A DNA stretch of 64,000 nucleotides from the IMG/VR virus record IMGVR_UViG_3300011113_000492, positions 59,082-123,081 of that record, one strand, 5' to 3'. Under the pieces are notes generated by a model. It worked only from the letters and a program-made list of their open reading frames with translations, was not told the DNA's origin and ran no database searches. Positions 1 to 64,000 of the stretch are shown here, in pieces. Position numbers and translations under genes: made by a program. The first letter of the stretch is position 1. Each line of letters opens with the position of its first letter. Source of the DNA: a virus.

Positions 1-1914
1 AATGAACTACAGCCCTTTTTCAATGACGCTAGAGATTGGCACAGAGCAGAAAATGACGGTGCCTGGGACGAAAGCGACTGGTTGGACGAGGCAGATCTTG
101 ACCGTATGAGTGCCATTGAAAACGCCTACCAGATCACTTGGCCGCACTGGACCTATAGTAGCGGCGAAGACAACGTAGATGTAGATCAAGTTGCCGATGA
201 ATTTGGAACAGCCATGCAACGTCCAGTAAATGCCAGTAGATCATATCACGGTGCTCGTCGTGAAGCTGGCCATTATGTAGTAGAGCCCGACGGCAGTTTA
301 GACCCAGACGGAGATGATGACATGGGTTTGGAATTTGTAAGTCCACCCTTGCCTCTAGAAGAAATGTTCAGTGACTTAGACAAAGTTAAAACATGGGCAG
401 ATAGAACAGGATGTTATACAAATGAAAGTACGGGTTTGCACATCAATGTCAGCGTACCTGGATTCAACATTGATAATTTAGACTACATAAAATTGGCATT
501 ATTAATGGGTGACAAATATGTGCTGGAACAATTTGACAGATTGGGTAATACCTATGCCAAAAGTGCCATGGACAAAATTATCGACCGTGTCAGACAAAGA
601 CCTGAAGATGCTGAAATGCTGCTGGTTAAGATGAAAGAAGGATTAGGCAAGCTAGCAACTAAAGTAATTCACAGCGGTATAACTGACAAATATACCAGTA
701 TCAATACAAAAACGGGTTATGTGGAATTTCGGAGTCCGGGCGGTGATTGGTTAGGCGATAAATTTTTTAATCAAATAAAACCAACACTACTAAGATTTGT
801 AGTTGCATTAGACGCTGCCATGGATCCAGAAAAATATAGAGACGAGTATCTTAAAAAACTTTATAAACTACTGCAACCTAAAAGCAAAGAAGATACACTA
901 AGTTACTTTGCCAAGTACGCCGCAGGAGAAATGCCTAAGGCAGCATTAAAGAGTTTCATTAAACAAGCACAATTAGAACGTAAAATTTCCAAAGACCCCA
1001 CTGGTGGAGAGAAGTATTGGTGGCGTGTGGGGCGTCCAGGTTACGGTGGATCTGTTGAGGTAGTAGCCACTAGTCGAGCAGAAGCTATTGCAGCAGGAAA
1101 GAAAGAAATTCCTGAATGGGATTATGCCAAGGACATGACTGCTACTCCGATTCGTCCGTACAGCGACAGTCCGATAATCGGCAGAATACGTGAACCCGAG
1201 CCGGTTGGCGCAATGCGTCCAACCAATCCTGATGGCAACTATGTAATTTTTGCCAATAACAGCAGAGCCGGCGATCCTCCTGCTTACCGCTTTATGGCCG
1301 CAGACGGGGACGATGCAGAAACAGTGTTGAATCAATGGAGACGTGCAAATCCTGGTGATTGGGAAGTACATTATGATGCCAACCAAAGACTAGGACAGCC
1401 TCCTGTGCCGGGCAGTACCCTGGACCGTCAACGTCAGCGAGCTGCACAATCGGGCGGCAGCTTTGAATTTGAATTGAGTCAAACTGATATAGAAAATCGC
1501 CTGGGTTGGCCTGATCAAACTGCTGATGCCAACTATGAAGTTGTAAATAGAAATACCTTGCAGCCAGTGTATTTGTTCATTGCCAATACCGACCAGGATG
1601 CTGCAAGAAAATACAGTCAAATCATAGATGCCATGGGCATGCCTGGCGCAGCCGAAAACTATGGCTACAGAGCCAGGGGCAGTGTAATGCCACCCGTGGA
1701 TCGCCAAGGAGCTCAATCAAGTGACCGGCGTCCTGCCACCGGTGGTAACTTCACTGGTGTTTGGCTGATTTTAGATCCCGATGGCAATGTCATACATAGT
1801 TTTGCTGGGGTAGGCAACGTGCAGAGTGATGCCAACCGTGTGGCCATTCAATGGCTGCGAGCACACCCTGGCGCCATGCAGGCTGGTGTCACAGTGGTAC
1901 CAGAGATGAGATAA
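1..1914 (+). CDS. amidoligase-like modular protein, 5' end missing
   Basis: The frame is open from base 1, so the true start lies upstream; about 637 codons are visible. Codons about 94-270 look like the putative amidoligase family (ATP-grasp-like ligases forming amide bonds): E-F-V-S-P-P, then S-T-G-L-H-I-N-V-S, then V-E-F-R-S-P-G-G. The C-terminal third holds three related segments (bases about 1230-1380, 1510-1680, 1750-1910), each with a Y/W-V/L-I-F/L strand, an acidic or Asn turn and an A-x-x-W or A-x-K helix, suggesting a repeated small domain. A P-V-P-G-S-T linker recurs in the genes at 1931 and 58009. It precedes two genes with capsid-targeting-like N-termini, so it may be a virion internal protein; its own N-terminus is not visible. 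Amidoligase assignment is moderate; the substrate is unknown. Confidence 0.6.
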   Translation, partial: NELQPFFNDARDWHRAENDGAWDESDWLDEADLDRMSAIENAYQITWPHWTYSSGEDNVDVDQVADEFGTAMQRPVNASRSYHGARREAGHYVVEPDGSLDPDGDDDMGLEFVSPPLPLEEMFSDLDKVKTWADRTGCYTNESTGLHINVSVPGFNIDNLDYIKLALLMGDKYVLEQFDRLGNTYAKSAMDKIIDRVRQRPEDAEMLLVKMKEGLGKLATKVIHSGITDKYTSINTKTGYVEFRSPGGDWLGDKFFNQIKPTLLRFVVALDAAMDPEKYRDEYLKKLYKLLQPKSKEDTLSYFAKYAAGEMPKAALKSFIKQAQLERKISKDPTGGEKYWWRVGRPGYGGSVEVVATSRAEAIAAGKKEIPEWDYAKDMTATPIRPYSDSPIIGRIREPEPVGAMRPTNPDGNYVIFANNSRAGDPPAYRFMAADGDDAETVLNQWRRANPGDWEVHYDANQRLGQPPVPGSTLDRQRQRAAQSGGSFEFELSQTDIENRLGWPDQTADANYEVVNRNTLQPVYLFIANTDQDAARKYSQIIDAMGMPGAAENYGYRARGSVMPPVDRQGAQSSDRRPATGGNFTGVWLILDPDGNVIHSFAGVGNVQSDANRVAIQWLRAHPGAMQAGVTVVPEMR

Positions 1915-1930
1915 GTTTAAAGGATGAATT

Positions 1931-2875
1931 ATGAAAGCTAAAGAAATTATTCCAGAAGTCCGAAGAAGACCAGACATAGAAAATATTCCCTATGGTTTTG
2001 GCTCAGGGGCTCCAGTTGGTGGTGGCATTCCTGCAGGAAGAATAGAACCTACACTGGGACAAATTGGATCTCAGGCTGCACAATCTGCGGCACGAATTAA
2101 ATCAGTGAGTCCTAACCAGCCATTGCCAAGCCCAAACGTTTGGCGCAGTGGAAGAGATAATACTCCAATGAGATCTCCAGGAGATAAAGCACAAAACATA
2201 GACGATGTTGTGCTACGACAAACACATCAAGCCGCTGGACGAGGGCCTCAAGGCGGACCAATCCCAGTACCTGGTTCGACTACTGGAGAAAAGATAGCAG
2301 CCGTTGCTGGTGCAACAGGAGCAGTCGGAGGCATAGGAGCGTTGTTAACAGCACCACTGGGTACTAAACCTACAAGTGGTCAATCAACTCCGCAGGCTCC
2401 AGCAAGAGATCCAAATATGACTCAGCAGACGCAGGATAGATTGGGGATATCATTGGACAGTCGGGGACGAACAGCTTCCGGAGCCACTTCGCCACCAGCA
2501 GCCAAACCCGCTGGACCACAACAGGGCGTGGTTGGCTCAGATCTGGCCCGCCTCAGTGGTGGTGAATTTGCTAGCCGAGCCGATAGATTGAATCAGGCCA
2601 GAGTTGATGCTATATTAGGTTCTGGGTACAAAGCTGGCAGTGCTGCTGCCAACACAGCATTGAGAGATTATTACAAAGCCAACCCACCCATGTCAGACGC
2701 CCAAAGACAAGAGTTAGGACAGGAAATTTTCAATCGGAGCATGGAACGTCTTCGTCAGCAGGCTGCTGACGCCAATGTCACAGTACGACCAGCTGGCAGT
2801 GACAATTCCACCGAGCCTGTGCCCGAAGATAAAAATGCATTGACGAGATTGATGAAATTGTCGGGTCAACGTTGA
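1931..2875 (+). CDS. Pro/Ala/Gly-rich protein with capsid-targeting-like N-terminus
   Basis: A 314-residue protein of unknown function. It starts M-K-A-K-E-I-I-P-E, a short peptide with I-P-E that resembles the T4 internal-protein targeting peptide cut by prohead protease. The body is low-complexity and rich in Pro, Gly, Ala and Gln, with a glycine/alanine hydrophobic stretch around residues 118-142 that could be membrane-active. The last 110 residues are more regular and helical. A ribosome site (AAAGGATG) precedes the ATG. It lies 16 bases after the amidoligase-like gene and 3 bases before the kinase-like gene, so the three form one unit. Sequence composition resembles the gene at 58009. 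Confidence 0.7.
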   Translation: MKAKEIIPEVRRRPDIENIPYGFGSGAPVGGGIPAGRIEPTLGQIGSQAAQSAARIKSVSPNQPLPSPNVWRSGRDNTPMRSPGDKAQNIDDVVLRQTHQAAGRGPQGGPIPVPGSTTGEKIAAVAGATGAVGGIGALLTAPLGTKPTSGQSTPQAPARDPNMTQQTQDRLGISLDSRGRTASGATSPPAAKPAGPQQGVVGSDLARLSGGEFASRADRLNQARVDAILGSGYKAGSAAANTALRDYYKANPPMSDAQRQELGQEIFNRSMERLRQQAADANVTVRPAGSDNSTEPVPEDKNALTRLMKLSGQR

Positions 2876-2878
2876 AAA

Positions 2879-3544
2879 ATGATTCTAGCAGATTTTTTAA
2901 TAGAAGCAGAAGCAGGTACTAAAAATTCTGCTGCAATTTTCAGGAAGTTAAAAGCAGCCGGCTATAAAAAGCTAGGATCTGGCGCAGATTCTGTGGTATG
3001 GGCCAAAGACGACGCCAGTGTTATTAAAATTCTAATGCCTGAAGACAGCAACAGTTTAGCAGAAAAAACTTTTTTAAAATTTTATGATTTTGTGCAAGCA
3101 AACAAAGACATTGCCAATTTACCTAAATTTTTAGAATCTAGTCAGACCATGAATATAAATGGCAAAGACTATACCTTTGTGGTCATGGAAAGATTACAAC
3201 ACATACCGCGTGGCAGTATCCAGGAAGCCATGGTCTGGATACTCAGCGACTATGCTGCTAAAAAAATGCAATGGAAAGATGTATTCAAAGAATTAACTCA
3301 ACCCAACACATGGAAACATTGGGAACCTCCTCCTGCCAAAGAAAAAATAATTAATATTATAAAGAACATGAATCAGCAAGATATTCTACAATATGCTGTT
3401 TTATATTCTGTAATGACCTTGCTATACCATACCGGAAGAATAAACAAACTAGGATGGGATTTGCATACAGAAAATGTAATGCAACGACAAGATGGGACTT
3501 TAGTTATAATAGATCCTTGGTTTGCTTTAAATGATGGCATTTAA
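2879..3544 (+). CDS. protein kinase-like fold protein with capsid-targeting-like N-terminus
   Basis: A 221-residue protein. Residues 1-12 (M-I-L-A-D-F-L-I-E-A-E-A) look like a T4-type capsid-targeting peptide with an L-I-E|A cleavage site. After it come kinase signatures: a glycine loop L-G-S-G-A-D-S-V-V-W (residues 32-41), a following V-I-K that could be the ATP-binding lysine (K50), W-D-L-H-T-E-N-V-M near residue 195 (like the catalytic H-x-D-x-x-x-x-N loop) and I-I-D-P-W near 212 (like DFG). It is smaller than typical kinases (about 260-300). Inference: a small kinase packaged in the head and injected, by analogy with injected T4 Alt, which is an ADP-ribosyltransferase. Activity is not shown. 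Confidence 0.65.
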   Translation: MILADFLIEAEAGTKNSAAIFRKLKAAGYKKLGSGADSVVWAKDDASVIKILMPEDSNSLAEKTFLKFYDFVQANKDIANLPKFLESSQTMNINGKDYTFVVMERLQHIPRGSIQEAMVWILSDYAAKKMQWKDVFKELTQPNTWKHWEPPPAKEKIINIIKNMNQQDILQYAVLYSVMTLLYHTGRINKLGWDLHTENVMQRQDGTLVIIDPWFALNDGI

Positions 3545-3570
3545 TATTTTAGTACTACAAAAAAATTTGA

Positions 3571-3599
3571 TTGACTGATAATCAAAATAACCGTATAAT
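3571..3599 (+). promoter_or_regulatory. sigma70-type promoter
   Basis: TTGACT (3571-3576) and TATAAT (3594-3599) are separated by exactly 17 bases. It drives the ParB-like gene starting about 34 bases downstream. Confidence 0.75.
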
Positions 3600-3632
3600 A
3601 ACGACTTGTTTATTTAACCATTGGGGTTTATT

Positions 3633-4733
3633 GTGGCAACTAAAATCAGCAAGACTAAACAAAAAGAGCAGCGTATTCGCAATTTCTTGAGTAACTATAC
3701 TGTTCCTTTTGAAATGGAAGATGCTGCCATTGATTTGCGTACTATGGCGCAGAATTACCAAAATGGTATTATTCCAAATAAAGACATTGGAGATGCCGTT
3801 AATGCAATTTTAGGACCTAGTGCAATTCCTCGTTGTAGCATTGATCCTCGACAATTGGGTGTACCACAATTTGCATGGGCGCCCATGGATGATGTAGGCA
3901 TTGACCCTCGCTTTCAGCGTGATGTGGCTCCAAATCATGTGCAAAAGATTGAAGCAGATTTTCAGGCTGACATGATTATTGTGCCCTGTGCTATTAAAGA
4001 TCCTAAAACTGGCAAATATTTGCTGTGGGACGGGCACCACACGACTCGAGTCTGCGAACGTATGGGTTGGACTCATGTGCCTGTTTGGTACACTGAAGCA
4101 GACATTGACGACGAACACAGCCTGCAGGAAGCAGAACGTATCCTTATCCTTAAAGCAGGACGCAGTTTCCTTACTATTAATAAAAAGAACAAACGGCCTG
4201 TAAGTAATTACGATGCTCATATGATCAGTGTTGAGTGCGGCGAGCCCGAAGCAGTCACAGTGCAGAGAATTGTAGACGCTAACACTTGTCAAGTTAAACG
4301 TGCTAGTACAAAAGCCGGTGACATCAGTCACATTGAACACCTTTATGGTGCTTATGACCTTGTGCAGGCCAGTTCAGGCATCAAAGGCATTTACCTTGCT
4401 CGTAGTCTGAAGTTTCATCGTGACACTTGGCCTAAAGAAGAAGTGCGCGGCATTATGATGTTGGCGATGGCCCGTTTGTATCAGCAAACGGAATTGCAAA
4501 CTGGTCAGCTACTGTCCAACGAATTTGATGTTGAATTTGGAAACATCCTTAAAAAGGTCTATGGACAAAGCGAAAAAGTTCATACTCGTATCAAGGAACA
4601 ATTTGAAAATCATTTCGGCAGTCTAGGTGCTCACCCTGTTGTGGTTACCAGTGGCTTGGTGCTAACTTATTTGAAACATAATAAGAAAGGCTTTAAACTT
4701 AGTCAGCCCGAAGCTACTTATCCTGTGAAATAA
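3633..4733 (+). CDS. ParB/sulfiredoxin-fold domain protein
   Basis: A 366-residue protein read from the GTG at 3633, which lies after a sigma70 promoter; an upstream TTG at 3621 is less likely. Residues about 85-175 contain the ParB/Srx-type core: I-D-P-R-F-Q-R-D, I-V-P-C-A-I-K-D, then L-L-W-D-G-H-H-T-T-R-V-C and W-T-H-V-P-V-W. The DGHH segment is the nucleotide-binding signature of the fold. The remaining 190 residues are helical and unrecognised. No partner ParA is nearby, so a partition role is unlikely; ParB-fold proteins in phages may act as nucleases or CTP-dependent switches. A similar DGHH module recurs at the far end of the window (near 63590). Confidence 0.65.
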   Translation: MATKISKTKQKEQRIRNFLSNYTVPFEMEDAAIDLRTMAQNYQNGIIPNKDIGDAVNAILGPSAIPRCSIDPRQLGVPQFAWAPMDDVGIDPRFQRDVAPNHVQKIEADFQADMIIVPCAIKDPKTGKYLLWDGHHTTRVCERMGWTHVPVWYTEADIDDEHSLQEAERILILKAGRSFLTINKKNKRPVSNYDAHMISVECGEPEAVTVQRIVDANTCQVKRASTKAGDISHIEHLYGAYDLVQASSGIKGIYLARSLKFHRDTWPKEEVRGIMMLAMARLYQQTELQTGQLLSNEFDVEFGNILKKVYGQSEKVHTRIKEQFENHFGSLGAHPVVVTSGLVLTYLKHNKKGFKLSQPEATYPVK

Positions 4734-4734
4734 A

Positions 4735-5151
4735 ATGCGTCCTTATGTTCTATATCTTCGCAAGTGCCCTGGGGTCAAAGACCCTAGGCACTTTAAGATC
4801 GGCATTGCGGCATTGGACAAAGTTCGTACACGTCTTGCGGCATATCAAAATGCCGTGGGTCCAGTGTACACTGAAGAATTCATGCATATTTGGCTAGGTG
4901 AAGATATTGATGTTAAAGAAGCAGAAAAAAAGATTAAATTAAATTTCAAAGATCGAATCAGCAGTGCTGAAGCAGGATTAAGTGAATGGATCTGCGACAT
5001 CAACAAACAAGAAATTCTTGATTTCATTGTCGAATTACGCACCGATTATTTTATCAAGCTTCAAGACGGGCCCGGTGAACTGCAACCTTTGACAATGAAT
5101 AATTGTGAGGACTTGCAGGATTGGTATGATGAAAATTTTATAACTGAATAG
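4735..5151 (+). CDS. GIY-YIG-like (T5orf172/MUG113 type) nuclease-fold protein
   Basis: A 138-residue protein starting 2 bases after the ParB-like gene stop. Residues 4-40 read Y-V-L-Y-L-R-K-C followed by F-K-I-G-I-A, matching the two strands of the GIY-YIG fold as seen in the T5orf172/MUG113 group, and a conserved R-L follows. Later A-E-K-K-I-K-L-N-F and L-S-E-W-I fit the helix and E-W-(F/I) positions of that group. Function may be DNA cleavage, or the domain may be a degenerate binding version. Co-transcribed with the upstream gene and closed by the terminator at 5174. Confidence 0.55.
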   Translation: MRPYVLYLRKCPGVKDPRHFKIGIAALDKVRTRLAAYQNAVGPVYTEEFMHIWLGEDIDVKEAEKKIKLNFKDRISSAEAGLSEWICDINKQEILDFIVELRTDYFIKLQDGPGELQPLTMNNCEDLQDWYDENFITE

Positions 5152-5173
5152 TCATAAAAAGTAGTACAATTTT

Positions 5174-5195
5174 AGGGCTTTTGAGCCCTATTTTT
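5174..5195 (+). terminator. intrinsic terminator
   Basis: AGGGCT - TTTG - AGCCCT stem followed by ATTTTTG. It ends the ParB/GIY-YIG unit. Confidence 0.8.
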
Positions 5196-5268
5196 GTTGT
5201 ATTTTTACAACAAATATTTTGGTTGACCAATATTCCCAATTTTGCTATAATAATGGAATAGTAAGTAA
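5190..5268 (+). repeat. 79-bp promoter cassette, copy 1 (identical to 16107-16185)
   Basis: This stretch is base-for-base identical to 16107-16185. It contains the T tail of the preceding terminator, a TTGTTGT/ACAACAA hairpin, a full TTGACC-17-TATAAT promoter and the start of the leader. Each copy follows a terminator with a different stem and precedes a different small gene. Confidence 0.9.
5223..5251 (+). promoter_or_regulatory. sigma70-type promoter
   Basis: TTGACC (5223-5228), 17-base spacer, TATAAT (5246-5251). It lies inside the duplicated 79-bp cassette and directs the small genes from 5282. Confidence 0.8.
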
Positions 5269-5281
5269 ACAGGAGCTGGAA

Positions 5282-5458
5282 ATGAACTTTGAACAAGCAC
5301 TGAATGTCGTAGAGCAATACCAGCAAGATTGGGCCTTGCCCGGACTGCTAGAAACCTTGATGCAGATGCAGGATTCTTTGGACGAACTGACCTTCAACGA
5401 GGCTCGTGCCTATCGCGTGGTTTTTCGTGCAATGGGCAAGCTCTTTGCCCCGGTTTAA
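5282..5458 (+). CDS. small acidic phage protein, unknown
   Basis: 58 residues starting M-N-F-E-Q-A. The start is set by AGGAGCTGG nine bases upstream and the promoter at 5223; the frame extends further upstream only into the promoter. The protein is helical and carries no recognised domain. First gene of an early-type cluster of tiny genes. Confidence 0.65.
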   Translation: MNFEQALNVVEQYQQDWALPGLLETLMQMQDSLDELTFNEARAYRVVFRAMGKLFAPV

Positions 5459-5487
5459 TAATACCGTTTCAACTCAAAGGAATTCAA

Positions 5488-5655
5488 ATGCAATATCCTG
5501 AATATTTCACCGCAGACGATATCATGGAATTTGAGTACGAATATAACCGTATTCGCGATATCGAAGAAAACGTGGGTTTTTGGAAAATCAACGCTGAACT
5601 TCAACTTGTTGCACAAAAACAACAAGAAGAACTAGAAGAACTTTTGGTTGACTGA
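5488..5655 (+). CDS. small acidic coiled protein, unknown
   Basis: 55 residues starting M-Q-Y-P-E-Y, preceded by AAAGGAATTCAA. It is rich in Glu, Tyr and Gln, with a C-terminal helix Q-K-Q-Q-E-E-L-E-E-L. The last codons and stop overlap the -35 box of the next promoter (TTGACT at 5648-5653). No recognised domain. Confidence 0.6.
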   Translation: MQYPEYFTADDIMEFEYEYNRIRDIEENVGFWKINAELQLVAQKQQEELEELLVD

Positions 5656-5676
5656 AATTCCCAAATTTGCTATAAT
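5648..5676 (+). promoter_or_regulatory. sigma70-type promoter
   Basis: TTGACT (5648-5653), 17-base spacer, TATAAT (5671-5676). The -35 box overlaps the stop codon of the preceding gene. Confidence 0.8.
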
Positions 5677-5707
5677 AATGGCATACAGTAACAAGACGGA
5701 GTAAGAA

Positions 5708-5992
5708 ATGACTGCAATTTATCAAGCACTCACTGAGCAAGAAAAACGTGAAGTTCGCATGTACGGTTGCACCGAAGCACAGATGCGCGAAGCTGTCGAA
5801 GAAAGCATTACATTCCGTTTTTCAGGTCCTGCTATGATGGCCGCAAGCCTCATGAGCGACTGCCAAGAGATGGTCAGCTACGGTCCTTACGATGGCGACA
5901 CACTGGCCAACATTCTCGAAGATCAGCGCCAAACACTGAACCGCGCCAAGTGGATTTTGTTTACATACTGCATGAACAAGGAGACTGCATAA
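5708..5992 (+). CDS. small phage protein, unknown
   Basis: 94 residues starting M-T-A-I-Y-Q-A-L-T, with a GACGGAGTAAGA ribosome site. No recognised domain; residues 40-70 contain alternating Ala, Ser and Met helices. The stop TAA overlaps the next ATG by one base, indicating coupled translation with the gene at 5992. Confidence 0.65.
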   Translation: MTAIYQALTEQEKREVRMYGCTEAQMREAVEESITFRFSGPAMMAASLMSDCQEMVSYGPYDGDTLANILEDQRQTLNRAKWILFTYCMNKETA

Positions 5993-6162
5993 TGAGTAAA
6001 ATGAGCGAACTTAGCATTGACATCCAGGGTATGCTAGTAGAAGGGCACGACCCCCGGGCCATTGCACGATATCTTGAAATTCCTGTGGAATGGGTCTACG
6101 AAGAACTGTCTAGGGAATCTGAAGAAGAATCCTTTAGCCCTTTTGAAACTTGCAATAGTTAA
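5992..6162 (+). CDS. small helix-turn-helix-like protein
   Basis: 56 residues starting M-S-K-M-S-E-L-S. The segment I-A-R-Y-L-E-I-P-V-E-W-V-Y-E resembles a short helix-turn-helix of the kind found in small phage regulators; the tail is acidic. The ATG overlaps the stop of the upstream gene. Regulatory function is inferred only. Confidence 0.55.
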   Translation: MSKMSELSIDIQGMLVEGHDPRAIARYLEIPVEWVYEELSRESEEESFSPFETCNS

Positions 6163-6170
6163 AATTTTGG

Positions 6171-6199
6171 TTGACCAAAATTCTCAATTCTGCTATAAT
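6171..6199 (+). promoter_or_regulatory. sigma70-type promoter
   Basis: TTGACC (6171-6176), 17-base spacer, TATAAT (6194-6199), with spacer sequence close to the other early promoters. It drives the genes at 6223 and 6409. Confidence 0.8.
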
Positions 6200-6222
6200 T
6201 TAATTTTAAACAAGGAACTGCA

Positions 6223-6396
6223 ATGATTAAATCTTTTGTTACTCATCTGGGCGGCACTGTTACTTTTACCCCTACTGGTTTGATTCACAAGGCAGGCAGC
6301 GGTGCGTATAGCGGTCGACTGGCTGAACTGAATCAGAATGCTGTGGTCACTGATCAGCCCAAGCGTGGTCGTGGTCGTCCTCGTAAAGCTAAGTAA
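6223..6396 (+). CDS. small protein with C-terminal AT-hook
   Basis: 57 residues (M-I-K-S-F-V-T-H-L to stop at 6394) preceded by CAAGGAACTGCA. The N-terminal 40 residues are neutral; the end reads P-K-R-G-R-G-R-P-R-K-A-K, a classical AT-hook (R-G-R-P) that binds the minor groove of AT-rich DNA. With its own strong promoter it could be an early nucleoid-associated or regulatory protein. Confidence 0.6.
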   Translation: MIKSFVTHLGGTVTFTPTGLIHKAGSGAYSGRLAELNQNAVVTDQPKRGRGRPRKAK

Positions 6397-6408
6397 TAGG
6401 AGACTGCA

Positions 6409-6561
6409 ATGAAAGAATATCTACGGCGTGTGGATCTTGTAGTCAGTATATGGATTGATGAAGATGCGGATGTACAAGAAGTAGTGCAAGAAATGAACTA
6501 TTCTTTTGACCATCCTGCTATTCATGAACACTGTATTGAAGACATCTTAACCGAAATTTGA
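6409..6561 (+). CDS. small acidic protein, unknown
   Basis: 50 residues starting M-K-E-Y-L-R-R-V-D-L-V-V-S-I, with a strong TAGGAGACTGCA ribosome site. Strand-helix pattern with acidic centre (W-I-D-E-D-A-D-V-Q-E-V-V). No recognised family. Follows the AT-hook gene by 12 bases. Confidence 0.6.
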   Translation: MKEYLRRVDLVVSIWIDEDADVQEVVQEMNYSFDHPAIHEHCIEDILTEI

Positions 6562-6572
6562 AAGAAATATAA

Positions 6573-6932
6573 ATGAACAGTTTGAACACTTGCATGAGTT
6601 GTGCCAGACAGCACGATAGTTGGCGTGCATATTGCACCAACTGTATGCAGACTCAGGCTATTATTAAACAAATGGAAGAAGCTGAGCGGCGTCGAAATTT
6701 TAATTCGCCAGCCAATTCGCCTTTGCCGCCACCTAATTATTCGGGTTACAGTGGCGGGTCCTATGAACCAAGTCGATTTTCTTGGCTGTGGACCAGCGGA
6801 ATCGGTGCATTTGGGTTTTTCTGTTGGATATTGTATATGTTTTGGACTTTGTTGTTCAATGGCGCCAATTTTACGGGCATGGACCTTGTTGCCGGATTGG
6901 TATTCTTGTCTTGGTATGGCAACGAATACTAA
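6573..6932 (+). CDS. zinc-ribbon plus membrane-anchored small protein
   Basis: 119 residues. The N-terminus has two C-x2-C pairs (C-M-S-C and C-T-N-C), typical of a small zinc ribbon. A Pro/Asn/Ser-rich linker follows, then one or two hydrophobic segments (residues about 72-112, W/F/L-rich) that should span the inner membrane. Function unknown. Confidence 0.6.
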   Translation: MNSLNTCMSCARQHDSWRAYCTNCMQTQAIIKQMEEAERRRNFNSPANSPLPPPNYSGYSGGSYEPSRFSWLWTSGIGAFGFFCWILYMFWTLLFNGANFTGMDLVAGLVFLSWYGNEY

Positions 6933-6959
6933 TTTGGTAAACCAGAATTCATAATATGG

Positions 6960-6988
6960 TTGACATCAATTTCGTTTTCAACTATAAT
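6960..6988 (+). promoter_or_regulatory. sigma70-type promoter with long leader
   Basis: TTGACA (6960-6965), 17-base spacer, TATAAT (6983-6988). The leader of about 60 bases contains a TGTTA/TAACA inverted repeat (6997-7017) before the AGGAG site of the gene at 7055. Confidence 0.8.
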
Positions 6989-7054
6989 TTGAATATGTTA
7001 GCAAATGGATGTTAACATTTTTTTCAACTAACTTGTTTTTTCTAGGAGTATTTT

Positions 7055-7390
7055 ATGTTTAAAGTTGCTGGTGTTTCCGTTCTCAAGGGTGAAGTCAAAG
7101 TTCGTTTTGCCAACGACATGACTCGTGTTAAGGTGTTGGCTAAAAATGGCCACACTGATATTGAACTGCTTGAGCTGCCCGAGGCCATGGACAAGCCTGC
7201 TGTGGTCACTTATCTCAAGTCCACTGCACTGTATCAAGACAGTCGCTTTACGGCTGCAATTGATGCTGCTGATTCTAAGTACAACAGTTCTGCAACTGTT
7301 AAAATCAGCAAGCCCAAGGCAGAAAAGCCCAGAATTGACGCTATCAAGGCTCGTGCTAAAACAGCTAAGACTGAGCCCGTGGCAGAGTGA
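7055..7390 (+). CDS. phage protein, unknown, Lys/Ala-rich tail
   Basis: 111 residues with a good TAGGAG site and its own promoter and terminator, so it is a single-gene unit. Residues 1-35 are beta-rich (F-K-V-A-G-V-S-V-L-K-G-E-V-K-V-R-F), and the C-terminus is basic and Ala/Pro-rich like a disordered nucleic-acid-binding tail. No recognised domain. The isolated strong expression unit suggests an abundant protein. Confidence 0.65.
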   Translation: MFKVAGVSVLKGEVKVRFANDMTRVKVLAKNGHTDIELLELPEAMDKPAVVTYLKSTALYQDSRFTAAIDAADSKYNSSATVKISKPKAEKPRIDAIKARAKTAKTEPVAE

Positions 7391-7410
7391 TCGGCACAAG
7401 TGTGCAGGAC

Positions 7411-7430
7411 AAGGCCCGTATGGGCCTTTT
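7411..7430 (+). terminator. intrinsic terminator
   Basis: AAGGCCC - GTAT - GGGCCTT stem running into TTTT, closing the 7055 unit. Confidence 0.75.
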
Positions 7431-7451
7431 CCATTGAATAAATATGATAAA

Positions 7452-7595
7452 ATGGTAATACTTAATTTAATTTTTTTGTTGGCACTAATTGGTATCATTG
7501 GATTTTGGATTCATTCGGTGGCCACCTACGATTGGTCAAAATTTGATGAAGACAGCAAAGATGATGATTTCTTAAAGCCATATGATGACAAATAA
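7452..7595 (+). CDS. single-pass membrane small protein
   Basis: 47 residues starting at the ATG at 7452. Residues 2-24 form one hydrophobic segment, followed by an acidic cytoplasmic or periplasmic tail (D-E-D-S-K-D-D-D). No family recognised; 10 bases before a secreted glycine-zipper protein. Confidence 0.5.
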   Translation: MVILNLIFLLALIGIIGFWIHSVATYDWSKFDEDSKDDDFLKPYDDK

Positions 7596-7605
7596 GGAAT
7601 AAATT

Positions 7606-7998
7606 ATGAAACAAATTCTTGTAGGATTATTATTTGCATCAAGTGCTGCCATGGCCCAAGATGTTTATGTAGTGTCTGTGCAACCAAGATTTACTACAGT
7701 CTATCAACAACAGTGTCAGATAGTCGGTGTACGCGAAGACAACAGCGGTGTGGGTACCGTCATCGGTTTAATTGCGGGCGGTATTATCGGCAATCAAGTC
7801 GGCGGTGGCAGTGGTCGAGATATTGCCACAGTGATCGGTGCTGGAGTAGGAGCCAGTGTAGGTAACAGGATCGGACAGGATCAAGTTTCTAATGGTCAGC
7901 GGCAAGTGTGCCAAAATGTGCCGGTGACTGTGCAGAATGGTGAAACCGTGACATTTAACTATCGAGGTAGGGTGTTCACGCAAGTATTCACTCATTGA
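7606..7998 (+). CDS. glycine-zipper secreted or outer-membrane protein
   Basis: 130 residues with a signal peptide cleaved after A-M-A (residues 15-17). Residues about 50-92 form a glycine-zipper two-helix hairpin (G-L-I-A-G-G-I-I-G-N-Q-V-G-G-G and G-A-G-V-G-A-S-V-G-N-R-I-G), as in the 17-kDa antigen/SlyB-like family of outer-membrane-associated proteins. One cysteine pair flanks the zipper. No lipobox cysteine is seen at the cleavage site. Such genes are bacterial in origin; in a phage it may alter the envelope. The stop codon overlaps a late-promoter-like GATAAATA. Confidence 0.7.
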   Translation: MKQILVGLLFASSAAMAQDVYVVSVQPRFTTVYQQQCQIVGVREDNSGVGTVIGLIAGGIIGNQVGGGSGRDIATVIGAGVGASVGNRIGQDQVSNGQRQVCQNVPVTVQNGETVTFNYRGRVFTQVFTH

Positions 7999-8004
7999 TA
8001 AATA
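7997..8004 (+). promoter_or_regulatory. late-promoter-like element before tmRNA
   Basis: GATAAATA matches the T4-type late -10 element. The predicted start is near 8010, ahead of the tmRNA gene. Confidence 0.45.
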
Positions 8005-8089
8005 TTTGACACACAGATAATGGCTAGGTGAAACATCTCAAAGAAGTCAACATGGGATATTTCTAAAGGTTTTAGTAGTGGCAGACTTA

Positions 8090-8480
8090 AATCAAGTATG
8101 TTGCAAAAAAGTATAGTAGTTTAACGCTTCGATAGAAAGAAGTTCTGGACCCGGCTAGCATATGCCGGCAGGTCCACCAAGTATGCTAGTCCGGTAGCGA
8201 TAGTGTGAGTGACTACAGTCTTGTGCGAGTCAAGACCATACCTGATGGGCCTGAAAAGATTCGACAGGGCAACAAGTATTGACAAGATCTACTCGGCAAT
8301 GTAGAAGCCGTTAGGATTGGGGTCACCCGGTCGAAGACACACAAACCGTAAATGCAAAAGCATCTACATCTGGTAGCTTCAAGTTCAGCGGAAAAGGCGT
8401 AAAGCTTGCTTCTGCTCGTCGTGAAGCTGTATTGGCCTAAGTAGCCAAACCCGGGGTTGGTAACCTTGTAACTCAATAAC
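8090..8480 (+). ncRNA. ssrA: two-piece (circularly permuted) tmRNA
   Basis: The acceptor part lies upstream of the coding part. Acceptor end: GGAC, a T-arm CCGGC...GCCGG (8151-8168), CAGGTCC (8169-8175) and encoded ACCA (8176-8179). About 67 bases later the coding piece starts GGGCCTG (8247-8253) then AAAAGATTCGACAGGG, the conserved tmRNA 5' region. GGGCCTG pairs with CAGGTCC over all 7 positions (one G-U), which proves the permuted order. A likely tag frame starts at GCA 8354 and stops at TAA 8438: 28 residues beginning A-K-A-S-T-S and ending R-E-A-V-L-A, a degron-like end. Such permuted genes are known from alpha- and some beta-proteobacteria and cyanobacteria. Outer boundaries are approximate. 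The T-loop (8 bases, TAGCATAT) is non-standard. Confidence 0.88.
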
Positions 8481-8486
8481 CTAATT

Positions 8487-8508
8487 AGGACCTTCGGGTC
8501 CTTTTTAT
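8487..8508 (+). terminator. intrinsic terminator after tmRNA
   Basis: AGGACC - TTCG - GGTCCT stem with a UUCG tetraloop followed by TTTTTATT. Confidence 0.85.
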
Positions 8509-8526
8509 TTGTTCGAATGTTCGAGA

Positions 8527-8555
8527 TTGTAATCTTTCTGTAATCAATTTGACAT
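8527..8555 (+). promoter_or_regulatory. triple PHO-box-like operator before pstS
   Basis: Three 7-base half-sites occur at exact 11-base spacing: TTGTAAT (8527), CTGTAAT (8538) and TTGACAT (8549). PhoB binds CTGTCAT-type direct repeats with 11-base periodicity, so this is a good candidate for host PhoB control of pstS. Confidence 0.7.
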
Positions 8556-8586
8556 TAAATATCATTACAACTATCAAGGAGATTAA

Positions 8587-9594
8587 ATGAAAAAAATCAC
8601 AGCATTTATTAGTGCATTACTAATTTCTACATCTGCATTTAGTGCAGACATTACCGGTGCAGGTGCAACATTCCCTTTCCCAATCTATGCTAAATGGGCA
8701 GAAGCATATAAAAAGGCCACTGGCACAGGTATGAACTATCAAAGTATTGGCAGTTCAGGTGGCATTAGACAAATCAATGCTAGAACTGTGGATTTTGGTG
8801 CAACTGATGCTCCAGTTAAAGGTGAAGACCTAGACAAGCAGGGTCAAGTTCAGTTTCCTGCTATCATTGGCGGAACAGTGCCAGTGGTAAACCTAGATGG
8901 TTTTAAACCAGGCGAACTACGCATCACCGGACCAGTTATGGCCGAAGTGTTCATGGGAACTATTTCTAAATGGAATGATCCTAAACTGGTAGCATTGAAT
9001 CCAGGCAAGATTCTGCCCAACACAGAAATCACTGTGGTTCATCGTGCTGATGGTAGTGGCACAACATTTAACTGGACAGATTATCTTACTACTGTGAGTC
9101 CCGAGTGGGAGAAGCGTGTGGGTCGTGGTGCCGCAGTTAAATGGCCAGCAGCCACATCGGTAGGTGGCAAAGGCAACGAAGGTGTTGCTGCTAATGTGAA
9201 CAGAATTAAAGGTTCGATCGGTTATGTAGAGTATGCTTATGTTAAAAAGAACAACATGACATTTCTACAACTACAGAATAAAGCAGGTCGATGGGTAAGT
9301 CCAGATGACTTAACATTTGCCGCAGCAGCAGATGGTGCTGATTGGTTTAGTGTTCCAGGCATGGGATTGAGTATTGTGGATCAGCGTAATCCTAATGCGT
9401 GGCCAGTGAGTTCAGCAAGTTTCATCATCATGTACAAAGAGCCAAAGAACAAAGCTGCCAGCGATGAAGTATTAAAGTTCTTTGATTGGGCATTTAAGAA
9501 TGGTAAGAAGATGAGTGAGGAATTAGATTATGTACATTTACCTACCGTATTACAAGATCAGATTCGTCAGCGAGTTTGGAGCCAGATAAAGTAA
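8587..9594 (+). CDS. pstS: periplasmic phosphate-binding protein PstS
   Basis: 335 residues with a signal peptide (cleavage after A-F-S-A, residue 20). Phosphate-binding signatures are clear: G-A-G-A-T-F-P-F-P (residues 24-32), S-S-G-G-I-R-Q-I (56-63), D-F-G-A-T-D-A-P and H-R-A-D-G-S-G-T-T-F. Length matches bacterial PstS (about 340). It binds inorganic phosphate in the periplasm and delivers it to the host PstCAB transporter; no transporter genes are here, so it must work with host subunits. An AAGGAG site precedes the ATG. PHO-box-like repeats upstream suggest induction in phosphate-starved hosts, as is known for cyanophage pstS. Ends with its own terminator. Confidence 0.95.
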   Translation: MKKITAFISALLISTSAFSADITGAGATFPFPIYAKWAEAYKKATGTGMNYQSIGSSGGIRQINARTVDFGATDAPVKGEDLDKQGQVQFPAIIGGTVPVVNLDGFKPGELRITGPVMAEVFMGTISKWNDPKLVALNPGKILPNTEITVVHRADGSGTTFNWTDYLTTVSPEWEKRVGRGAAVKWPAATSVGGKGNEGVAANVNRIKGSIGYVEYAYVKKNNMTFLQLQNKAGRWVSPDDLTFAAAADGADWFSVPGMGLSIVDQRNPNAWPVSSASFIIMYKEPKNKAASDEVLKFFDWAFKNGKKMSEELDYVHLPTVLQDQIRQRVWSQIK

Positions 9595-9638
9595 ACCGAC
9601 CACAAAGATAGAGTGGCGCTGGAACTCGTAACCAGTAT

Positions 9639-9660
9639 AGGACCTATAGGGTCCTATTTT
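9639..9660 (+). terminator. intrinsic terminator after pstS
   Basis: AGGACC - TATAG - GGTCCT stem followed by ATTTTTATTT. The stem repeats the arms of the tmRNA terminator. Confidence 0.8.
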
Positions 9661-9676
9661 TATTTCAACGGGTACA

Positions 9677-9694
9677 TTGTAATAATCTTGTAAC
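9677..9694 (+). promoter_or_regulatory. PHO-box-like operator before plcP
   Basis: TTGTAAT (9677) and TTGTAAC (9688), spaced 11 bases, fit a PhoB box. An AGTAAATA element (9714-9721) lies downstream and could be the -10. Confidence 0.65.
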
Positions 9695-9720
9695 ACTGAG
9701 ACGCAACATTTACAGTAAAT

Positions 9721-10620
9721 ATGATTATGTCAACACAACCTAAAACTTATCGAAGTATTTTTATCAGCGATGTTCATTTAGGGACTAAAGACAGTCAAGC
9801 GGACAAGTTAAACAACTTTCTCAAACACAATACCTGCGACACGCTATATCTAATAGGCGACATCATCGACGCTTGGCGTATACAACAAAACAAGTGGCGT
9901 TGGAAACAAAGCCATACCAATGTGGTCCGTCGTGTGCTAGGACATGCTAAACGAGGCACTCGGGTGGTTTATGTAGCAGGTAATCATGATGAGTTCCTAC
10001 GTCCAATGATACCTTACGGGTTCAGTTTTGGTCTAGTAGAAATACACAATCAAATTGAACATATAGGTGCTGACGGTAAACACTATCTAGTCACTCATGG
10101 CGATTTGTTTGATGGTATTACTAGACTAGCACCTTGGATCAGTTTTTTAGGCGACAAGGCCTATGACTTTGTCTTAATGTTAAATGCTAAATTCAATTGG
10201 TTCAGACACAAAATGGGATTTGGTTATTGGAGTCTATCAAAGTATCTAAAACATCGCGTTAAAAAAGCTGTAGATTTTATGTTTCAGTTTGAAAAGAATC
10301 TAGCAGGCTATTGCAAGAAGCGTGGTTTTGATGGAGTGATCTGTGGGCACATACATCACGCAGAAATTAAAGAAATAGACGGGGTAACATATATGAATGA
10401 CGGCGACTGGGTTGAATCATGTACTGCACTAGTAGAGCATTGGAACGGCCGTTGGGAGATAGTAATTTGGACCAAGGAGAGAGATGATGTGGATAATGAT
10501 ACTGCTAGCGATTCATTCAAAAAATCCAAACGACATCCCAGGAAGAATAACGCTGACATTCCCGGACCAGGTATCGTGCGAATCGGTGCTCAAGACGATG
10601 TCGTATCAACTAAAGTTTGA
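9721..10620 (+). CDS. plcP: PlcP-like metallophosphoesterase (UDP-2,3-diacylglucosamine diphosphatase family)
   Basis: 299 residues of the calcineurin-like fold with complete metal motifs: I-S-D-V-H-L-G (DxH), I-G-D-I-I-D-A-W (GDxxD), G-N-H-D-E, T-H-G-D and G-H-I-H-H. The family is usually named LpxH-like (lipid A synthesis), but members near a family-4 glycosyltransferase under Pho control are PlcP, which removes the phospholipid head group during phosphate starvation. The PHO box upstream, pstS before and glycosyltransferase after (22 bases) favour PlcP. It should act at the inner membrane on phospholipids to give diacylglycerol. A second ATG at 9727 lies exactly at the predicted start point of a TAAATA promoter and may be the true start; no ribosome site is visible for either. 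Confidence 0.75.
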   Translation: MIMSTQPKTYRSIFISDVHLGTKDSQADKLNNFLKHNTCDTLYLIGDIIDAWRIQQNKWRWKQSHTNVVRRVLGHAKRGTRVVYVAGNHDEFLRPMIPYGFSFGLVEIHNQIEHIGADGKHYLVTHGDLFDGITRLAPWISFLGDKAYDFVLMLNAKFNWFRHKMGFGYWSLSKYLKHRVKKAVDFMFQFEKNLAGYCKKRGFDGVICGHIHHAEIKEIDGVTYMNDGDWVESCTALVEHWNGRWEIVIWTKERDDVDNDTASDSFKKSKRHPRKNNADIPGPGIVRIGAQDDVVSTKV

Positions 10621-10641
10621 AAGTTTTAAGGTAGTAGGCGA

Positions 10642-11652
10642 ATGCAAAAAACAATTCTCATAGTAACAGACAATTTACCGGAGCAGATCAATGGCGTGGT
10701 TACGACCTACAAAAATATTGAGGTTATGGCGGTTCTCAACGGTTATCGTGTTGTTTATCTTGATCCCGGGCGGTTCCGCTATGTTGATTGCCCTGGCTAC
10801 AACGAAGTCAAGATTGCCTTTCCCCGGAAAGTGGGCCAGATACTTGAGGAGATCAATCCGGATCATATCCACATCGCCACGGAGGGTCTTGTGGGTCTGC
10901 GTGTTAGACAATATCTTGACAAACACGGTTATCGCTACAATACTGCTTATCACACTAAGTTTCCAGAAGGAATTAAGAAGCTGTTTGGAATACCTGAGGC
11001 CCTTACTTGGCCTTTAGTGCGTTGGTTTCATAAGCATAGCGGCAAGGTGTTAACCACCACAGACTCAATGGTCAAGGAGCTACAACAACATGGATTTGAT
11101 GGAGATATTGTATCTTGGACAAGAGGTGTTGATAGGAACATTTTCTATCCTAGCGATTCTTTTACTAACACTGGCATTCTCTTGTGCGTTAGTAGAGTTT
11201 CTAGAGAAAAAAACTTAGAAGATTTTTTTAAACTAGACTACCCGGGTTATCGTAAAGTCATGGTGGGTGATGGACCTATGTTGGAAACATATCAATATCA
11301 GTACCCTGATGTTGAATTCGTGGGTTATAAAACTGGTAAAGAATTGGCTGACTACTATAGACAAGCTGATGTATTTGTATTCCCTAGCCATTGGGAGACA
11401 TTTGGTATAGTTATGATTGAGGCAATGGCCTGCGGTACTCCGGTCGCAGCATATCCTGTACAAGGTCCCCTGGATGTAATAGACCAAAATATAACTGGTT
11501 GTATGAATGATAATCTGATTCAAGCAATCAATGACGCAATCTTGCTTGATCGACGAAAAGTTTGGAATGGCAGTCACCGTTGGAGCTGGAGTCGAGCTTG
11601 GGAAATTTTTAGAGATAATTTAATTGAAAAATCTTCTACTAGAATCAATTGA
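10642..11652 (+). CDS. family-4 glycosyltransferase, probable glycolipid synthase (Agt/SqdX-like)
   Basis: 336 residues with a GT-B fold. The N-terminal domain has D-N-L-P-E-Q-I-N-G-V-V-T-T (residues about 9-21), typical of SQD2/PimB-like enzymes; the C-terminal domain has the E-x7-E motif in W-E-T-F-G-I-V-M-I-E-A-M-A-C-G-T-P. It follows the PlcP-like gene directly, the order of the bacterial plcP-agt pair in which Agt adds a sugar to diacylglycerol to make phosphorus-free glycolipids. Bases about 10680-10915 are clearly more GC-rich than the rest of the gene, so the gene may be a recombinant mosaic. Donor sugar cannot be told from sequence. Confidence 0.78.
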   Translation: MQKTILIVTDNLPEQINGVVTTYKNIEVMAVLNGYRVVYLDPGRFRYVDCPGYNEVKIAFPRKVGQILEEINPDHIHIATEGLVGLRVRQYLDKHGYRYNTAYHTKFPEGIKKLFGIPEALTWPLVRWFHKHSGKVLTTTDSMVKELQQHGFDGDIVSWTRGVDRNIFYPSDSFTNTGILLCVSRVSREKNLEDFFKLDYPGYRKVMVGDGPMLETYQYQYPDVEFVGYKTGKELADYYRQADVFVFPSHWETFGIVMIEAMACGTPVAAYPVQGPLDVIDQNITGCMNDNLIQAINDAILLDRRKVWNGSHRWSWSRAWEIFRDNLIEKSSTRIN

Positions 11653-11735
11653 AACTCATGACTAGCACCAAAGACTGTAAGGTCCTTTTTATTTTAATGT
11701 AATTAGTGTAAATACTATTTTAAGGATGAGCCACT

Positions 11736-12056
11736 ATGAAAAAATCGGCAGTGGCGTTCCTATTCTGCTTAACCAGCACCATAGCCAACGCTCAAAATAA
11801 TTCTAATTTTACACAAGTACCCAAACCTGTCGTCTGTGGTCCCACTGAACTAATTTTTAAAGCGTTGATTAATTCTGAGATAAACGAACAACCGGTATGG
11901 ACAGGAAAGAATGAAGATGATCGAAGTGATTACGCATTATTCATTAATCCTAAAACTAATACGTTTACCATAGTTCAGTTTGCAAAAGAATGGGCCTGTA
12001 TTTTAGGCACCGGTTTTAAATCACAAAAATTTAGTAATTTTACCAAAAGTCTTTGA
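11736..12056 (+). CDS. small secreted protein, unknown
   Basis: 106 residues with a signal peptide ending A-N-A (residues 17-19) and a TAAGGATGAG ribosome site. The mature part has two cysteines (C34 region and W-A-C near 89) that could form a disulfide. No family recognised. A TAAATA element lies upstream (11709-11714). Located between the lipid module and the peroxide operon. Confidence 0.6.
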   Translation: MKKSAVAFLFCLTSTIANAQNNSNFTQVPKPVVCGPTELIFKALINSEINEQPVWTGKNEDDRSDYALFINPKTNTFTIVQFAKEWACILGTGFKSQKFSNFTKSL

Positions 12057-12080
12057 ATATTACTGTTGTACATGTATAAT
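12053..12080 (+). promoter_or_regulatory. sigma70-like promoter for the peroxiredoxin operon
   Basis: TTGAAT (12053-12058), 16-base spacer, TATAAT (12075-12080). It is the only good promoter before the six-gene operon at 12118-16058. Confidence 0.55.
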
Positions 12081-12117
12081 ACTTAATTGGTATTTGTTTT
12101 TAAATTAAGGAGAAAAT

Positions 12118-12669
12118 ATGAAAACAGTTGGCGACCGCCTAGAACCTTTTGTTGTGACCGGTGTGAATCCTGGCAGCGACAAGTTTTTTGACATCACAGA
12201 AAAGAGTTTTGAAGGCAAGTGGAAAGTAATCGTTTACTATCCCAAGGACTTTACATTCGTTTGCCCTACAGAAATTGTGGCCTATGATAAGTTGGCCAAA
12301 GACTTTGCAGATCGTGATGCTGTATTGCTCACAGGCAGCACTGACAATGAGTTCTGTAAACTGGCATGGCAGAAAGCCCATCCTGATCTGGCCAAGATCA
12401 CTCACATTCAATTTGCTGACACTCAGCGTTGGAATGATCATACAGGTCATAATATGAGTTTGATTGAACAGCTGGGTGTGTTCTATGCTCCAGCAGGTGC
12501 TGCACTTCGCGCAACATTCATCGTTGATCCAAACAATGAAATTCAGCATGTCACTGTGAACAACTTGAATGTTGGTCGTAGCCCAGAAGAAACTCTGCGT
12601 GTTCTTGATGCGCTACAAACTGGCGAGTTGTGTGCATGTAACCGTACCGTCGGCGGCGAGACTCTATAA
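12118..12669 (+). CDS. ahpC: peroxiredoxin, AhpC type
   Basis: 183 residues, typical for AhpC. The peroxidatic cysteine is C49 in F-T-F-V-C-P-T-E; the resolving cysteine lies in the C-terminal G-E-L-C-A-C-N-R (C172 or C174). It reduces hydrogen and alkyl peroxides in the cytoplasm. No AhpF is present; an AhpD-like disulfide protein closes the same operon (15540) and could recycle it, as AhpD does in mycobacteria. AAGGAG site before the ATG. The stop overlaps the terC start. Confidence 0.93.
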   Translation: MKTVGDRLEPFVVTGVNPGSDKFFDITEKSFEGKWKVIVYYPKDFTFVCPTEIVAYDKLAKDFADRDAVLLTGSTDNEFCKLAWQKAHPDLAKITHIQFADTQRWNDHTGHNMSLIEQLGVFYAPAGAALRATFIVDPNNEIQHVTVNNLNVGRSPEETLRVLDALQTGELCACNRTVGGETL

Positions 12670-13334
12670 TGCTTGAAATGCTGTGGGCCCTGTTGGCCAT
12701 TGTGTTAATCGATGTTGTATTAGGCGGCGAAAATGCTCTGGTTATTGCTATGGCTAGCCGCGGCTTGCCCGAGCACCTACGGCGCCGAGCATTGATTTGG
12801 GGCACATTTGGTGCTGTAGCTGTGCGTTTCTTATGTGTAGCAGTACTGACTTATCTGCTGATGATTCCAGGACTTCGATTAGTCGGTGGATTGATGCTGA
12901 TTTACATTGCATGGAAACTTACAGCCAATGAACAAAACCACGGTGATGTCAGGGCTGCCACTACATTTTGGGGTGCTATGGCAACCATTGTTTGGGCTGA
13001 TGCCGTAATGGGCTTGGACAATGCACTAGCCATTGCAGGTGCCGCAGGGGGTAATTGGTTACTGATTATCTTTGGTCTATTACTCAGTGTGCCCATCATT
13101 TTGTTTGGCAGTACTATTGTTGCTAAAGTTATAGACAAGTATCCAGACAGTATTTTTGTTGGTGCATTTGTGTTGTATGTTGTGGCCATTAAAATGATTG
13201 TACACGAGCCTTTCATCGATAATCATCTAGATCCGTTACACGATTTTTACGAACATATTTTGCCGTGGGCCGGTGCTGTAATTTTAACTGCTAAACAGTA
13301 TTACAGATCACGAATCAGGAGTAAACATGCTTGA
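12669..13334 (+). CDS. TerC/YjbE-family membrane protein (probable metal exporter)
   Basis: 221 residues with about seven membrane segments. Family signatures: D-V-V-L-G-G-E-N-A-L-V-I (residues 15-26) and W-A-D-A-V-M-G-L-D-N-A-L-A-I (about 108-121), acidic residues inside helices that bind metal. Members of this family export manganese, some loading secreted enzymes. In this operon with peroxiredoxin, and with a Fe/Mn-type superoxide dismutase elsewhere in the phage, a role in metal balance under oxidative stress is plausible. ATG overlaps the ahpC stop; 3' end overlaps the aldolase by 8 bases. Confidence 0.85.
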   Translation: MLEMLWALLAIVLIDVVLGGENALVIAMASRGLPEHLRRRALIWGTFGAVAVRFLCVAVLTYLLMIPGLRLVGGLMLIYIAWKLTANEQNHGDVRAATTFWGAMATIVWADAVMGLDNALAIAGAAGGNWLLIIFGLLLSVPIILFGSTIVAKVIDKYPDSIFVGAFVLYVVAIKMIVHEPFIDNHLDPLHDFYEHILPWAGAVILTAKQYYRSRIRSKHA

Positions 13335-13989
13335 AACCATCTGCGAAACACTGGTAGAAGCTTACCGACGTAATTGGATTACCAGTCGCGATGGTAATGT
13401 TAGCATACGCCACCACGATCGTGATCACTTTTATATCACACCTAGTGGTGTGCGTAAACAAACTTTGCAACCAGATCAGTTTAAGAAGATTGCAATTCAT
13501 AAACATATTCAAAGCGGATTTGGCACCGCATCTTTTAACTATGCTTGGCAAGATGTTCCCTACACTGACATTAGTTCTAACTTAAAACCCAGCGGAGAAA
13601 TTCCACTACATTTCGGACTACAACGAGAAATGGGACAACACAAAGATGATGTTAGAGTCGTAGTTCACTTGCACCCCACTTACTGTGTTGCAGCCATGCA
13701 TGCCGGTATTAATTTGAGTACCATTGTCAACGACTTTCCTGAGCTAAGTCGTTATACGCGAGTGGCACCCAATGTGCCAGATGTGCCGCCCATCAGTCAA
13801 GAGCTGGCAGATCGTTGCCATCATAACTTACAACTGGATAAGGATGGCAACATTTACTATGACATTGTGGGCATCAAAGGTCACGGTGTTGTGGCCATTG
13901 ACACCAGCCCGTGGCGTGCATTTGAACATATTGAACGTCTTGAGCACATTTCTAAAATTGTATTAGCCAGTAAAGGTTATCATGATTGA
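13327..13989 (+). CDS. class II aldolase/adducin-family protein
   Basis: 220 residues. Features of the fuculose-phosphate aldolase (AraD/FucA) family: S-R-D-G-N-V-S-I-R, I-T-P-S-G-V, a H-x-H pair in V-V-V-H-L-H-P-T-Y (zinc ligands) and a later H in I-K-G-H-G-V-V-A. These enzymes cleave or form sugar-phosphate C-C bonds, or isomerise/dehydrate (MtnB). Substrate unknown. Overlaps both neighbours by 8 bases, so co-translated with terC and glyA. Confidence 0.82.
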   Translation: MLETICETLVEAYRRNWITSRDGNVSIRHHDRDHFYITPSGVRKQTLQPDQFKKIAIHKHIQSGFGTASFNYAWQDVPYTDISSNLKPSGEIPLHFGLQREMGQHKDDVRVVVHLHPTYCVAAMHAGINLSTIVNDFPELSRYTRVAPNVPDVPPISQELADRCHHNLQLDKDGNIYYDIVGIKGHGVVAIDTSPWRAFEHIERLEHISKIVLASKGYHD

Positions 13990-15127
13990 TCCAAAAATAG
14001 AATTAGCACTGCTCAATGAGAGTATTAGACAGAATCAAACCATTGAACTGATTGCCAGTGAAAACTATACCAGTCAAGCAGTCATGGACTTGTGCGGCAG
14101 TATATTGACTAACAAGTATGCCGAAGGCCTCCCAGGCAAGCGTTACTACAATGGATGTCGTAATGTAGACGAGATTGAAAACATTGCTATTGAGTATGCT
14201 ACTAAGTTGTTTGACTGTGCGTTTGCCAATGTGCAACCACACAGTGGTGCCAATGCCAACCTAGCAGTGTTCAAAGCATTCTTGAACATGGGAGACACAG
14301 TGGTGGGCATGGACTTGGCCAGCGGAGGACATTTGAGTCATGGCGCTAAAGTCAACATCAGCGGCAACTGGTTTTTCAGTCACAGTTACGGAGTCGACCC
14401 GCAGGGTTTTATCGACTATGATAAAGTGGCACAGTTAGTATGGGATACAAGGCCCAAACTAGTTATTGCTGGCGCTAGTGCCTATAGTCAAATCATTGAT
14501 TGGGCCAGGTTTCGTGAGATCGCTGATTCAGTTGGAGCACTGCTACTAGCAGATGTGGCTCATTATTCAGGATTAATCGTGGGCGGAGAGTATCCCAGTC
14601 CTTTTCCCTATGCAGATGTTGTTACCACTACAACACACAAAGGTCTACGTGGACCACGAGGCGGTTTAATTTTGTGGAATGATGCAGAGTTTTCAAAACA
14701 ACTTAATAGTGCTGTATTTCCAGGTACACAGGGCGGCCCACTGATGCATATCATTGCTGGCAAGGCACAGTGTTTCTATGAAGCACTGCAACCAGAGTTT
14801 AAAGACTATGCTAGGCAGGTTAGACTAAATGCTGACGCTATGGCAGAGACTTTTATCAATGCTGGTATCAATATTGTCAGTGGCGGTACTCGGTGTCATA
14901 TGTTTACCATTGATCTACGCAATGAGTCATTGAGTGGGCGCGAGTATGCCGACAAATTAGAAGCACAGGGCATCACTGTAAACAAAAACGGTGTACCAGG
15001 TGAAACTCGGAGCTTTGCCGAAACATCGGGTGTGCGTATCGGTGTAGCAGCAGAAACAACTCGTGGTCATGATGAAAAATGGTTTCGCGATTTAGCGCAT
15101 CGTATGATTAAAATTCTAAGAGGTTAA
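13982..15127 (+). CDS. glyA: serine hydroxymethyltransferase
   Basis: 381 residues, slightly shorter than bacterial GlyA (about 415), mainly at the N-terminus. Clear signatures: I-E-L-I-A-S-E-N-Y, Y-A-E-G-L-P-G-K-R-Y-Y, H-S-G-A-N-A-N, L-L-A-D-V-A-H-Y-S-G and the PLP lysine in T-T-T-T-H-K-G-L-R-G-P-R-G-G. It converts serine plus tetrahydrofolate to glycine plus methylene-tetrahydrofolate, the one-carbon donor for thymidylate or hydroxymethyl-nucleotide synthesis during phage replication. No thymidylate synthase or hydroxymethylase is in this window. Overlaps the aldolase gene by 8 bases. Confidence 0.95.
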   Translation: MIDPKIELALLNESIRQNQTIELIASENYTSQAVMDLCGSILTNKYAEGLPGKRYYNGCRNVDEIENIAIEYATKLFDCAFANVQPHSGANANLAVFKAFLNMGDTVVGMDLASGGHLSHGAKVNISGNWFFSHSYGVDPQGFIDYDKVAQLVWDTRPKLVIAGASAYSQIIDWARFREIADSVGALLLADVAHYSGLIVGGEYPSPFPYADVVTTTTHKGLRGPRGGLILWNDAEFSKQLNSAVFPGTQGGPLMHIIAGKAQCFYEALQPEFKDYARQVRLNADAMAETFINAGINIVSGGTRCHMFTIDLRNESLSGREYADKLEAQGITVNKNGVPGETRSFAETSGVRIGVAAETTRGHDEKWFRDLAHRMIKILRG

Positions 15128-15129
15128 CA

Positions 15130-15543
15130 ATGATAGAATGTTTAATTATTGGTGATAGTATTGCTGTAGGTACTGCTATGGCTCGTAAAGAATGCGTAAG
15201 TTATGCCAAGGGCGGTTGGAACAGTTGGCAATGGAACAAAGATTATTTGTCTCAGGCCGCCGCCCAACCTGCTCGAACTGTGATTATCAGCTTAGGTGCT
15301 AATGATCACAAAGGTGTAAAGACTGAGTTTGAGTTGCGTAAGATGCGTGAAGCAGTTCGAGGTCAGCGTGTTTTCTGGATTGATCCTGGAAAAGATCGCA
15401 AGCCTGTGCCGCACGATGCAATTGTAAAAATCGCACAAGAATATGGAGATACAATTCTGCCTCGACCCAAAGATCATATGAGCGCCGACGGCATTCACCC
15501 TACAGGCCGAGGATATAAAATTTTAGGAGAACAGGCACGATGA
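15130..15543 (+). CDS. SGNH-type hydrolase
   Basis: 137 residues with SGNH blocks: G-D-S-I-A-V-G (catalytic Ser), S-L-G-A-N-D (Gly/Asn block) and D-G-I-H-P-T (catalytic Asp/His). Such enzymes are esterases, lipases or acyl/acetyl hydrolases; this is a minimal-length member without a signal peptide. Substrate unknown; deacylation of a sugar or lipid product of the operon is possible. Spaced 2 bases from glyA and overlapping the next gene by 4. Confidence 0.82.
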   Translation: MIECLIIGDSIAVGTAMARKECVSYAKGGWNSWQWNKDYLSQAAAQPARTVIISLGANDHKGVKTEFELRKMREAVRGQRVFWIDPGKDRKPVPHDAIVKIAQEYGDTILPRPKDHMSADGIHPTGRGYKILGEQAR

Positions 15544-16058
15544 CACAATGGGTAGATGCATTAAAGGAATCTAGTATTCCTGATTATGCAAAGGATACTA
15601 AACTTAATTTGGATGCCGTAATCAAACGCAGCACATTACCTGCAGAAGAAGCCGAAGCAGTTGCAGTTGCAGCCGCATTTGCCACAGGTAATAGTAAATT
15701 TTGGACTTGGTTACACAGTCAAATTGCAGATCGCAAAGAAGCAGACGCGGCACTGACTGCCGCAAGCATTATGTCAATGAACAATACTTGGTACCCATAT
15801 GTTGAAATGGCCAACGACGAAAATCTAAAAGGTCTGCCAGCACAGTTACGCATGAACGCTATTGCCAGCCACGGTGGTACAACTAAAGCCAAATTTGAAG
15901 CATACAGTTTAGCTGCCAGTATTGTTGGCAAGTGTCACTTCTGTGTAAAAGCACATTATGAAACGTTAAAAAAAGAAGGATACACAGTGGAGCAACTTCG
16001 TGACATTGGGCGTATCGCCGCAGTAATTGTCAGCGTGTCTAGGGTATTAAGTTCTTAA
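15540..16058 (+). CDS. AhpD-like alkylhydroperoxidase/carboxymuconolactone decarboxylase-family protein
   Basis: 172 residues, mostly helical, with the AhpD signature G-K-C-H-F-C-V-K-A-H-Y-E near the C-terminus (C-x2-C and following His). In AhpD the two cysteines form a redox disulfide that reduces AhpC. It is the last gene of the operon that starts with AhpC, so a peroxiredoxin-reductant pair is a fair inference. Ends before the terminator at 16091. Confidence 0.82.
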   Translation: MTQWVDALKESSIPDYAKDTKLNLDAVIKRSTLPAEEAEAVAVAAAFATGNSKFWTWLHSQIADRKEADAALTAASIMSMNNTWYPYVEMANDENLKGLPAQLRMNAIASHGGTTKAKFEAYSLAASIVGKCHFCVKAHYETLKKEGYTVEQLRDIGRIAAVIVSVSRVLSS

Positions 16059-16090
16059 TACTATTTTGTTATATAAAAAATAACAGATTT

Positions 16091-16112
16091 GGGGCTTTTT
16101 GGCCCCATTTTT
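16091..16112 (+). terminator. intrinsic terminator
   Basis: GGGGC - TTTTTG - GCCCC stem followed by ATTTTTG; ends the peroxiredoxin operon. Confidence 0.8.
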
Positions 16113-16185
16113 GTTGTATTTTTACAACAAATATTTTGGTTGACCAATATTCCCAATTTTGCTATAATAATGGAATAGTAAGTAA
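16107..16185 (+). repeat. 79-bp promoter cassette, copy 2 (identical to 5190-5268)
   Basis: Exact duplicate of 5190-5268, holding the TTGTTGT/ACAACAA hairpin and a TTGACC-17-TATAAT promoter. Identity over 79 bases, including spacer and leader, points to recent duplication or gene conversion. Confidence 0.9.
16140..16168 (+). promoter_or_regulatory. sigma70-type promoter
   Basis: TTGACC (16140-16145), 17-base spacer, TATAAT (16163-16168). Confidence 0.8.
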
Positions 16186-16198
16186 CAAGGAGCTGGCG

Positions 16199-16339
16199 AT
16201 GACTGTAAAAGAAATGATGGAAGTGTTGAAGCAGCTGGATCCGAACCAAGAAGTTTCGATCTATGATCCAGAGTGGGAAAACACCTTTCCTGTGGAACGC
16301 ATCGAAGTTGAGCAGGATGGCGAGGTTGTACTGTACTAA
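16199..16339 (+). CDS. small protein, unknown
   Basis: 46 residues starting M-T-V-K-E-M-M-E-V-L, with an AAGGAG site. It reads like a short variant of small phage proteins with D-P-N-Q-E-V-S-I-Y followed by a beta strand V-E-V-E-Q-D-G. No function assigned. Confidence 0.6.
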   Translation: MTVKEMMEVLKQLDPNQEVSIYDPEWENTFPVERIEVEQDGEVVLY

Positions 16340-16349
16340 GGAGCTGACC

Positions 16350-16541
16350 ATGAAGACCTACAAAGAAGCGATCTGGGAACTGGCTCTGGACAAAGCTCAC
16401 CAGTATCATAGCGGTGCTTTGTGGCCCGTGGCAGAAGGAGCAGAGACTGTGGCTTGGATCTTCGAAGTGTCTTTGACGACAGTTCACAAAGACATCCGTG
16501 AAGTGTTCCCAGCAGCCTGCAAAAAAGTCTCGCACGGTTGA
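16350..16541 (+). CDS. small helical protein, possibly DNA-binding
   Basis: 63 residues starting M-K-T-Y-K-E-A-I-W with an AAGGAG site. Residues 34-52 (V-A-W-I-F-E-V-S-L-T-T-V-H-K-D-I) look like a helix-turn-helix. The stop codon overlaps the -35 box of the next promoter. Confidence 0.55.
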   Translation: MKTYKEAIWELALDKAHQYHSGALWPVAEGAETVAWIFEVSLTTVHKDIREVFPAACKKVSHG

Positions 16542-16566
16542 CTAGACTATCCAAATCTGCTATACT
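16538..16566 (+). promoter_or_regulatory. sigma70-type promoter
   Basis: TTGACT (16538-16543), 17-base spacer, TATACT (16561-16566), ahead of the SWIM protein and DNA ligase genes. Confidence 0.75.
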
Positions 16567-16586
16567 ACACACATAGACATACTGTC

Positions 16587-16943
16587 ATGCAATTCTATCA
16601 AGAAACTACTAAGTGGAAAGATGCTGTTCCCAACGGCATCTACTTGCTGGATGACAGCAAAAGCAAAATGTATGCTTTTATTAAGGCCGGCGAAAAGTCT
16701 GTGTTTACGTTCAAGAACCCTATTCGAATTAGCACTAGGGGTCGTACTTTCGTTCCGGTCAAGAATACATTCAACTATAAAATTAAAGAAGATACCACTG
16801 AACAGAAATGGACAGTTACCGGTAGTAAAGGCGACAAATATATTGTCCGGCTCATTGATAATGTGCTACAATGTAGCTGTACCGGTTACAAATACCACGG
16901 CAAGTGCAAACATGCTGCTCAAATTCAAAAGGAAATTAAATGA
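16587..16943 (+). CDS. SWIM-type zinc-finger protein
   Basis: 118 residues. The C-terminus has the SWIM pattern C-x-C-x(n)-C-x-H: C-S-C-T-G-Y-K-Y-H-G-K-C-K-H, preceded by strands Y-I-V-R-L-I-D-N-V-L-Q. SWIM zinc fingers bind DNA or protein partners and often accompany nucleases, helicases and recombination factors. The stop overlaps the ligase ATG by 4 bases, so the two are coupled and may act together at nicks. Confidence 0.7.
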   Translation: MQFYQETTKWKDAVPNGIYLLDDSKSKMYAFIKAGEKSVFTFKNPIRISTRGRTFVPVKNTFNYKIKEDTTEQKWTVTGSKGDKYIVRLIDNVLQCSCTGYKYHGKCKHAAQIQKEIK

Positions 16944-18256
16944 CTGATCCCTGTCACAGTGTTATTGCTAGCCTCGAAGATCATAACAGCCGATTGAATA
17001 AAGAAGCTATTATTTTGATGCAGGCTGAACAAGGCAATGATGAACTTTTTCAAGGATTCCGGCTGGCCTTGGATCCTATGATTACTTTTGGGCTTAAACA
17101 AATTCCGGAGAAAAAAGATGCGGATGGTCCTGGGTTGGATTGGGATAGTTTTATTTTCATTATCGATGGTTTTATTAATCGTTCAGTCACCGGTAATGCT
17201 GCCCGAGACACTGTGGTTGAACTAATGGATCGAGCTACTAAGGCGCAATGGAACCGATGGTACCGTCGTATCCTTATCAAAGATCTGCGGTGCGGTGTCA
17301 GTGAAAAAACTGTTAATAAAGTAGTAGAAAAGAAATGGCCTGACTATGCCGTTCCGGTGTTTAGTTGTCAACTAGCGCACGACAGTGCCAATCACGAAAG
17401 CAAAGTCACTGGACGAAAACTCATTGAAGTCAAACTTGACGGCGTTCGAGTTCTAACCATTGTGTATCCTGACGGTCGAGTTGATCAGTTCAGTCGCAAC
17501 GGTAAAGAGTTTGCTAACTTTCCGCACATTAAAGAACAGTTTGCCAAAGTAGCATCTGGGTTGGCTGCACCTTATGTGTTTGACGGCGAAGTAATGAGCA
17601 GTAGTTTTCAGGATCTCATGAAACAAGTGCATCGCAAAGACAATGTCAATGCCGGCGATGCCATCTTGTATCTGTTTGATATTGTTCCACTTGAAGACTT
17701 CCAAAAAGGTGCTTGGAATATGAAGCAGTCAGAACGCACTGCTATTCTACAGAATTGGTTTGATAATGAACAAACTAATCTGCCCAGTGTTCGTGTTCTC
17801 GAGCAAGAGGAAGTGGATCTTGGCACCGAAGAAGGCAACAAAGTCTTTAAGCAAATCAATCAAGACGCCATCGACGGAGGCTACGAAGGCATCATGATTA
17901 AAGACCTCAATGCGCCCTATGAATGTAAACGCAGTCATGCTTGGCTTAAACTTAAACCTTTTATCGAAGTCAGCTTAAATGTTGTTGCTGTAGAAGAAGG
18001 CACAGGTAAGAACATAGGCAAGTTGGGTGCCTTGGTCTGCGAGGGTGTGGACGACAATAAGAAAATCGTCGTTAATGTAGGCAGCGGGTTTACTGACGAA
18101 CATCGTGACGACTATTGGATCAATAAAAATAAGTTGTTGGGCATGGTCGCCGAAGTTCGCGCAGATGCAATAACACAGAATCAAGATAGTACTTATAGTC
18201 TGCGATTCCCTCGCTTCAAAGGCTTTCGCGGATTTGCAATTGGAGAAAAACTGTGA
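16940..18256 (+). CDS. ATP-dependent DNA ligase
   Basis: 438 residues, between T7 (359) and T4 gp30 (487). Nucleotidyltransferase motifs: adenylated lysine K165 in I-E-V-K-L-D-G-V-R, F-D-G-E-V (motif III), Y-E-G-I-M-I-K-D (motif IV) and W-L-K-L-K-P (motif V). The N-terminal 130 residues form the helical domain seen in T4-like ligases. It seals nicks in replication and repair. Overlaps genes on both sides by 4 bases. Confidence 0.93.
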   Translation: MTDPCHSVIASLEDHNSRLNKEAIILMQAEQGNDELFQGFRLALDPMITFGLKQIPEKKDADGPGLDWDSFIFIIDGFINRSVTGNAARDTVVELMDRATKAQWNRWYRRILIKDLRCGVSEKTVNKVVEKKWPDYAVPVFSCQLAHDSANHESKVTGRKLIEVKLDGVRVLTIVYPDGRVDQFSRNGKEFANFPHIKEQFAKVASGLAAPYVFDGEVMSSSFQDLMKQVHRKDNVNAGDAILYLFDIVPLEDFQKGAWNMKQSERTAILQNWFDNEQTNLPSVRVLEQEEVDLGTEEGNKVFKQINQDAIDGGYEGIMIKDLNAPYECKRSHAWLKLKPFIEVSLNVVAVEEGTGKNIGKLGALVCEGVDDNKKIVVNVGSGFTDEHRDDYWINKNKLLGMVAEVRADAITQNQDSTYSLRFPRFKGFRGFAIGEKL

Positions 18257-18486
18257 ACGAACGAATTAAAGAACTTGAAAAACGGGCAACCGAAGAAGTG
18301 ATGAGGAACACTCCCAGTTTTCTGGTCACAAATGAAATGTGGAAGGAAAAGTTCGCCGAGTTAATTGTTAAGCGAATGATTGACAATGTTGAATGTCACG
18401 CTGATTTATATGACTCGCCTGACATTAAGTTTATTTGCGAGAAAATTGTAAATTCTATAAAGTTTGATTTTGGAGTTGAAGAATGA
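18253..18486 (+). CDS. small phage protein, unknown
   Basis: 77 residues, acidic and helical, GTG start overlapping the ligase stop by 4 bases; stop overlaps the next ATG. No recognised domain. Position suggests an accessory to DNA metabolism. Confidence 0.6.
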   Translation: MNERIKELEKRATEEVMRNTPSFLVTNEMWKEKFAELIVKRMIDNVECHADLYDSPDIKFICEKIVNSIKFDFGVEE

Positions 18487-18605
18487 GCCAAGAATTTATC
18501 CGTAGTCAGATAGAGTATTATAGAAAGCATTTGAACTGTGGTTCCAGTCGAGATTGGAATCAAATTCTTGGACTGTATCAGTATTATAAAGGATTACTGA
18601 AATGA
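18483..18605 (+). CDS. very small protein, unknown
   Basis: 40 residues starting M-S-Q-E-F-I-R-S-Q, Tyr-rich helix. Both ends overlap neighbours by 4 bases (ATGA), which is strong evidence that it is translated despite its size. Confidence 0.55.
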   Translation: MSQEFIRSQIEYYRKHLNCGSSRDWNQILGLYQYYKGLLK

Positions 18606-19045
18606 AACTATTCCTCGACACAGAATTCAATGGATTCAACGGTCGCTTGATCTCCATGGCGCTTGTACCTGAGAAACAAACTGATTTTGAATTCTATAAA
18701 GAACTTGAAATTAAAGATCAACTACATCCGTGGGTCCGCGAGAATGTCGTACCACATTTGATTCTGCCACCGATTGGTTATGGAGAGTTTCAGAATTCTT
18801 TGGCTAATTACCTTTGGGAAATCGGCGACTGTACGATTATTGCCGATTGGCCAGATGATATTCGCCATTTCTGCGAAGCGTTGATCACTGGGCCCGGCCA
18901 AATGATTAGACTGATGCATAATGTAAAATTCGAATTGGATCTTGGTATTGAGTACGAATCTTTGGTGCCGCATAATGCACTGCATGATGCAAGGGCAATC
19001 CGTGATTTCTATATGAAACGAGAGGCAACTAATGAAATTCAGTGA
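18602..19045 (+). CDS. DEDD-family 3'-5' exonuclease
   Basis: 147 residues. DEDDh motifs: D-T-E-F at residues 6-9 (D-x-E), I-A-D-W-P-D-D in the middle (second Asp) and H-N-A-L-H-D-A-R-A near the end (H-x4-D). Compact members of this type (Rv2179c-like) act on single-stranded RNA or DNA ends. It sits three genes after ligase in a coupled run, suggesting nucleic-acid repair or turnover. Confidence 0.82.
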   Translation: MKLFLDTEFNGFNGRLISMALVPEKQTDFEFYKELEIKDQLHPWVRENVVPHLILPPIGYGEFQNSLANYLWEIGDCTIIADWPDDIRHFCEALITGPGQMIRLMHNVKFELDLGIEYESLVPHNALHDARAIRDFYMKREATNEIQ

Positions 19046-19358
19046 ACTAAAACGATTGGTTGATTTACATCATCGGCCTGATCATTATGAAGATCCAGAG
19101 GTAGTTATTCAAATTAAACTACCATACTCTACAGTAGGCGGTATGCCTACTGTAAAACTCAAAAGTGTTCAGATGGGATTTGATTGGGATCATGGCAAAT
19201 TTATTTTAGTTCCTGAAGAAAATCTTACACCCAGTGATCGAGACTTTGCTGAACAAATGAAAAAGATGCAGGAACGGGCAGGTTGGGCAGATTATGAAAA
19301 TCGTAATCTAAAAGCGGAAATTAAACGATTGAAAAAACAATTGAAGGTAGAAGAATGA
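19032..19358 (+). CDS. phage protein with C-terminal coiled coil, unknown
   Basis: 108 residues overlapping the exonuclease by 14 bases. Residues 15-70 contain beta strands; the last 35 residues (R-N-L-K-A-E-I-K-R-L-K-K-Q-L) form a coiled coil. Likely an oligomeric accessory factor. Confidence 0.65.
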   Translation: MKFSELKRLVDLHHRPDHYEDPEVVIQIKLPYSTVGGMPTVKLKSVQMGFDWDHGKFILVPEENLTPSDRDFAEQMKKMQERAGWADYENRNLKAEIKRLKKQLKVEE

Positions 19359-19528
19359 AAGATAAAATTTTTGAATGGATTGGACGTAATAGACAAACTA
19401 TTGGATACACTGCTGGTGCATGTAGTATGCTGGCAGCACTAAGTTATGCATTGCAGGGAAATAACGGTCTTGCACTACTTTGGTTGGTAATCGGTGGCAT
19501 GATTGTTATTGACACTCGGAGACTGTAA
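19355..19528 (+). CDS. small membrane protein, unknown
   Basis: 57 residues with one or two hydrophobic helices (residues 17-54). ATG overlaps the upstream stop and its stop shares one base with the next ATG, so it belongs to the coupled run. Confidence 0.55.
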   Translation: MKDKIFEWIGRNRQTIGYTAGACSMLAALSYALQGNNGLALLWLVIGGMIVIDTRRL

Positions 19529-19809
19529 TGAGCATCGATTTGCAAGGAAGTACCGCGGAAGAACGCGGGCAGTGGATTAAAACTCTATTAGATACAGGTA
19601 CATACGAAATTACATTTACCAAAGTAGATGGCAGTAAAAGGATCATGCCCTGTACTTTGAAATCAGATCTGTTGCCACAACGTGAGCTAACAGAAAATCG
19701 TCGCACCAAAGCAAACAATCACGAGGTATTGAGTGTTTGGTGCGTGGACAAATCAGAATGGCGTAGTTTTCGTGTAATGAATGTTACCGAAATTAAGCCT
19801 ATTTTGTAA
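19528..19809 (+). CDS. SH3-barrel-fold phage protein (DUF2693-like)
   Basis: 93 residues. The pattern F-T-K-V-D-G-S-K-R-I-M-P-C-T-L near residues 31-45 and W-R-S-F-R-V later match small SH3-like barrel proteins common in tailed phages (DUF2693 type). Function is unknown; such barrels often bind nucleic acids or peptides. Confidence 0.6.
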   Translation: MSIDLQGSTAEERGQWIKTLLDTGTYEITFTKVDGSKRIMPCTLKSDLLPQRELTENRRTKANNHEVLSVWCVDKSEWRSFRVMNVTEIKPIL

Positions 19810-19882
19810 ACCAATGCCTAAGTCAGGCGTTAAATATTAAGCAAAGACAAATTTTGCAACTTAACTTTATAAAGGTAAAAAA

Positions 19883-20071
19883 ATGAAAAAACTTATCGCT
19901 CTTATTGCTACTGCATTTGCAGTAACTGCATTTGCTCAAGCACCTGCTAAGAAAGAAGAAAAGAAAGCTGATGCCAAACCAGCTGCTGCTGCACCTGCTG
20001 CTGCACCTGCTGCTGCACCTGCTGCTGCACCTGCTAAGAAAGAAGAAAAGAAAGCTGACGCTAAGAAGTAA
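19883..20071 (+). CDS. secreted Ala/Pro/Lys-rich peptide
   Basis: 62 residues. A signal peptide (M-K-K-L-I-A-L-I-A-T-A-F-A-V-T-A-F-A) precedes an A-P-A/K-K-E-E-K-K-A-D-A-K composition with three A-A-A-P-A repeats. Such proteins are typical of Burkholderiales chromosomes, so the gene was probably taken from the host. Function unknown; may be a periplasmic or cell-wall-associated cationic peptide. A similar but Cys-containing gene lies at 48414. Confidence 0.7.
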   Translation: MKKLIALIATAFAVTAFAQAPAKKEEKKADAKPAAAAPAAAPAAAPAAAPAKKEEKKADAKK

Positions 20072-20088
20072 TCTTAAAGACTATTTCA

Positions 20089-20117
20089 AAAAATTGGGGG
20101 TGACCCCAATTTTTTTG
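20089..20117 (+). terminator. intrinsic terminator
   Basis: AAATTGGGG - GTGA - CCCCAATTT stem followed by a T run. Confidence 0.85.
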
Positions 20118-20151
20118 GCTATACAGATACTAAGAACGGTAATCTAGACTA

Positions 20152-20180
20152 TTGCAGATTTTCGGCTAGTAGTGCATAAT
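20152..20180 (+). promoter_or_regulatory. sigma70-like promoter
   Basis: TTGCAG (20152-20157), 17-base spacer, CATAAT (20175-20180). Weaker than the other early promoters. Confidence 0.5.
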
Positions 20181-20223
20181 AGATCTAACTGTTAACAACA
20201 GTACTTTTAAAAGGAAATCTATT

Positions 20224-20490
20224 ATGATGTTTTCAACTGAAACTAAAACTGGCAAGCTACTTGCCGCTCTGCAAAACGGTGAAGCACTGACCGAAGGTCA
20301 AATGCGTGTTCGATTCGGTCTTAAGAATCCCCGTGCAACTGTTAGCGATATTCGCTATGCAGGTTTTGCTGTCTATGCTAATCAGCATAAGGACACCAAA
20401 GGCCGCGTTACTACCAAGTATCGCATTGGCCGTCCTAGCCGTGCAATCGTAGCCGCTGGCTATCGTGCAATGGCCATGGGCATTGTTTAA
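20224..20490 (+). CDS. winged-helix-like small regulator
   Basis: 88 residues. L-T-E-G-Q-M-R-V-R-F-G-L-K-N-P-R-A-T-V-S-D-I-R (residues 21-43) fits a helix-turn-helix with recognition helix, followed by a basic wing. Framed by its own promoter and terminator. Likely an abundant DNA-binding protein of the phage; target unknown. Confidence 0.65.
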   Translation: MMFSTETKTGKLLAALQNGEALTEGQMRVRFGLKNPRATVSDIRYAGFAVYANQHKDTKGRVTTKYRIGRPSRAIVAAGYRAMAMGIV

Positions 20491-20511
20491 TACCAAACGG
20501 TATTTTACATC

Positions 20512-20536
20512 AAAAGGCGCTTAGGCGCCTTTTTTA
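20512..20536 (+). terminator. intrinsic terminator
   Basis: AGGCGC - TTAG - GCGCCT stem followed by TTTTTTATT; the next promoter starts directly after it. Confidence 0.85.
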
Positions 20537-20565
20537 TTGACGTTAAATATTCAATTTGTTATAAT
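20537..20565 (+). promoter_or_regulatory. sigma70-type promoter
   Basis: TTGACG (20537-20542), 17-base spacer, TATAAT (20560-20565), before the WGR gene. Confidence 0.8.
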
Positions 20566-20599
20566 AAAACATTGTAAATAATTCTTATACGGCGGTAAA

Positions 20600-20896
20600 A
20601 TGAAATACCATTGGATCGGACATTTTAAAGAAGGCACTTCAGATAAGGTATGGGGTCTAATTAGATTGACAGACTATCCTAGGTACAATGACTATGCAGC
20701 CGTGTGGGGGCGACGTGGGCGAGCCTTACAGACAAAAATTCACAGTGACATCGATGCGTGGGATGCTGATAAACTGTGCAACAAAAAAGAAGACAAAGGA
20801 TATACGGTGATCGATCTCGCGAGACTAGATCAAGTATATCCTGAGTTTGAAGAAGATTTACAAAAAACAGCCGTGTGGGCCATGCTGAAAGTATAA
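20600..20896 (+). CDS. WGR-domain protein
   Basis: 98 residues. The core V-W-G-R-R-G-R-A-L-Q-T (residues about 34-44), preceded by K-V-W-G-L-I-R and followed by a D-A-D-K-L-C-N-K-K helix, matches the WGR domain found in PARPs and bacterial DNA-binding regulators. WGR domains read DNA ends or regulate DNA enzymes. It precedes a metallophosphoesterase by one base. Confidence 0.7.
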   Translation: MKYHWIGHFKEGTSDKVWGLIRLTDYPRYNDYAAVWGRRGRALQTKIHSDIDAWDADKLCNKKEDKGYTVIDLARLDQVYPEFEEDLQKTAVWAMLKV

Positions 20897-20897
20897 G

Positions 20898-21722
20898 ATG
20901 AAAGTTAATGTTATCAGCGATTTACATTTAGAGTTTGCAGACCTTGTCTTGCCAGGTGGGGACGTACTCATTTTGAGTGGAGATATCTGCGAGGCTAAAA
21001 ATGTAAAACGTGATCACTATAACCAAGATCATGTCCAATTTAATTTTGAACAGAAACGCAGTGATCGCTACGTTAGATTTTTCGTAGAAGAATGTATCAA
21101 GTATAAACATGTGATTTATGTAATGGGCAATCACGAACATTATGGTTTTAGATTTGACAAAACATATAACCATCTTAAAGAAAATTTGCCTGACAACATT
21201 CTTTTATTGGAAAAGGAAAGTGTGGAGATCGACGGTGTTATTTTTGTAGGAGCCACTCTTTGGACTGACTGCAACAATGCTGATCCTATTACCATGTATA
21301 CACTAAAGCATGGAATGAATGATTATAGGGTAGTTCAAAATTTCTACCCGGACAAAAATCAGTATTTTAAATTGATACCCGAATTTACCTATGCAGATCA
21401 TATCAAAGCTAAAAGTTTTATTTCAACAACTGCCAAGAAAAACCCAGATAAAACCATTGTGGTGGTAACTCATCACAGTCCAAGTAAACGTAGCATTAAG
21501 CCCAGGTATGAAAAAGACTTTCATATGAACGGTGGTTATAGCAGTAACTTGGATGAGTTTATCATGGATCATCCCAACATTAAATTTTGGACGCATGGAC
21601 ATACTCATGATGATTTCAATTACATGATTGAGCAGTGTCGGGTGATCTGCAACCCACGAGGATATGTTGGCTACGAAGAACGTGCCCAAAATTTTGATCC
21701 TACTGTAGGTTTCGACCTGTAA
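20898..21722 (+). CDS. calcineurin-like metallophosphoesterase
   Basis: 274 residues with full metal motifs: I-S-D-L-H-L-E (DxH), L-S-G-D-I-C (GD), M-G-N-H-E-H-Y, V-V-T-H-H-S-P and T-H-G-H-T-H. Phage members of this group act as phosphodiesterases or phosphatases on nucleotides or DNA ends. Paired with the WGR protein, a DNA-end processing role is possible. Distinct from the PlcP-like protein at 9721. Confidence 0.85.
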   Translation: MKVNVISDLHLEFADLVLPGGDVLILSGDICEAKNVKRDHYNQDHVQFNFEQKRSDRYVRFFVEECIKYKHVIYVMGNHEHYGFRFDKTYNHLKENLPDNILLLEKESVEIDGVIFVGATLWTDCNNADPITMYTLKHGMNDYRVVQNFYPDKNQYFKLIPEFTYADHIKAKSFISTTAKKNPDKTIVVVTHHSPSKRSIKPRYEKDFHMNGGYSSNLDEFIMDHPNIKFWTHGHTHDDFNYMIEQCRVICNPRGYVGYEERAQNFDPTVGFDL

Positions 21723-21791
21723 AATACTAATATTTCGGTAGTTAACTGCTATTATAAATATTAATTCAACTGATTTATGAGTATATAAGTG

Positions 21792-21820
21792 TTGACACTG
21801 ACTCGTAAATAAACTAGAAT
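21792..21820 (+). promoter_or_regulatory. sigma70-type promoter of the porin gene
   Basis: TTGACA (21792-21797), 17-base spacer, TAGAAT (21815-21820). A TATAAATA late-type element lies further upstream (21753-21760), so the porin may be made both early and late. Confidence 0.6.
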
Positions 21821-21854
21821 ATTTGTTATTCATTAAAAAAGGAAATTTGAACTT

Positions 21855-22751
21855 ATGAAGAAAATTGCAATCATCGCGGCTTTGTCCGCTCTTAGTTTTG
21901 CGGCCACTGCTCAGGTCACTGTTTCGGGTAAAGTCAGCGAATGGGTTGATAATACCAAAACAGGCAGCATCAGTGCAACTGGTTTGACTGCGGATCCAAC
22001 TAGTAACATTACTGTCAGGGCTTCGGAAAACTTAGGCAAAGGACTAACTGCTCGTGTCGTCGTTGACACACGAATTTTAGCCAATGATCCAACATCAGCA
22101 GGCACACAAATTGGTGATCGTCAAAGCACTGTTGGCCTAGCCAGCAAGGTTGGCAGTGTCGACTTAGGCCGTAATGTACATAGTCAGTTCTTGGCAGTCA
22201 GTAACAATGATGCTTTTGGCACATTGTATGGCAGCGTAGCTGGTGATGTTCATAACCTTCGTGGTCTGCGTTTTAGTAATGGTGCGTTTGTTGCAGTAAC
22301 TCCAATGAAAAACGTGTCAGTGACCTATGACCGCTCTAGTAATTCTGCTGCTGTGGCAGAGTCAACCAGTTATAGCCTAAGTGCTAAAGTTGCATCAATT
22401 GATGCAACGTATGCTCGCTTTGAACAAGGTTCTGCAGAAGTCAGCGACGTAGTTGGTGTTAAAACTAGCTTTGGTGCTACCACAGTGTTCTATAGTCACA
22501 GTGATAACAAGAGCGCAGTTACAGGCGAAACCAAAAAAGGTAACTTGATCGGCGTCACACAAAAGGTCGGAGTAATCACTGCTAAAGCCAGCTATGGTGA
22601 AACCAATACAAAAGTCACTGCTTACAACGTAGGCTTAGACTATGCATTGAGCAAGCGTACCGACGTCGGTGTCGCGTATCGTAGTGTTAATCTAACAGGA
22701 GCAACAAACGATGTTAAACAACTTGGTGTCGGTCTAACTCATCGCTTCTAA
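21855..22751 (+). CDS. phage-encoded outer-membrane porin (general Gram-negative type)
   Basis: 298 residues. The signal peptide ends F-A-A-T-A-Q; the mature protein begins Q-V-T-V-S-G-K-V and continues with alternating strands typical of the 16-strand porin family. Recognisable pieces: V-R-A-S-E-N-L-G-K-G-L-T-A-R-V-V-V, S-V-D-L-G-R-N-V-H-S-Q-F-L and a final G-V-G-L-T-H-R-F. The terminal Phe is the assembly signal. It is shorter than host porins (about 330-380), so external loops are trimmed. It should form a diffusion channel in the host outer membrane. Own promoter and terminator. Confidence 0.85.
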   Translation: MKKIAIIAALSALSFAATAQVTVSGKVSEWVDNTKTGSISATGLTADPTSNITVRASENLGKGLTARVVVDTRILANDPTSAGTQIGDRQSTVGLASKVGSVDLGRNVHSQFLAVSNNDAFGTLYGSVAGDVHNLRGLRFSNGAFVAVTPMKNVSVTYDRSSNSAAVAESTSYSLSAKVASIDATYARFEQGSAEVSDVVGVKTSFGATTVFYSHSDNKSAVTGETKKGNLIGVTQKVGVITAKASYGETNTKVTAYNVGLDYALSKRTDVGVAYRSVNLTGATNDVKQLGVGLTHRF

Positions 22752-22755
22752 TTAG

Positions 22756-22807
22756 TTGACATTTCTCTAAAAAACGCCTATACTGCTAATAACGGTATAG
22801 GCTTTTT
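22756..22807 (+). promoter_or_regulatory. interlocked terminator and sigma70 promoter
   Basis: The porin terminator (GCCTATAC at 22776-22783 pairing with GTATAGGC at 22795-22802, then TTTTTA) shares bases with a promoter: TTGACA 22756-22761, 17-base spacer, TATACT 22779-22784. The predicted start falls inside the hairpin, so the new transcript carries only its 3' arm. Confidence 0.75.
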
Positions 22808-22808
22808 A

Positions 22809-23273
22809 ATGACTGAAAACAATAGCGCAAAAGGTCGCACAAGTTTTGATGCCAACGTAGGCGGACAACTTGTAAACTTTATAAACAAAAATGTATCAGA
22901 ATACCCAACTGAGGCAGGCAGCCCTAAGTTTGATTTAGTACCAGTTACTAAACAAAAAGATATCATGATCAATGTGGCAAGGATGCATGCCAAACAAGAA
23001 TATGATAGAATCATGGAATTGGTCACTGTTCTACAACGGCAAGCCGCTGATATTAAAAAACGGCTGGACATAACTGACATGGTTCATGCTGCCAAATATG
23101 ATTTTCAATTATATCATGGTCAAGCTTATTGGTTAGTGTTCGATCAAAGAAAACAAATAACTAGATTAAGTCGCATGGGGCCCAATGATTGGTGTACGGG
23201 CAAACCCACAGAATACGAATACATCTGCCAGGTACAATGGTTAGGTGATCACACATGGATAGAGGTTAATTAA
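22809..23273 (+). CDS. phage protein, DUF2452-like
   Basis: 154 residues. The central helix with M-H-A-K-Q-E-Y-D-R-I-M-E-L and the C-terminal Y-H-G-Q-A-Y-W-L-V-F and G-D-H-T-W-I-E-V segments resemble the DUF2452 family, whose function is unknown. No ribosome site precedes the ATG; the leader is about 18 bases. Stop and next ATG overlap. Confidence 0.6.
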   Translation: MTENNSAKGRTSFDANVGGQLVNFINKNVSEYPTEAGSPKFDLVPVTKQKDIMINVARMHAKQEYDRIMELVTVLQRQAADIKKRLDITDMVHAAKYDFQLYHGQAYWLVFDQRKQITRLSRMGPNDWCTGKPTEYEYICQVQWLGDHTWIEVN

Positions 23274-23710
23274 TGTCTTACACAAATTACGGAAATATTA
23301 CCATAGATAATTCATATTACACAGGAACATCCTATACCATTGACACCACCACAAATCCCCTGGGAATTTCACCGATGAGCGGCACTGTGCTAGGTGGTGC
23401 AATAGGCAACCCATATACTATTACTGGTTCCAATGGTACTTGGGGAGGGTTATACAGCAGCAATAGCCCTACGGTAAAACTAGATCAAAAGGGCATCGAA
23501 GTCCTTGAATCAGCCGATATTAAATTAGGCAACGTCAGTCTTAAAGATTTCATTAATAGAATCGAGCAAAGATTAGCATTATTAAATCCCAACCCTGAAC
23601 TTGAAAAAGAATGGACCGAACTCAAAGAATTGGGCGATAGATACAGAGAGTTAGAAAAACAAATCACCGAGAAAATGAAAACTTGGGATATTCTAAATCG
23701 TGAAGATTAA
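23273..23710 (+). CDS. phage protein, Ser/Thr/Gly-rich head with coiled C-terminus
   Basis: 145 residues. The first 60 are rich in Tyr, Thr, Ser and Gly, with no clear fold; residues 75-140 are helical and charged (L-E-K-E-W-T-E-L-K-E-L). Looks like a small structural or oligomeric protein; family not recognised. Confidence 0.55.
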   Translation: MSYTNYGNITIDNSYYTGTSYTIDTTTNPLGISPMSGTVLGGAIGNPYTITGSNGTWGGLYSSNSPTVKLDQKGIEVLESADIKLGNVSLKDFINRIEQRLALLNPNPELEKEWTELKELGDRYRELEKQITEKMKTWDILNRED

Positions 23711-23918
23711 ACAAGTCGAAGACAAATATTGGTTAACTTGGCCTGCTCATATTTTAACAGCACAAGAGGTTAAACGTTGGTGCTGGGAAACGTTTGGTTC
23801 AGGGTGGGGTTCTATAAAATTAGGCGTACCAAACAATCAAGGTAATGCAAATCATATTCTTGTATTTCACAGACTAGCTCACGCTGAATGGTTTTTATTG
23901 CAGTGGAACGTTGACTGA
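23700..23918 (+). CDS. small LFALRW-family protein, divergent member 1
   Basis: 72 residues, GTG start overlapping the preceding gene by 11 bases. It has the family plan: a strand, then V-K-R-W-C-W-E-T-F-G-S-G-W, a second strand and the terminal helix H-A-E-W-F-L-L-Q-W. First of about ten related small genes up to 26937. Confidence 0.55.
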   Translation: MKIKQVEDKYWLTWPAHILTAQEVKRWCWETFGSGWGSIKLGVPNNQGNANHILVFHRLAHAEWFLLQWNVD

Positions 23919-23939
23919 AATTCAATTATGCAGTATAAT
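23911..23939 (+). promoter_or_regulatory. sigma70-type promoter producing a leaderless message
   Basis: TTGACT (23911-23916) overlaps the preceding stop; 17-base spacer; TATAAT (23934-23939). The predicted start is the A of the ATG at 23946. Confidence 0.75.
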
Positions 23940-23945
23940 GACGAG

Positions 23946-24122
23946 ATGAAATCCATTATAATTGACGGTGATCGCGTTAGTACCTATGACGCAATACAAT
24001 GGGCCAGTAAACAATTTGGTTCGAATTTTAGTATTCAACATGAATTTCCAGGTAAAAAATGGCGATTTGAGTTCAACGATTCTAAAGAAGCAATGTTATT
24101 TGCACTAAAATGGTCTCACTGA
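23946..24122 (+). CDS. small LFALRW-family protein 2 (leaderless)
   Basis: 58 residues from the ATG at 23946. Helix A-I-Q-W-A-S-K-Q-F-G-S-N-F, strand K-K-W-R-F-E-F, terminal D-S-K-E-A-M-L-F-A-L-K-W-S-H. An in-frame ATG at 23928 lies before the -10 box and cannot be used from this promoter. No ribosome site. Confidence 0.6.
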   Translation: MKSIIIDGDRVSTYDAIQWASKQFGSNFSIQHEFPGKKWRFEFNDSKEAMLFALKWSH

Positions 24123-24125
24123 ATC

Positions 24126-24554
24126 ATGAATAGAGACATGGAAAAATACGAAGAATTCGAAAAACGCATGAAGGAAAGATTTCCTAAAATGTTCAGCCAA
24201 CCATATGGCGGTTTTGCTGTAGGCCCAGGCTGGTGGCCTATCCTGGAATCATTGTGTGCTAACATTCAGCATCACAGTGATTGGAAAGAAAAACAAGGCA
24301 ATTTTATTCCCCAGGTCACTGTGGAGCAGATCAAAGAGAAATTTGGTGGACTGCGGTTTTATTACAGCGGCGGGGACGATGCTATTGACGGCATGGTTCG
24401 TATGGCAGAGTCTTGGGCCGAACATGCTTGCGAAGAATGTGGCAAGCCTGGCCAGAGTCGCGGAGGCGGTTGGATTAAAACTTTATGTGACGAACATGAT
24501 GCAGAGCGTCAAGCTCGTTATCGAGAAAGATTCAAAAACAATGATCAGTCTTAA
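24126..24554 (+). CDS. phage protein with C-terminal zinc-ribbon-like motif
   Basis: 142 residues. The middle holds a conserved-looking V-T-V-E-Q-I-K-E-K-F-G-G-L-R-F-Y-Y; the C-terminus has C-E-E-C-G-K-P-G-Q and L-C-D-E-H, a likely zinc site (C-x2-C...C-x2-H). Similar proteins occur in many phages and prophages without known role. Overlaps the next gene by 14 bases. Confidence 0.65.
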   Translation: MNRDMEKYEEFEKRMKERFPKMFSQPYGGFAVGPGWWPILESLCANIQHHSDWKEKQGNFIPQVTVEQIKEKFGGLRFYYSGGDDAIDGMVRMAESWAEHACEECGKPGQSRGGGWIKTLCDEHDAERQARYRERFKNNDQS

Positions 24555-24810
24555 TTTCAACTTACGCAATCCTTGGAGCAATACATTTAAAAACTTGTGG
24601 TGCTGTGTGTACCATACGCCATTCAAGAACAAGTTTATTGAACTAGAAATTATTCATGACTTTACTTTGATATCGTTTATGTTTAACTGGACTGTACGGC
24701 AAAGTCATGCTGGGTTAGATATTGAGTTAGGCCTGCTTGGCTATAACATACATTTTAACTTTTATGATAACCGTCATTGGGATGGGAAATCAAACCGCTG
24801 GGAGTCATAA
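24541..24810 (+). CDS. small Trp/Phe-rich protein, unknown
   Basis: 89 residues starting M-I-S-L-N-F-N-L. Beta-rich, with many aromatic residues (W, F, Y) and two N-Y-N-I-H-F/H-W repeats. Its stop shares a base with the next ATG. Function not recognised. Confidence 0.6.
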   Translation: MISLNFNLRNPWSNTFKNLWCCVYHTPFKNKFIELEIIHDFTLISFMFNWTVRQSHAGLDIELGLLGYNIHFNFYDNRHWDGKSNRWES

Positions 24811-25076
24811 TGCCCAACTACGCAGAATATTTTGCCAAAAAGGCATACAAACCTAAGTATCAGATTGGCGACAGAGTGTTTGGATACTACAAGAAAATTC
24901 CATTTATCGGAAGTGTGGGTAATGACACTTTAATCAGTGAAATCGAAGGTCCGCGCATAAGTGTGCATTTAGACCTGCCTATGAAAATAGATCAAGAAAT
25001 TCGTAGGGTAATAATAGTTAAACATAAAGATATAAAATCAAAGTTAGTTAACTATTTCGACACTAAAACTGCATGA
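24810..25076 (+). CDS. small beta-barrel-like protein, unknown
   Basis: 88 residues. Y-Q-I-G-D-R-V-F-G-Y-Y-K-K-I-P-F and following strands suggest an SH3-like barrel. Overlaps the next gene by 4 bases, so it heads the coupled run of LFALRW-family genes. Confidence 0.6.
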   Translation: MPNYAEYFAKKAYKPKYQIGDRVFGYYKKIPFIGSVGNDTLISEIEGPRISVHLDLPMKIDQEIRRVIIVKHKDIKSKLVNYFDTKTA

Positions 25077-25297
25077 AGTATAGAATCGAAGTTCGTAATT
25101 TTCAATCTAAGTCAATCTCAGTGAGAGTTTCTAAATCAACTATGTTTGATGGAACCTTTATTGAAATTGATAAAACAGTTGCAGACGAAATCGATGAGTG
25201 GGTAGTATCGTCTAAAATAGGTCGACGAATTGCTTGGGATATGTGGCAACTAAAAAACAAACAAGCAGTGACATTGTTTATGATGAAATGGTCATGA
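25073..25297 (+). CDS. small LFALRW-family protein 3
   Basis: 74 residues. Central D-E-I-D-E-W-V-V-S-S-K-I-G and terminal K-Q-A-V-T-L-F-M-M-K-W-S. The codons T-C-A T-G-A for S-stop create the next ATG. Confidence 0.65.
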   Translation: MKYRIEVRNFQSKSISVRVSKSTMFDGTFIEIDKTVADEIDEWVVSSKIGRRIAWDMWQLKNKQAVTLFMMKWS

Positions 25298-25548
25298 CTA
25301 TAACCTATAAACCTTTAGATTTAATTCCCAGCGTTCGTGTACCAGTTTTGCATAAGGTGGTCTATGCTTACACTGCGGACCATGTGCAGGCATTTTATCA
25401 ACGCAGTTACAAGGATCACTTAGTAGATGAATGGTTAGAAAAAAACTGCCGGCATCGTTATTATCACAGTCCAGGCTATCTTCAAGAAAAATTTATACAG
25501 TTTGAAGATGACCAAGAAGCAATGTTATTTGCACTGAGGTGGGCATGA
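25294..25548 (+). CDS. small LFALRW-family protein 4
   Basis: 84 residues from the ATG overlapping the previous stop. Central L-V-D-E-W-L-E-K-N-C, terminal D-D-Q-E-A-M-L-F-A-L-R-W-A. Translation is coupled to both neighbours by ATGA overlaps. Confidence 0.68.
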   Translation: MTITYKPLDLIPSVRVPVLHKVVYAYTADHVQAFYQRSYKDHLVDEWLEKNCRHRYYHSPGYLQEKFIQFEDDQEAMLFALRWA

Positions 25549-25793
25549 CCACTGTAACTCGATACCGTAGCAGTGATTTTGTTTACAAAATCTTGATGCC
25601 AAAAGAAAAGAATCAGTGGCAGATTGATCAATGGTGTATGTATCAGTTTGGGCCCAGATGGAGTGTAACTGAAAATAGACAAGGCCGATGGTGTTGTTTT
25701 TGGCGTGGCCCAAGATCCGAAGACGGCGCTCACTACGAGTGGTTGTTTGTGAACGAAGCCGATGCCTTGTTGTTCGCCTTGAGGTGGTCATGA
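25545..25793 (+). CDS. small LFALRW-family protein 5
   Basis: 82 residues, ATG overlapping the previous stop. Q-I-D-Q-W-C-M-Y-Q-F-G-P-R-W in the middle and N-E-A-D-A-L-L-F-A-L-R-W-S at the end. Trp-rich centre with W-C-C-F-W strand. Confidence 0.68.
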   Translation: MTTVTRYRSSDFVYKILMPKEKNQWQIDQWCMYQFGPRWSVTENRQGRWCCFWRGPRSEDGAHYEWLFVNEADALLFALRWS

Positions 25794-25990
25794 GAGAACT
25801 TAAAAAAGAACTATGGCCGCATAAAGTAGTGCTTGACACGCCGGATTCAATAACTGAAATAGAGATATGGTTAGGGTCACGATTGGGAACATTCAAAGGT
25901 CGATGGAACGTAGTCTACTATCATAATCAAACACATTTTTATTTTCGACTGGGCGAGGATGCAACGTTATTTTCTTTGAGGTGGGCGTGA
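25790..25990 (+). CDS. small LFALRW-family protein 6
   Basis: 66 residues, ATG at 25790 overlapping the previous stop. I-T-E-I-E-I-W-L-G-S-R-L-G and terminal L-G-E-D-A-T-L-F-S-L-R-W-A. Confidence 0.68.
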   Translation: MRELKKELWPHKVVLDTPDSITEIEIWLGSRLGTFKGRWNVVYYHNQTHFYFRLGEDATLFSLRWA

Positions 25991-26211
25991 TTCAAGCCAG
26001 CGTTCGATTATATCATCCACCTCAACGCAACCGTTGGATAGACGAAAGTCCGATCAATGAGTGGTTGCTGGCACATGTGGGAGTTCACGCGAGATTCAAA
26101 GATCTTGTAGATGAGGATCGGCCGTGGCACGTGGATCATGAACAAAAATATCTTGAGTATCATTTTGCCCGTGAGCAGGATGCCATGATGTTTAGTTTGA
26201 GGTGGGTATGA
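25987..26211 (+). CDS. small LFALRW-family protein 7
   Basis: 74 residues with a GTG start in the GTGA overlap. P-I-N-E-W-L-L-A-H-V-G and terminal E-Q-D-A-M-M-F-S-L-R-W-V. Confidence 0.67.
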   Translation: MIQASVRLYHPPQRNRWIDESPINEWLLAHVGVHARFKDLVDEDRPWHVDHEQKYLEYHFAREQDAMMFSLRWV

Positions 26212-26411
26212 AAAATTATGTTGTAATACCCTACGACCCAACTTGGCGAGCATTAGAGTGGGCCAAAGAACATTGTCCAAGTTACATCACTAATGATCGC
26301 GAAGTTACGCAGCCGAGACCTTATCCCGATCATAATATTGACGATATTAAAATTCGCTTTTATTTCGGCAACGAACGGGATGCAACAGCATTTGCACTTA
26401 AATGGGCGTGA
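26208..26411 (+). CDS. small LFALRW-family protein 8
   Basis: 67 residues, ATG overlapping the previous stop. R-A-L-E-W-A-K-E-H-C and terminal N-E-R-D-A-T-A-F-A-L-K-W-A. Confidence 0.67.
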   Translation: MKNYVVIPYDPTWRALEWAKEHCPSYITNDREVTQPRPYPDHNIDDIKIRFYFGNERDATAFALKWA

Positions 26412-26671
26412 ACACTATGTCAGTAATTAAATTATCTCAATTTGAGTGGGACAGTATTTTAGTAAAAATAGAGAATGACTATGGTAAAGCTGTGGCACTG
26501 ATTCGAACAGCTATGCGACGAGAGCTGGGCTGTACCCCAAGAACACATAGATTTTGGAAGCCCGATGAAGGTACAGGTGTCTACGACGGTTATGGGAATT
26601 ATGTAGAAGAAATTCATTTGGATTTTTATGATGATGCCAAAGAAACCATGTTCAGATTAAAATATCTATAG
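26408..26671 (+). CDS. small LFALRW-family protein 9, divergent
   Basis: 87 residues from the GTG in the GTGA overlap (ATG at 26417 is the alternative). Terminal D-D-A-K-E-T-M-F-R-L-K-Y-L retains the helix but has lost the final Trp; the central Trp helix is replaced. Confidence 0.6.
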   Translation: MNTMSVIKLSQFEWDSILVKIENDYGKAVALIRTAMRRELGCTPRTHRFWKPDEGTGVYDGYGNYVEEIHLDFYDDAKETMFRLKYL

Positions 26672-26673
26672 TT

Positions 26674-26937
26674 ATGAAAAAGAAAAGAATGTTAACTAAT
26701 AAAGATATATTTGCTGATTGGAAAAATATGCGATTTATTGTTGCGCCTAATTATACATTCAGAGACGATAAGATTAATTTTAAACATTTAATTATTTTAA
26801 CCGACATTAAATTTTGGGCATTGGCCTCAGATGACTTAGACTGTTGGTGCGAAGAAAATAACTGTAAAACAAAGGGAATGACCGTAGAAATCCCATCTGA
26901 CAGGGAATTAACACTGTTTTGTTTACGATGGGCTTAA
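26674..26937 (+). CDS. small LFALRW-family protein 10
   Basis: 87 residues starting 3 bases after the previous stop. D-D-L-D-C-W-C-E-E-N-N-C centre and S-D-R-E-L-T-L-F-C-L-R-W-A end. Last member of the array; not overlapped with the next gene. Confidence 0.6.
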   Translation: MKKKRMLTNKDIFADWKNMRFIVAPNYTFRDDKINFKHLIILTDIKFWALASDDLDCWCEENNCKTKGMTVEIPSDRELTLFCLRWA

Positions 26938-26944
26938 ATAATAG

Positions 26945-27664
26945 ATGAAGTATATTTTTTCATTACTACTGTTACTGTGTTCTAATTCGTGGGCATGGAC
27001 AAATGCTTCATCGATTTTGGTAATCGATGCCAGCACTGCTCGAATCATTCACGAATATAATTCCAACTCTGTTCGGCCAATTGCTAGCATAACTAAATTA
27101 ATGACAGCTATGGTAAGTTTAGAATTGTATAGTCTTGATGATTATGTTATGATAACCAAAAAACAAAAGATATCAGTCAAAGAACTGTTGACCCGATTAC
27201 TGATCCGCAGCGATAATAATGCAGCAGAACTTTTGGCAAAACATCATCCGCAGGGCCGTAATGGATTTTTAGCTGCAATGAATACCAAGGCTAAAAATTT
27301 AAATTTGCATGACACTGTGTTTAATGATCCCAGCGGATTAAGATCTGACAATATTAGCACTGCGACAGAAGTTGCGGCACTGACCATAGAAGCATCAAAG
27401 TTTGATTTTATACGAGAAATCAGTGTTGTTCCACAGACAAAACAACTCACCAATACTAATTTTCAAATTCTTAAAGACTATCACAACATTTTAGTTAGCA
27501 AAACAGGATTTACCACAGCCGCAGGTAGATGTCTTACAATGTTGGTTGACCATGGACAAACTCGTTACGTAATTATAATTTTGGGAGAATTAACCAAAAT
27601 GGCTCGAGAAACCACTGCTCGAACTTTATTACAGGTCAGCGCCAATAAATACAGTTATAATTGA
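26945..27664 (+). CDS. penicillin-binding D,D-peptidase, S11 family (PbpG-like)
   Basis: 239 residues with a signal peptide ending S-W-A. All three active-site motifs are present: S48-I-T-K51, S-D-N (about residue 91) and K-T-G (about 188). The length matches endopeptidase PbpG without the C-terminal membrane anchor. It cuts D-Ala cross-links in peptidoglycan in the periplasm. In a phage it may loosen the wall for entry, lysis or remodelling; it is far from the lysis cassette, so an early function is possible. Confidence 0.88.
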   Translation: MKYIFSLLLLLCSNSWAWTNASSILVIDASTARIIHEYNSNSVRPIASITKLMTAMVSLELYSLDDYVMITKKQKISVKELLTRLLIRSDNNAAELLAKHHPQGRNGFLAAMNTKAKNLNLHDTVFNDPSGLRSDNISTATEVAALTIEASKFDFIREISVVPQTKQLTNTNFQILKDYHNILVSKTGFTTAAGRCLTMLVDHGQTRYVIIILGELTKMARETTARTLLQVSANKYSYN

Positions 27665-27689
27665 CATATTTTACAGAAACCAGTAAAAT
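27661..27689 (+). promoter_or_regulatory. sigma70-type promoter producing a leaderless message
   Basis: TTGACA (27661-27666) overlaps the stop of the peptidase gene; 17-base spacer; TAAAAT (27684-27689). The predicted start is the A of the ATG at 27696. Confidence 0.7.
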
Positions 27690-27695
27690 AACACT

Positions 27696-28196
27696 ATGAC
27701 CGCAATGAGCAGAAGTCGACAAAGACATACCTTTCAGGCAAGACGTGCAAACAGCGACGAGTTTACCAAGATTATGGAAGAAATTCGAAATCAAGATTTC
27801 TCAAGAGATAACGATGAGGAATGGCAGAAAAATAATATGGAATATGATCTACGCACCACTGATTGGATTTTGGAAAAAGTTCGAAATAGTAAAACTTATT
27901 CCCAAAATTTATATGCTGCTATGTGCAACAACGATTTCCAACGAAATGATGTATTACCGATTCTTAAAGATCAATACTGGCATTGCAGTTGGAGATACGC
28001 CGGAGGTATCATTGCTGACATGCGTGAAGAAGGGGACTACATTGATTGGTACTGTTCAGGCATAGTGGGAGATTCTGACATCGATGAGGGCGAATATCGT
28101 ACCAAAACAGGATATGTACCTGAGTGTACCATCACCGACGAAATTCGAGAAGACCTATTCAAATTGGGATGGTTGTGTTTTTCTGATAAAGATTAA
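27696..28196 (+). CDS. conserved phage protein, unknown (leaderless)
   Basis: 166 residues. The C-terminal half reads Y-W-H-C-S-W-R-Y-A-G-G-I-I-A-D-M-R and G-D-Y-I-D-W-Y-C-S-G-I, a pattern I have seen in viral metagenome proteins without assigned function. ATG lies at the predicted transcription start; the next ATG at 27705 is an alternative. Confidence 0.6.
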   Translation: MTAMSRSRQRHTFQARRANSDEFTKIMEEIRNQDFSRDNDEEWQKNNMEYDLRTTDWILEKVRNSKTYSQNLYAAMCNNDFQRNDVLPILKDQYWHCSWRYAGGIIADMREEGDYIDWYCSGIVGDSDIDEGEYRTKTGYVPECTITDEIREDLFKLGWLCFSDKD

Positions 28197-28212
28197 TTAA
28201 CAAGGAGACTGT

Positions 28213-28899
28213 ATGTTTGCAACTGTGGAAACAAAATTATGGCGAACTGCCAGCGAAGTAAATGAAGCAATGGTTCGAGTTTATAATCATATGCTCATGG
28301 CCATTGTAACCAGCGGTGTAGTAAGTTATTTGGTTAGTTCTAGTCCTGGGCTCATGGCATTTTTCTTCACTGGATTTATGAAATGGGTTGTGCTGTTTGC
28401 ACCATTGGCTTTTGTGTTTTTGGTGCCTGTATTGCTAAATTCGGGAATTTCCAGAACGGGCAAAATTTTAACTCTGCACGGCTTTGCTGGACTAATGGGA
28501 CTGAGCATGGCCAGTATCTTTGTGGTCTATACACTAGGCAGTATTGTATCGGCATTTTTGGGTGCTGGGGTACTGTTTGGCACTATGAGTCTTTATGGCT
28601 ATTTTACCAAACAAAGTTTGGACAGTATCGGTAAATGGTGTTTTGTGGGCTTGATCGCAATTGTGATTGCTAGTATAATTAATATCTTTGTTGGCAGTAG
28701 TCTAGCACAAATGGTAATCAGTGCATTGGCTATCATTATCTTTTTGGGATTGACTGCCTACGATACTCAACAAATCCGAGAAATGGTCAGCGAACACACA
28801 GACGACAGCATTGAAATCAGTGCGGCGTTGACTTTGTATTTGAATTTTATTAACTTGTTTATCAGCTTACTTCAACTATTTGGCGGGAAAAAAGATTAA
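28213..28899 (+). CDS. Bax inhibitor-1/YccA-family membrane protein
   Basis: 228 residues with seven hydrophobic segments and the family features T-L-H-G-F-A-G-L-M-G-L-S, A-Y-D-T-Q-Q-I-R and the final F-I-N-L-F-I-S-L-L-Q-L-F. AAGGAG site present. Bacterial members (YccA) bind and restrain the FtsH protease; others conduct ions. In the phage it could protect phage membrane proteins from FtsH. Spacing of zero to the next gene. Confidence 0.88.
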   Translation: MFATVETKLWRTASEVNEAMVRVYNHMLMAIVTSGVVSYLVSSSPGLMAFFFTGFMKWVVLFAPLAFVFLVPVLLNSGISRTGKILTLHGFAGLMGLSMASIFVVYTLGSIVSAFLGAGVLFGTMSLYGYFTKQSLDSIGKWCFVGLIAIVIASIINIFVGSSLAQMVISALAIIIFLGLTAYDTQQIREMVSEHTDDSIEISAALTLYLNFINLFISLLQLFGGKKD

Positions 28900-29745
28900 A
28901 TGGCACAATACGCACATTACTGGAGTTGTTCAAATTTTGCAGACTGGGTTCGCGGTACTAAGAAACTCGGTGCTGGCACATCCGAGGAATGGGATGAATG
29001 GACCACTGCGGCAAAAATGAAACACAACTTCCGATATTGGTTAGCAGAAGACGGGTTAGATCATCTTCAAAACTTTGTTTATTACATTCCCAATTGCTTA
29101 AATGATATACGATATTACATTAATAATCGCTGGGTCTCTCATAGTCATCGCCTTACAGCAAGCCCTAAGGACATCAAACCGGGTTCATGGTGTGATGTGG
29201 GCAATCGTTTTTTGCCTTGTCTATTTAACGAGCTTGTGGATTTTGTTGAAATAGAACAAGCATGGCATCACTGTATGTGGAGTGACGAGGCTAAGACTAA
29301 GTTCAACGTGCCTTGGTATCGTAAAGGTTGGCTGCGCTGGCGTACATGGCGTTGCCCAGAAGCTGGTCTAGAATATTTGAAATGGGCCGCAGGTCTTAAA
29401 GTCGATGAAACTATGGGAGTCGAGCCTGGTGAAAAAGGCTACGGAGAGCCCACATACCAAGCCAAAGCTGCTAAAGAAATTATTGATCTTTACACTTGGT
29501 GGACTGTGACTTATCGCAATCGCCCTGATCCCTATGATGCCAGTGGTTGGACTGCTCACTGTGACGCTATGCGAGCAAAGTACCCAGGCAGTTTCTTGTC
29601 TAGTATAAACTCAAAAGATCCGGTAGATCGTCGAGCCAGCGATAAAGCACACAAGCTGCTTCAAAAGATAGAAGCAGCCTACGCTAAGGAAGACGAAGCT
29701 ATGATGATTCGTTTAATTAGAATTCGTGAATCACTGTGGACTTAA
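28900..29745 (+). CDS. phage protein, Trp-rich, unknown
   Basis: 281 residues, very rich in Trp, Tyr and His, with several helical stretches (W-T-T-A-A-K-M-K-H-N-F-R-Y-W). Immediately follows the Bax-inhibitor gene (no gap). No catalytic motif seen. Such proteins occur in large phages as unknowns. Confidence 0.6.
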   Translation: MAQYAHYWSCSNFADWVRGTKKLGAGTSEEWDEWTTAAKMKHNFRYWLAEDGLDHLQNFVYYIPNCLNDIRYYINNRWVSHSHRLTASPKDIKPGSWCDVGNRFLPCLFNELVDFVEIEQAWHHCMWSDEAKTKFNVPWYRKGWLRWRTWRCPEAGLEYLKWAAGLKVDETMGVEPGEKGYGEPTYQAKAAKEIIDLYTWWTVTYRNRPDPYDASGWTAHCDAMRAKYPGSFLSSINSKDPVDRRASDKAHKLLQKIEAAYAKEDEAMMIRLIRIRESLWT

Positions 29746-29746
29746 C

Positions 29747-30103
29747 ATGAGCTCGGATACTTTTTTTGAATTTCTTGCTTTTTTTGTACAAGTTATTTTT
29801 TGGTGGTTTATATTTCAAACAGTGTTGGCTGTTCTCTTGCGTATGCGAGAAAACAAAGAACAACGTTTCAAAAACATGATCGAAAAATTAGACGAAGTTA
29901 CTCATCGAGTTTTGGTTGAAAAACACGGGGATATGTATTATTGGTTTGATGCAGATGATAACGAATTTTTAGCACAGGGTAAGAGTCTCGAAGACACCAT
30001 AGATATCCTTAAAAAGCGTTTCCCCACCCATATGTTTTTTGTAACCACCGGGGACAAAAAATATAAAATTGCTAGTCCGAATTGGAATTTAGAGCCCTAT
30101 TAA
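29747..30103 (+). CDS. single-pass membrane protein, unknown
   Basis: 118 residues from the ATG at 29747. Residues 5-32 are strongly hydrophobic (F-F-E-F-L-A-F-F-V-Q-V-I-F-W-W); the rest is a soluble domain with a Y-Y-W-F-D-A-D-D-N-E-F strand-turn. Function unknown. Confidence 0.6.
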   Translation: MSSDTFFEFLAFFVQVIFWWFIFQTVLAVLLRMRENKEQRFKNMIEKLDEVTHRVLVEKHGDMYYWFDADDNEFLAQGKSLEDTIDILKKRFPTHMFFVTTGDKKYKIASPNWNLEPY

Positions 30104-30116
30104 TAAAAAGTATTAC

Positions 30117-30145
30117 TTGCTCAAAAACATTAATTCTGCTATAAT
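30117..30145 (+). promoter_or_regulatory. sigma70-like promoter
   Basis: TTGCTC (30117-30122), 17-base spacer, TATAAT (30140-30145), ahead of the gene at 30177. Confidence 0.6.
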
Positions 30146-30176
30146 GTACACAGTTTAACACTGTCGGGTCATTTAT

Positions 30177-30575
30177 ATGAGTATGCATCTCCATCATCCC
30201 AGTCTCAGTCTCAACGGCAAGAAAAAAGGCAAAGTTAAATTTCGCAATGCCGAAGAAGCTCGCCGAGCTCGCGAACTGGAGGATTCTTGGAAAGATCTAC
30301 AGAAAAAATGGGGAGTAGATGAGCAGGAGCGTAAGCGCAAACGTGCATTGGCTGCGCCGCCCTTGCAGGGGAATTATAAACTCAGTGTGCCCCCTGGCCG
30401 AAGTACTGCTCATATTCCCAGTCTTAACAGCGGTGCTGGAGTAGCAACTTTGGCGCCAGCAAAAGTATACACGGGCACAAAAGTCAAAGGTATTGCAACC
30501 ATGCATAAATCTAATGCAGTTCCAGTCTTCAGTGACGAAGAAGCAGTTGAAATTTCTAGAATGAGGCGTGGTTAA
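30177..30575 (+). CDS. basic protein of unknown function
   Basis: 132 residues. The N-terminus is His/Lys-rich, residues 22-60 form a charged helix (A-R-R-A-R-E-L-E-D-S-W), and the rest is Pro/Gly/Ala. Similar K-x-K-F-R-N-A-E-E-A proteins occur in bacteria and phages. Function unknown. Confidence 0.55.
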   Translation: MSMHLHHPSLSLNGKKKGKVKFRNAEEARRARELEDSWKDLQKKWGVDEQERKRKRALAAPPLQGNYKLSVPPGRSTAHIPSLNSGAGVATLAPAKVYTGTKVKGIATMHKSNAVPVFSDEEAVEISRMRRG

Positions 30576-30622
30576 AACTTGTATTGGTAGGTAAATAGAC
30601 ATTTAAGGAGAAATATTAAAAA

Positions 30623-30841
30623 GTGGCAAAAGAAGAAGGTATGAAAATGAATGGTGTTGTAACCGAAGTGTTAGGTAACGCCATGTTTCGTGTTAAAATT
30701 GAAAACAGCGAGTATCTAGTTACCGCTTATATCGGCGGAAAATTGCGTAAGCATGACATTAAAGTTATTGCAGGCGATAAAGTAGTCATGGAAATGAGCC
30801 CATACGATCTCACTAAAGGCAGAATTATGTATAGAAATTAA
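30623..30841 (+). CDS. infA: translation initiation factor IF-1
   Basis: 72 residues, the exact length of bacterial IF-1. Start is GTG (the codon two before it is a stop), with AAGGAG 12 bases upstream. Matches IF-1 throughout: [35 protein letters not shown] and K-G-R-I-M-Y-R. It binds the ribosomal A site during initiation. A phage-borne IF-1 may favour phage messages, for instance the leaderless ones predicted here. A GGTAAATA late element lies at 30590-30597. Confidence 0.93.
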
Positions 30842-30845
30842 CTTC

Positions 30846-30853
30846 TATAAATA
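30846..30853 (+). promoter_or_regulatory. late promoter producing leaderless SOD message
   Basis: TATAAATA, perfect T4-type late -10. Five bases separate it from the ATG at 30859, so the A of ATG is the predicted +1. Confidence 0.65.
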
Positions 30854-30858
30854 GTTGT

Positions 30859-31419
30859 ATGTCCGATCTAAGAAACTTAATTAACCTAGTAGAAGCAAAA
30901 AGCAAACAAGATTTAGTATTAGAGAAACTTCCTTATACTAGATCGGGATTGGCTCCAGTAATGAGTCAAGCCACCGTCGATTATCACTACGGTGATCTTG
31001 CCAAAGGTTATGTGGATCGTTACAATAAAGGGGAAGGGGATCCTGTTTTCAATGAAGCAGGTGCATTTCTACATAATATTTTCTTCCCACAGCTAATGGC
31101 TCCAAAAAATGCCAATTCCCCAAAAGGTGCCAGTTTAAGTCTAATAAATCGACGTTACGGTGATTTTAAAAGCTTCAAAGAAGAATTTAAAAAAGAAGCC
31201 ATGAAGATACAAGGTTCTGGTTGGATCTACATGGCCCGCAACGGTGATATCAAGACTATAAAAAATCATCAAATAAAAAATGATATTGCCTTGCTTATTG
31301 ACTGGTGGGAACATGCATGGGCCAAAGACTACGGCGCCAATAAAAGCAAATATCTAGATAATATTTGGCGTTGTATCAATTGGGACAAAGTAAACATTAG
31401 AATCTACGCTGGAAAATAA
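30859..31419 (+). CDS. Fe/Mn superoxide dismutase with capsid-targeting-like N-terminus
   Basis: 186 residues. Metal ligands fit SodA/SodB: H43 in D-Y-H-Y-G, H72 in F-L-H-N-I-F-F, D148 and H152 in I-D-W-W-E-H-A-W. The spacing between the first two His is about 18 shorter than in E. coli SodB, so a helical hairpin is trimmed. Residues 1-16 precede the normal SOD start and read [14 protein letters not shown], with an L-V-E|A site like a T4 prohead-protease cut; the genes at 58009 and 59394 start M-S-D the same way. Inference: SOD packaged in the head. Late promoter, next to ErpA. Confidence 0.82.
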
Positions 31420-31420
31420 T

Positions 31421-31747
31421 ATGCTAACTTTAACAGAAAATGCAGTACAAAAAATTAAAGAACTTCTGGCTGAAGAAAACAACCCAAGTCTAAAACTTAG
31501 AAGTTTCGTTCAGGGCGGTGGTTGTAGCGGTATGCAGTACGGTTTTACATTCGATGAAACACAAAACGAAGACGATTTTGTAATAGAAAATGATGGTATA
31601 GCAGTGTTGGTAGACTCAATGAGTATGCAATATATGGATGGTGCTAAAATCGATTATAAAAACGATTTAATGGGTTCGAGTTTTAGTATTGATAATCCAA
31701 ATGCCCAAACTAGTTGCGGTTGTGGTAGTAGTTTTAGCCCTTATTAA
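31421..31747 (+). CDS. erpA: A-type iron-sulfur carrier, ErpA/IscA-like
   Basis: 108 residues with the three conserved cysteines: C35 in [11 protein letters not shown], and C99 and C101 in S-C-G-C-G. It receives and delivers Fe-S clusters to target enzymes. Phage copies (hesB-like) are known in marine phages. It follows the SOD gene by 1 base, so the pair may protect or rebuild iron-sulfur proteins during infection. Confidence 0.92.
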
Positions 31748-31771
31748 GGTTTAGACTAATTAGTCTAAACC
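31748..31771 (+). repeat. perfect 24-bp palindrome
   Basis: GGTTTAGACTAA followed by its exact reverse complement, starting right after the erpA stop. No T run follows; a late-type GATAAATA (31773-31780) begins 1 base later. May be a terminator-like hairpin or a protein site separating erpA from tail genes. Confidence 0.75.
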
Positions 31772-31800
31772 CGATAAATAAGTTAAATGGGTTTTAGACT

Positions 31801-32667
31801 ATGACAGATTTCGTTTATGTATACACCGGTGCTGCACCAAATGACGGCACAGGTAATTCTATCAGGGATAGCTTTACTATCCTAAATGAAAATTTTCGCT
31901 GGTTTCACGGCAATATTTGGCCGGATCAAAGCCAAAACGATTTAACTGCTAATATTACCAGTACTTACATCAGTAGATTTAACTTAGTACAGTCTGGTGA
32001 AGTACAAAGCGGCAGTTTTGGAAATACAGATGCATCTTCTACTTACTTAGGCAACGTTTTTACTGCTAGTAATTCATTTCAAGGAAGGTTAGGCGCACAT
32101 GGTGGAAATGCTGCTATTGTATCAACTTTAAGTGCAACAGGAAATGTAGCTGTAGCAAATTTAACAGTTAATGGATCCGCTACATTAAGTTCTCTTACTA
32201 TCAATAGTTTAAATAATACCGTAATAGGCAACATTACTCCAGCAACTGGTGCGTTTACTACTATATCGTCAACTGGAAGTATAACTACAGGCGGGGATGT
32301 AATTTTAACCAATGCAAATGTTACCAATGTTAGATATCTGAGCAGAAATGTATCAAATTTTCTATCAGCTAATTTACAGTCTAGTGCCACAATTTCATTA
32401 TCAATAGGTAGCGTCGGACAATTCAATGCTGTTAGTATTAATACCAATGCCACACTTGGGTATTCTACTATTTCTACTGGAGTTGAAAGGATATTAGTTG
32501 TAAAAAATCAAAACGACGGTGTAGTTAGACAGATAACATTACCCAGTGCATTTAATAACAAAGGTAATGCCACCATACTAATTGGAGCAAATAGTTCTGC
32601 AATGTTACAATTCATACCATTCAACACTGATTCCGCAAATGTATACGTAAACATTACTAATACTTAA
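31801..32667 (+). CDS. tail fibre/baseplate-type structural protein
   Basis: 288 residues. Begins with a repeated phage-structure pattern T-G-A-A-P-N-D-G-T-G-N-S-I-R-D-S-F (also present in altered form at the start of the gene at 35287). The body is made of short Asn/Thr/Ser beta repeats (N-V-A-V-A-N-L-T-V-N-G) typical of fibrous beta-helix tail proteins. Late-type element just upstream. Probably a fibre or spike subunit. Confidence 0.75.
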   Translation: MTDFVYVYTGAAPNDGTGNSIRDSFTILNENFRWFHGNIWPDQSQNDLTANITSTYISRFNLVQSGEVQSGSFGNTDASSTYLGNVFTASNSFQGRLGAHGGNAAIVSTLSATGNVAVANLTVNGSATLSSLTINSLNNTVIGNITPATGAFTTISSTGSITTGGDVILTNANVTNVRYLSRNVSNFLSANLQSSATISLSIGSVGQFNAVSINTNATLGYSTISTGVERILVVKNQNDGVVRQITLPSAFNNKGNATILIGANSSAMLQFIPFNTDSANVYVNITNT

Positions 32668-32670
32668 AAT

Positions 32671-35286
32671 ATGTCAGCACCAATTTGGTTAACCAACCCC
32701 GGCGATCTCGGTATTATACCAGAACAAGAATATTTTGAATTCTTTTTCGATGCTTATAATCCGGGTGGTGGTTCATTGACTTACAGTGTAATCGCAGGCC
32801 AATTACCCACTGGATTAGAAATTAAATCCAATGGGTCTATGTTAGGTATACCTAGCGGAAAAGTGGGCGGTGTACCCAGTGCTGTGGAAAAAGTGACTGT
32901 CAGTGAATTTACAATTCGTATTACAAATTCTAATTATCTTGTTGCTGATAGAACTTTTACACTTACAGTAGCTGGTATATTGCCGCAGACTATAACACCA
33001 ACAGCCACTGATCTAGGTACCTTTGTTGATGGCACTTTTATTGAGATCGATATCAATACCATAGAGCCCAATCCTTATTTAGATTCTACATTTTCTATTA
33101 TCGAAGGAGAATTGCCTCTTGGACTATCACTGGACCCTATAACCGGCATTATATCAGGTTATGCTGAACCTGTGCAAACAGGGCAGTCATCGGGTAATTC
33201 AAATTTTGACATGAGCCCGTGGGATGAATATGCATTTGATTTTACAGGTATAAGCAGTAGTAAAAATTATCAATTTACCATCAAAGCAGACAACGGTGTA
33301 ACCATTGAAACTAAAATTTACACCATATATATTATTGCTATCTCAAATCTAACAGCAGACAATGATATTTTAAAAGCAGACAACGTAAGTTTAATCACTG
33401 CCGATTATGCGCCCCCTTACCATACTCCTGTCATTTTAAATACAGCAGGATCTCTGGGACAAGTCAGACAGAACACAGAAGTTAATGTCGAAATAAACGG
33501 AAAAGATTTTGATAACGATGCTATTAACTATGTCCTTATCAGCGGATCTTTGCCGCCAGGATTATCACTGAACACCACATCAGGGTGGATTACAGGAATT
33601 GTTCCTTTCGGACAATTGGGTAGCACAACTTACACTTTTTCAATCAGTGTTTTTAAAACAGACATTCCCGAATATATAAGCCCAGCTAAGACATTTACAT
33701 TAGATGTTTTAGGACAAGTTGACGACATTGTTACTTGGATTACTGACAGTGATTTAGGAATTTTATATGGTGGCGAAATCAGCGAACTGTATATAGAAGC
33801 TACCACACCCAGCGGTCGATTGTTAAATTATAACATTACTGCGGGCAGCTATGGAAGACTCCCCCCAGGACTAACACTGACTACTAGTGGGTTACTGTCT
33901 GGTAGAGTAAGTTTTGAAAGCTTCATGTTAGACAGTGGAACCACAACATTCGACAACAATACCACACTAACTACATTTGATAGAGTTTTTACTTTTACAA
34001 TATCTGCAGCAGATATAGAAAACTATGTTTACAGTACAAAAACATTTACACTAAAAATTAGCGTAAATGATATTAAACCTTTTGAAAACTTATACATATC
34101 AATTTTACCAAACAAAGAACAAAGAGCTATATACAATTCTATTGTGAATAACGGGGACATTTTTCCCGATAGTTATTTGTATCGTTCTACAGATCCGTGG
34201 TTCGGTAAAAATATACAGAGAAGAAGTTTATTTTTGGCAGGATTAAATCCAGATACTGCGGCTGAATATATTAGCGCAATGACTTTAAATCATTACTGGA
34301 AAACTTTGTATTTTGGAGAAATCAAAACAGCACAGGCCTTGGATAATAATTTTAATTCGATTTATGAAGTTGTTTACGTAGAAATTTTAGATAGAGGGGT
34401 AAATGATCAAGGGCTGGGGCCGAATTTAAGCATATCATTGCCATCTAATAGTAGAAACATTAGCACTGTTTATCCCAATAGTTTCCCCAATATGGCTCAG
34501 AGAATAGAAAATAGCGTTGGATATGAAAATCGAAGTATATTACCCAAATGGATGACTAGTAGACAACGCGACGGAACTGTGTTAGGATTTACAAGGGCAC
34601 TGGTGCTGTGTTACGCCAAACCCGGAAAAGCTGAAGAAATAGCTTATAGAGTAAGACAGATACAACGCGAATTACAATATATAGATTTTACTATTGACAG
34701 ATACGAATGGGATAATTCACTGAGTGACAGTTTTAATAAATCCACTGGATCATTTATTCCAAATAATTTTGCTTATGCATCTGGAAACATTACTGCTAAT
34801 ACAAACAGCAATATTATTACAGGATTAACAACAACAATCAATGGTGCAGGAACTATCAGTGGAACTGTCGGAACTACTACACTAATCGGCACAAACACAT
34901 CATTCGGTACTGAATTTAGGATAGGAAGGCCTGTGTATAGAGCAGACACTAATCAAGAGATTGGCATAATCAAAAGTATATCTAGTTCAACCAGTTGTAA
35001 TGTAGTAAATCCACTAGTGTCTACTATTTCAAATATTTCGTATTTTGCCGAAACAAATACCACAGAATTCAGCACTGAAATTTTTGTTGGAGATACAATA
35101 CTTGTTGGTAATGTACGGTTAGGTACTGTAAAATCTGTTAACAGTGATTCCAATATCACATTGTACGCAAACAGTCTTGCAAACGTAACCAATGTGCAAT
35201 TCTTGCACAACAATAAAGATCCTAGTAATCTGCCTGGAGAAGGAGATAAATATCTCAAGTATCCTCAAGTTGGAGTAATAACATAA
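32671..35286 (+). CDS. long tail fibre protein with Ig-like (He_PIG) repeats
   Basis: 871 residues. At least four Ig-like repeats, each with the signature L-P-x-G-L-x-L/I and a Y-x-F/T-x-I/V ending: L-P-T-G-L-E-I near residue 48, L-P-L-G-L-S-L near 149, L-P-P-G-L-S-L near 295 and L-P-P-G-L-T-L near 397. The region after about 480 is a different, tail-attachment-like domain (Y-A-K-P-G-K-A-E-E-I-A-Y-R-V). Such multi-domain proteins form the host-contacting fibres of T4-like phages. Neighbours on both sides are also fibre proteins. Confidence 0.82.
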   Translation: MSAPIWLTNPGDLGIIPEQEYFEFFFDAYNPGGGSLTYSVIAGQLPTGLEIKSNGSMLGIPSGKVGGVPSAVEKVTVSEFTIRITNSNYLVADRTFTLTVAGILPQTITPTATDLGTFVDGTFIEIDINTIEPNPYLDSTFSIIEGELPLGLSLDPITGIISGYAEPVQTGQSSGNSNFDMSPWDEYAFDFTGISSSKNYQFTIKADNGVTIETKIYTIYIIAISNLTADNDILKADNVSLITADYAPPYHTPVILNTAGSLGQVRQNTEVNVEINGKDFDNDAINYVLISGSLPPGLSLNTTSGWITGIVPFGQLGSTTYTFSISVFKTDIPEYISPAKTFTLDVLGQVDDIVTWITDSDLGILYGGEISELYIEATTPSGRLLNYNITAGSYGRLPPGLTLTTSGLLSGRVSFESFMLDSGTTTFDNNTTLTTFDRVFTFTISAADIENYVYSTKTFTLKISVNDIKPFENLYISILPNKEQRAIYNSIVNNGDIFPDSYLYRSTDPWFGKNIQRRSLFLAGLNPDTAAEYISAMTLNHYWKTLYFGEIKTAQALDNNFNSIYEVVYVEILDRGVNDQGLGPNLSISLPSNSRNISTVYPNSFPNMAQRIENSVGYENRSILPKWMTSRQRDGTVLGFTRALVLCYAKPGKAEEIAYRVRQIQRELQYIDFTIDRYEWDNSLSDSFNKSTGSFIPNNFAYASGNITANTNSNIITGLTTTINGAGTISGTVGTTTLIGTNTSFGTEFRIGRPVYRADTNQEIGIIKSISSSTSCNVVNPLVSTISNISYFAETNTTEFSTEIFVGDTILVGNVRLGTVKSVNSDSNITLYANSLANVTNVQFLHNNKDPSNLPGEGDKYLKYPQVGVIT

Positions 35287-36522
35287 ATGGCAAGCCAAAT
35301 TAATTATGACATAATCGACGGCACATACCCTGTTGCTGGTCAAGACAATAGTAGTCAAGGTTTCAGAGATAATTTTACTAATATTAAAAACAACTTTGAA
35401 AGTGCCTACGACGAAATCACCGATCTACAAAACAAAGTAATTCTAAAATCTCCGCTTAACAACGGTATTTTTGATAATAATATGCAGGGTAATGTAATTA
35501 CCAATGCAAAGACTCAAGGATTCCGAGATCTGAGATATAATAGAAATAGTGTAAGTGGCTCCATTAATGTAGACTTTAACACAGGATCTTATCAAACAAT
35601 TAACTTAGTGGGAAACACCACTATCAGTCAGTTTGCAAATTTTCCAACAACCACGGATACATTCAGTAGAATCAAACTTCAATTTGAGGTTCCTAGTTCT
35701 GGTTATACTGTGACGTTACCAAACAGTCCAACCTCTAATGTCAATATTAATACTAGTTCTATTGCAGGATTGAATCCATCTACAAATTTATTGAGATTTG
35801 ATGGGCCTGGTACTTATACCTACGAATTTGGAACCACAGACGGTATAAATTTTAATATCATCGATTTAACTAATAATCGAGACACGGTGCCAGGGGGTAG
35901 TTTAACAATTACTACAGGTGTGGGCGGTGCTGCTACTGCAGGTATCACTATGTCTGTTACCAATATAGGGGGCGTTGCGGTAGGTAATATCACTGCAACA
36001 AACTTTTTTGGCAATATTACAACTCTTGGCGGCAACTCTGCATCATTTGCCAGCAATGTAACTGCTGGAAATTTAATTGCCAATACTGGCATTGTTGGTA
36101 CCTTGAAAACCGCACTGCAACCTAACATTACATTATTAGGCACATTATCGACATTGTCAGTAACTGGCAATGCTAACGTCGGAAATCTTACTGTTACTGG
36201 CATGACAGATATGTGCGGTGGCTCAATGTATGGTTATCAGTTTGTTGCTGACGCTGCAAACGGTGCAAGCACACAAATTCTCAGTAACGTTGGTTGGTGT
36301 TTAATTGCACCGAATTCAGTGATTTCGAGTTACACTATCATTATGCCGTCAACGCCCAGGGATGGTCACGCTATTAAAATCAGTTTTGCCAACACTATTA
36401 CAGCATTAACGCATACTACAGGCGGAGCATTACTTAAAGGTGGATTTTCTACTGCCAATGCTAATGTGGGCGGTGAATGGATTTATCACTACACAACCAA
36501 TACTTGGTATAAGTCTTCTTAA
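35287..36522 (+). CDS. tail fibre protein
   Basis: 411 residues. N-terminus Y-P-V-A-G-Q-D-N-S-S-Q-G-F-R-D-N-F-T-N-I-K-N-N-F resembles the gene at 31801. Middle is Asn/Thr/Gly beta-repeat; last 110 residues (I-L-S-N-V-G-W-C-L-I, I-I-M-P-S-T-P-R-D-G-H) form a compact tip-like domain. ATG follows the previous stop by 1 base. Confidence 0.8.
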   Translation: MASQINYDIIDGTYPVAGQDNSSQGFRDNFTNIKNNFESAYDEITDLQNKVILKSPLNNGIFDNNMQGNVITNAKTQGFRDLRYNRNSVSGSINVDFNTGSYQTINLVGNTTISQFANFPTTTDTFSRIKLQFEVPSSGYTVTLPNSPTSNVNINTSSIAGLNPSTNLLRFDGPGTYTYEFGTTDGINFNIIDLTNNRDTVPGGSLTITTGVGGAATAGITMSVTNIGGVAVGNITATNFFGNITTLGGNSASFASNVTAGNLIANTGIVGTLKTALQPNITLLGTLSTLSVTGNANVGNLTVTGMTDMCGGSMYGYQFVADAANGASTQILSNVGWCLIAPNSVISSYTIIMPSTPRDGHAIKISFANTITALTHTTGGALLKGGFSTANANVGGEWIYHYTTNTWYKSS

Positions 36523-36536
36523 CATAATCAAATTGA

Positions 36537-36565
36537 TTGATCTCCTAGTTTAAATATTGTATAAT
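36537..36565 (+). promoter_or_regulatory. sigma70-like promoter
   Basis: TTGATC (36537-36542), 17-base spacer, TATAAT (36560-36565), ahead of the MazG gene. Confidence 0.65.
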
Positions 36566-36589
36566 TGCAGTATACTAGGAGTTTCTTTT

Positions 36590-37003
36590 ATGCAAATTGA
36601 TCTTAACAAATACGCTAAATTCGTTGATGCAGTTACTTCGAAGGAATCAAATAATTACGATTATTTACATCGAAGAATTGAAGATCTAAGACATCAGACC
36701 GATTCGACACTTAATCCCAGTCTGTTGTTGACTGCTGCCATTGGATTGGCAGCTGAAGGTGGGGAGTTTGCCGAAATTCCTAAAAAGATCTTTTTTCAAG
36801 GCAAACCGTACAATGAAGATGCTCGTTTTCATATGAAAAGAGAATTGGGAGATATTATGTGGTATTGGATTAATGCTTGTAGAGCATTGAACTTAGATCC
36901 CAATGATGTTATTGCAGAAAATGTAAATAAATTAGAAAGTCGTTATCCCGGCGGCAAATTTGATGCCTATTATAGTGAAAATCGTAAAGACAATGACCTC
37001 TAA
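36590..37003 (+). CDS. mazG: MazG-like nucleotide pyrophosphohydrolase
   Basis: 137 residues from the ATG at 36590, after TAGGAG; the upstream ATG at 36557 lies in the -10 box. Features: G-L-A-A-E-G-G-E-F-A-E-I-P-K-K-I (E-x2-E metal helix) and E-L-G-D-I-M-W-Y-W (E-x2-D helix). Hydrolyses NTPs/dNTPs; phage MazG is proposed to lower (p)ppGpp or clean nucleotide pools. Own sigma70 promoter. Confidence 0.88.
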   Translation: MQIDLNKYAKFVDAVTSKESNNYDYLHRRIEDLRHQTDSTLNPSLLLTAAIGLAAEGGEFAEIPKKIFFQGKPYNEDARFHMKRELGDIMWYWINACRALNLDPNDVIAENVNKLESRYPGGKFDAYYSENRKDNDL

Positions 37004-37136
37004 AAATTATAAAATTAACGAAGATACATATCATGCATTGCTGGATATGTATGGATTCTTTTGCGATGGTAGAATATTTTTAGCCAGAGAGCTACTTGAG
37101 CAGATACTGGGATTCGAAAATAAGGAAAAAGCATAA
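36993..37136 (+). CDS. small protein, unknown
   Basis: 47 residues, overlapping mazG by 11 bases and sharing a base with the next ATG. Helical, no recognised domain. Tight coupling supports that it is real. Confidence 0.5.
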   Translation: MTSKNYKINEDTYHALLDMYGFFCDGRIFLARELLEQILGFENKEKA

Positions 37137-37372
37137 TGCATCCCCTAACGCCAGACTTAAGTCAATTAAAAGATGACGAACTGCACAAAAAAATCTATGA
37201 GCTCACTCAACGACTAACACAATCTTATAGATTTGGTAATTACGAAATAGTAGGTCAAATACATATGATCTTGGAGGATTACACAGAAGAATCTAATAGA
37301 CGTCAACGCAAAGTATTAGACGAACTTGCACAAAAAAATAATAAATTTGACGGTATCATTGATATTAAATGA
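37136..37372 (+). CDS. small helical protein, unknown
   Basis: 78 residues; charged helices (L-K-D-D-E-L-H-K-K-I-Y-E-L). Overlaps the DnaE-like gene by 4 bases. No domain recognised. Confidence 0.6.
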   Translation: MHPLTPDLSQLKDDELHKKIYELTQRLTQSYRFGNYEIVGQIHMILEDYTEESNRRQRKVLDELAQKNNKFDGIIDIK

Positions 37373-37887
37373 AACAGTACGACGAATACGGCCAAACGCA
37401 TTTTTCAGCCGACGATCTTTGTGATCTGCTATATCAAAATCCTGACATCGAATTAACAAATTTTTTAGTAGACGATCCCGAACTCTTTAATAAAAGTGTT
37501 CGAAATTTATATGCAGATTTTTCTAAGTTAAAAAAATATCTAACAAATTACAGCATCGATATGGCAGAATTTGATGCCACTAATCAAATCTCATGGCATA
37601 TGCCACAGGAGTATAAAGATTTTGATATTGCACAATACGTATTAGAGCTTTGTAAAACACAAGAAGAACTGCAAAGAGTTGGGCAAGAATTGTTGTTATA
37701 TCAAGATCGAAATCTGTTTATGTTGTTGCGCTTTATGAAATACCTGGTAGATACACTTCGAAAAAATAATATTGTTTGGGGTGTTGGCAGAGGCAGTAGT
37801 GTAGCCAGCTATGTATTATATTTGATTGGTGTTCATAAAATAAACAGTCTCTATTATGATCTTGACATTACAGAGTTTCTTAAATAA
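37369..37887 (+). CDS. short protein carrying a DnaE-like palm fragment
   Basis: 172 residues. The end reads N-N-I-V-W-G-V-G-R-G-S-S-V-A-S-Y-V followed by L-I-G-V-H, corresponding to the G-R-G-S palm motif of bacterial DNA polymerase III alpha (DnaE). The protein is about one seventh the size of DnaE and stops before the catalytic D-x-D, so it cannot be a polymerase by itself. It could be a remnant, a domain that binds host replisome parts, or a decoy. Lies among replication-linked genes. Confidence 0.6.
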   Translation: MKQYDEYGQTHFSADDLCDLLYQNPDIELTNFLVDDPELFNKSVRNLYADFSKLKKYLTNYSIDMAEFDATNQISWHMPQEYKDFDIAQYVLELCKTQEELQRVGQELLLYQDRNLFMLLRFMKYLVDTLRKNNIVWGVGRGSSVASYVLYLIGVHKINSLYYDLDITEFLK

Positions 37888-37903
37888 AATAAAGGAAATA
37901 ACA

Positions 37904-38101
37904 ATGTCTAGAATTTACAAAACAGCAAGTGGCAGATCCATTGACATGGATAAATTTCGATTACAAAACGAAAAAGAACAAGCTATTGGCAATATGAAAG
38001 TTAATGCTCGGGGGGACGAGGTCGATAACAGCAACAAAATTGTTCGTAACAGAAATGAAGTTATGAGAGAACATTATAAAAACAAAACTGGTAGGAATTA
38101 A
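37904..38101 (+). CDS. small conserved phage protein, unknown
   Basis: 65 residues: Y-K-T-A-S-G-R-S-I-D-M-D, then G-N-M-K-V-N-A-R-G-D-E-V and R-N-E-V-M-R-E-H-Y. The pattern recurs in T4-like phages of aquatic bacteria near the co-chaperonin gene. AAAGGAAATAACA site. Role unknown. Confidence 0.65.
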   Translation: MSRIYKTASGRSIDMDKFRLQNEKEQAIGNMKVNARGDEVDNSNKIVRNRNEVMREHYKNKTGRN

Positions 38102-38103
38102 AA

Positions 38104-38526
38104 ATGGCTATTGAAAATCCATTCGATCAAAAATTAAAATTTAAATTTACAAACAAAATTAAAGGATTGAAGCCTTTAAGAGATCATGTCATTGTAACAG
38201 ATATGAATTTTGGCCAACGTACTCTTAGCAGTGGCATTGTTCTGTTGGGCGATGATGCGAAAACAGACGGAATTAGGCCCAGGTGGTGCCGCGTTTATGT
38301 AGTAGGACCAGAACAAAAAGATGTAGTACCAGGTCAGTGGATTCTAGTGGAACACGGACGATGGACAAGGGGTATTGAAGTAGAAATCGACGACGTTGAA
38401 TTTACTATTCGCAGAATAGATGCTAGTGCAATCATGCTGGTCAGTGATCACGCACCCGAAGCTGACGACATGATATCAACTGCTGTTCATGCAGAGAGAA
38501 AACAAAGAGAATATTATGGCGAATAA
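38104..38526 (+). CDS. GroES/gp31-like co-chaperonin
   Basis: 140 residues. K-P-L-R-D-H-V-I-V-T-D-M, T-L-S-S-G-I-V-L-L and P-G-Q-W-I-L-V-E-H-G match the GroES beta-barrel start, mobile loop and roof region. The mobile loop lies near residues 34-48. T4 gp31 replaces GroES to fold the capsid protein; the same role is likely with host GroEL. Overlaps the next gene by 11 bases. Confidence 0.75.
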   Translation: MAIENPFDQKLKFKFTNKIKGLKPLRDHVIVTDMNFGQRTLSSGIVLLGDDAKTDGIRPRWCRVYVVGPEQKDVVPGQWILVEHGRWTRGIEVEIDDVEFTIRRIDASAIMLVSDHAPEADDMISTAVHAERKQREYYGE

Positions 38527-38686
38527 AAGTTGGACGTTGACCACTGAAGAAGACCCGGATGACTCTGAAAGTCTTTTACTAACACTTCCGCCAGACTTAT
38601 TGGAATCAGTGGGGTGGAAGACTGGTGATACATTAAACTGGAAAGATAACGGCGACGGATCCTGGTCTTTAACTAAAAAAGAATAA
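38516..38686 (+). CDS. AbrB/MazE-like small protein
   Basis: 56 residues. S-L-L-L-T-L-P-P-D-L-L-E-S-V-G-W-K-T-G-D-T-L is the swapped-hairpin AbrB/MazE pattern (strand, helix, G-W-K-x-G-D). Usually a DNA-binding antitoxin or transition regulator; no toxin gene is beside it. Confidence 0.65.
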   Translation: MANKSWTLTTEEDPDDSESLLLTLPPDLLESVGWKTGDTLNWKDNGDGSWSLTKKE

Positions 38687-38687
38687 C

Positions 38688-38933
38688 ATGGGTTTTCGAA
38701 TAACGTGGGATGCTGCTAAAATTATCAGCGATCTTCATGCCTGTACAGCTCAAGCAGCGTCCCCTTATAATGATGGTTATAGTGCGTGGTATTGTAAAAA
38801 AGACTTACTTACAATTAAGTATGCATTAGAAGAACTATTAGACCGTTGTCCGACTTTTTCTCACGAAGAAGAGAAGTTTCATGACGAAATGGCTAAACAA
38901 AAAACTTGGAAAACTCTCAATGACAAAATGTAA
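38688..38933 (+). CDS. small protein, unknown
   Basis: 81 residues, helical, overlapping the next gene by 14 bases. No recognised domain. Confidence 0.55.
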   Translation: MGFRITWDAAKIISDLHACTAQAASPYNDGYSAWYCKKDLLTIKYALEELLDRCPTFSHEEEKFHDEMAKQKTWKTLNDKM

Positions 38934-39084
38934 GACATGCAATAAAGAATACACAATTACCTGCGACTATAATCAAGGTCGCTGCCCGCATCACCCACCG
39001 CAGGTTAATGCATATAATATGCGGTACTATAATTTGTACAAAATCTTAAAAAATCTTTTTAGTAGAACTAAATCTAACCCGTAA
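38920..39084 (+). CDS. small zinc-binding-like protein
   Basis: 54 residues from the ATG at 38920. C-K-T-C-N-K-E-Y and C-P-H-H-P-P give a plausible C-x2-C/C-x-H zinc knuckle; basic C-terminus. Unknown function. Confidence 0.5.
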   Translation: MTKCKTCNKEYTITCDYNQGRCPHHPPQVNAYNMRYYNLYKILKNLFSRTKSNP

Positions 39085-39097
39085 CCAAGGAATTATT

Positions 39098-39328
39098 ATG
39101 CCTTATAAGTATGTGACCGCAGAAGTAGAAGTTGATATCGAAGATTTTGACACGGACGAACTCATCGAGGAACTAGAAAGACGTGGTGTTGACTATAATA
39201 CCAGTGGGGTAGACGGCGATGAAATGCGAGAAGTTCTGGATCAAATCTGGCAAAAACGTCGACTCGGTCAAAATTATCAATCACAGTTAGATAAATTGAT
39301 TTATGGTGTGTTAGGTAAAATTGTATGA
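39098..39328 (+). CDS. small acidic protein, unknown
   Basis: 76 residues with an AAGGAATTATT site. N-terminal acidic helix region (E-V-D-I-E-D-F-D-T-D-E-L-I-E-E-L). Stop overlaps the next ATG by 4 bases. Confidence 0.6.
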   Translation: MPYKYVTAEVEVDIEDFDTDELIEELERRGVDYNTSGVDGDEMREVLDQIWQKRRLGQNYQSQLDKLIYGVLGKIV

Positions 39329-39792
39329 TATTCAATCATATTAAGAATCTTAAAAAAGAAGGCAAACGCATCGGCATTACCTTCAGCACATTTGATTTAC
39401 TGCATGCCGGACACATTGCTATGTTGTCTGAATCTAAAAATCACTGTGATTATTTAATTTGCGGATTACAAACAGATCCCACAATTGATAGGCCCGACAC
39501 AAAAAATAAACCAGTGCAAACAATAGTAGAACGTCAAATACAATTATCGGCTTGTAGATATGTAGATGAAGTAGTTATATATCAAACTGAAAAAGACCTC
39601 GAAGATCTATTGCTTATTTTGCCTGTAGATGTTAGAATACTGGGTATCGAGTATGCAGACAAAGAATTCACAGGTAAACAAATTTGCGTGAACAGAAAAA
39701 TTGAAATTGTATATAACGGTCGAGATCATAGTTTTAGCTCCAGCAGTCTAAGAAAGCGTGTGGCTAACGCAGAGGCCAGTAAGCAAACGTAA
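39325..39792 (+). CDS. cytidylyltransferase-like nucleotidyltransferase (TagD/RfaE type)
   Basis: 155 residues with G-I-T-F-S-T-F-D-L-L-H-A-G-H (HxGH nucleotide site) and S-S-S-S-L-R-K-R at the end (I-S-S-T-x-I-R equivalent). It transfers a CMP- or AMP-group to a small phosphate such as glycerol-3-phosphate. Substrate unknown. Starts in overlap with the upstream gene. Confidence 0.82.
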   Translation: MIFNHIKNLKKEGKRIGITFSTFDLLHAGHIAMLSESKNHCDYLICGLQTDPTIDRPDTKNKPVQTIVERQIQLSACRYVDEVVIYQTEKDLEDLLLILPVDVRILGIEYADKEFTGKQICVNRKIEIVYNGRDHSFSSSSLRKRVANAEASKQT

Positions 39793-39811
39793 ATTATCAA
39801 AAAGGCAAACA

Positions 39812-40735
39812 ATGAAAGAACTTTGGACAGAAAAATACAGGCCAAAAACTATCGACGGCTATGTGTTCACTGACACAGGCACAAAAGATCAGATTGAAAC
39901 TTGGATCAAAGAAAAAGCTTGCCCGCATCTCTTATTGTACGGGCCAGCAGGCACAGGAAAAACTACTTTAGCAAAAATTCTTGTTAATCAGCTAAACATT
40001 GACGACTATGATTTTTTACAAGTTAATGCCAGTCGGGATAACGGTGTAGATTTCCTTAAGGATAAGATTGAAGGCTTTGTAAGCACATTGCCGTTTGGCG
40101 ATCTTAAGATTGTGCTGCTAGACGAAGCAGATTATCTTAGTCCCAATGCACAGGGACTACTCAGGGGCTTAATGGAAACTTATCAAGCACAGGCAAGATT
40201 TATTCTAACCTGTAATATGGTACATAAAATTATTACTCCCTTAAAATCTCGTTGCACAGAACTACACATTAACAAAACAGATCAGACTGAGTTCACTGCT
40301 CGAGCAGCAACAGTGCTTATGTCCGAAGGCATTGATTTTGATCTAGAAACGTTGGACAGTTATATTAGAGCAACTTACCCGGATTTGCGTAAGTGTCTGA
40401 ATTTACTTCAACCCAACAGCAGTACAGGTGTATTAATTAGTCCCAAAGAAAGTGACGGCGGCACAGCAGACTATAAACTGGCCATGGTTGATTTATTCAA
40501 AGCTGGCCGCATCAAAGATGCTCGTAAATTGTTATGCAGTCAAGCAAGACCTGAAGAGATGGAAGAAATTTTCCGCTGGAGTTATGATAACTTAGATTTA
40601 TGGAGTAGAACTGAAGAAGGTCAAGACGAAGCAATTTTAATTATTAGAAAAGCCTTGGTAAATCATAGCCTATGTGGAGATCCAGAAATCAATCTTTCGG
40701 CAATGATTGTTGAACTGTCTCAAATTGATCAGTAA
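39812..40735 (+). CDS. sliding-clamp loader large subunit (T4 gp44-like AAA+ ATPase)
   Basis: 307 residues. Walker A G-P-A-G-T-G-K-T (about 45-52), Walker B L-L-D-E-A-D, sensor T-C-N-M and the S-R-C arginine-finger box in L-K-S-R-C-T-E. It opens and loads the sliding clamp at primer ends. Start at 39812 chosen because it gives the normal M-x-E-L-W-x-E-K-Y-R-P N-terminus. The 3' end overlaps a reverse-strand HNH gene by 47 bases. The small loader subunit (gp62) and clamp (gp45) are not in this window. Confidence 0.92.
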   Translation: MKELWTEKYRPKTIDGYVFTDTGTKDQIETWIKEKACPHLLLYGPAGTGKTTLAKILVNQLNIDDYDFLQVNASRDNGVDFLKDKIEGFVSTLPFGDLKIVLLDEADYLSPNAQGLLRGLMETYQAQARFILTCNMVHKIITPLKSRCTELHINKTDQTEFTARAATVLMSEGIDFDLETLDSYIRATYPDLRKCLNLLQPNSSTGVLISPKESDGGTADYKLAMVDLFKAGRIKDARKLLCSQARPEEMEEIFRWSYDNLDLWSRTEEGQDEAILIIRKALVNHSLCGDPEINLSAMIVELSQIDQ

Positions 40736-41345
40736 TACATTTTGGAAAATGCCAACGCTTCATATTTAATTGATGCCCAACTTTTCCACAATGCGGACAC
40801 GTAATATACCTATTAGCATGAGCCTTAGAAAGGTTACTTTTCCACTCGTTCGAGAATTCCCTCCCTTTTAACGAAGCAGAGCACTTATCTTTATGATCTT
40901 GACTGTTTTGTTTACCTTTTCGGGCGATCTTTAATCTAGTAGCAATATCATCGGGTTTGGGTTTACCTTTTTTGGCGAGACTCATTTTCTGCCTAGTTTC
41001 GCTTGTAAAGGTTCTTCCTTTAAGTTGCAAATTAAGATGTAATTTTAATTGTGCATATCTAGTAGAATTAATGAAATATCTTTCATGATGTTTGCTACTG
41101 GTCATCATTCGTTTACATGCATACACCATTTTTCTTTTTGATTCTCCTTCTACCATCTTTGTTAATAATAAATGACAAATAAAATGTTCCCTTGCTGTCA
41201 ACCTTGCGAGATTTTCTTTTTCATTTGTGCCACCTAAACATTTAGGAATAATGTGATGCATTTCGATGTACGAATTAATATTTCTTGACTTTGAAGAAAT
41301 TATTATGTTAAAATACCACTTGGTATACTTATTTTGTAAATACAT
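40689..41345 (-). CDS. HNH homing endonuclease with NUMOD-type repeats
   Basis: 218 residues on the reverse strand. N-terminal H-H-I-I-P-K-C-L-G-G-T-N-E-K-E-N-L with A-R-E-H-F-I-C-H-L-L is an HNH nuclease core; the middle has E-T-R-Q-K-M-S-L-A-K-K-G-K and D-K-C-S-A-S-L-K-G-R, NUMOD3-like DNA-binding repeats; the C-terminus has C-P-H-C-G-K-V-G-H. A GGGAGC ribosome site precedes the ATG. Its end overlaps the clamp-loader 3' end, a classic homing location in a conserved replication gene. Confidence 0.85.
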   Translation of the reverse strand: MYLQNKYTKWYFNIIISSKSRNINSYIEMHHIIPKCLGGTNEKENLARLTAREHFICHLLLTKMVEGESKRKMVYACKRMMTSSKHHERYFINSTRYAQLKLHLNLQLKGRTFTSETRQKMSLAKKGKPKPDDIATRLKIARKGKQNSQDHKDKCSASLKGREFSNEWKSNLSKAHANRYITCPHCGKVGHQLNMKRWHFPKCITDQFETVQQSLPKD

Positions 41346-41426
41346 GTGCTGGTGCTCCCTAAAGCATTAGAGTAGTTGGGAATCCCCATTCCGCGAACTA
41401 CAATTTTATTTATATATTCATCAATA

Positions 41427-41783
41427 ATGAAGCCTAAACACATTTATCTCGTAGCATATTATCATATGAAACCCAAGGATCCTAAACGTACTAAAGAACC
41501 AGGATACATGACTAATACAGATAATATCGAATTTGACGAATCTATAAATATTACTAGAGGATTAAAAACAAGGGACGAACTCGGTGCTAAAGTTATTTTA
41601 GATTTAACTAACCAAGTAGTTAAGAAAAATACTTTTAACGATAATTTGGACTTTCCTAGCATACTGGCTCACTACCAAGAGGGGTATCCCAAGTATATCA
41701 ATCCTTTATTAGCACAATTATATCCGGAGCAAGTCGATGCCAATGCCAATGTACACAGCAAAGAAGAAAAAGAAGGAAGTTGA
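41427..41783 (+). CDS. phage protein, unknown
   Basis: 118 residues from the ATG at 41427. No recognised domain; K/D/N-rich. Overlaps the next gene by 47 bases in another frame. Sits between the two HNH genes. Confidence 0.5.
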   Translation: MKPKHIYLVAYYHMKPKDPKRTKEPGYMTNTDNIEFDESINITRGLKTRDELGAKVILDLTNQVVKKNTFNDNLDFPSILAHYQEGYPKYINPLLAQLYPEQVDANANVHSKEEKEGS

Positions 41784-41976
41784 TCCAAATGCTCCTCCCC
41801 GACCTTCCTTGTTAGGACATGAAAAAGAAATGAAAGTTTGGAGAGAACAATTTGGAAGATTGGCTCAACAAAACACAGATCAAGCTATTACTATAACTAC
41901 TCTCCAGAGAAAAATCAATAGACTAGAATCGCAATTAGACGCTGTCACAAGTTTTGTAAATAGAAAATTAAGGTAA
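41737..41976 (+). CDS. small basic coiled-coil protein
   Basis: 79 residues. N-terminal K-K-K-K-K-E and a C-terminal heptad coil (I-T-T-L-Q-R-K-I-N-R-L-E-S-Q-L). Unknown function. Confidence 0.55.
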   Translation: MPMPMYTAKKKKKEVDPNAPPRPSLLGHEKEMKVWREQFGRLAQQNTDQAITITTLQRKINRLESQLDAVTSFVNRKLR

Positions 41977-42003
41977 AATAAATCCCAATTTAGGAGTACC
42001 TTG

Positions 42004-42011
42004 TATAAATA
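42004..42011 (+). promoter_or_regulatory. late promoter producing leaderless HNH message
   Basis: TATAAATA followed by 5 bases and the ATG at 42017, placing +1 on the A of ATG. Confidence 0.65.
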
Positions 42012-42016
42012 CTTGT

Positions 42017-42550
42017 ATGAAACAAGTATTACATAAACATCATATTATCCCAAAGCACGCCGGTGGCACAGACGATCCATCTAATCTAATAGAACTGACA
42101 TTAGAAGAACATGCCAACGCACATAAAAAATTGTTTGAGCAGTATGGTAGACAAGAAGATTTTCTAGCATGGAAAGGTCTTGCTGGGTTAATCGGCAAAG
42201 ACGAGATGTTCTTATTGAAATGTTCTCTGAATTCATCAAGACCCGGAGAACTTAATACTTTTTATGGTATGAAACATACAGACGAAACAAAAAGAAAAAT
42301 ATCAGAAAAGAATAAAGGTCATTCTTACAATAAAGGAATCCTTAAATCAGAAGAACATAAAAAGAAAATAAGTGCAAGAAGAAAAGCAGAGTCAAAAAAA
42401 TATACATTTGAGCACAAAGACGGAAGAGTACTTACTGGAACTACAGGTGACTTAGCCAAAATAACTGGATCACAAACTGCCGAAGCATGGAAACTTGTTG
42501 TCGGCATCTATAAAACACATAAAGGATGGATTTTCAAAAATGCCGAATAA
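42017..42550 (+). CDS. HNH homing endonuclease, second copy type
   Basis: 177 residues. H-K-H-H-I-I-P-K-H-A-G-G-T-D-D-P-S-N-L and E-E-H-A-N-A-H give the HNH core; H-T-D-E-T-K-R-K-I-S-E-K and K-S-E-E-H-K-K-K-I-S-A-R-R are NUMOD3-like repeats; the C-terminus A-K-I-T-G-S-Q-T-A-E-A-W resembles a helix-turn-helix. Late leaderless promoter, as is usual for phage homing genes that are silenced early. It is related to but clearly different from the reverse-strand copy. The end overlaps the HAD gene by 11 bases. Confidence 0.85.
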   Translation: MKQVLHKHHIIPKHAGGTDDPSNLIELTLEEHANAHKKLFEQYGRQEDFLAWKGLAGLIGKDEMFLLKCSLNSSRPGELNTFYGMKHTDETKRKISEKNKGHSYNKGILKSEEHKKKISARRKAESKKYTFEHKDGRVLTGTTGDLAKITGSQTAEAWKLVVGIYKTHKGWIFKNAE

Positions 42551-43124
42551 AATTATATTAGTCGATTGTGACGGCGTCTTGTTGGATTGGGAGTACGCAT
42601 TTGATGTTTGGATGCAACAACATGGATTTACTAAATTAGATTCACTGAAATACAATATTGGTAAACGTTACGGAATCGACGAAGATCGGGGGCGTAAGTT
42701 AATTAAAATTTTTAATGAGTCGGCCCATATAGGGTTTTTGCCTCCGTTGCGTGATGCCATGCATTATGTTAAACGATTGCACGAAGAACATGGATATGTA
42801 TTTCACTGCATTACTAGTTTGACTAAAGATGAAAATGCTCAAGAATTACGTAGGATGAATCTACGCAAGCTATTCGGAAAAACCGCATTTGAAAAATTTA
42901 TATTCTTAGATACTGGCGCCGACAAGGATCAAGCATTAGAGCCATATCGAGACTCGGAACTTTGGTGGATTGAAGATAAAATTGATAACTGCCAAGTTGG
43001 CACATCGTTGGGTCTTAAAAGTCTATTAATGGAACATGGACATAACATGGATTATAACGATCCTGAAATTCCTCGAATGAAGAATTGGCGTGATATCTAT
43101 ACTACCATAGTAGCGGGGAGGTAA
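42540..43124 (+). CDS. HAD-superfamily phosphatase (5'-nucleotidase-like)
   Basis: 194 residues from the ATG at 42540. Motif I V-D-C-D-G-V-L, motif II H-C-I-T-S-L-T, and a late W-W-I-E-D-K-I-D-N-C acidic motif IV. Probably removes phosphate from nucleotides or sugar phosphates. Its stop codon sits in the loop of a symmetric terminator shared with phoH. Confidence 0.75.
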   Translation: MPNKIILVDCDGVLLDWEYAFDVWMQQHGFTKLDSLKYNIGKRYGIDEDRGRKLIKIFNESAHIGFLPPLRDAMHYVKRLHEEHGYVFHCITSLTKDENAQELRRMNLRKLFGKTAFEKFIFLDTGADKDQALEPYRDSELWWIEDKIDNCQVGTSLGLKSLLMEHGHNMDYNDPEIPRMKNWRDIYTTIVAGR

Positions 43125-43134
43125 ACTCCCCGCT
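43112..43134. terminator. symmetric hairpin between convergent genes
   Basis: AGCGGGGAG - GTAAA - CTCCCCGCT, 9-bp stem whose loop contains the HAD stop codon; phoH ends 6 bases further. Could stop both transcripts, though T runs are missing. Confidence 0.65.
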
Positions 43135-43139
43135 TATGA

Positions 43140-43877
43140 TTAAATCTCCCGATAAATTTTAAGTACTTCAATAACGGCAGGGTGTCTTTGTATATCCTTG
43201 CCGGTCAGTTCTATACCATCAACATATTGTGTATGTTTGTATTCTTCGACCAGTGCTTTAAAGTCTAATAATCCGTTGTCGGGGTCTTTTCTGTCTGCTT
43301 GTCGAGTATCTCCGGTTACAACCATTTTACTATTTTCGCCTAAACGTGTTAACAGCATTTTCATTTGATTGGGTGTCGCGTTTTGCATCTCGTCTGCAAT
43401 GATCCACGAATTTTTAAATGTCCGTCCACGCATGAACGCTAGGGGAGATATCTCTATTATTTGTTCATCTAGCATTCGGGCTATCTCTTTACGATCGTAA
43501 TACTCTGATAAAACGTCAAACAAGGGTCTGGTCCATGGTTCCATTTTTTGATTAAGATCTCCTGGCAGAAATCCGTGTTTTTCGTCATCTACTCCAACGG
43601 CCGGTCTGGTCAGCACAATTTTAGTAATCACCCCCTCTTTGAGTGCTTTAATCCCAGCTAACATAGCCAACATAGTTTTACCTGTACCAGCAGGTCCCGT
43701 GGCAAAAACAATAATTTTGCTGGGATCTGTTAACAGATTAATATATGTTTCTTGATTTAGTGTTTTGGGAAGTAAATGAACTTGACGCTTTTTTGTGTTG
43801 TTGTAATAAGTGTTTATACTTACTACATTATTTTCTACTGCTTCAGCTTGGTAGAATTTGCTTTTTCTCTTTGACAA
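43140..43877 (-). CDS. phoH: PhoH-like ATPase
   Basis: 245 residues on the reverse strand, starting at TTG with a perfect AGGAGG ribosome site. Walker A G-P-A-G-T-G-K-T (about 59-66), L-T-R-P-A-V-G-V, Walker B W-I-I-A-D-E-M-Q-N and S-K-M-V-V-T-G-D. PhoH is a cytoplasmic ATPase or RNA helicase-like enzyme, widespread in phages; its link to phosphate starvation is by name and by host Pho control in E. coli, not by demonstrated role. No PHO box is obvious before it. Confidence 0.92.
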   Translation of the reverse strand: MSKRKSKFYQAEAVENNVVSINTYYNNTKKRQVHLLPKTLNQETYINLLTDPSKIIVFATGPAGTGKTMLAMLAGIKALKEGVITKIVLTRPAVGVDDEKHGFLPGDLNQKMEPWTRPLFDVLSEYYDRKEIARMLDEQIIEISPLAFMRGRTFKNSWIIADEMQNATPNQMKMLLTRLGENSKMVVTGDTRQADRKDPDNGLLDFKALVEEYKHTQYVDGIELTGKDIQRHPAVIEVLKIYREI

Positions 43878-43907
43878 TGTATCCTCCTGATAAGAGAATG
43901 AACTTTA

Positions 43908-43931
43908 GTTGTTAGCAGACCATCTAACAAC
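43908..43931. repeat. 8-bp inverted repeat in the phoH upstream region
   Basis: GTTGTTAG...CTAACAAC with an 8-base loop between the divergent phoH and 44069 genes; possible operator or 5' hairpin of the phoH message. Confidence 0.45.
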
Positions 43932-44055
43932 ACGGTCCACGTAAATATTTAAGAGGATACAAGATCAGCAATCACTAGCTTTAATTATTTTTTCTAAAGT
44001 ATAAGTATTAGGCTATTCGAAACGTTTCTATTAGAAAAACTATTGCAACCATTTG

Positions 44056-44063
44056 TATAAATA
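44056..44063 (+). promoter_or_regulatory. late promoter producing a leaderless message
   Basis: TATAAATA, 5 bases before the ATG at 44069; +1 falls on the A of ATG. Confidence 0.65.
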
Positions 44064-44068
44064 TTGCT

Positions 44069-44620
44069 ATGCCTGCAAATATAAAAGACGTATTACAAAA
44101 TATTAAAACCATTTACATGACTGACAGTAGTCTAGAAACTCTATTAGACTATGAGCGTGTGCTTGACGAAATGGACTTATACGCATTCGACCATTGGAAA
44201 CTTGGGGAATTGGTAGAAGGCCCAGTATACGAAAAATATTTCGTAACTTGTACGTGGATGTTTCCATTTAGGAAAATGCCTGACCCCAGGGGTGGCGAGA
44301 GATTGTTAAATTATGGATGCGAAATCAGTTATAAAAAAGACTCTTTTGAATATCCTATTACTGTAAAAAGTCCCGACGATTTCGAACCAGGTACCAAAGT
44401 TCCAAGAATGGTGTCTAAGCCAGTCTGGCTAGTATCTATTACTATACCTAAAAAATTAATGAGTGATATACAACAAGGCAGCATTGAATTAGAAAATGAA
44501 ACGTTGGACACCGAAGACATCGAAACTGCATATGAGCAAGGATTAGATGACGAAACCAACGTTAATGCGGGTGAAGAACAAAATGCACAACAACAAGCTC
44601 AACCAGCCCCAGCTATTTGA
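44069..44620 (+). CDS. late phage protein, unknown (leaderless)
   Basis: 183 residues. Residues 30-140 are strand-rich (F-V-T-C-T-W-M-F-P-F-R-K-M, W-L-V-S-I-T-I-P-K-K); the tail is acidic then Gln/Pro-rich. Under a late promoter and overlapping the next gene by 38 bases, so it is likely a virion protein or assembly factor. No family recognised. Confidence 0.6.
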   Translation: MPANIKDVLQNIKTIYMTDSSLETLLDYERVLDEMDLYAFDHWKLGELVEGPVYEKYFVTCTWMFPFRKMPDPRGGERLLNYGCEISYKKDSFEYPITVKSPDDFEPGTKVPRMVSKPVWLVSITIPKKLMSDIQQGSIELENETLDTEDIETAYEQGLDDETNVNAGEEQNAQQQAQPAPAI

Positions 44621-45167
44621 AGGCTTAGAAAAAGACGATCTGGCTAGATTAGTCTTTTCAGAACTTCATATCGACGAATTTAAAAGTAAAATGGGAGATG
44701 ACGCCGACATCATTGTGTTAAGTTTTCTCGTCGATGGGAAAGAACCTGCCACTGACTTAATGAATTTTATTGAGCGAGGCTATGATTGGGTGTTTGATGC
44801 TGACATTAGTTCGGGAGAGCTCGATGACGGGCAATACCTAGTGTTTGTTGAACTAGAAAGAAGTCCCGAAGCAGCAGCAGAAATCTACGAACTAGTGGAA
44901 AATGTGTTAAATCTGACAGGGCAAACTTTTAGTGATTGGACGTTTCAATATCGAAAAAATTCGAGAAAGTTTGACATTACACTAGATAATTTTAATCAGC
45001 ACGTACCGTTGACCCCTGACGCATATATAGAAAAATTCGGAGATCAGGAAACAGATATCGACGGGAACATAGATGCTATGCTAGAAGCTGCTAGAGTCCC
45101 TTTTGTTAAAAAAGCACCAGTTAATGATTTCACTGAAAGTCTGAGAGTTGCAGCCGGCTTAAAATAA
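44583..45167 (+). CDS. late phage protein, unknown
   Basis: 194 residues from the ATG at 44583. Residues about 45-120 have a ferredoxin-like alternation (I-I-V-L-S-F-L-V-D, Y-L-V-F-V-E-L-E-R-S), and residues 160-185 read A-M-L-E-A-A-R-V-P-F. Neighbour pair with 44069. Function unknown. Confidence 0.6.
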   Translation: MHNNKLNQPQLFEGLEKDDLARLVFSELHIDEFKSKMGDDADIIVLSFLVDGKEPATDLMNFIERGYDWVFDADISSGELDDGQYLVFVELERSPEAAAEIYELVENVLNLTGQTFSDWTFQYRKNSRKFDITLDNFNQHVPLTPDAYIEKFGDQETDIDGNIDAMLEAARVPFVKKAPVNDFTESLRVAAGLK

Positions 45168-45178
45168 CCATTTTTTTA

Positions 45179-45208
45179 CTAAATACTTGAGTAGAAACAC
45201 TCAAGGAG
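45179..45208 (+). promoter_or_regulatory. late promoter and RBS-hiding hairpin before endolysin
   Basis: CTAAATA (45179-45185) is followed by CTTGAGT (45186-45192) pairing with ACTCAAG (45199-45205), whose right arm covers the AAGGAG site (45203-45208). The late start is predicted at 45191, inside the left arm, so late messages lack the hairpin while read-through messages keep it. Confidence 0.65.
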
Positions 45209-45214
45209 TTTAGT

Positions 45215-45856
45215 ATGTCGCAGGGATTCAATTTTGAGTTTACGTTAACTCAATTAAAAGAAATGGTACCAGGCAATCCATACATTGATCATTGGTACGA
45301 AGCAATTTGTAAAATATTACCCGATTACGATATTAACACAAAACCTAGGATAGCCGCATTCATTGCCCAATGTGCTCACGAGTCGGGCGGATTTAAAGCT
45401 ATTAAAGAAAATTTAAATTATCGCGCAGTGACGCTAAGAAAAATATTTCCCAAATACTTTCCCGATGATGCTATAGCTAATAGATATGCAAATATGCCCA
45501 ATAAGCAAGAAGCTATTGCTAATCGAGTTTACGCAAATAGAATGGGCAATGGACCTGAAGAATCTGGAGACGGATACAAATATTGTGGCCGGGGGCTGAT
45601 ACAATTAACAGGTAAAGATAATTACACAAGATACGCACAAAGTTTAGAAATTAGTGTAGAAGAAGCCAGCGAACATCTACTTACTTTCGAAGGATGTGTG
45701 CAAAGCGCAGCTTGGTTTTGGGAAGCTAACAATTTAAATCAATGGGCAGACAAAGGTGACATCCTAACACTGACAAAGCGTATTAATGGTGGTACTATCG
45801 GTCTTGAAGATCGTATCAAACACTATAATCACGCACTTCATGTTTTAGGACACTGA
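45215..45856 (+). CDS. endolysin, glycoside hydrolase family 19
   Basis: 213 residues without signal peptide. GH19 signatures: A-H-E-S-G-G-F (catalytic Glu, about residue 54), Y-C-G-R-G-L-I-Q-L-T-G-K-D-N-Y, and S-A-A-W-F-W. It degrades peptidoglycan glycan strands for lysis and needs a holin to cross the membrane. First gene of the lysis cassette that follows with membrane and lipoproteins. Confidence 0.92.
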   Translation: MSQGFNFEFTLTQLKEMVPGNPYIDHWYEAICKILPDYDINTKPRIAAFIAQCAHESGGFKAIKENLNYRAVTLRKIFPKYFPDDAIANRYANMPNKQEAIANRVYANRMGNGPEESGDGYKYCGRGLIQLTGKDNYTRYAQSLEISVEEASEHLLTFEGCVQSAAWFWEANNLNQWADKGDILTLTKRINGGTIGLEDRIKHYNHALHVLGH

Positions 45857-45857
45857 T

Positions 45858-46334
45858 ATGTGGATGCTTGCATGGGTACCGGATAGCATGTTGCTGTGGG
45901 CAGTCCATGTTGTTCTTATTACTGGACTCATTGGTACATTCTTTAGTTTTTTCTTACTACATAGAATTGTTAGATGGTTGCCAGCACTAGCACCGTATCA
46001 TTTATTATTTCAAATTGTTAGTATTGTTCTTTTAGTTGCCGGTGTGTATTTTAAAGGCAGCTACGATACTGAAGCTAGTTGGAGAGCTAAAGTTAAAGAA
46101 GCAGAAGACAAAGTTGCTGTTGCTGAACAACAAGCCAAGGAAGCAAACATAGAGCTAGAGAAAAAAGGCGGCGAAAAAATTAAATACATTCGTGGCCGCA
46201 CAGAATATATTACACAATATGTTGATAGAGAAGTTGTAAAGTATGATGTAAAATTCGCACCAGGTGGGGAGTGCGAACTACCAAAAGAATTTGTAAAATC
46301 TTTGAATTTGGCTGCAGAAAGACCTGCTAAATGA
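45858..46334 (+). CDS. inner-membrane coiled-coil protein, i-spanin candidate
   Basis: 158 residues. Two N-terminal membrane segments (about 13-35 and 47-66), then a periplasmic coiled coil (K-V-K-E-A-E-D-K-V-A-V-A-E-Q-Q-A-K-E-A). Position directly after endolysin and before two lipoproteins fits an inner-membrane spanin; two membrane segments rather than one are unusual, and a holin role is an alternative. Confidence 0.6.
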   Translation: MWMLAWVPDSMLLWAVHVVLITGLIGTFFSFFLLHRIVRWLPALAPYHLLFQIVSIVLLVAGVYFKGSYDTEASWRAKVKEAEDKVAVAEQQAKEANIELEKKGGEKIKYIRGRTEYITQYVDREVVKYDVKFAPGGECELPKEFVKSLNLAAERPAK

Positions 46335-46606
46335 AAATTATATTCGCATTTGTTTTTCCATTAATGTTGTCAGGCTGTTTGTTTGCCACTGCACCAGTAT
46401 TACCTAAATTTCCCGAACCTCCCGGACAAAATATGATGGAAAAATGTCCGGACCTGGCAAAGATTAAAGAAGATGCAACACTGAGTGATATAGCCAAAAC
46501 TATTAATGCTAATTATGCTGAATACTATGTATGTGCAGTAAAACTAGATACATGGGTCGAATGGTATCAGATTCAACGTAAAATTTTCGAGGATATGAAA
46601 AAATGA
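46331..46606 (+). CDS. small lipoprotein, o-spanin candidate
   Basis: 91 residues with signal and lipobox L-S-G-C (Cys 16). Pro-rich after the lipid Cys (P-K-F-P-E-P-P-G), as in Rz1-type outer-membrane spanins. Overlaps both neighbours by 4 bases. Confidence 0.65.
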   Translation: MKIIFAFVFPLMLSGCLFATAPVLPKFPEPPGQNMMEKCPDLAKIKEDATLSDIAKTINANYAEYYVCAVKLDTWVEWYQIQRKIFEDMKK

Positions 46607-46962
46607 AATATTTAATAATTCCATTGGTATTTTTAATTAGTGGTTGTAGCACAATTGACACCATTAAAGAGTATTGGCCCAAGCCTCACGATCCTGTAAT
46701 GTTTAACAATCTAGTCAGAGTGGATATTGCCATAGATAATGTTGACTGTGACAAACCCGAGTGGACTATTGCACAAGCAGAATCTCAGCAATTAGCTAGA
46801 TATACAGAATGGCGCAAAGATCCTCAGAGAGAAAATATTAAAGGTCTTGCGGCTCACACCGAACGTATGAGCAAAGGTGGTAGCAAAACATTCTGTGAAT
46901 TAGGCAAGAAAACAGCAAAACAACGAATTCAAGCAGCAAAATCTGCATGGGAGGGAAGATAA
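46603..46962 (+). CDS. small lipoprotein of the lysis region
   Basis: 119 residues; signal peptide with lipobox I-S-G-C (Cys 15). Soluble helical part with a C-x-K-P-E-W-T segment. Could be the outer spanin instead of 46331 or a superinfection-exclusion lipoprotein. Overlaps upstream gene by 4 bases. Confidence 0.6.
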   Translation: MKYLIIPLVFLISGCSTIDTIKEYWPKPHDPVMFNNLVRVDIAIDNVDCDKPEWTIAQAESQQLARYTEWRKDPQRENIKGLAAHTERMSKGGSKTFCELGKKTAKQRIQAAKSAWEGR

Positions 46963-47150
46963 TGCATCCGTTAGAACAAGAAATACAAACCATAGTGGAA
47001 CAGTGTCGTATGGGTAATATCAGTGAACAAGAACAAAATTATTTGCTGCAAGAAATCAGAGATATTAGGGCAGCAAATGAATGTGCAGGCAATGAACAAC
47101 TTTTTCGATATGTGGTTCAAGCCTGCAATATAGCAATGAAGTTAGTTTAA
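46962..47150 (+). CDS. small helical protein, unknown
   Basis: 62 residues from the ATG sharing a base with the preceding stop. Gln/Glu-rich helices; no membrane segment. Lysis-region position only. Confidence 0.55.
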   Translation: MHPLEQEIQTIVEQCRMGNISEQEQNYLLQEIRDIRAANECAGNEQLFRYVVQACNIAMKLV

Positions 47151-47151
47151 T

Positions 47152-47514
47152 ATGATCGGTGATTTTGATTGGACTACAGTATTTAAAATGCACGTCAGCA
47201 TGAGTGTAGTGTTGGGAATTATAATTCTGTTTTTACTGACATTACTTTATGTTTGGCACAAGGACAGTAAAAGCAAAGTAAACTTGACTGATCTAATTTG
47301 CAAAAACGGTGTGCTAGATGAAAAAAAATTTACCCGACTGGGCGCATGGATTGTCAGCACTTGGGGATTTGTTTACCTAATGCTGGATAATAAATTCACA
47401 GAATGGTATTTTACTGGTTATATGGCCATATGGGTTGGCAACGCAATTGTAGACAAATACTTAAATAATAAAAACGTCGAACATCAAGGATTAGTTGGAG
47501 AGAAGAATGCATGA
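47152..47514 (+). CDS. membrane protein, holin candidate
   Basis: 120 residues with membrane segments at about 14-36 and 61-98, and a short charged loop with C-K-N-G-V-L-D-E-K-K-F-T-R between. Size and location in the lysis cassette fit a holin, but similar small phage membrane proteins have other roles. Confidence 0.55.
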   Translation: MIGDFDWTTVFKMHVSMSVVLGIIILFLLTLLYVWHKDSKSKVNLTDLICKNGVLDEKKFTRLGAWIVSTWGFVYLMLDNKFTEWYFTGYMAIWVGNAIVDKYLNNKNVEHQGLVGEKNA

Positions 47515-47803
47515 TCATAAATTAGTTAAATACTTATTGGTATTATTGGCATTGCCTATTGGTATGGCAATGTGCAGCGGCGACAGATATCGATATCCCT
47601 GCCAGGATCCATCAAATTGGGATAAAGATTTTTGTAAACTACCAATTTGTGATGTAAATCGCACCTGCCCAGAACACATTTTTAAAGGGCAGCGCGATCC
47701 AAGACTAGGACCCCAAAAAGATGAACCGAATAAAACAGTTAATATATCGCCTGCGCCGGCGTGTACACCCGCAATATCACAAGGAGCAAATTGTGGAAAA
47801 TAA
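47507..47803 (+). CDS. small Cys-rich secreted protein, unknown
   Basis: 98 residues from the ATG at 47507. Signal-like hydrophobic segment (residues 7-22) then seven cysteines in a Pro-rich part; disulfide-linked periplasmic peptide likely. Overlaps both neighbours. Confidence 0.5.
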   Translation: MHDHKLVKYLLVLLALPIGMAMCSGDRYRYPCQDPSNWDKDFCKLPICDVNRTCPEHIFKGQRDPRLGPQKDEPNKTVNISPAPACTPAISQGANCGK

Positions 47804-48404
47804 TAATACCCCCATTTTTTATACAGAAGAGCAGTTAATGGCTCGACTAAAATTCTTTATAGGCGTTTGTCTTGCACTTACGCTGACAGGAATTGTTTTT
47901 GTTGTGTTATATTCATTGATATTTGTAACTCAACCGCTTAATGCAATCAGTCCAATCGATCAAAAGTTTTTTGAATTAATTGTGCCTATTGCTACATTTT
48001 TAACAGGTACACTGTCTGGTATTATGTTAGCAGGAGGAGATAAAGATGCACAAAAGCAAGCATTAACAGCAGCAAATAAAGGGTGGGATAAACCCCCTAC
48101 ACCTACTGCCCCATCAAGCGGAGGATTTGGAAATGGATCTACAACAAACTTTTCATCAGGCGGCGCTTCAACATTTGGCGCATCTACGGCAGGAGGATTC
48201 GGCACAACCAGTCCAGGTTTTGGTGCAGTTCCCCCAGTTACTAATTCATGGGGATCACAATCCCTGGGAGGCGGAAGCGGCTTTGGAAGCCCATCTGCGG
48301 GCCCAACAAATTTTGGCAGCGGATTCGACAATCAACCAGCATCAATAACTACAACAGCAAGTGGTAAGAAAATAGTACCACAACAAGATTTTCCAGAAAT
48401 TTAA
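47793..48404 (+). CDS. membrane protein with Gly/Ser/Phe-rich tail, holin candidate
   Basis: 203 residues from the GTG at 47793, chosen for the AAGGAG site 6 bases upstream; an in-frame ATG at 47721 would overlap the previous gene widely. Two membrane helices (about residues 18-45 and 60-82, the second ending A-T-F-L-T-G-T-L-S-G-I-M-L-A-G-G). The rest is a flexible Gly/Ser/Phe/Ala tail with F-G repeats. Reminiscent of tail-anchored membrane proteins of T4-like phages; may be the holin or antiholin. Confidence 0.5.
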   Translation: MENNNTPIFYTEEQLMARLKFFIGVCLALTLTGIVFVVLYSLIFVTQPLNAISPIDQKFFELIVPIATFLTGTLSGIMLAGGDKDAQKQALTAANKGWDKPPTPTAPSSGGFGNGSTTNFSSGGASTFGASTAGGFGTTSPGFGAVPPVTNSWGSQSLGGGSGFGSPSAGPTNFGSGFDNQPASITTTASGKKIVPQQDFPEI

Positions 48405-48413
48405 GGAGTTAAC

Positions 48414-48617
48414 ATGAAAAAATTATTAGCACTATTGACCATTGCATTTGCCGGTACAGCATTTGCAGGTGGAGAAATGAAAGAAGTTTGCACAGATAAA
48501 AAAGACAGTAAAGGTAACGTAATCAAGAAAGCAGATGGAACACCTGCTCGAGACTGTAAAAAAATCAAAGTACACAAAAAAGTAGAAGGCGAGAAAGTTC
48601 CAGACGGTAAGAAATAA
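48414..48617 (+). CDS. secreted Lys-rich small protein
   Basis: 67 residues with a signal peptide (M-K-K-L-L-A-L-L-T-I-A-F-A-G-T-A-F-A) and two Cys in a basic mature part. Similar signal peptide and composition to the gene at 19883. Host-like secreted protein with AAGGAG site; unknown role. Confidence 0.65.
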   Translation: MKKLLALLTIAFAGTAFAGGEMKEVCTDKKDSKGNVIKKADGTPARDCKKIKVHKKVEGEKVPDGKK

Positions 48618-48634
48618 TTTATTTTATTTCAACT

Positions 48635-48665
48635 TAAAAAAGGCAGTTGACTACTGCCTTTTTTC
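48635..48665 (+). terminator. terminator whose loop carries the next -35 box
   Basis: AGGCAGT - TGACT - ACTGCCT stem with A- and T-rich flanks. The TTGACT -35 box (48647-48652) covers the last T of the left stem arm and the TGACT loop, with TATAAT 17 bases later (48670-48675). Confidence 0.8.
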
Positions 48666-48682
48666 ACTATATAATTAGATCA

Positions 48683-49510
48683 ATGAGCCATTATGAAACT
48701 CTGGGCATATCGAAAACTGCGGCGGCCGAAGAAATAAAACGTGCATATCGAAAGTTAGCCAGTCAGCATCATCCCGACAAAGGCGGAGACACGGCTAAAT
48801 TTCAACAAGTTGAAGAAGCATATCGTATATTAAGCGATCCTCAAAAAAGAGCTGAATACGATAATTCCCCTCAACAAATGGGGCCAAATCATTTCCATTT
48901 TGATTTCGGAGGAGGAAATTTACATGATATATTTTCTCAGTTTGGGTTTGGGCCCGGTAGTCCGTTTGGGAGACAGCCGCAACCTAGAAGAAATTCTGAC
49001 CTTAGAACTTCTATTAATCTAGGACTTCAAGAAACATTGGTCGATACTCTTAAAGTGTTGAGTATTAAAAATGCCAATAATGATAGACAAAATGTGGACA
49101 TTCGTATCCCACGAGGCATTACTTCGGGCACAACAATAAAATATCCAGGCTTGGGCGATTCCATGTTTCCAAATTTGCCCAGTGGGGATTTATTGGTAAC
49201 AGTTAATGTGTTGCAACATCCTAGTTATCAAGTCAATGGTCTTGATCTTACAACAAACTTGACTATAGATTGTTTTCAAGCTATACTAGGCAGTGAACAA
49301 ACTGTGGTGGGACTAGATGGAAAAACATTTTTAATTAAAACTCCTGCAGGATGTCAACCAAATTTAAAATTAAAAATTTCTGGTGAAGGGCTCTGGGGAT
49401 TTCAAAATGATATTAAAGGACATTTGTTTGTAAAAGTCAATATAACGATTCCCACTAACTTAACAGAAGATCAAAAAAACTTAATTCAAGCTATTGCAAA
49501 TCAACGGTAA
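48683..49510 (+). CDS. DnaJ/CbpA-like co-chaperone
   Basis: 275 residues. J domain with H-P-D at residues 30-32 (H-H-P-D-K-G-G), a Gly/Phe linker (F-G-F-G-P-G-S-P-F-G) and a C-terminal DnaJ substrate-binding beta domain (I-R-I-P-R-G-I-T-S-G-T-T-I). No zinc-finger domain, as in CbpA. It should stimulate host DnaK. ATG lies one base beyond the predicted transcription start, so nearly leaderless. Precedes the ClpA-like gene. Confidence 0.88.
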   Translation: MSHYETLGISKTAAAEEIKRAYRKLASQHHPDKGGDTAKFQQVEEAYRILSDPQKRAEYDNSPQQMGPNHFHFDFGGGNLHDIFSQFGFGPGSPFGRQPQPRRNSDLRTSINLGLQETLVDTLKVLSIKNANNDRQNVDIRIPRGITSGTTIKYPGLGDSMFPNLPSGDLLVTVNVLQHPSYQVNGLDLTTNLTIDCFQAILGSEQTVVGLDGKTFLIKTPAGCQPNLKLKISGEGLWGFQNDIKGHLFVKVNITIPTNLTEDQKNLIQAIANQR

Positions 49511-49513
49511 ATA
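49506..49513 (+). promoter_or_regulatory. late promoter producing leaderless clpA message
   Basis: GGTAAATA overlaps the stop codon of the DnaJ-like gene; 5 bases later comes the ATG at 49519. Confidence 0.6.
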
Positions 49514-49518
49514 TTTTT

Positions 49519-51813
49519 ATGTTACAACCAAATCCTGAAATTGATGTTATTATCCAATCAGCAACTAATACAGCAGCACAAAAAAATCACGAGTACGTGA
49601 CTTTAGAACATTTGCTGTTTGCCATGGTAACACACGAACCATTTGCTAATATTATTGGCAATTTTGGTTGTGATGTTGACAATATGTCTAAAGAAATCGA
49701 ACAATATTTAGATAAGCAAACATATCTTGTTAACAAAGGATATGACATAGTTCCCAAGAAAACACACAGCCTAGAACGTGTTTTTAATCGTGCATTTACG
49801 CAGGTGTTGTTTAGTGGTCGACAACATTTACAAGTAATCGATTTATTCTTGAGTATTAACACTGAAGAAAAAAGTCATGCACGATACTTTATGATTAAAT
49901 TCGGCCTGGACCGAAGTCGTGTTGTGGACTACTGGAATAAAAATTATGTAGATCCTAAAGGTAAAAAGAAAGTAAGGAATGCTGTTGACAACATCCTTGA
50001 AGAATACTGCGATAATCTAAACGAATTGGCAGAAGCAGGAAAGATTGACCCAGTTATCGGCAGGGAAGCAGAGATTGATGAAATATCACATGTGCTGGCT
50101 AAAAGAAATAAAAGTAATGTGTTAATGGTGGGAGATCCTGGCGTTGGTAAAACTGCTATTGCTGAAGGTCTTGCACTTAACATTGTCACCGGAGACGTTC
50201 CAAAATACCTAGCAGATTATACAGTATATAATTTAGATATTGGTAGCTTGTTGGCTGGTAGTAAGTATCGTGGAGAATTTGAAGAGAAACTCAAAGACGT
50301 TATTAAAGCCTTAAATGCTAAAGGTAAATGTATTCTGTTTATCGATGAAGCTCATCAAATGCGAGGCGCAGGTGGCGGATCGCAGAGTAGCGTAGATTTT
50401 GCCAACATGATTAAACCTGCACTGACTAGAGGTCGGATTAAAGTCATTGCTTCAACAACTTGGGAAGAATATACTCAAAGTTTTGAAAAAGATCGCGCAT
50501 TGATGCGCCGCTTTTATAGGCTTACTGTAGAAGAGCCCACCCCAGATGTTGCAAAACAAATTCTTCGAGGTCTTAAAGATCATTTTGAAGAATTTCATAA
50601 TGGCACTATCAGTGAAGAAGCCATTGATGCCGCAGTTGATTTGAGTGTACGATATCAAACAGACAAGAGACTGCCAGACAAGGCCATTGATTTAGTGGAC
50701 ACCGCGGCAGCTAAACTAAAAATTAGCACTCTTGATTTTGTGGTTCGCAAAAGTCACATCATCGATGCTATCAGCAAATTTACAAAAATTCCAGTTGAAC
50801 AATTAGACAACGAAACAGTTAAGAACTTAGAAAGTCTTGAAGATAATATCAGATCTAATTTGTACGGCCAAGATCAGGCTGTAATAGATGTACTAGATAA
50901 AATTTATGTGAGTAGGGCTGGACTTAAAGCCTTGAATAAACCAGTGGGATCTTTCTTATTTTTAGGTCCCACTGGTACAGGTAAAACAGAGTTAGCAAAG
51001 TTGCTGGCTGAAAATCTCGGGATGAAATTATTAAGATATGATATGAGTGAATACCAAGAGCGCCATTCAGTTGCGAAATTGATCGGCGCTCCTCCCGGGT
51101 ACATAGGCTATGACGACGGAAATCTTGGCGGCGGCCTTTTAATCAGTGACGTTGAAAAGAATCCAAACTGCATCATATTGTTTGATGAAATAGAAAAAGC
51201 TCATCCAGACGTCAGTAACCTTTTGCTCAGTCTCATGGATGAAGGGATGATTACTAGTAGTAATGGAAAAAAGGCAGATTGTCGCAATGCTGTGGTCATT
51301 CTGACCAGTAATTTGGGTGCAGCAGACAATGAACGAAACAACATTGGGTTTGGGCGTAGTTTAGAACGCACAGGTGAAGATGATAAAGCTGTAAAAGATT
51401 TCTTTAAACCTGAGTTTAGAAATAGATTAGACGCTATTATTAAGTTTAACAAACTAGAACAAATCAGTATTCGTAAAATTGTAGGTAAGTTTGTACAAGA
51501 AATGAATGACTTGCTCAGTGACAAACATATTAAAGTGATCCTGTCAGAAAAAACAACTGACTATATTATCAGTCAGGGATATGATAGCAAAATGGGAGCC
51601 AGACCATTGGCTCGAAAGATCAATGAATTAATTAAAGTACCTTTGAGTAAAAAAATTCTATTTGATAATATTAATAATTGCACAGTACACGTAGACTTCA
51701 ATGATAAAATTGAATTTGATATTAAAGAAAAACAATTTGTAGTTTATCCTACAAATAATGTAATTGACGAAAATGGCTATGTTATCTTGGACCAAATTAA
51801 ATCCAACTGTTAA
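49519..51813 (+). CDS. clpA: ClpA-like AAA+ unfoldase
   Basis: 764 residues, the size of E. coli ClpA (758). N-domain with Y-V-T-L-E-H-L-L-F-A; first ATPase G-D-P-G-V-G-K-T and L-F-I-D-E-A-H; second ATPase G-P-T-G-T-G-K-T-E and L-F-D-E-I-E-K-A-H-P-D. No ClpB middle coiled coil. It has I-G-F (about residues 609-611) where ClpA carries its ClpP-docking I-G-L/F tripeptide, so it may feed host ClpP. ClpA is a main unfoldase for ssrA-tagged proteins, and this phage also encodes tmRNA. Late leaderless promoter. Confidence 0.9.
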   Translation: MLQPNPEIDVIIQSATNTAAQKNHEYVTLEHLLFAMVTHEPFANIIGNFGCDVDNMSKEIEQYLDKQTYLVNKGYDIVPKKTHSLERVFNRAFTQVLFSGRQHLQVIDLFLSINTEEKSHARYFMIKFGLDRSRVVDYWNKNYVDPKGKKKVRNAVDNILEEYCDNLNELAEAGKIDPVIGREAEIDEISHVLAKRNKSNVLMVGDPGVGKTAIAEGLALNIVTGDVPKYLADYTVYNLDIGSLLAGSKYRGEFEEKLKDVIKALNAKGKCILFIDEAHQMRGAGGGSQSSVDFANMIKPALTRGRIKVIASTTWEEYTQSFEKDRALMRRFYRLTVEEPTPDVAKQILRGLKDHFEEFHNGTISEEAIDAAVDLSVRYQTDKRLPDKAIDLVDTAAAKLKISTLDFVVRKSHIIDAISKFTKIPVEQLDNETVKNLESLEDNIRSNLYGQDQAVIDVLDKIYVSRAGLKALNKPVGSFLFLGPTGTGKTELAKLLAENLGMKLLRYDMSEYQERHSVAKLIGAPPGYIGYDDGNLGGGLLISDVEKNPNCIILFDEIEKAHPDVSNLLLSLMDEGMITSSNGKKADCRNAVVILTSNLGAADNERNNIGFGRSLERTGEDDKAVKDFFKPEFRNRLDAIIKFNKLEQISIRKIVGKFVQEMNDLLSDKHIKVILSEKTTDYIISQGYDSKMGARPLARKINELIKVPLSKKILFDNINNCTVHVDFNDKIEFDIKEKQFVVYPTNNVIDENGYVILDQIKSNC

Positions 51814-52501
51814 GCAAATATCAACAAAGAAAAAATTCTTTGGAAAATATTTGTTTAAAGTTAATGTGTGGTGTCCTGCTGCAAGAATTATAGTAGATCA
51901 AAGCGGTAACAATGTAGACGAACTATTAGAGCAAAGAATAAATGCAATGGATTGGCGTTATCGAAATTATGGGGGTAGTTGGGATGCTGCAAGAAATGCT
52001 CAAATCAAGCAACATGCCGACGTTAAACAATTACAAAATTTTATAGATATTAAACATCAATTCAAAGATCAAATAAAAATTCGAGTCGAAGAACCTCATA
52101 TTTCTGTGTACAGCAACGACGAAGCGTTTCTTTATAGTTTAGTATCTAAGGTGTTGCCTGACAGAATACTAGAAGTTCATGCACCTTCTTCCAAAGCAGC
52201 AGAAGATGCCCTAAATGACGGCAACGTTATCACTAAACGAATTTCTGATTATAATTATAAGGTGGTGCTTAAAGAAAGAATGTTGGCTGATTCTTCATTG
52301 AAAGAAAACGTCAAAGATTATCTATATAATTTGAATGAAGAAGTAAAGATGACTAAATCGTTAACGAAAAATCTAAGCAGCAAATACAGTTATTTTTTAG
52401 GCGGATACTTTTATTGTAAAGATATTAACATTACCACTTTTTTAACGTTAATGTGCCCAGATTTAATTTCCGGAATTTTTAAACTCACTACAGTGGATTA
52501 A
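51764..52501 (+). CDS. phage protein, unknown
   Basis: 245 residues; starts at 51764 or better 51779, overlapping the ClpA end by up to 50 bases. Mixed alpha/beta, with W-R-Y-R-N-Y-G-G-S-W and R-V-E-E-P-H-I-S-V-Y segments. No domain recognised; coupling to ClpA hints at an adaptor role, without other evidence. Confidence 0.5.
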   Translation: MTKMAMLSWTKLNPTVKQISTKKKFFGKYLFKVNVWCPAARIIVDQSGNNVDELLEQRINAMDWRYRNYGGSWDAARNAQIKQHADVKQLQNFIDIKHQFKDQIKIRVEEPHISVYSNDEAFLYSLVSKVLPDRILEVHAPSSKAAEDALNDGNVITKRISDYNYKVVLKERMLADSSLKENVKDYLYNLNEEVKMTKSLTKNLSSKYSYFLGGYFYCKDINITTFLTLMCPDLISGIFKLTTVD

Positions 52502-52531
52502 TAAATATTTGTGTATTTCAAGGAGCCATGC

Positions 52532-52699
52532 ATGGCCAAGATTATCGAAGATATTATTGTAATTAAATTTTCAAAAATTGTTCCAGAAAAGGAACAGGAT
52601 CCCACACCAGCAGTAACCAACGATCATGTTACTGCTTTAATACAAGTTGCACAAGAATTAGTCGGCGAAGGCGTGGTTGTCGAAGTCGAAAGAGCTTAA
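52532..52699 (+). CDS. small protein, unknown
   Basis: 55 residues from the ATG at 52532 after AGGAGCC. Strand-helix-strand layout (I-I-V-I-K-F, V-V-V-E-V-E). A late-type AATAAATA (52500-52507) lies upstream. No function recognised. Confidence 0.6.
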   Translation: MAKIIEDIIVIKFSKIVPEKEQDPTPAVTNDHVTALIQVAQELVGEGVVVEVERA

Positions 52700-52722
52700 T
52701 CTAACCTAATAGAAAGAAATCA

Positions 52723-53652
52723 ATGAGCGATAGCAAAAAACCAATTGACGCAAAGTTAATTCAACCCAAATCAACATCTACTCCTGTTCCCAAATTAACA
52801 AAACCAATTATGCCTGTGCCCGGAGCACCACAGACCGCAGTGGCGGCACCACAAGGTCAACAATTTGATTTTACAAAAGTTCACGTGCATTTTGCTGTAC
52901 CCTGCTACGGTGGAATGGTCAGCGAACCCACTATGACCAGCTTCTTGCGATTTACCCTAATGGCTAGCAAAGTTGGTCTGAACTGGAGTTTAGACACCAT
53001 GGTTAACGAATCTTTGGTCACAAGGGCTCGTAACAATTTATGTGCTAAAATGATGACTAATGCCGCTGCAACTCATTTTATGTTCATTGATGCAGATATT
53101 CGTTTCGAACCCGAATCCATTTTTGGTATGATCGCTGCTGACAAAGATGTTATTGGAGGTCTGTATCCTAAGAAAAGTTTGCCCATTGACTATGTTATTA
53201 ATTTGAAGAACGGTGGACGTATCGAAGGACCGATCTTCCAAGTAGACACACAGGGTACAGGATTCTTGTTGTTTAAAAAACATGTATACGAAAAATTAAT
53301 TGTTGCTCATCCAGAGTGCAAATATGTGGACGATATCGGATTAGGCAAACAGTTTGAACCGTTCATGTACAGTATCTTTGATACAGTGATCGACGAACGA
53401 GGTCATTACCTCAGCGAAGACTGGACGTTCTGCCGTCGTTGGCAAGCAATGGGCGGAGATATTTGGGCCGATAGCCGAGTATTATTGAATCACATTGGAC
53501 ACTACGAATTCAAAGGAGATCTTGCAGCCTTGGAACGAAAAGGACTTAAGCGAGTAGATGTTAACAGCCCCGAAGGCAAAGCAGCAGTAGAAGCTCAGAT
53601 GAAAGCTGCACAAGAAGCTCAGGGAAAACAACATGAATCAAATCCAGCCTGA
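52723..53652 (+). CDS. GT-A fold glycosyltransferase
   Basis: 309 residues. A Pro/Ala-rich head (1-45) precedes a GT-A fold: V-H-F-A-V-P-C-Y-G-G, R-A-R-N-N-L-C, F-I-D-A-D-I (DxD metal site, about residue 125) and D-W-T-F-C-R-R-W. Such phage enzymes may glycosylate DNA, virion proteins or host surface sugars; target unknown. The end overlaps the next gene by 20 bases. Confidence 0.8.
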   Translation: MSDSKKPIDAKLIQPKSTSTPVPKLTKPIMPVPGAPQTAVAAPQGQQFDFTKVHVHFAVPCYGGMVSEPTMTSFLRFTLMASKVGLNWSLDTMVNESLVTRARNNLCAKMMTNAAATHFMFIDADIRFEPESIFGMIAADKDVIGGLYPKKSLPIDYVINLKNGGRIEGPIFQVDTQGTGFLLFKKHVYEKLIVAHPECKYVDDIGLGKQFEPFMYSIFDTVIDERGHYLSEDWTFCRRWQAMGGDIWADSRVLLNHIGHYEFKGDLAALERKGLKRVDVNSPEGKAAVEAQMKAAQEAQGKQHESNPA

Positions 53653-54127
53653 TTTAGAAAGTTTAAAATTTAAAATAGGCTTAAGCGGAACATACTGGGG
53701 GAAAAAGCCCCAGTATTCCGTTTTATTAAACAAAATTAAATTACATTCTAGTGAAATAACTGAACCCAGTGATCAAGTTTTCTACATAGAATTTCAGGCT
53801 GATTGCACTGAAAACTCTGATAATATCTTAGAAATCAGACTAGAAAATAAAGAAGATTCAGACACTGTCCAAAATTCAGAAAGAACTGAAATTCTTAAAG
53901 ACATGCTATTGAATATACATAGCATAGAAATAGACGAAATTAGTATGGATCAATTAATATGGTCAAAAAGTCAATTTTTGCCCGATGATTCTAGTAGACC
54001 TATCTTAGATAACTGTGTTAATTTAGGTTGGAATGGTGCTTATACATTTAAATTTACCAGCCCTTTTTATCTATGGTTATTAGAATCTGAATGGTGCCCT
54101 TTAGAAGGCACCATTGACGGTGTGTAA
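53633..54127 (+). CDS. phage protein, unknown, with internal hairpin
   Basis: 164 residues. L-S-G-T-Y-W-G-K-K-P-Q-Y-S-V near residues 17-30 resembles carbohydrate-binding beta-sandwich proteins found with glycosyltransferases. Its first 90 bases contain a strong terminator-like hairpin (53685-53720). A second 8-bp hairpin lies near its end (54091-54114). Confidence 0.55.
   Translation: MNQIQPDLESLKFKIGLSGTYWGKKPQYSVLLNKIKLHSSEITEPSDQVFYIEFQADCTENSDNILEIRLENKEDSDTVQNSERTEILKDMLLNIHSIEIDEISMDQLIWSKSQFLPDDSSRPILDNCVNLGWNGAYTFKFTSPFYLWLLESEWCPLEGTIDGV
53685..53727 (+). terminator. intragenic terminator-like hairpin
   Basis: CGGAA (CA bulge) TACTGGGG pairs with CCCCAGTATTCCG over 13 bp, followed by TTTTATT. 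It lies just after the glycosyltransferase stop and inside the next coding region; it could cap glycosyltransferase messages or attenuate the downstream gene. Confidence 0.65.
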
Positions 54128-54156
54128 TTTCAAAAAACAATCAATACATCCAAATC

Positions 54157-54164
54157 AATAAATA
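54157..54164 (+). promoter_or_regulatory. late-promoter-like element
   Basis: AATAAATA with predicted start near 54170, 18 bases before the large modular gene. Confidence 0.5.
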
Positions 54165-54187
54165 CTACATTAACTAATAATGTAAGT

Positions 54188-56851
54188 ATGTACGCTCACG
54201 AATTATACGAACAAAATAAACCCAGAGTTGTTGTAACATATCCTGGAAGATTTCAGCCTTTTCACCAAGGACACGCCGGTGTTTTTGCACAATTACAAAA
54301 GAAATTTGGAAGGGACAGTGTTTATATTCTAACTAGCAACGACACTAGTTCAGCAAAAAGTCCGTTTAATTTCTCAGACAAATATCAGCTAATGACCGCA
54401 GCTGGAGTGCCGGGAGATAAAATAATCGAAACTAATCAGATGTACAAGTTACCTGATTCCATTGATGCTGCTAACACTATATTCATAACTGCGGTGGGCG
54501 CACCAGATGCTGATAGATTAAATCCCGACACATATACTAAAAGAGATCAAAAAGACAAAGAAGGCAATATTACTAAGCCTGCAGGCAGTCCCAGTTACTA
54601 TAAAACTTGGGGAGGGGCCGAAACACCAGTGACCGCAGATCAGCACGGTTATGTTATTATTATTCCAGAAATACACAAAGAAGTAACTATTAAAGGTCAA
54701 AAATATGATGTAAGTCACGGTACAGAATGTCGTAACTTATGGAATTCTATTAGAAATGATGCTAAGGCTAGAACAGAGTTTCTGACTCAGATGTATGCTA
54801 GACCCAGTCAAGAACTAGCTGCTATCTTTGATAAGATACCTCAGACTACCTCAGAAGACGTCAGTGCTGACAATCAAACCAGTACCAGTCCTATTCATGG
54901 AGGACAAGTAACGCAAGGCGTGGCGGAAAGTGACCATCAATCTAGTTCTAAAACTGGCATTTATCAGACTGATGTTCTCGGAGCAAAAGCTTATCATAGT
55001 AAATGTTTAGAAAAAGGCTGCGACTGGGAATCTCGCAGATATGATCGTATCAAACAGGCACAAGACGCTGCTAAAAAACACGCTCAAACACACATCAAGT
55101 CAGGTGTGGCGGAAGGTGATCTACAAGAAATACAACGAACCAAAGGTGACAAAGAAGGACTAAGCACCAAAGGTCAGAACTGGGGCAAAGAAACTTTAGC
55201 AAAGATCAAGATGCTGCCAGGTAGTCAAAGGTTTGGTTATACTGCAAGTGATGCCGGACGTGCCGCCTCTTTCTTGACAGGTGCTGATACTATCATTGAA
55301 CTATTTGATGTAAAACATCCACAAGACGGTTTGAGAAAAGCAGGCTTTTTGTCATTGCGTTCAGCTCCGTGGTTCCCTATCAAAAACAGCTATCAAGTCG
55401 CCAACGTTGGATTAGACAGTGAATATCGCGGCACAGGCTTAGGACAAAGTCTCTACGGTATAGCAATGAAATTGTTGGGCATGACCATTGTGGCAGATGA
55501 TACACAAACCCCACAGGCTCGTAGTTCATGGCTTAGACTGTCACAGGTGCCAGGGGTAGCAATCAATGGCTACACATCTGTGTTTTCCGAAGACTGGGCA
55601 TTGAGAAACAATCGTAATGAAATCTATGACGACAGTGCCAAACGACTTATCAGTGCGCTATTGAAGGCAAGTGGACAAGAGATTGGCAAAAACTCAACAT
55701 TTGTATATGTAAGTTTCCCAGTGGGTGCCAACGCTGACCAAAATGAATTACAGGCTCTACAAAAAGGCATTACTATTTACAGTGCTCGACATCCCGAAGA
55801 TGGTGGTACTCAAAATGGGTTGTACGCTAGATGGAGTGGCCAAGTTAAGGAGCAAGGTCTGGCAGAAGATGCTGCCGGAGTTGGTGTTGTAGCTAAAAAC
55901 AAAAAGATGGCACGTGACCCAAGATACAGTATGAGTATTACTAAGGACGTAAAACCGTCGACTCCTAAAAATATGTTGCGAGCTTTTAGATTGTCTGAAG
56001 ATTCGGCAGTCAGTGAAGAGCAGATTATGAATATGGTAAAAAGTTTCTTACCATTGGCCATGAAAGAACTTAATCTAGAAAAGCTGCCAAAAATTGTTAT
56101 AAAGAAACATATCGAAACACACGATGGACAGGCTACCTTTGGCCGTTTTGTCAATGAAGAAGAAAAAATATATCTTGGCATTGCCGATAGGCACCCTGTG
56201 GATATACTGAGAACACTGGCGCACGAACTGGTACACTTCAAACAACACGAGCAAGGCAGAATGGAGCCTGACTCAGGCGACACTGGTAGCCCCATTGAAA
56301 ATGAAGCCAATGCTGTTGCTGGTGTGCTGATGCGGTATTTTAATAAAAAATATCCCAACGCAGTCAAGTCTTCAGCAGTATCCTTAGATGAAAGTCTTTT
56401 TGAGCGATATCAGCAGTTCAAAGAAAACGGCGATGAAGCAGACGAAATTAAAAAACAAAAAAATCTAATACCTTTTCCCAAAGGCACAGTCAAAGTAGAT
56501 GTCAGTGATGTCTACGATTGGTATAAAATAGGGCAGGAAATCAGCGACCTAGACGATGCTGATCCCGCAGACTTTGGCAAAGGTCCCCCACAAACAGTTA
56601 TGGCATTTGGCAGCGAACCCGAAGAACATCGATATCTAAAAGATCTAAAAAGATTGGGCTTAAAAACGCATGACATAGATGAAAACTTTGCTGATGGTCG
56701 CAATCCCCAGGACAAAGGCGACAGTAAAAGATACAATGTACCAACTAAAGGTAAAATATCTACTCTGAGAAAGATTGCTAAACAAGGCGGCCGTCGAGGA
56801 CAATTAGCCCATTGGATGGCCAATATGCGTAGTGGTAAAAACAAAAAATGA
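54188..56851 (+). CDS. modular polyprotein: nucleotidyltransferase, zinc module, acetyltransferase-like, metallopeptidase
   Basis: 887 residues. Residues 1-8 (M-Y-A-H-E-L-Y-E) look like a capsid-targeting peptide. Module 1 (about 12-215): nucleotidyltransferase with Y-P-G-R-F-Q-P-F-H-Q-G-H. Then junction G-V-A-E-S (54917), a small Cys/His module (about 256-305), junction G-V-A-E-G (55103) and a GNAT-like module (V-A-N-V-G-L-D-S-E-Y-R-G-T-G-L-G, about 410-430). Junction G-L-A-E-D (55856) precedes a zinc peptidase with L-A-H-E-L-V-H-F-K-Q-H (HExxH, about residue 680). The basic end, H-W-M-A-N-M-R-S-G, recurs in T4-like phage virion proteins. Inference: packaged and cut into separate enzymes. 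Confidence 0.7.
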   Translation: MYAHELYEQNKPRVVVTYPGRFQPFHQGHAGVFAQLQKKFGRDSVYILTSNDTSSAKSPFNFSDKYQLMTAAGVPGDKIIETNQMYKLPDSIDAANTIFITAVGAPDADRLNPDTYTKRDQKDKEGNITKPAGSPSYYKTWGGAETPVTADQHGYVIIIPEIHKEVTIKGQKYDVSHGTECRNLWNSIRNDAKARTEFLTQMYARPSQELAAIFDKIPQTTSEDVSADNQTSTSPIHGGQVTQGVAESDHQSSSKTGIYQTDVLGAKAYHSKCLEKGCDWESRRYDRIKQAQDAAKKHAQTHIKSGVAEGDLQEIQRTKGDKEGLSTKGQNWGKETLAKIKMLPGSQRFGYTASDAGRAASFLTGADTIIELFDVKHPQDGLRKAGFLSLRSAPWFPIKNSYQVANVGLDSEYRGTGLGQSLYGIAMKLLGMTIVADDTQTPQARSSWLRLSQVPGVAINGYTSVFSEDWALRNNRNEIYDDSAKRLISALLKASGQEIGKNSTFVYVSFPVGANADQNELQALQKGITIYSARHPEDGGTQNGLYARWSGQVKEQGLAEDAAGVGVVAKNKKMARDPRYSMSITKDVKPSTPKNMLRAFRLSEDSAVSEEQIMNMVKSFLPLAMKELNLEKLPKIVIKKHIETHDGQATFGRFVNEEEKIYLGIADRHPVDILRTLAHELVHFKQHEQGRMEPDSGDTGSPIENEANAVAGVLMRYFNKKYPNAVKSSAVSLDESLFERYQQFKENGDEADEIKKQKNLIPFPKGTVKVDVSDVYDWYKIGQEISDLDDADPADFGKGPPQTVMAFGSEPEEHRYLKDLKRLGLKTHDIDENFADGRNPQDKGDSKRYNVPTKGKISTLRKIAKQGGRRGQLAHWMANMRSGKNKK

Positions 56852-57126
56852 GACAAATTGAACTGACCTGCGAAGTACGCTGCTTGGATGAAGCAGAAAA
56901 TCAATCATATCGACTATACATCGACGATAATTTAATAACCGAAAGAACGTGGATTTGGCCGTGGCATTTTCGTATAAAAGAACATGTATATCTAGATATA
57001 GAGCCCGGCGAACATACAATAAGAGTAGAACCAGTAGACAAAAAGTTTACTAAATTTTATGTAAATGCCCTGCATTTAGATGGTTACCCCACTGGCAAAG
57101 TCAGCGGAGTATTTAAAGCTATCTAA
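56848..57126 (+). CDS. small beta-sandwich protein, unknown
   Basis: 92 residues, ATG overlapping the previous stop by 4 bases. Strand pattern with Y-R-L-Y-I-D-D-N-L-I-T-E-R and I-E-P-G-E-H-T-I-R-V. Seen as a compact beta protein in phage structural regions; no function known. Confidence 0.6.
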   Translation: MRQIELTCEVRCLDEAENQSYRLYIDDNLITERTWIWPWHFRIKEHVYLDIEPGEHTIRVEPVDKKFTKFYVNALHLDGYPTGKVSGVFKAI

Positions 57127-57155
57127 TAAATATAGTAATATTACGGATTAAAACT

Positions 57156-58007
57156 ATGAAAAGTGAACATTTTTTAAAAGAAGGCTTTGTGGAAGACGCA
57201 TCAGAGGTACATGCTGATCACGAAGTACAAATGGCTAGGTCAGATTTATTTCATGCTGCGGAAGATGCGCTGGTATTACATAAATTATTAAGAAATATCA
57301 GTGAACAGCAGGGACTAGAAGGGTGGGTAGCTGCTAAGATTACCCTAGCCAGTGACTATTTAAAAACTGTTCGTGAATACATAGAGTATGAATTAATGAC
57401 TGCGGCCAGCGAACAACCCATGCTGCCAATAGCAGAAGATCGGCAAGGTGTGGCGGAAGGCTCGGATGAAAAACAATCATTTAAAGTATCTTACCATAAT
57501 CCTAAAACAAGACAAGACAAAGTAGTAACAATTAAAGCCCCTAATAAAGACGAAGTATTGGATTATTGTGCCAATAAAGGTTATAAAAATGTACACGTTG
57601 AGCAGGGTGTCTCAGAAGATGATTCAGCGGTACAATCGTTTTTAAGTAAAGGCGGAAAGATTCAACAACTGCCATATAAAAAGCCTCGCAAAGCAGATAA
57701 AACCGATTACGGCAGTAAACACATTGGCGGTAGCGGTGATAAGATGAAAGCCAGTCGTACAGGTACTGCTGCTAAAACACAGGGTAACAAGGTAGCAGGA
57801 ATGTCAGAAGGGTCGGCCTGTAACCACACCATGGAAGGTAAAAGTTGTCCAATGCATGGATTAAAGGAATGCCCTGGTTATAAATCTAGTATAGAAGAAA
57901 CCACCGCTGGTAGTGTTGCTGGTGTAGTCAACCCCACACCAAAAAACAAAGCCAAAGTTGGTACATTGTTTGGTGGAACATACAAGCAGAAAAAAACAAA
58001 GGCATAA
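57156..58007 (+). CDS. modular protein with capsid-targeting-like N-terminus and GVAEG junction
   Basis: 283 residues. Starts M-K-S-E-H-F-L-K-E-G, a targeting-like peptide with L-K-E|G. A helical domain (15-90) is followed by Q-G-V-A-E-G (57447) and a small module (F-K-V-S-Y-H-N-P-K-T) that resembles the module after the first GVAEG of the last gene. Further V-S-E-D and M-S-E-G sites precede a C-x2-H/C-P-M-H zinc-like motif (about residue 230). Late-type AATAAATA at 57125-57132. Confidence 0.6.
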   Translation: MKSEHFLKEGFVEDASEVHADHEVQMARSDLFHAAEDALVLHKLLRNISEQQGLEGWVAAKITLASDYLKTVREYIEYELMTAASEQPMLPIAEDRQGVAEGSDEKQSFKVSYHNPKTRQDKVVTIKAPNKDEVLDYCANKGYKNVHVEQGVSEDDSAVQSFLSKGGKIQQLPYKKPRKADKTDYGSKHIGGSGDKMKASRTGTAAKTQGNKVAGMSEGSACNHTMEGKSCPMHGLKECPGYKSSIEETTAGSVAGVVNPTPKNKAKVGTLFGGTYKQKKTKA

Positions 58008-58008
58008 T

Positions 58009-59397
58009 ATGTCAGACATGCGCCGCCTAATAGAAACTGTTGATTCTGGTACTGCTAAAACAAAAGTCGACGAAGCTTTACCATTGATAGGTGCAGGCAT
58101 TGCAGCAGGTGCAAGATTAGCTGCACCTTATGTGGCAAGAGCAGGTAGTGCTATAATGAAAGGTCTAAGAGGAACTCCAAAGCCCCCAACTACGCCTCCA
58201 ACAGTTACCCCCTCTGGAGTAACTCCAACTATTCCTACTAATGTAAATGTTCCGGCTGTAGTAAGAAATAGGCCTGGACAGCCTGTACCGGGATCTACTC
58301 CCCCTGCAAGTACTCCTGCACCCACAACAACTACCCCACCCGCGGCACAATCCACAGTGGCTAAACCAAGAATAGAAAGACGTCCTGGCGAATCTGTAGA
58401 GGATGCTATCAAAAGAGCGCAAGGTGAAAAATCAGCTCCTACAGCAAGACCAGCCGAACCTGCACCTGCTACTACATCTGCACCCACACCCGCGTCACAA
58501 ACAGGACAAGGCCCAGCAGTATGGCGTGATCCCAGAACTGGTGAAGTTAGCAGTACACCCCCCGGAGGCGGGAGTCCGCCAACTGTCAGGGATCCTTTTG
58601 CAAATCCAACATTTCCTTTTAGAGATACGACGAGAGCTGAAAGAGCTGCCGTGGGCAGGGCTCGAAGTCAAGAAAGACAAGCAGGGGAAATAATTCCAAA
58701 GCCAATTGGAGGGAAACCAGGCGATGTTCTTAAACAAAGAAGAAAATTAATATCTCCTGTGGCACTTGATACACAAACTCAACCTATTAGGGGAGGTGGT
58801 GGCGGAGGAGGTGGTGGCAGCGATCAATCTGGTGACGATGCAAGCCCTTCGGCTCCTAGTCCACAAACTAACACTGATACATCTCAGGCTATAGATTGGG
58901 ATAAAGTGGTATGGGTCGATCAATCAGCAGCCCAATCAGTATCACCAACGATTAGCAACGTGGCGCCCCAATCATCGGCACCAATTAGAACAGAACCACC
59001 AGCCCAATCAGCACCAGCCAGAGAACCAGCCAAAGTAGAACCAGCCAGAGAACCAGCCAGAGAACCAGCCAGAGAACCAGCCAGAGAACCAGCCAAAGTA
59101 GAACCAACTAAAGTAGAACCAGTCAAAACACCGTCTGTCGGTACAGGTGGTGGTCAAGGATCAGGCAGCGGAACTGGAACAGGAAGCGGACAAGGATCAG
59201 GCAGTGGTTCTGGATCGGGCACTGGATCAGGCTCTGGCAGTGGTTCAGGATCAGGCTCTGGCAGTGGTGCGGGAGAAGGACCTATAGATAGATATCAATG
59301 GCTTAAACAACAAGGAGTGACCGGGGTGCGAGAATATCGCAGTACAAAAAAATTAATGCGAGAATTTAGCAGACATTTAAACAGGATCCAACGATGA
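58009..59397 (+). CDS. low-complexity protein with capsid-targeting-like N-terminus
   Basis: 462 residues from the ATG at 58009. M-S-D-M-R-R-L-I-E-T-V is a targeting-like start with L-I-E|T. Residues 24-55 form an Ala/Gly hydrophobic segment. Then come Pro/Thr/Ala-rich linkers, a Gly run, tandem A-R-E-P units and a long (G-S)n tract, ending in an ordered basic tail (Y-Q-W-L-K-Q-Q-G-V, R-E-F-S-R-H-L). Probably a long flexible virion protein. The 3' end overlaps the next start by 4 bases. Confidence 0.65.
   Translation: MSDMRRLIETVDSGTAKTKVDEALPLIGAGIAAGARLAAPYVARAGSAIMKGLRGTPKPPTTPPTVTPSGVTPTIPTNVNVPAVVRNRPGQPVPGSTPPASTPAPTTTTPPAAQSTVAKPRIERRPGESVEDAIKRAQGEKSAPTARPAEPAPATTSAPTPASQTGQGPAVWRDPRTGEVSSTPPGGGSPPTVRDPFANPTFPFRDTTRAERAAVGRARSQERQAGEIIPKPIGGKPGDVLKQRRKLISPVALDTQTQPIRGGGGGGGGGSDQSGDDASPSAPSPQTNTDTSQAIDWDKVVWVDQSAAQSVSPTISNVAPQSSAPIRTEPPAQSAPAREPAKVEPAREPAREPAREPAREPAKVEPTKVEPVKTPSVGTGGGQGSGSGTGTGSGQGSGSGSGSGTGSGSGSGSGSGSGSGAGEGPIDRYQWLKQQGVTGVREYRSTKKLMREFSRHLNRIQR
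59037..59100 (+). repeat. 12-bp tandem coding repeat (A-R-E-P)
   Basis: Units of CCAGCCAGAGAA in tandem, with variants CCAGCCAAAGTA. Copy number could change by slippage or recombination. Confidence 0.8.
59150..59280 (+). repeat. Gly-Ser/Gly-Thr coding repeat tract
   Basis: About 130 bases of imperfect GGATCAGGC / AGTGGTTCT units encoding alternating Gly and Ser/Thr. Confidence 0.75.
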
Positions 59398-62288
59398 GCG
59401 ACATTAAAAAGTTATTAGAAACCATGGATCGCATGTCTGCAGCGGAACGTAAACCCGCAGGTCCAAAGTTTCCTGGTTATTGGAAAGGCACAGATCCTGC
59501 CAGCAAAGCCAAAGATAAAATGGTGGGCGGTGCAGAAGAAAGTATTATAAAAGATCTTCATAGTACTGCCAAAGAACGAGTCACTGAGTGGCAACTTCAA
59601 GAAAAATATGCAAGGTTCAAAGAACAAGACAGCAAAGCATACACAGGCATAGATCCAATTGTTCGACAAAGAATGGGCATGCCACCAGCTACAGCAGATG
59701 AAATTCAATCTTATTTTAACAAAAATCCACCAGCAATAAAAGCAGGGGATGGGTATCTTCATAGTAATACTGCTGTAAGTCTTGATCCGAAAAAAGATTT
59801 TGGACCCGATGCCGTTAGGTCTGGCGGACAAATGGATGTAATAAGTGCGGCAGCAGGTGCGGCAAAAAAAGCAGCAGGAATAAATGAACCTTCCGTGAAT
59901 GTAACTGACCGTCCAGTACAACCAGTTTCATCACAAGCTCAGCCACCTGCGTCAGCAGTGGCACCAGCAGCTAGACCTCAGCCACCTGTGTCAGCATCAT
60001 CTGCAACTTCCAGTTCCAATAATTCAACCACTGACAATTTCGTTAAACCCCCACCGGGGTTAATTTTGACCCCTGAACCTAATAAAAATAATGGAGCATC
60101 TGCAACTTCATCAGGACCCAATACTCAGGGGCAAGGAATGTTGAGTGGTGGTGGTAGCGCAACTTGGGCAACTAGTCCGTTAAATCCTGCCAATCGTCGA
60201 GATAGTTCATCGGCACCAGCAGTGGCGCCGTTTGGATCTGGCCCCCCTGACACTAGATTATTAATAAATCCACCTCAAGGAAATGCAGCATTAAATCCTG
60301 CCAAAAACACAGATAGTGCAACTAACATCCCTGGTGGTCAATCAGCTGGCGGGCCTGGAGTAGTACCTCCAGCCGCAAGACCCTCGTCAACAGCCACTCC
60401 TTATCGAGGCAATCAAGGCGCAAGAGAAATTCAAGCAGTAAATCCATCTATTAAAGATGTAAATAAAATTCAAGCAGGACAACGATTAAAATTGCCCGAC
60501 AGCGACAAAGATTATGTTGTACAAAAAGGCGACACTTTAGATAAAATTGGAAAAATGTATCGCAGTGGGGAAATAGGCGGGCGAGTAGTGGGAGGAGAAG
60601 GTCCAACATCATCCTCAGATTCCAGACCTCAACCTGCTGCTCCTGCTGCCGCAGCTCAACCTGCTGCTCCTGCGGCTAGACCTCAACCTGCTGCATCGGG
60701 GCCACAACCTGCTGCTCCTACAGCCAGACCAGCACCTGCTGCATCGGGGCCACAACCTGCTGCTCCTGCGGCTGCGACTCAACCCAATGCTGGAACATCG
60801 CAGACAAATTTAACTCATCCACCGGGCACTCAAGTCCAATTAAAAATCCATAATGTAAAAGATCGAGGCAAATTAGTAAATGGTGGAAAACCAATGGATA
60901 TAACTGTAATGAAAGGCGCCGACGGTAAATGGTATAATCCAAAAGGTCAACCAGTTACTTTTAATAAACCAAGCGACTTAGACCATCTAGAACGAATGCC
61001 AGCACTACAACTTCCGCGAATAACATACGATAATCCAAGGCCCCCCGGTGTGCCTGCAGGTTCAATGTCTACGCCAAATTTTTTAAAAGCTCCATTGGGC
61101 AGTTTCCAAAATTACAGAAAAGGCAGTGACGGCGAATGGTACAGAGAAGATGGTACTAGGGTAGACAGATTAGACCTGATACAGAATTTAGAAAAAAATG
61201 CAAAGACTCCGCAAGCTCCATCAGCCAGACCACAACCTGCTGCCCCAAGAGAGCCTGCTGGTCAAACCAGTAAAGTTCCTGAGGCATCTAAATCTTCCGA
61301 CGCAATGGCATCTTATGCTGCAAGGGGAGGTAGAGTTTATGCAGCAGACTTTAACAATCCCAGTGGCTTAGGCTGGGACGGTAAAGGAAAATACACTAGT
61401 TATAAGACTCCCGAGGAAGGAGTTAATGCTACCAAAGATTTAGTTGCACGATACTTAACCGATCAAACTCCATATATTAAAGGTTCTCCTACTCCGGATC
61501 AAGTGGTCAGTACATGGGTGTCGGGGGGTAAAACACCGGCTGACAAAATTCAAGGTGGAAGATATCTTCAATCAGTTAAAGATGAGCTGGCCGCGGCTGG
61601 TGTTAAATTAGATGCCAAGGGAAGAATACCTTATTCACAGGCCGCAAGAGATGCTATTACACGAGCCATTGTTCGTCACGAGACTGCCCCTAAGCATATG
61701 GAAAAATTTGCACCTTTTCTAACTGCGCCAAAAGATGCAAAAGGGTCGATTGAAGAATCGAACAAAGAAGATGAAAAAATTGCAGGACGATACGATCCCG
61801 ACGACTTTGACCTTATGGTTAAACGTTTAGGTCAACGAGCTCGAGAACAAGATCGTAAGCACGGGCCTGTTGATATTGCCGCATTAGCAAAAAGATTACG
61901 TGAATTAGAAAAAAGACATCAAACTAATGAAGTAGAAGATCCTGCGGTGAACATGCAAGATCCCGATGTACAACAGACTAGTCAAACCAGTCCGCAACAA
62001 GATCCTGCGGCTGTTAGACAGCAACAATTAGATCAAACAGTGGACATGGCCACTGCCAAAGGCACTATGACTGGTTTAAAAAATGTACTAGGACCCAAAG
62101 TAGACACAAACGCATTGGCCAGTGCTGTTACAAAAATCAGTGACGGTAAACCTTTATCTGGCCCTGAGTCGATGTCAATGAGTGCTCTTACACCTTTGAT
62201 AAGTAAAGCAGCAGAGACTCCACAAACTGCAATGGCATTAAAAACAGCATTAAGTAATGCTGGTATGTTAGCCAAGCAAGGAAAATAA
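59394..62288 (+). CDS. large LysM-containing virion protein candidate
   Basis: 964 residues. Starts M-S-D-I-K-K-L-L-E-T-M, a targeting-like peptide with L-L-E|T. Pro/Ala/Gln-rich linkers separate short domains. Near residue 345, N-P-S-I-K-D-V-N-K-I-Q-A-G-Q-R-L-K-L-P then Y-V-V-Q-K-G-D-T-L-D-K-I form the two halves of LysM in swapped order. Two related small domains end in K-W-Y-N-P-K-G and E-W-Y-R-E-D-G (about 500-600). Residues about 650-770 have N-P-S-G-L-G-W, E-E-G-V-N-A-T and Y-L-Q-S-V, a pattern seen in phage wall-associated proteins. Probably binds or acts on peptidoglycan during entry. PA-rich repeats lie at 60640-60790. Confidence 0.6.
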   Translation: MSDIKKLLETMDRMSAAERKPAGPKFPGYWKGTDPASKAKDKMVGGAEESIIKDLHSTAKERVTEWQLQEKYARFKEQDSKAYTGIDPIVRQRMGMPPATADEIQSYFNKNPPAIKAGDGYLHSNTAVSLDPKKDFGPDAVRSGGQMDVISAAAGAAKKAAGINEPSVNVTDRPVQPVSSQAQPPASAVAPAARPQPPVSASSATSSSNNSTTDNFVKPPPGLILTPEPNKNNGASATSSGPNTQGQGMLSGGGSATWATSPLNPANRRDSSSAPAVAPFGSGPPDTRLLINPPQGNAALNPAKNTDSATNIPGGQSAGGPGVVPPAARPSSTATPYRGNQGAREIQAVNPSIKDVNKIQAGQRLKLPDSDKDYVVQKGDTLDKIGKMYRSGEIGGRVVGGEGPTSSSDSRPQPAAPAAAAQPAAPAARPQPAASGPQPAAPTARPAPAASGPQPAAPAAATQPNAGTSQTNLTHPPGTQVQLKIHNVKDRGKLVNGGKPMDITVMKGADGKWYNPKGQPVTFNKPSDLDHLERMPALQLPRITYDNPRPPGVPAGSMSTPNFLKAPLGSFQNYRKGSDGEWYREDGTRVDRLDLIQNLEKNAKTPQAPSARPQPAAPREPAGQTSKVPEASKSSDAMASYAARGGRVYAADFNNPSGLGWDGKGKYTSYKTPEEGVNATKDLVARYLTDQTPYIKGSPTPDQVVSTWVSGGKTPADKIQGGRYLQSVKDELAAAGVKLDAKGRIPYSQAARDAITRAIVRHETAPKHMEKFAPFLTAPKDAKGSIEESNKEDEKIAGRYDPDDFDLMVKRLGQRAREQDRKHGPVDIAALAKRLRELEKRHQTNEVEDPAVNMQDPDVQQTSQTSPQQDPAAVRQQQLDQTVDMATAKGTMTGLKNVLGPKVDTNALASAVTKISDGKPLSGPESMSMSALTPLISKAAETPQTAMALKTALSNAGMLAKQGK

Positions 62289-62289
62289 T

Positions 62290-64000
62290 ATGAATTTGTT
62301 TGATATATTTGAATCCGGCGATCAAGAATTAGATGAAAATTTGCGTAAATGGTTCAAAGACAAATGGGTGAGATTCGGACCGGATGGCGAGATTCGAGGT
62401 GACTGTGCCAGAGGTGATGACAGCGAAGGCAAGCCAAAGTGCTTACCACAAAGTAAAGCACATGCGTTAGGCAAAAAAGGTCGTGCTAGTGCTGCTGCTC
62501 GTAAACGTAGAGAAGATCCCGATCCAGAACGCAGAGGTCCTGCTAAGAATGTTGCTACTAAGAAAAAGAGTAATGAAGGTGTGGCGGAAGGCTCCGGGGG
62601 GCAAAAGTTTATTGTTACCTATAACAATAGCCTATCGAATGATTCGTATACTGTTATGGTGTCAGCTGATGACGAATATGATGCTAAAGACAAAGTTAGT
62701 CATGCACTAGGCATGGGTGACAGAATTACTGATGTCAAATCTGCTCGTGGCACTGAGCCCACAGACCGTGAATATAAAGTGTTTGTTGATCCCAGAACTA
62801 GTCAAAAAAGATCAGGTATCTATGACAGGCAACAAGGGTTGGCGGAGGATGAATTAGACGAAGCATGTTGGAAAGGTTATCATAAGGAAGGTATGAAAAC
62901 CATGTTTGGCAAACGTTATCCAAACTGTGTTAAAAATACAAATGAAGAACAAACAGTAAAAGAAGACACTAACATACCTTTTAATACTTGTCCTGGTTGT
63001 GGTGGTGATATAGTACACGAATCAGAACTACAAGAAAAACAAGATGCTTGTTATCACAAAGTAAAAAGTCGTTACAAAGTTTGGCCCAGTGCATATGCTA
63101 GCGGTGCATTAGTTCAGTGCCGTAAAAAAGGTGCTAGTAACTGGGGTAATAAATCCGAAGGTGTGGCGGAAGGTTCCGATATCCCTCAATGGAGAGTTGA
63201 GCAGTCAGATGCTACTGGTCGTTATTATGTAGTGAGTGGTTATAGTGACAAATCTCGCAAAGTATGGAAAAGTAAACTAGGTGCTATAGACTTTGTGAAA
63301 AAAGCAGACGCGGAAGCAAAGGCACAAGAATTAAATCAAGGTGTGGCGGAAGGCAAAATCAAACTAAGCACAGACCCTAACTGGTACGGAGCCGAAGTAG
63401 GTAATTATAAATCTAACAGTCCTGTCGTCAACATTCCAGCAAATCAATTAGTAGGATTCGAACCTGATGACAAAATGAATCAACCTGCTAGTAAAGCCAA
63501 TGTTGAAAAGATTGTTGTCGGCCTAAAACAAGGTGCTAAACTTCCTCCTTTGCTGGTTCGCAAATACAAAAACGGATATCAAGTATTAGATGGGCACCAT
63601 AGATTTTGGGCATACAAATTATTAGGAGTCAAATCAATACCAGCACAGGTTGTTCCTGATAGTGATATTGAAGAAAAAGGTCAGCAAGGTGTGGCGGAGG
63701 CAGAGTTAGACGAAGCATGTTGGAAAGGTTACCACAAAGAAGGTATGAAAACTATGTTTGGTAAAAAATATCCAAACTGTGTAAAGAATACTAACGAAGA
63801 ACAAGAACAACATAGCGAAAAATGTCCACATTGCGGCGGCGAAATGGTTAGTGAAGAACTAATGAATGAAAAGAAAGATGCTTGCTACTATAAAGTAAAG
63901 AGTCGTTATAAAGTATGGCCTAGTGCTTATGCAAGTGGTGCATTAGTTCAATGTCGTAAGAAGGGTGCTAGTAACTGGGGTACCAAGAGTGAAGGTGTGG
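62290..64000 (+). CDS. modular GVAE-junction protein, 3' end outside the window
   Basis: 570 codons are visible from the ATG at 62290, two bases after the previous stop; open at 64000. Start M-N-L-F-D-I-F-E-S is targeting-like (I-F-E|S). Modules are parted by junctions: G-V-A-E-G 62578, G-L-A-E-D 62836, G-V-A-E-G 63160 and 63340, G-V-A-E-A 63688, and one cut by the window end at 63994. Module 1 is basic (K-W-V-R-F-G-P-D-G, K-C-L-P); module 3 holds D-E-A-C-W-K-G-Y, C-P-G-C-G-G and S-R-Y-K-V-W-P-S-A-Y; module 5 is ParB-like with L-D-G-H-H-R-F-W-A; module 6 repeats module 3. Confidence 0.75.
   Translation, partial: MNLFDIFESGDQELDENLRKWFKDKWVRFGPDGEIRGDCARGDDSEGKPKCLPQSKAHALGKKGRASAAARKRREDPDPERRGPAKNVATKKKSNEGVAEGSGGQKFIVTYNNSLSNDSYTVMVSADDEYDAKDKVSHALGMGDRITDVKSARGTEPTDREYKVFVDPRTSQKRSGIYDRQQGLAEDELDEACWKGYHKEGMKTMFGKRYPNCVKNTNEEQTVKEDTNIPFNTCPGCGGDIVHESELQEKQDACYHKVKSRYKVWPSAYASGALVQCRKKGASNWGNKSEGVAEGSDIPQWRVEQSDATGRYYVVSGYSDKSRKVWKSKLGAIDFVKKADAEAKAQELNQGVAEGKIKLSTDPNWYGAEVGNYKSNSPVVNIPANQLVGFEPDDKMNQPASKANVEKIVVGLKQGAKLPPLLVRKYKNGYQVLDGHHRFWAYKLLGVKSIPAQVVPDSDIEEKGQQGVAEAELDEACWKGYHKEGMKTMFGKKYPNCVKNTNEEQEQHSEKCPHCGGEMVSEELMNEKKDACYYKVKSRYKVWPSAYASGALVQCRKKGASNWGTKSEGV
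62848..63159 (+). repeat. duplicated module, copy 1 (copy 2 at 63700-63993)
   Basis: Both copies encode D-E-A-C-W-K-G-Y-H-K-E-G-M, a C-P-x-C-G-G knuckle and a S-R-Y-K-V-W-P-S-A-Y block; much of the DNA is identical with mostly third-base changes. Confidence 0.85.

Follow-up and report, generated by a model that had tools for sequence, protein, structure and literature searches.

What does a short GVAE sequence, repeated along three proteins of an uncultured phage, stand for: the preference of a protease, or a property of the DNA that encodes it? The question is raised by the last 64,000 bases (bases 59082-123081, hereafter the window) of a 123,081-bp virus record, so that the end of the window is also the end of the contig. 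The record is a fragment that carries mainly replication and metabolic genes and no head genes. A first-pass annotation had seen at least ten GVAE or GLAE junctions between recognisable domains and had read them as sites of a T4-type prohead protease, cutting an enzyme cargo made as polyproteins and packaged in the head.

Sites and modules in the window

A translated scan of both strands of the whole 64-kb window finds nine complete GVAE/GLAE sites exactly where they had been placed (54917, 55103, 55856, 57447, 62578, 62836, 63160, 63340 and 63688), all of them inside three plus-strand ORFs (54188-56851, 57156-58007 and 62290-end), and no further G[VLI]AE in any frame. The tenth site, at 63994, is likewise present, the contig end cutting it off after 7 of its 12 bases. 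When the residues of the three proteins were shuffled, a mean of 0.10 sites was obtained, with a maximum of two in 2000 shuffles, against the nine observed. The features are collected in Table 1.

Table 1. Junction copies, ORFs and duplicated modules in the window (window coordinates; a slash follows the Glu of each hydrophobic-x-Glu)
Feature	Position	Strand	Remarks
Junction copy 1	54915..54929	+	AAGGCGTGGCGGAAA, two mismatches to core, GVAE
Junction copy 2	55101..55115	+	13-base motif GGTGTGGCGGAAG exact, GVAE/G
Junction copy 3	55854..55868	+	AAGGTCTGGCAGAAG, diverged, GLAE/D
Junction copy 4	57445..57459	+	exact core AAGGTGTGGCGGAAG, GVAE/G
Junction copy 5	62576..62590	+	exact core, GVAE/G
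Junction copy 6	62834..62848	+	AAGGGTTGGCGGAGG, GLAE/D
Junction copy 7	63158..63172	+	exact core, GVAE/G
Junction copy 8	63338..63352	+	exact core, GVAE/G
Junction copy 9	63686..63700	+	AAGGTGTGGCGGAGG, GVAE/A
Junction copy 10	63992..64000	+	AAGGTGTGG, ends with contig
Modular ORF, 887 aa	54188..56851	+	three GVAE/GLAE junctions; CTS-like N-terminus MYAHELYE/Q
Modular ORF, 283 aa	57156..58007	+	one GVAE junction; CTS-like N-terminus MKSEHFLKE/G
Low-complexity Pro/Ala/Gly-rich ORF	58009..59397	+	CTS-like start MSDMRRLIE/T; no GVAE
ORF, 964 aa	59394..62288	+	CTS-like start MSDIKKLLE/T; LysM domain; no GVAE
Modular ORF, 570 aa, runs off contig	62290..64000	+	N-terminus MNLFDIFE/S; five complete junctions and a cut sixth
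Module (ELDEACWKGYHKEGMK... CPGCGG ... DUF5872)	62848..63159	+	between junctions 6 and 7
Second copy of DUF5872 module	63700..63993	+	between junctions 9 and 10

The first modular ORF holds cytidylyltransferase-like, small Cys/His, GNAT-like and HExxH peptidase-like modules, and the last one ParB_N, zinc-ribbon and DUF5872 modules. The domains that had been named from the letters alone fared unevenly against Pfam: the nucleotidyltransferase is supported by a CTP_transf_like match (E 7e-8), while the match of the HExxH peptidase is weak (E about 0.01), ParB_N falls just below its cut-off (25.3 vs 26.3) and the acetyltransferase-like domain, despite a visible YRGTGLG motif, receives no GNAT call in the window. 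GNAT domains are called in other motif proteins (Acetyltransf_7 in five members, Acetyltransf_1 in four), and DUF5872 is above its cut-off in the window (28.2 vs 27.5). Domains found among 80 motif proteins comprise CTP_transf_like, GNAT, ParB_N, GP88, DUF5872, DUF6321 and deaminase. The two copies of the DUF5872 module share 79% DNA identity and are both flanked by junction copies.

Elsewhere in the window, the phage encodes a subunit of a phosphate transporter (PHROG 5385, E 5e-65) at 8587-9594 and, at 2879-3544, a protein with a weak but significant match (E 7e-11) to the phage protein kinase family phrog_15752, which is described as inhibiting host transcription. A ClpA/ClpB-type double AAA+ ATPase with Clp_N lies at 49519-51813, the modular block starting a few kb downstream of it. 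The strongly low-complexity protein encoded at 58009-59397 contains AREPAREP and GSGTGSGSG repeats.

A repeat conserved as DNA

The account given in the first-pass annotation did not include the conservation of the repeat at the DNA level. The sites of the window share the codons CAA-GGT-GTG-GCG-GAA-GGC or come near them; GCG makes up 7% of the Ala codons in window genes, yet is the one used at the repeat, and the core spans codon boundaries. A 17-base version of the repeat, searched in uncultured viral contigs, matches at least 120 stretches; all 163 of the matches listed are in the GVAE frame, and 33 of the 120 loci among them carry more than one copy. Two synonymous 17-mers made of commoner codons match 39 and 49 stretches, with multiple copies in 0 and 1 of these, respectively. 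In the loci chosen in this way, all 275 copies of GGTGTGGCGGAR lie within ORFs and in one reading frame.

As this sample had been picked by DNA, a second one of 80 loci was gathered by protein similarity of one module, the motif being left out of the query. GVAE is the commonest tetrapeptide there, with 100 occurrences against 2-7 for its permutations. The Ala codon is GCG in 85 of the 110 G[VLI]AE sites, where 9 are expected, and 66 of the 110 read exactly GGTGTGGCGGAA, against about 0.6 expected from codon use. The codon preceding the motif is almost always xAA (Gln, Glu or Lys) and the one following it begins with G (mostly Gly, Ala, Glu, Asp or Val). Half-codons are thus kept on both flanks whatever residue is encoded, and the conserved unit is therefore the 15-bp AAGGTGTGGCGGAAG, whose one-base variants are common (93 vs 284 exact copies). 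That the repeat is a DNA junction is, in our judgement, very likely.

All junction-bearing sequences are uncultured metagenome contigs. No match to the junction beyond chance was found in 50,697 records of isolated phages, among which the junction protein of locus L017 has no relative at all, and a literature search for GVAEG returned nothing relevant, the junction not being described in the literature examined. An origin in host genomes was considered and dropped: an 18-mer, searched in 257 billion bases from cellular genomes, gives 26 hits, all single and scattered, and these are attributed to chance because none is multi-copy and their frames are mixed. Two structural readings of the core were set aside as well. 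It could be written as a G-quadruplex (GG-TGT-GG-C-GG-AA-GG), and this was discarded because the commonest variants, GTG>GTA and GCG>GCA, destroy the quadruplex and are as frequent as harmless ones; as for a hairpin or inverted-repeat site, the core shows no inverted repeat and no stable fold (z-scores -1.0 to 0.9).

The repeat also coincides with the points at which related sequences part. When 340 distinct sites were compared in pairs, a side being called similar if at least 75% alike, 123 pairs (a count that includes related events, not all of them independent) were similar on a single side of the motif, their other sides being unrelated, and two were similar on both; pseudo-sites shifted by 45-75 nt gave 1-9 one-sided and 35-55 two-sided pairs. 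Identity usually stops 2-4 nt before and 1-3 nt after the 12-mer, and in many pairs 60-75 identical bases are followed by unrelated sequence. BLAST alignments end on the motif 86 times where 3.8 are expected, and 22 times against 2.8 in the motif-independent set. Since DNA identity stops at the motif edges, the repeat is a junction for in-frame module swaps, of which the pairs of loci L116/L079, L121/L019 and L080/L085 provide direct examples. In the window, the first 96 residues of the protein starting at 62290 are near-identical to those of a 1566-aa protein of locus L171, and beyond the first GVAE the two proteins carry different modules. Beside exact junctions, the L171 protein has GVEE and DVAE in comparable positions, which look like copies of the junction that have decayed.

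Duplications are seen too: in L108 and in L068, one module stands behind two motif copies of a single contig. From one junction to the next, modules measure 75 aa in the median and mostly 48 to 226 aa (about 50-230), and in each of the records searched all junction copies point the same way. Single-linkage clustering put 266 of the 634 modules in one group, so that neighbour counts at the family level are a rough guide only. Contig ends, considered as a possible sign of ongoing shuffling, are overall not enriched at the motif, and this line was abandoned. The repetition is thus set at the DNA level and marks crossovers between modules, and protease specificity alone is insufficient to explain it.

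Residue constraint and head-protein signatures

The encoded residues are nonetheless not free to vary alike. Across 428 sites that differ from the DNA core by no more than two bases, Glu is kept in 426, while its codon changes synonymously (GAA>GAG) 22 times. The Val position holds Val, Met, Leu or Ile in 427 of the 428 sites (Val itself in 400), its changes being to Met (18), Leu (6), Ile (3) and Ala (1), whereas the Gly position changes freely to Asp, Ser or Ala, and the Ala position to Ser, Glu, Thr, Val and others. With Glu and the hydrophobic residue two places before it kept and the other two residues free, the asymmetry is one at the amino-acid level and matches hydrophobic-x-Glu (h-x-E). 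In T4, the gp21 protease cuts after L/I-x-E, as at the capsid-targeting sequence (CTS; PMC9026906), and Alt is cut at ITE-6 and LTE-619 (PMC5694885).

The proposed fit to the maturation protease is partial: the h-x-E pattern resembles the gp21 rule, while T4 gp21 reportedly wants L or I at P3, where most junction sites have V, and the P1' residue, Gly, Ala or Ser in 265 of 340 sites, is Asp or Glu in 50 of them (about 15%). In 50 of 58 cases, the DUF5872 module has an h-x-E at one set position before it, the other positions being variable, and shared descent could account for part of this. No GVAE is present in the gp21, gp22 and gp23 homologues examined. On balance, we consider it reasonably likely that the proteins are cut at GVAE.

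The N-termini of the motif proteins point in the same direction. An h-x-E lies at residues 5-14 in 26 of 35 motif proteins, compared with 136 of 482 control ORFs from those loci (P 8e-8), and no excess is seen with reversed or Asp/Lys controls; Ser, Ala or Gly follows in 17 of the 26. These starts, which include MKPSEILTE/A, MRAQEFITE/G, MKTTDFLTE/L and MKTYQFITE/T, resemble the MKTYQEFIAE/A start of T4 IPII/IPIII. In L174 and L196, the CTS-like N-terminus leads straight into a module that elsewhere stands behind an internal h-x-E. All five ORFs between 54188 and 64000 begin in a CTS-like manner, including the two without GVAE (58009-59397 and 59394-62288), which on the strength of these starts probably encode further internal head proteins. 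Two more CTS-like ORFs without GVAE, at window positions 1931-2875 and record bases 3779-4546 (L129), start with MKAKEIIPE/V and MKVNEVITE/A, respectively, and may encode additional ones.

A search for the prohead-protease gene, which the first-pass annotation had proposed, succeeded in relatives: in nine of 20 long records, all from phages that bear the motif or a module, a strong Gp23 match is accompanied by a nearby Peptidase_S77 (gp21). The present record, which is a fragment, shows no match to Gp23 or S77, and the built-in control genomes gave none either. The capsid protein of one relative has its nearest counterparts in jumbo phages, among them Pseudomonas PA5oct and Vibrio 2.275. In L214 and L219, the major capsid gene gp23 is directly followed by ORFs with HHIIPRSLGG...N...H, which look HNH homing-endonuclease-like by eye. 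As for the packaged cargo that had been envisaged, the CTS-like N-termini and the gp21 and gp23 of relatives argue for it, packaging itself being a step that they suggest; it is thus likely that the junction proteins are internal, ejected head proteins of the T4 type.

A model, its alternatives and known systems

The observed DNA conservation, in-frame use, crossovers, h-x-E constraint, CTS-like N-termini and gp21/gp23 of relatives can be brought together in a model, which we favour with some reserve, in which internal head proteins are packaged as polyproteins whose modules are shuffled at a DNA junction, the junction also encoding the site of cleavage. The phages would exchange and duplicate modules at the 15-bp junction, in one frame, within and between genomes; as the junction encodes an h-x-E of the kind cut by gp21, each swapped block would carry its own cut site. 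The N-terminal capsid-targeting peptide would bring the proteins into the prohead core, where cuts made at the CTS and at every GVAE as the head matures would free separate small proteins. These would be ejected along with the DNA and would act against the host, perhaps against its defences as T4 IP1-IP3 do. Crossovers could arise through a dedicated enzyme or, as the phage replicates, through annealing of single strands or a switch of template over the 15 bp; of these, short-homology annealing is favoured. A common junction would be useful because many partners carry it already, and sites drifting from the consensus would for the same reason stop recombining. Points against the model include the length of 15 bp, which is on the low side for ordinary homologous recombination, and the fact that no enzyme acting on the core turned up. 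A broader reading, to which we give an even chance, sees here a phage counterpart of exon shuffling, with one 15-bp junction serving many large T4-like phages, in-frame insertion combined with a protease site that releases the module, and a common pool of ejected effector modules; a dedicated enzyme may act on the junction.

Conservation across codon boundaries, crossovers that stop at the repeat and variable P1' residues would all be expected of a mere recombination junction or mobile linker, GVAE being incidental in a tolerant inter-domain loop and the fusions remaining uncut. This is rather doubtful given that Glu changes nonsynonymously in only 2 of 428 sites against 22 synonymous changes, that all changes of Val but one are hydrophobic while Gly and Ala vary freely, and that CTS-like N-termini carry the same h-x-E. 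The opposite reading, that of the first-pass annotation, takes GVAE as a sequence preferred by the protease and the likeness in DNA as codon bias. It accommodates the h-x-E constraint, the gp21 homologues of relatives and the CTS-like N-termini, but GCG is used in 77% of cases at the motif and makes up 7-8% of Ala codons, flanking half-codons are kept regardless of the residue, and DNA breakpoints at module boundaries are sharp; as a complete explanation it is already contradicted, and we regard it as very improbable.

A dedicated site-specific recombinase or homing-type endonuclease acting on the 15-bp core, with in-frame cassettes in the manner of an integron, would account for breakpoints restricted to a fixed core and for the single orientation per record. 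We nevertheless think such an enzyme quite unlikely, the core having neither inverted repeats nor a fold and tolerating frequent one-base variants, and no candidate having turned up, in a search that was not systematic. Shuffling could also be mimicked by metagenome assembly chimaeras joined at the repeat, as the contig of the window and that of G016 both terminate within or at a copy of the motif. Modules are however duplicated inside single contigs (L108, L068 and the window), contig ends in general are not enriched at the motif, and the shared core of 15 bp is shorter than the k-mers expected of assemblers, and chimaeras are very unlikely as the explanation.

If the model of shuffled head polyproteins is correct, large T4-like phages would rearrange their ejected arsenal in blocks whose joint is both recombination junction and protease site, which would explain how a multi-domain cargo changes without breakage of the reading frame. 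It would also give a testable rule by which the ejected effectors of uncultured phages can be traced, namely to locate the junction and read the modules that flank it. Many of the modules lack a known function, and the example of T4 IP1-IP3, which are anti-defence proteins (PMC12373910), suggests that they could be of that kind as well.

The modules extend beyond the phages with the junction: those of the DUF5872/CWKGY type are present in 365 phage records, for the most part from cyanophages. Cyanophage modules were considered as carriers of the junction; in the two cyanophage proteins examined, the modules are connected by different linkers that lack the motif, often with an h-x-E just before the DUF5872 domain. 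Also related are the mobile elements of T4-type phages. Internal-protein genes are reportedly swapped among T-even phages, a finding credited to Repoila et al. 1994, and Arbiol et al. 2010 are said to have described mobile regulatory cassettes (promoter plus stem-loop) of T4-type phages. There too, variable cargo genes are exchanged at short conserved sequences; the units are however whole genes, exchanged at gene starts or between genes, whereas the joint described here is one between modules, in frame. Unlike the regulatory cassettes, the junction has no stable stem-loop, and all its copies lie inside ORFs and in one frame.

Smug et al. 2023 (PMC10684548) likewise describe, as mosaicism of phage proteins, a recent shuffling of fragments within proteins; no shared DNA junction came up when their paper was searched by terms. 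The polyvalent proteins of phages and conjugative elements, with 2-15 domains and a predicted delivery with DNA, also combine several conflict- or DNA-related domains per chain, here ParB-like, peptidase-like and acetyltransferase-like, and cassette recombination has been raised as a possibility for them (Iyer et al. 2017, PMC5512222). In the passages searched of that paper, neither a fixed DNA junction nor a linker with a protease site appears between domains, and the present proteins differ from polyvalent proteins in being T4-like, with a CTS. A likeness is also seen to the CTS-bearing, gp21-processed proteins IPI, IPII, IPIII and Alt of T4, whose N-terminal peptide, too, ends in h-x-E with a small residue following. 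Relatives carry Gp23 and Peptidase_S77, head genes of the T4 kind, and packaging, processing and ejection would be the expected fate of the junction proteins as well. The internal proteins of T4, however, are single, short and cut near their ends, whereas those described here have many modules per ORF and h-x-E sites within.
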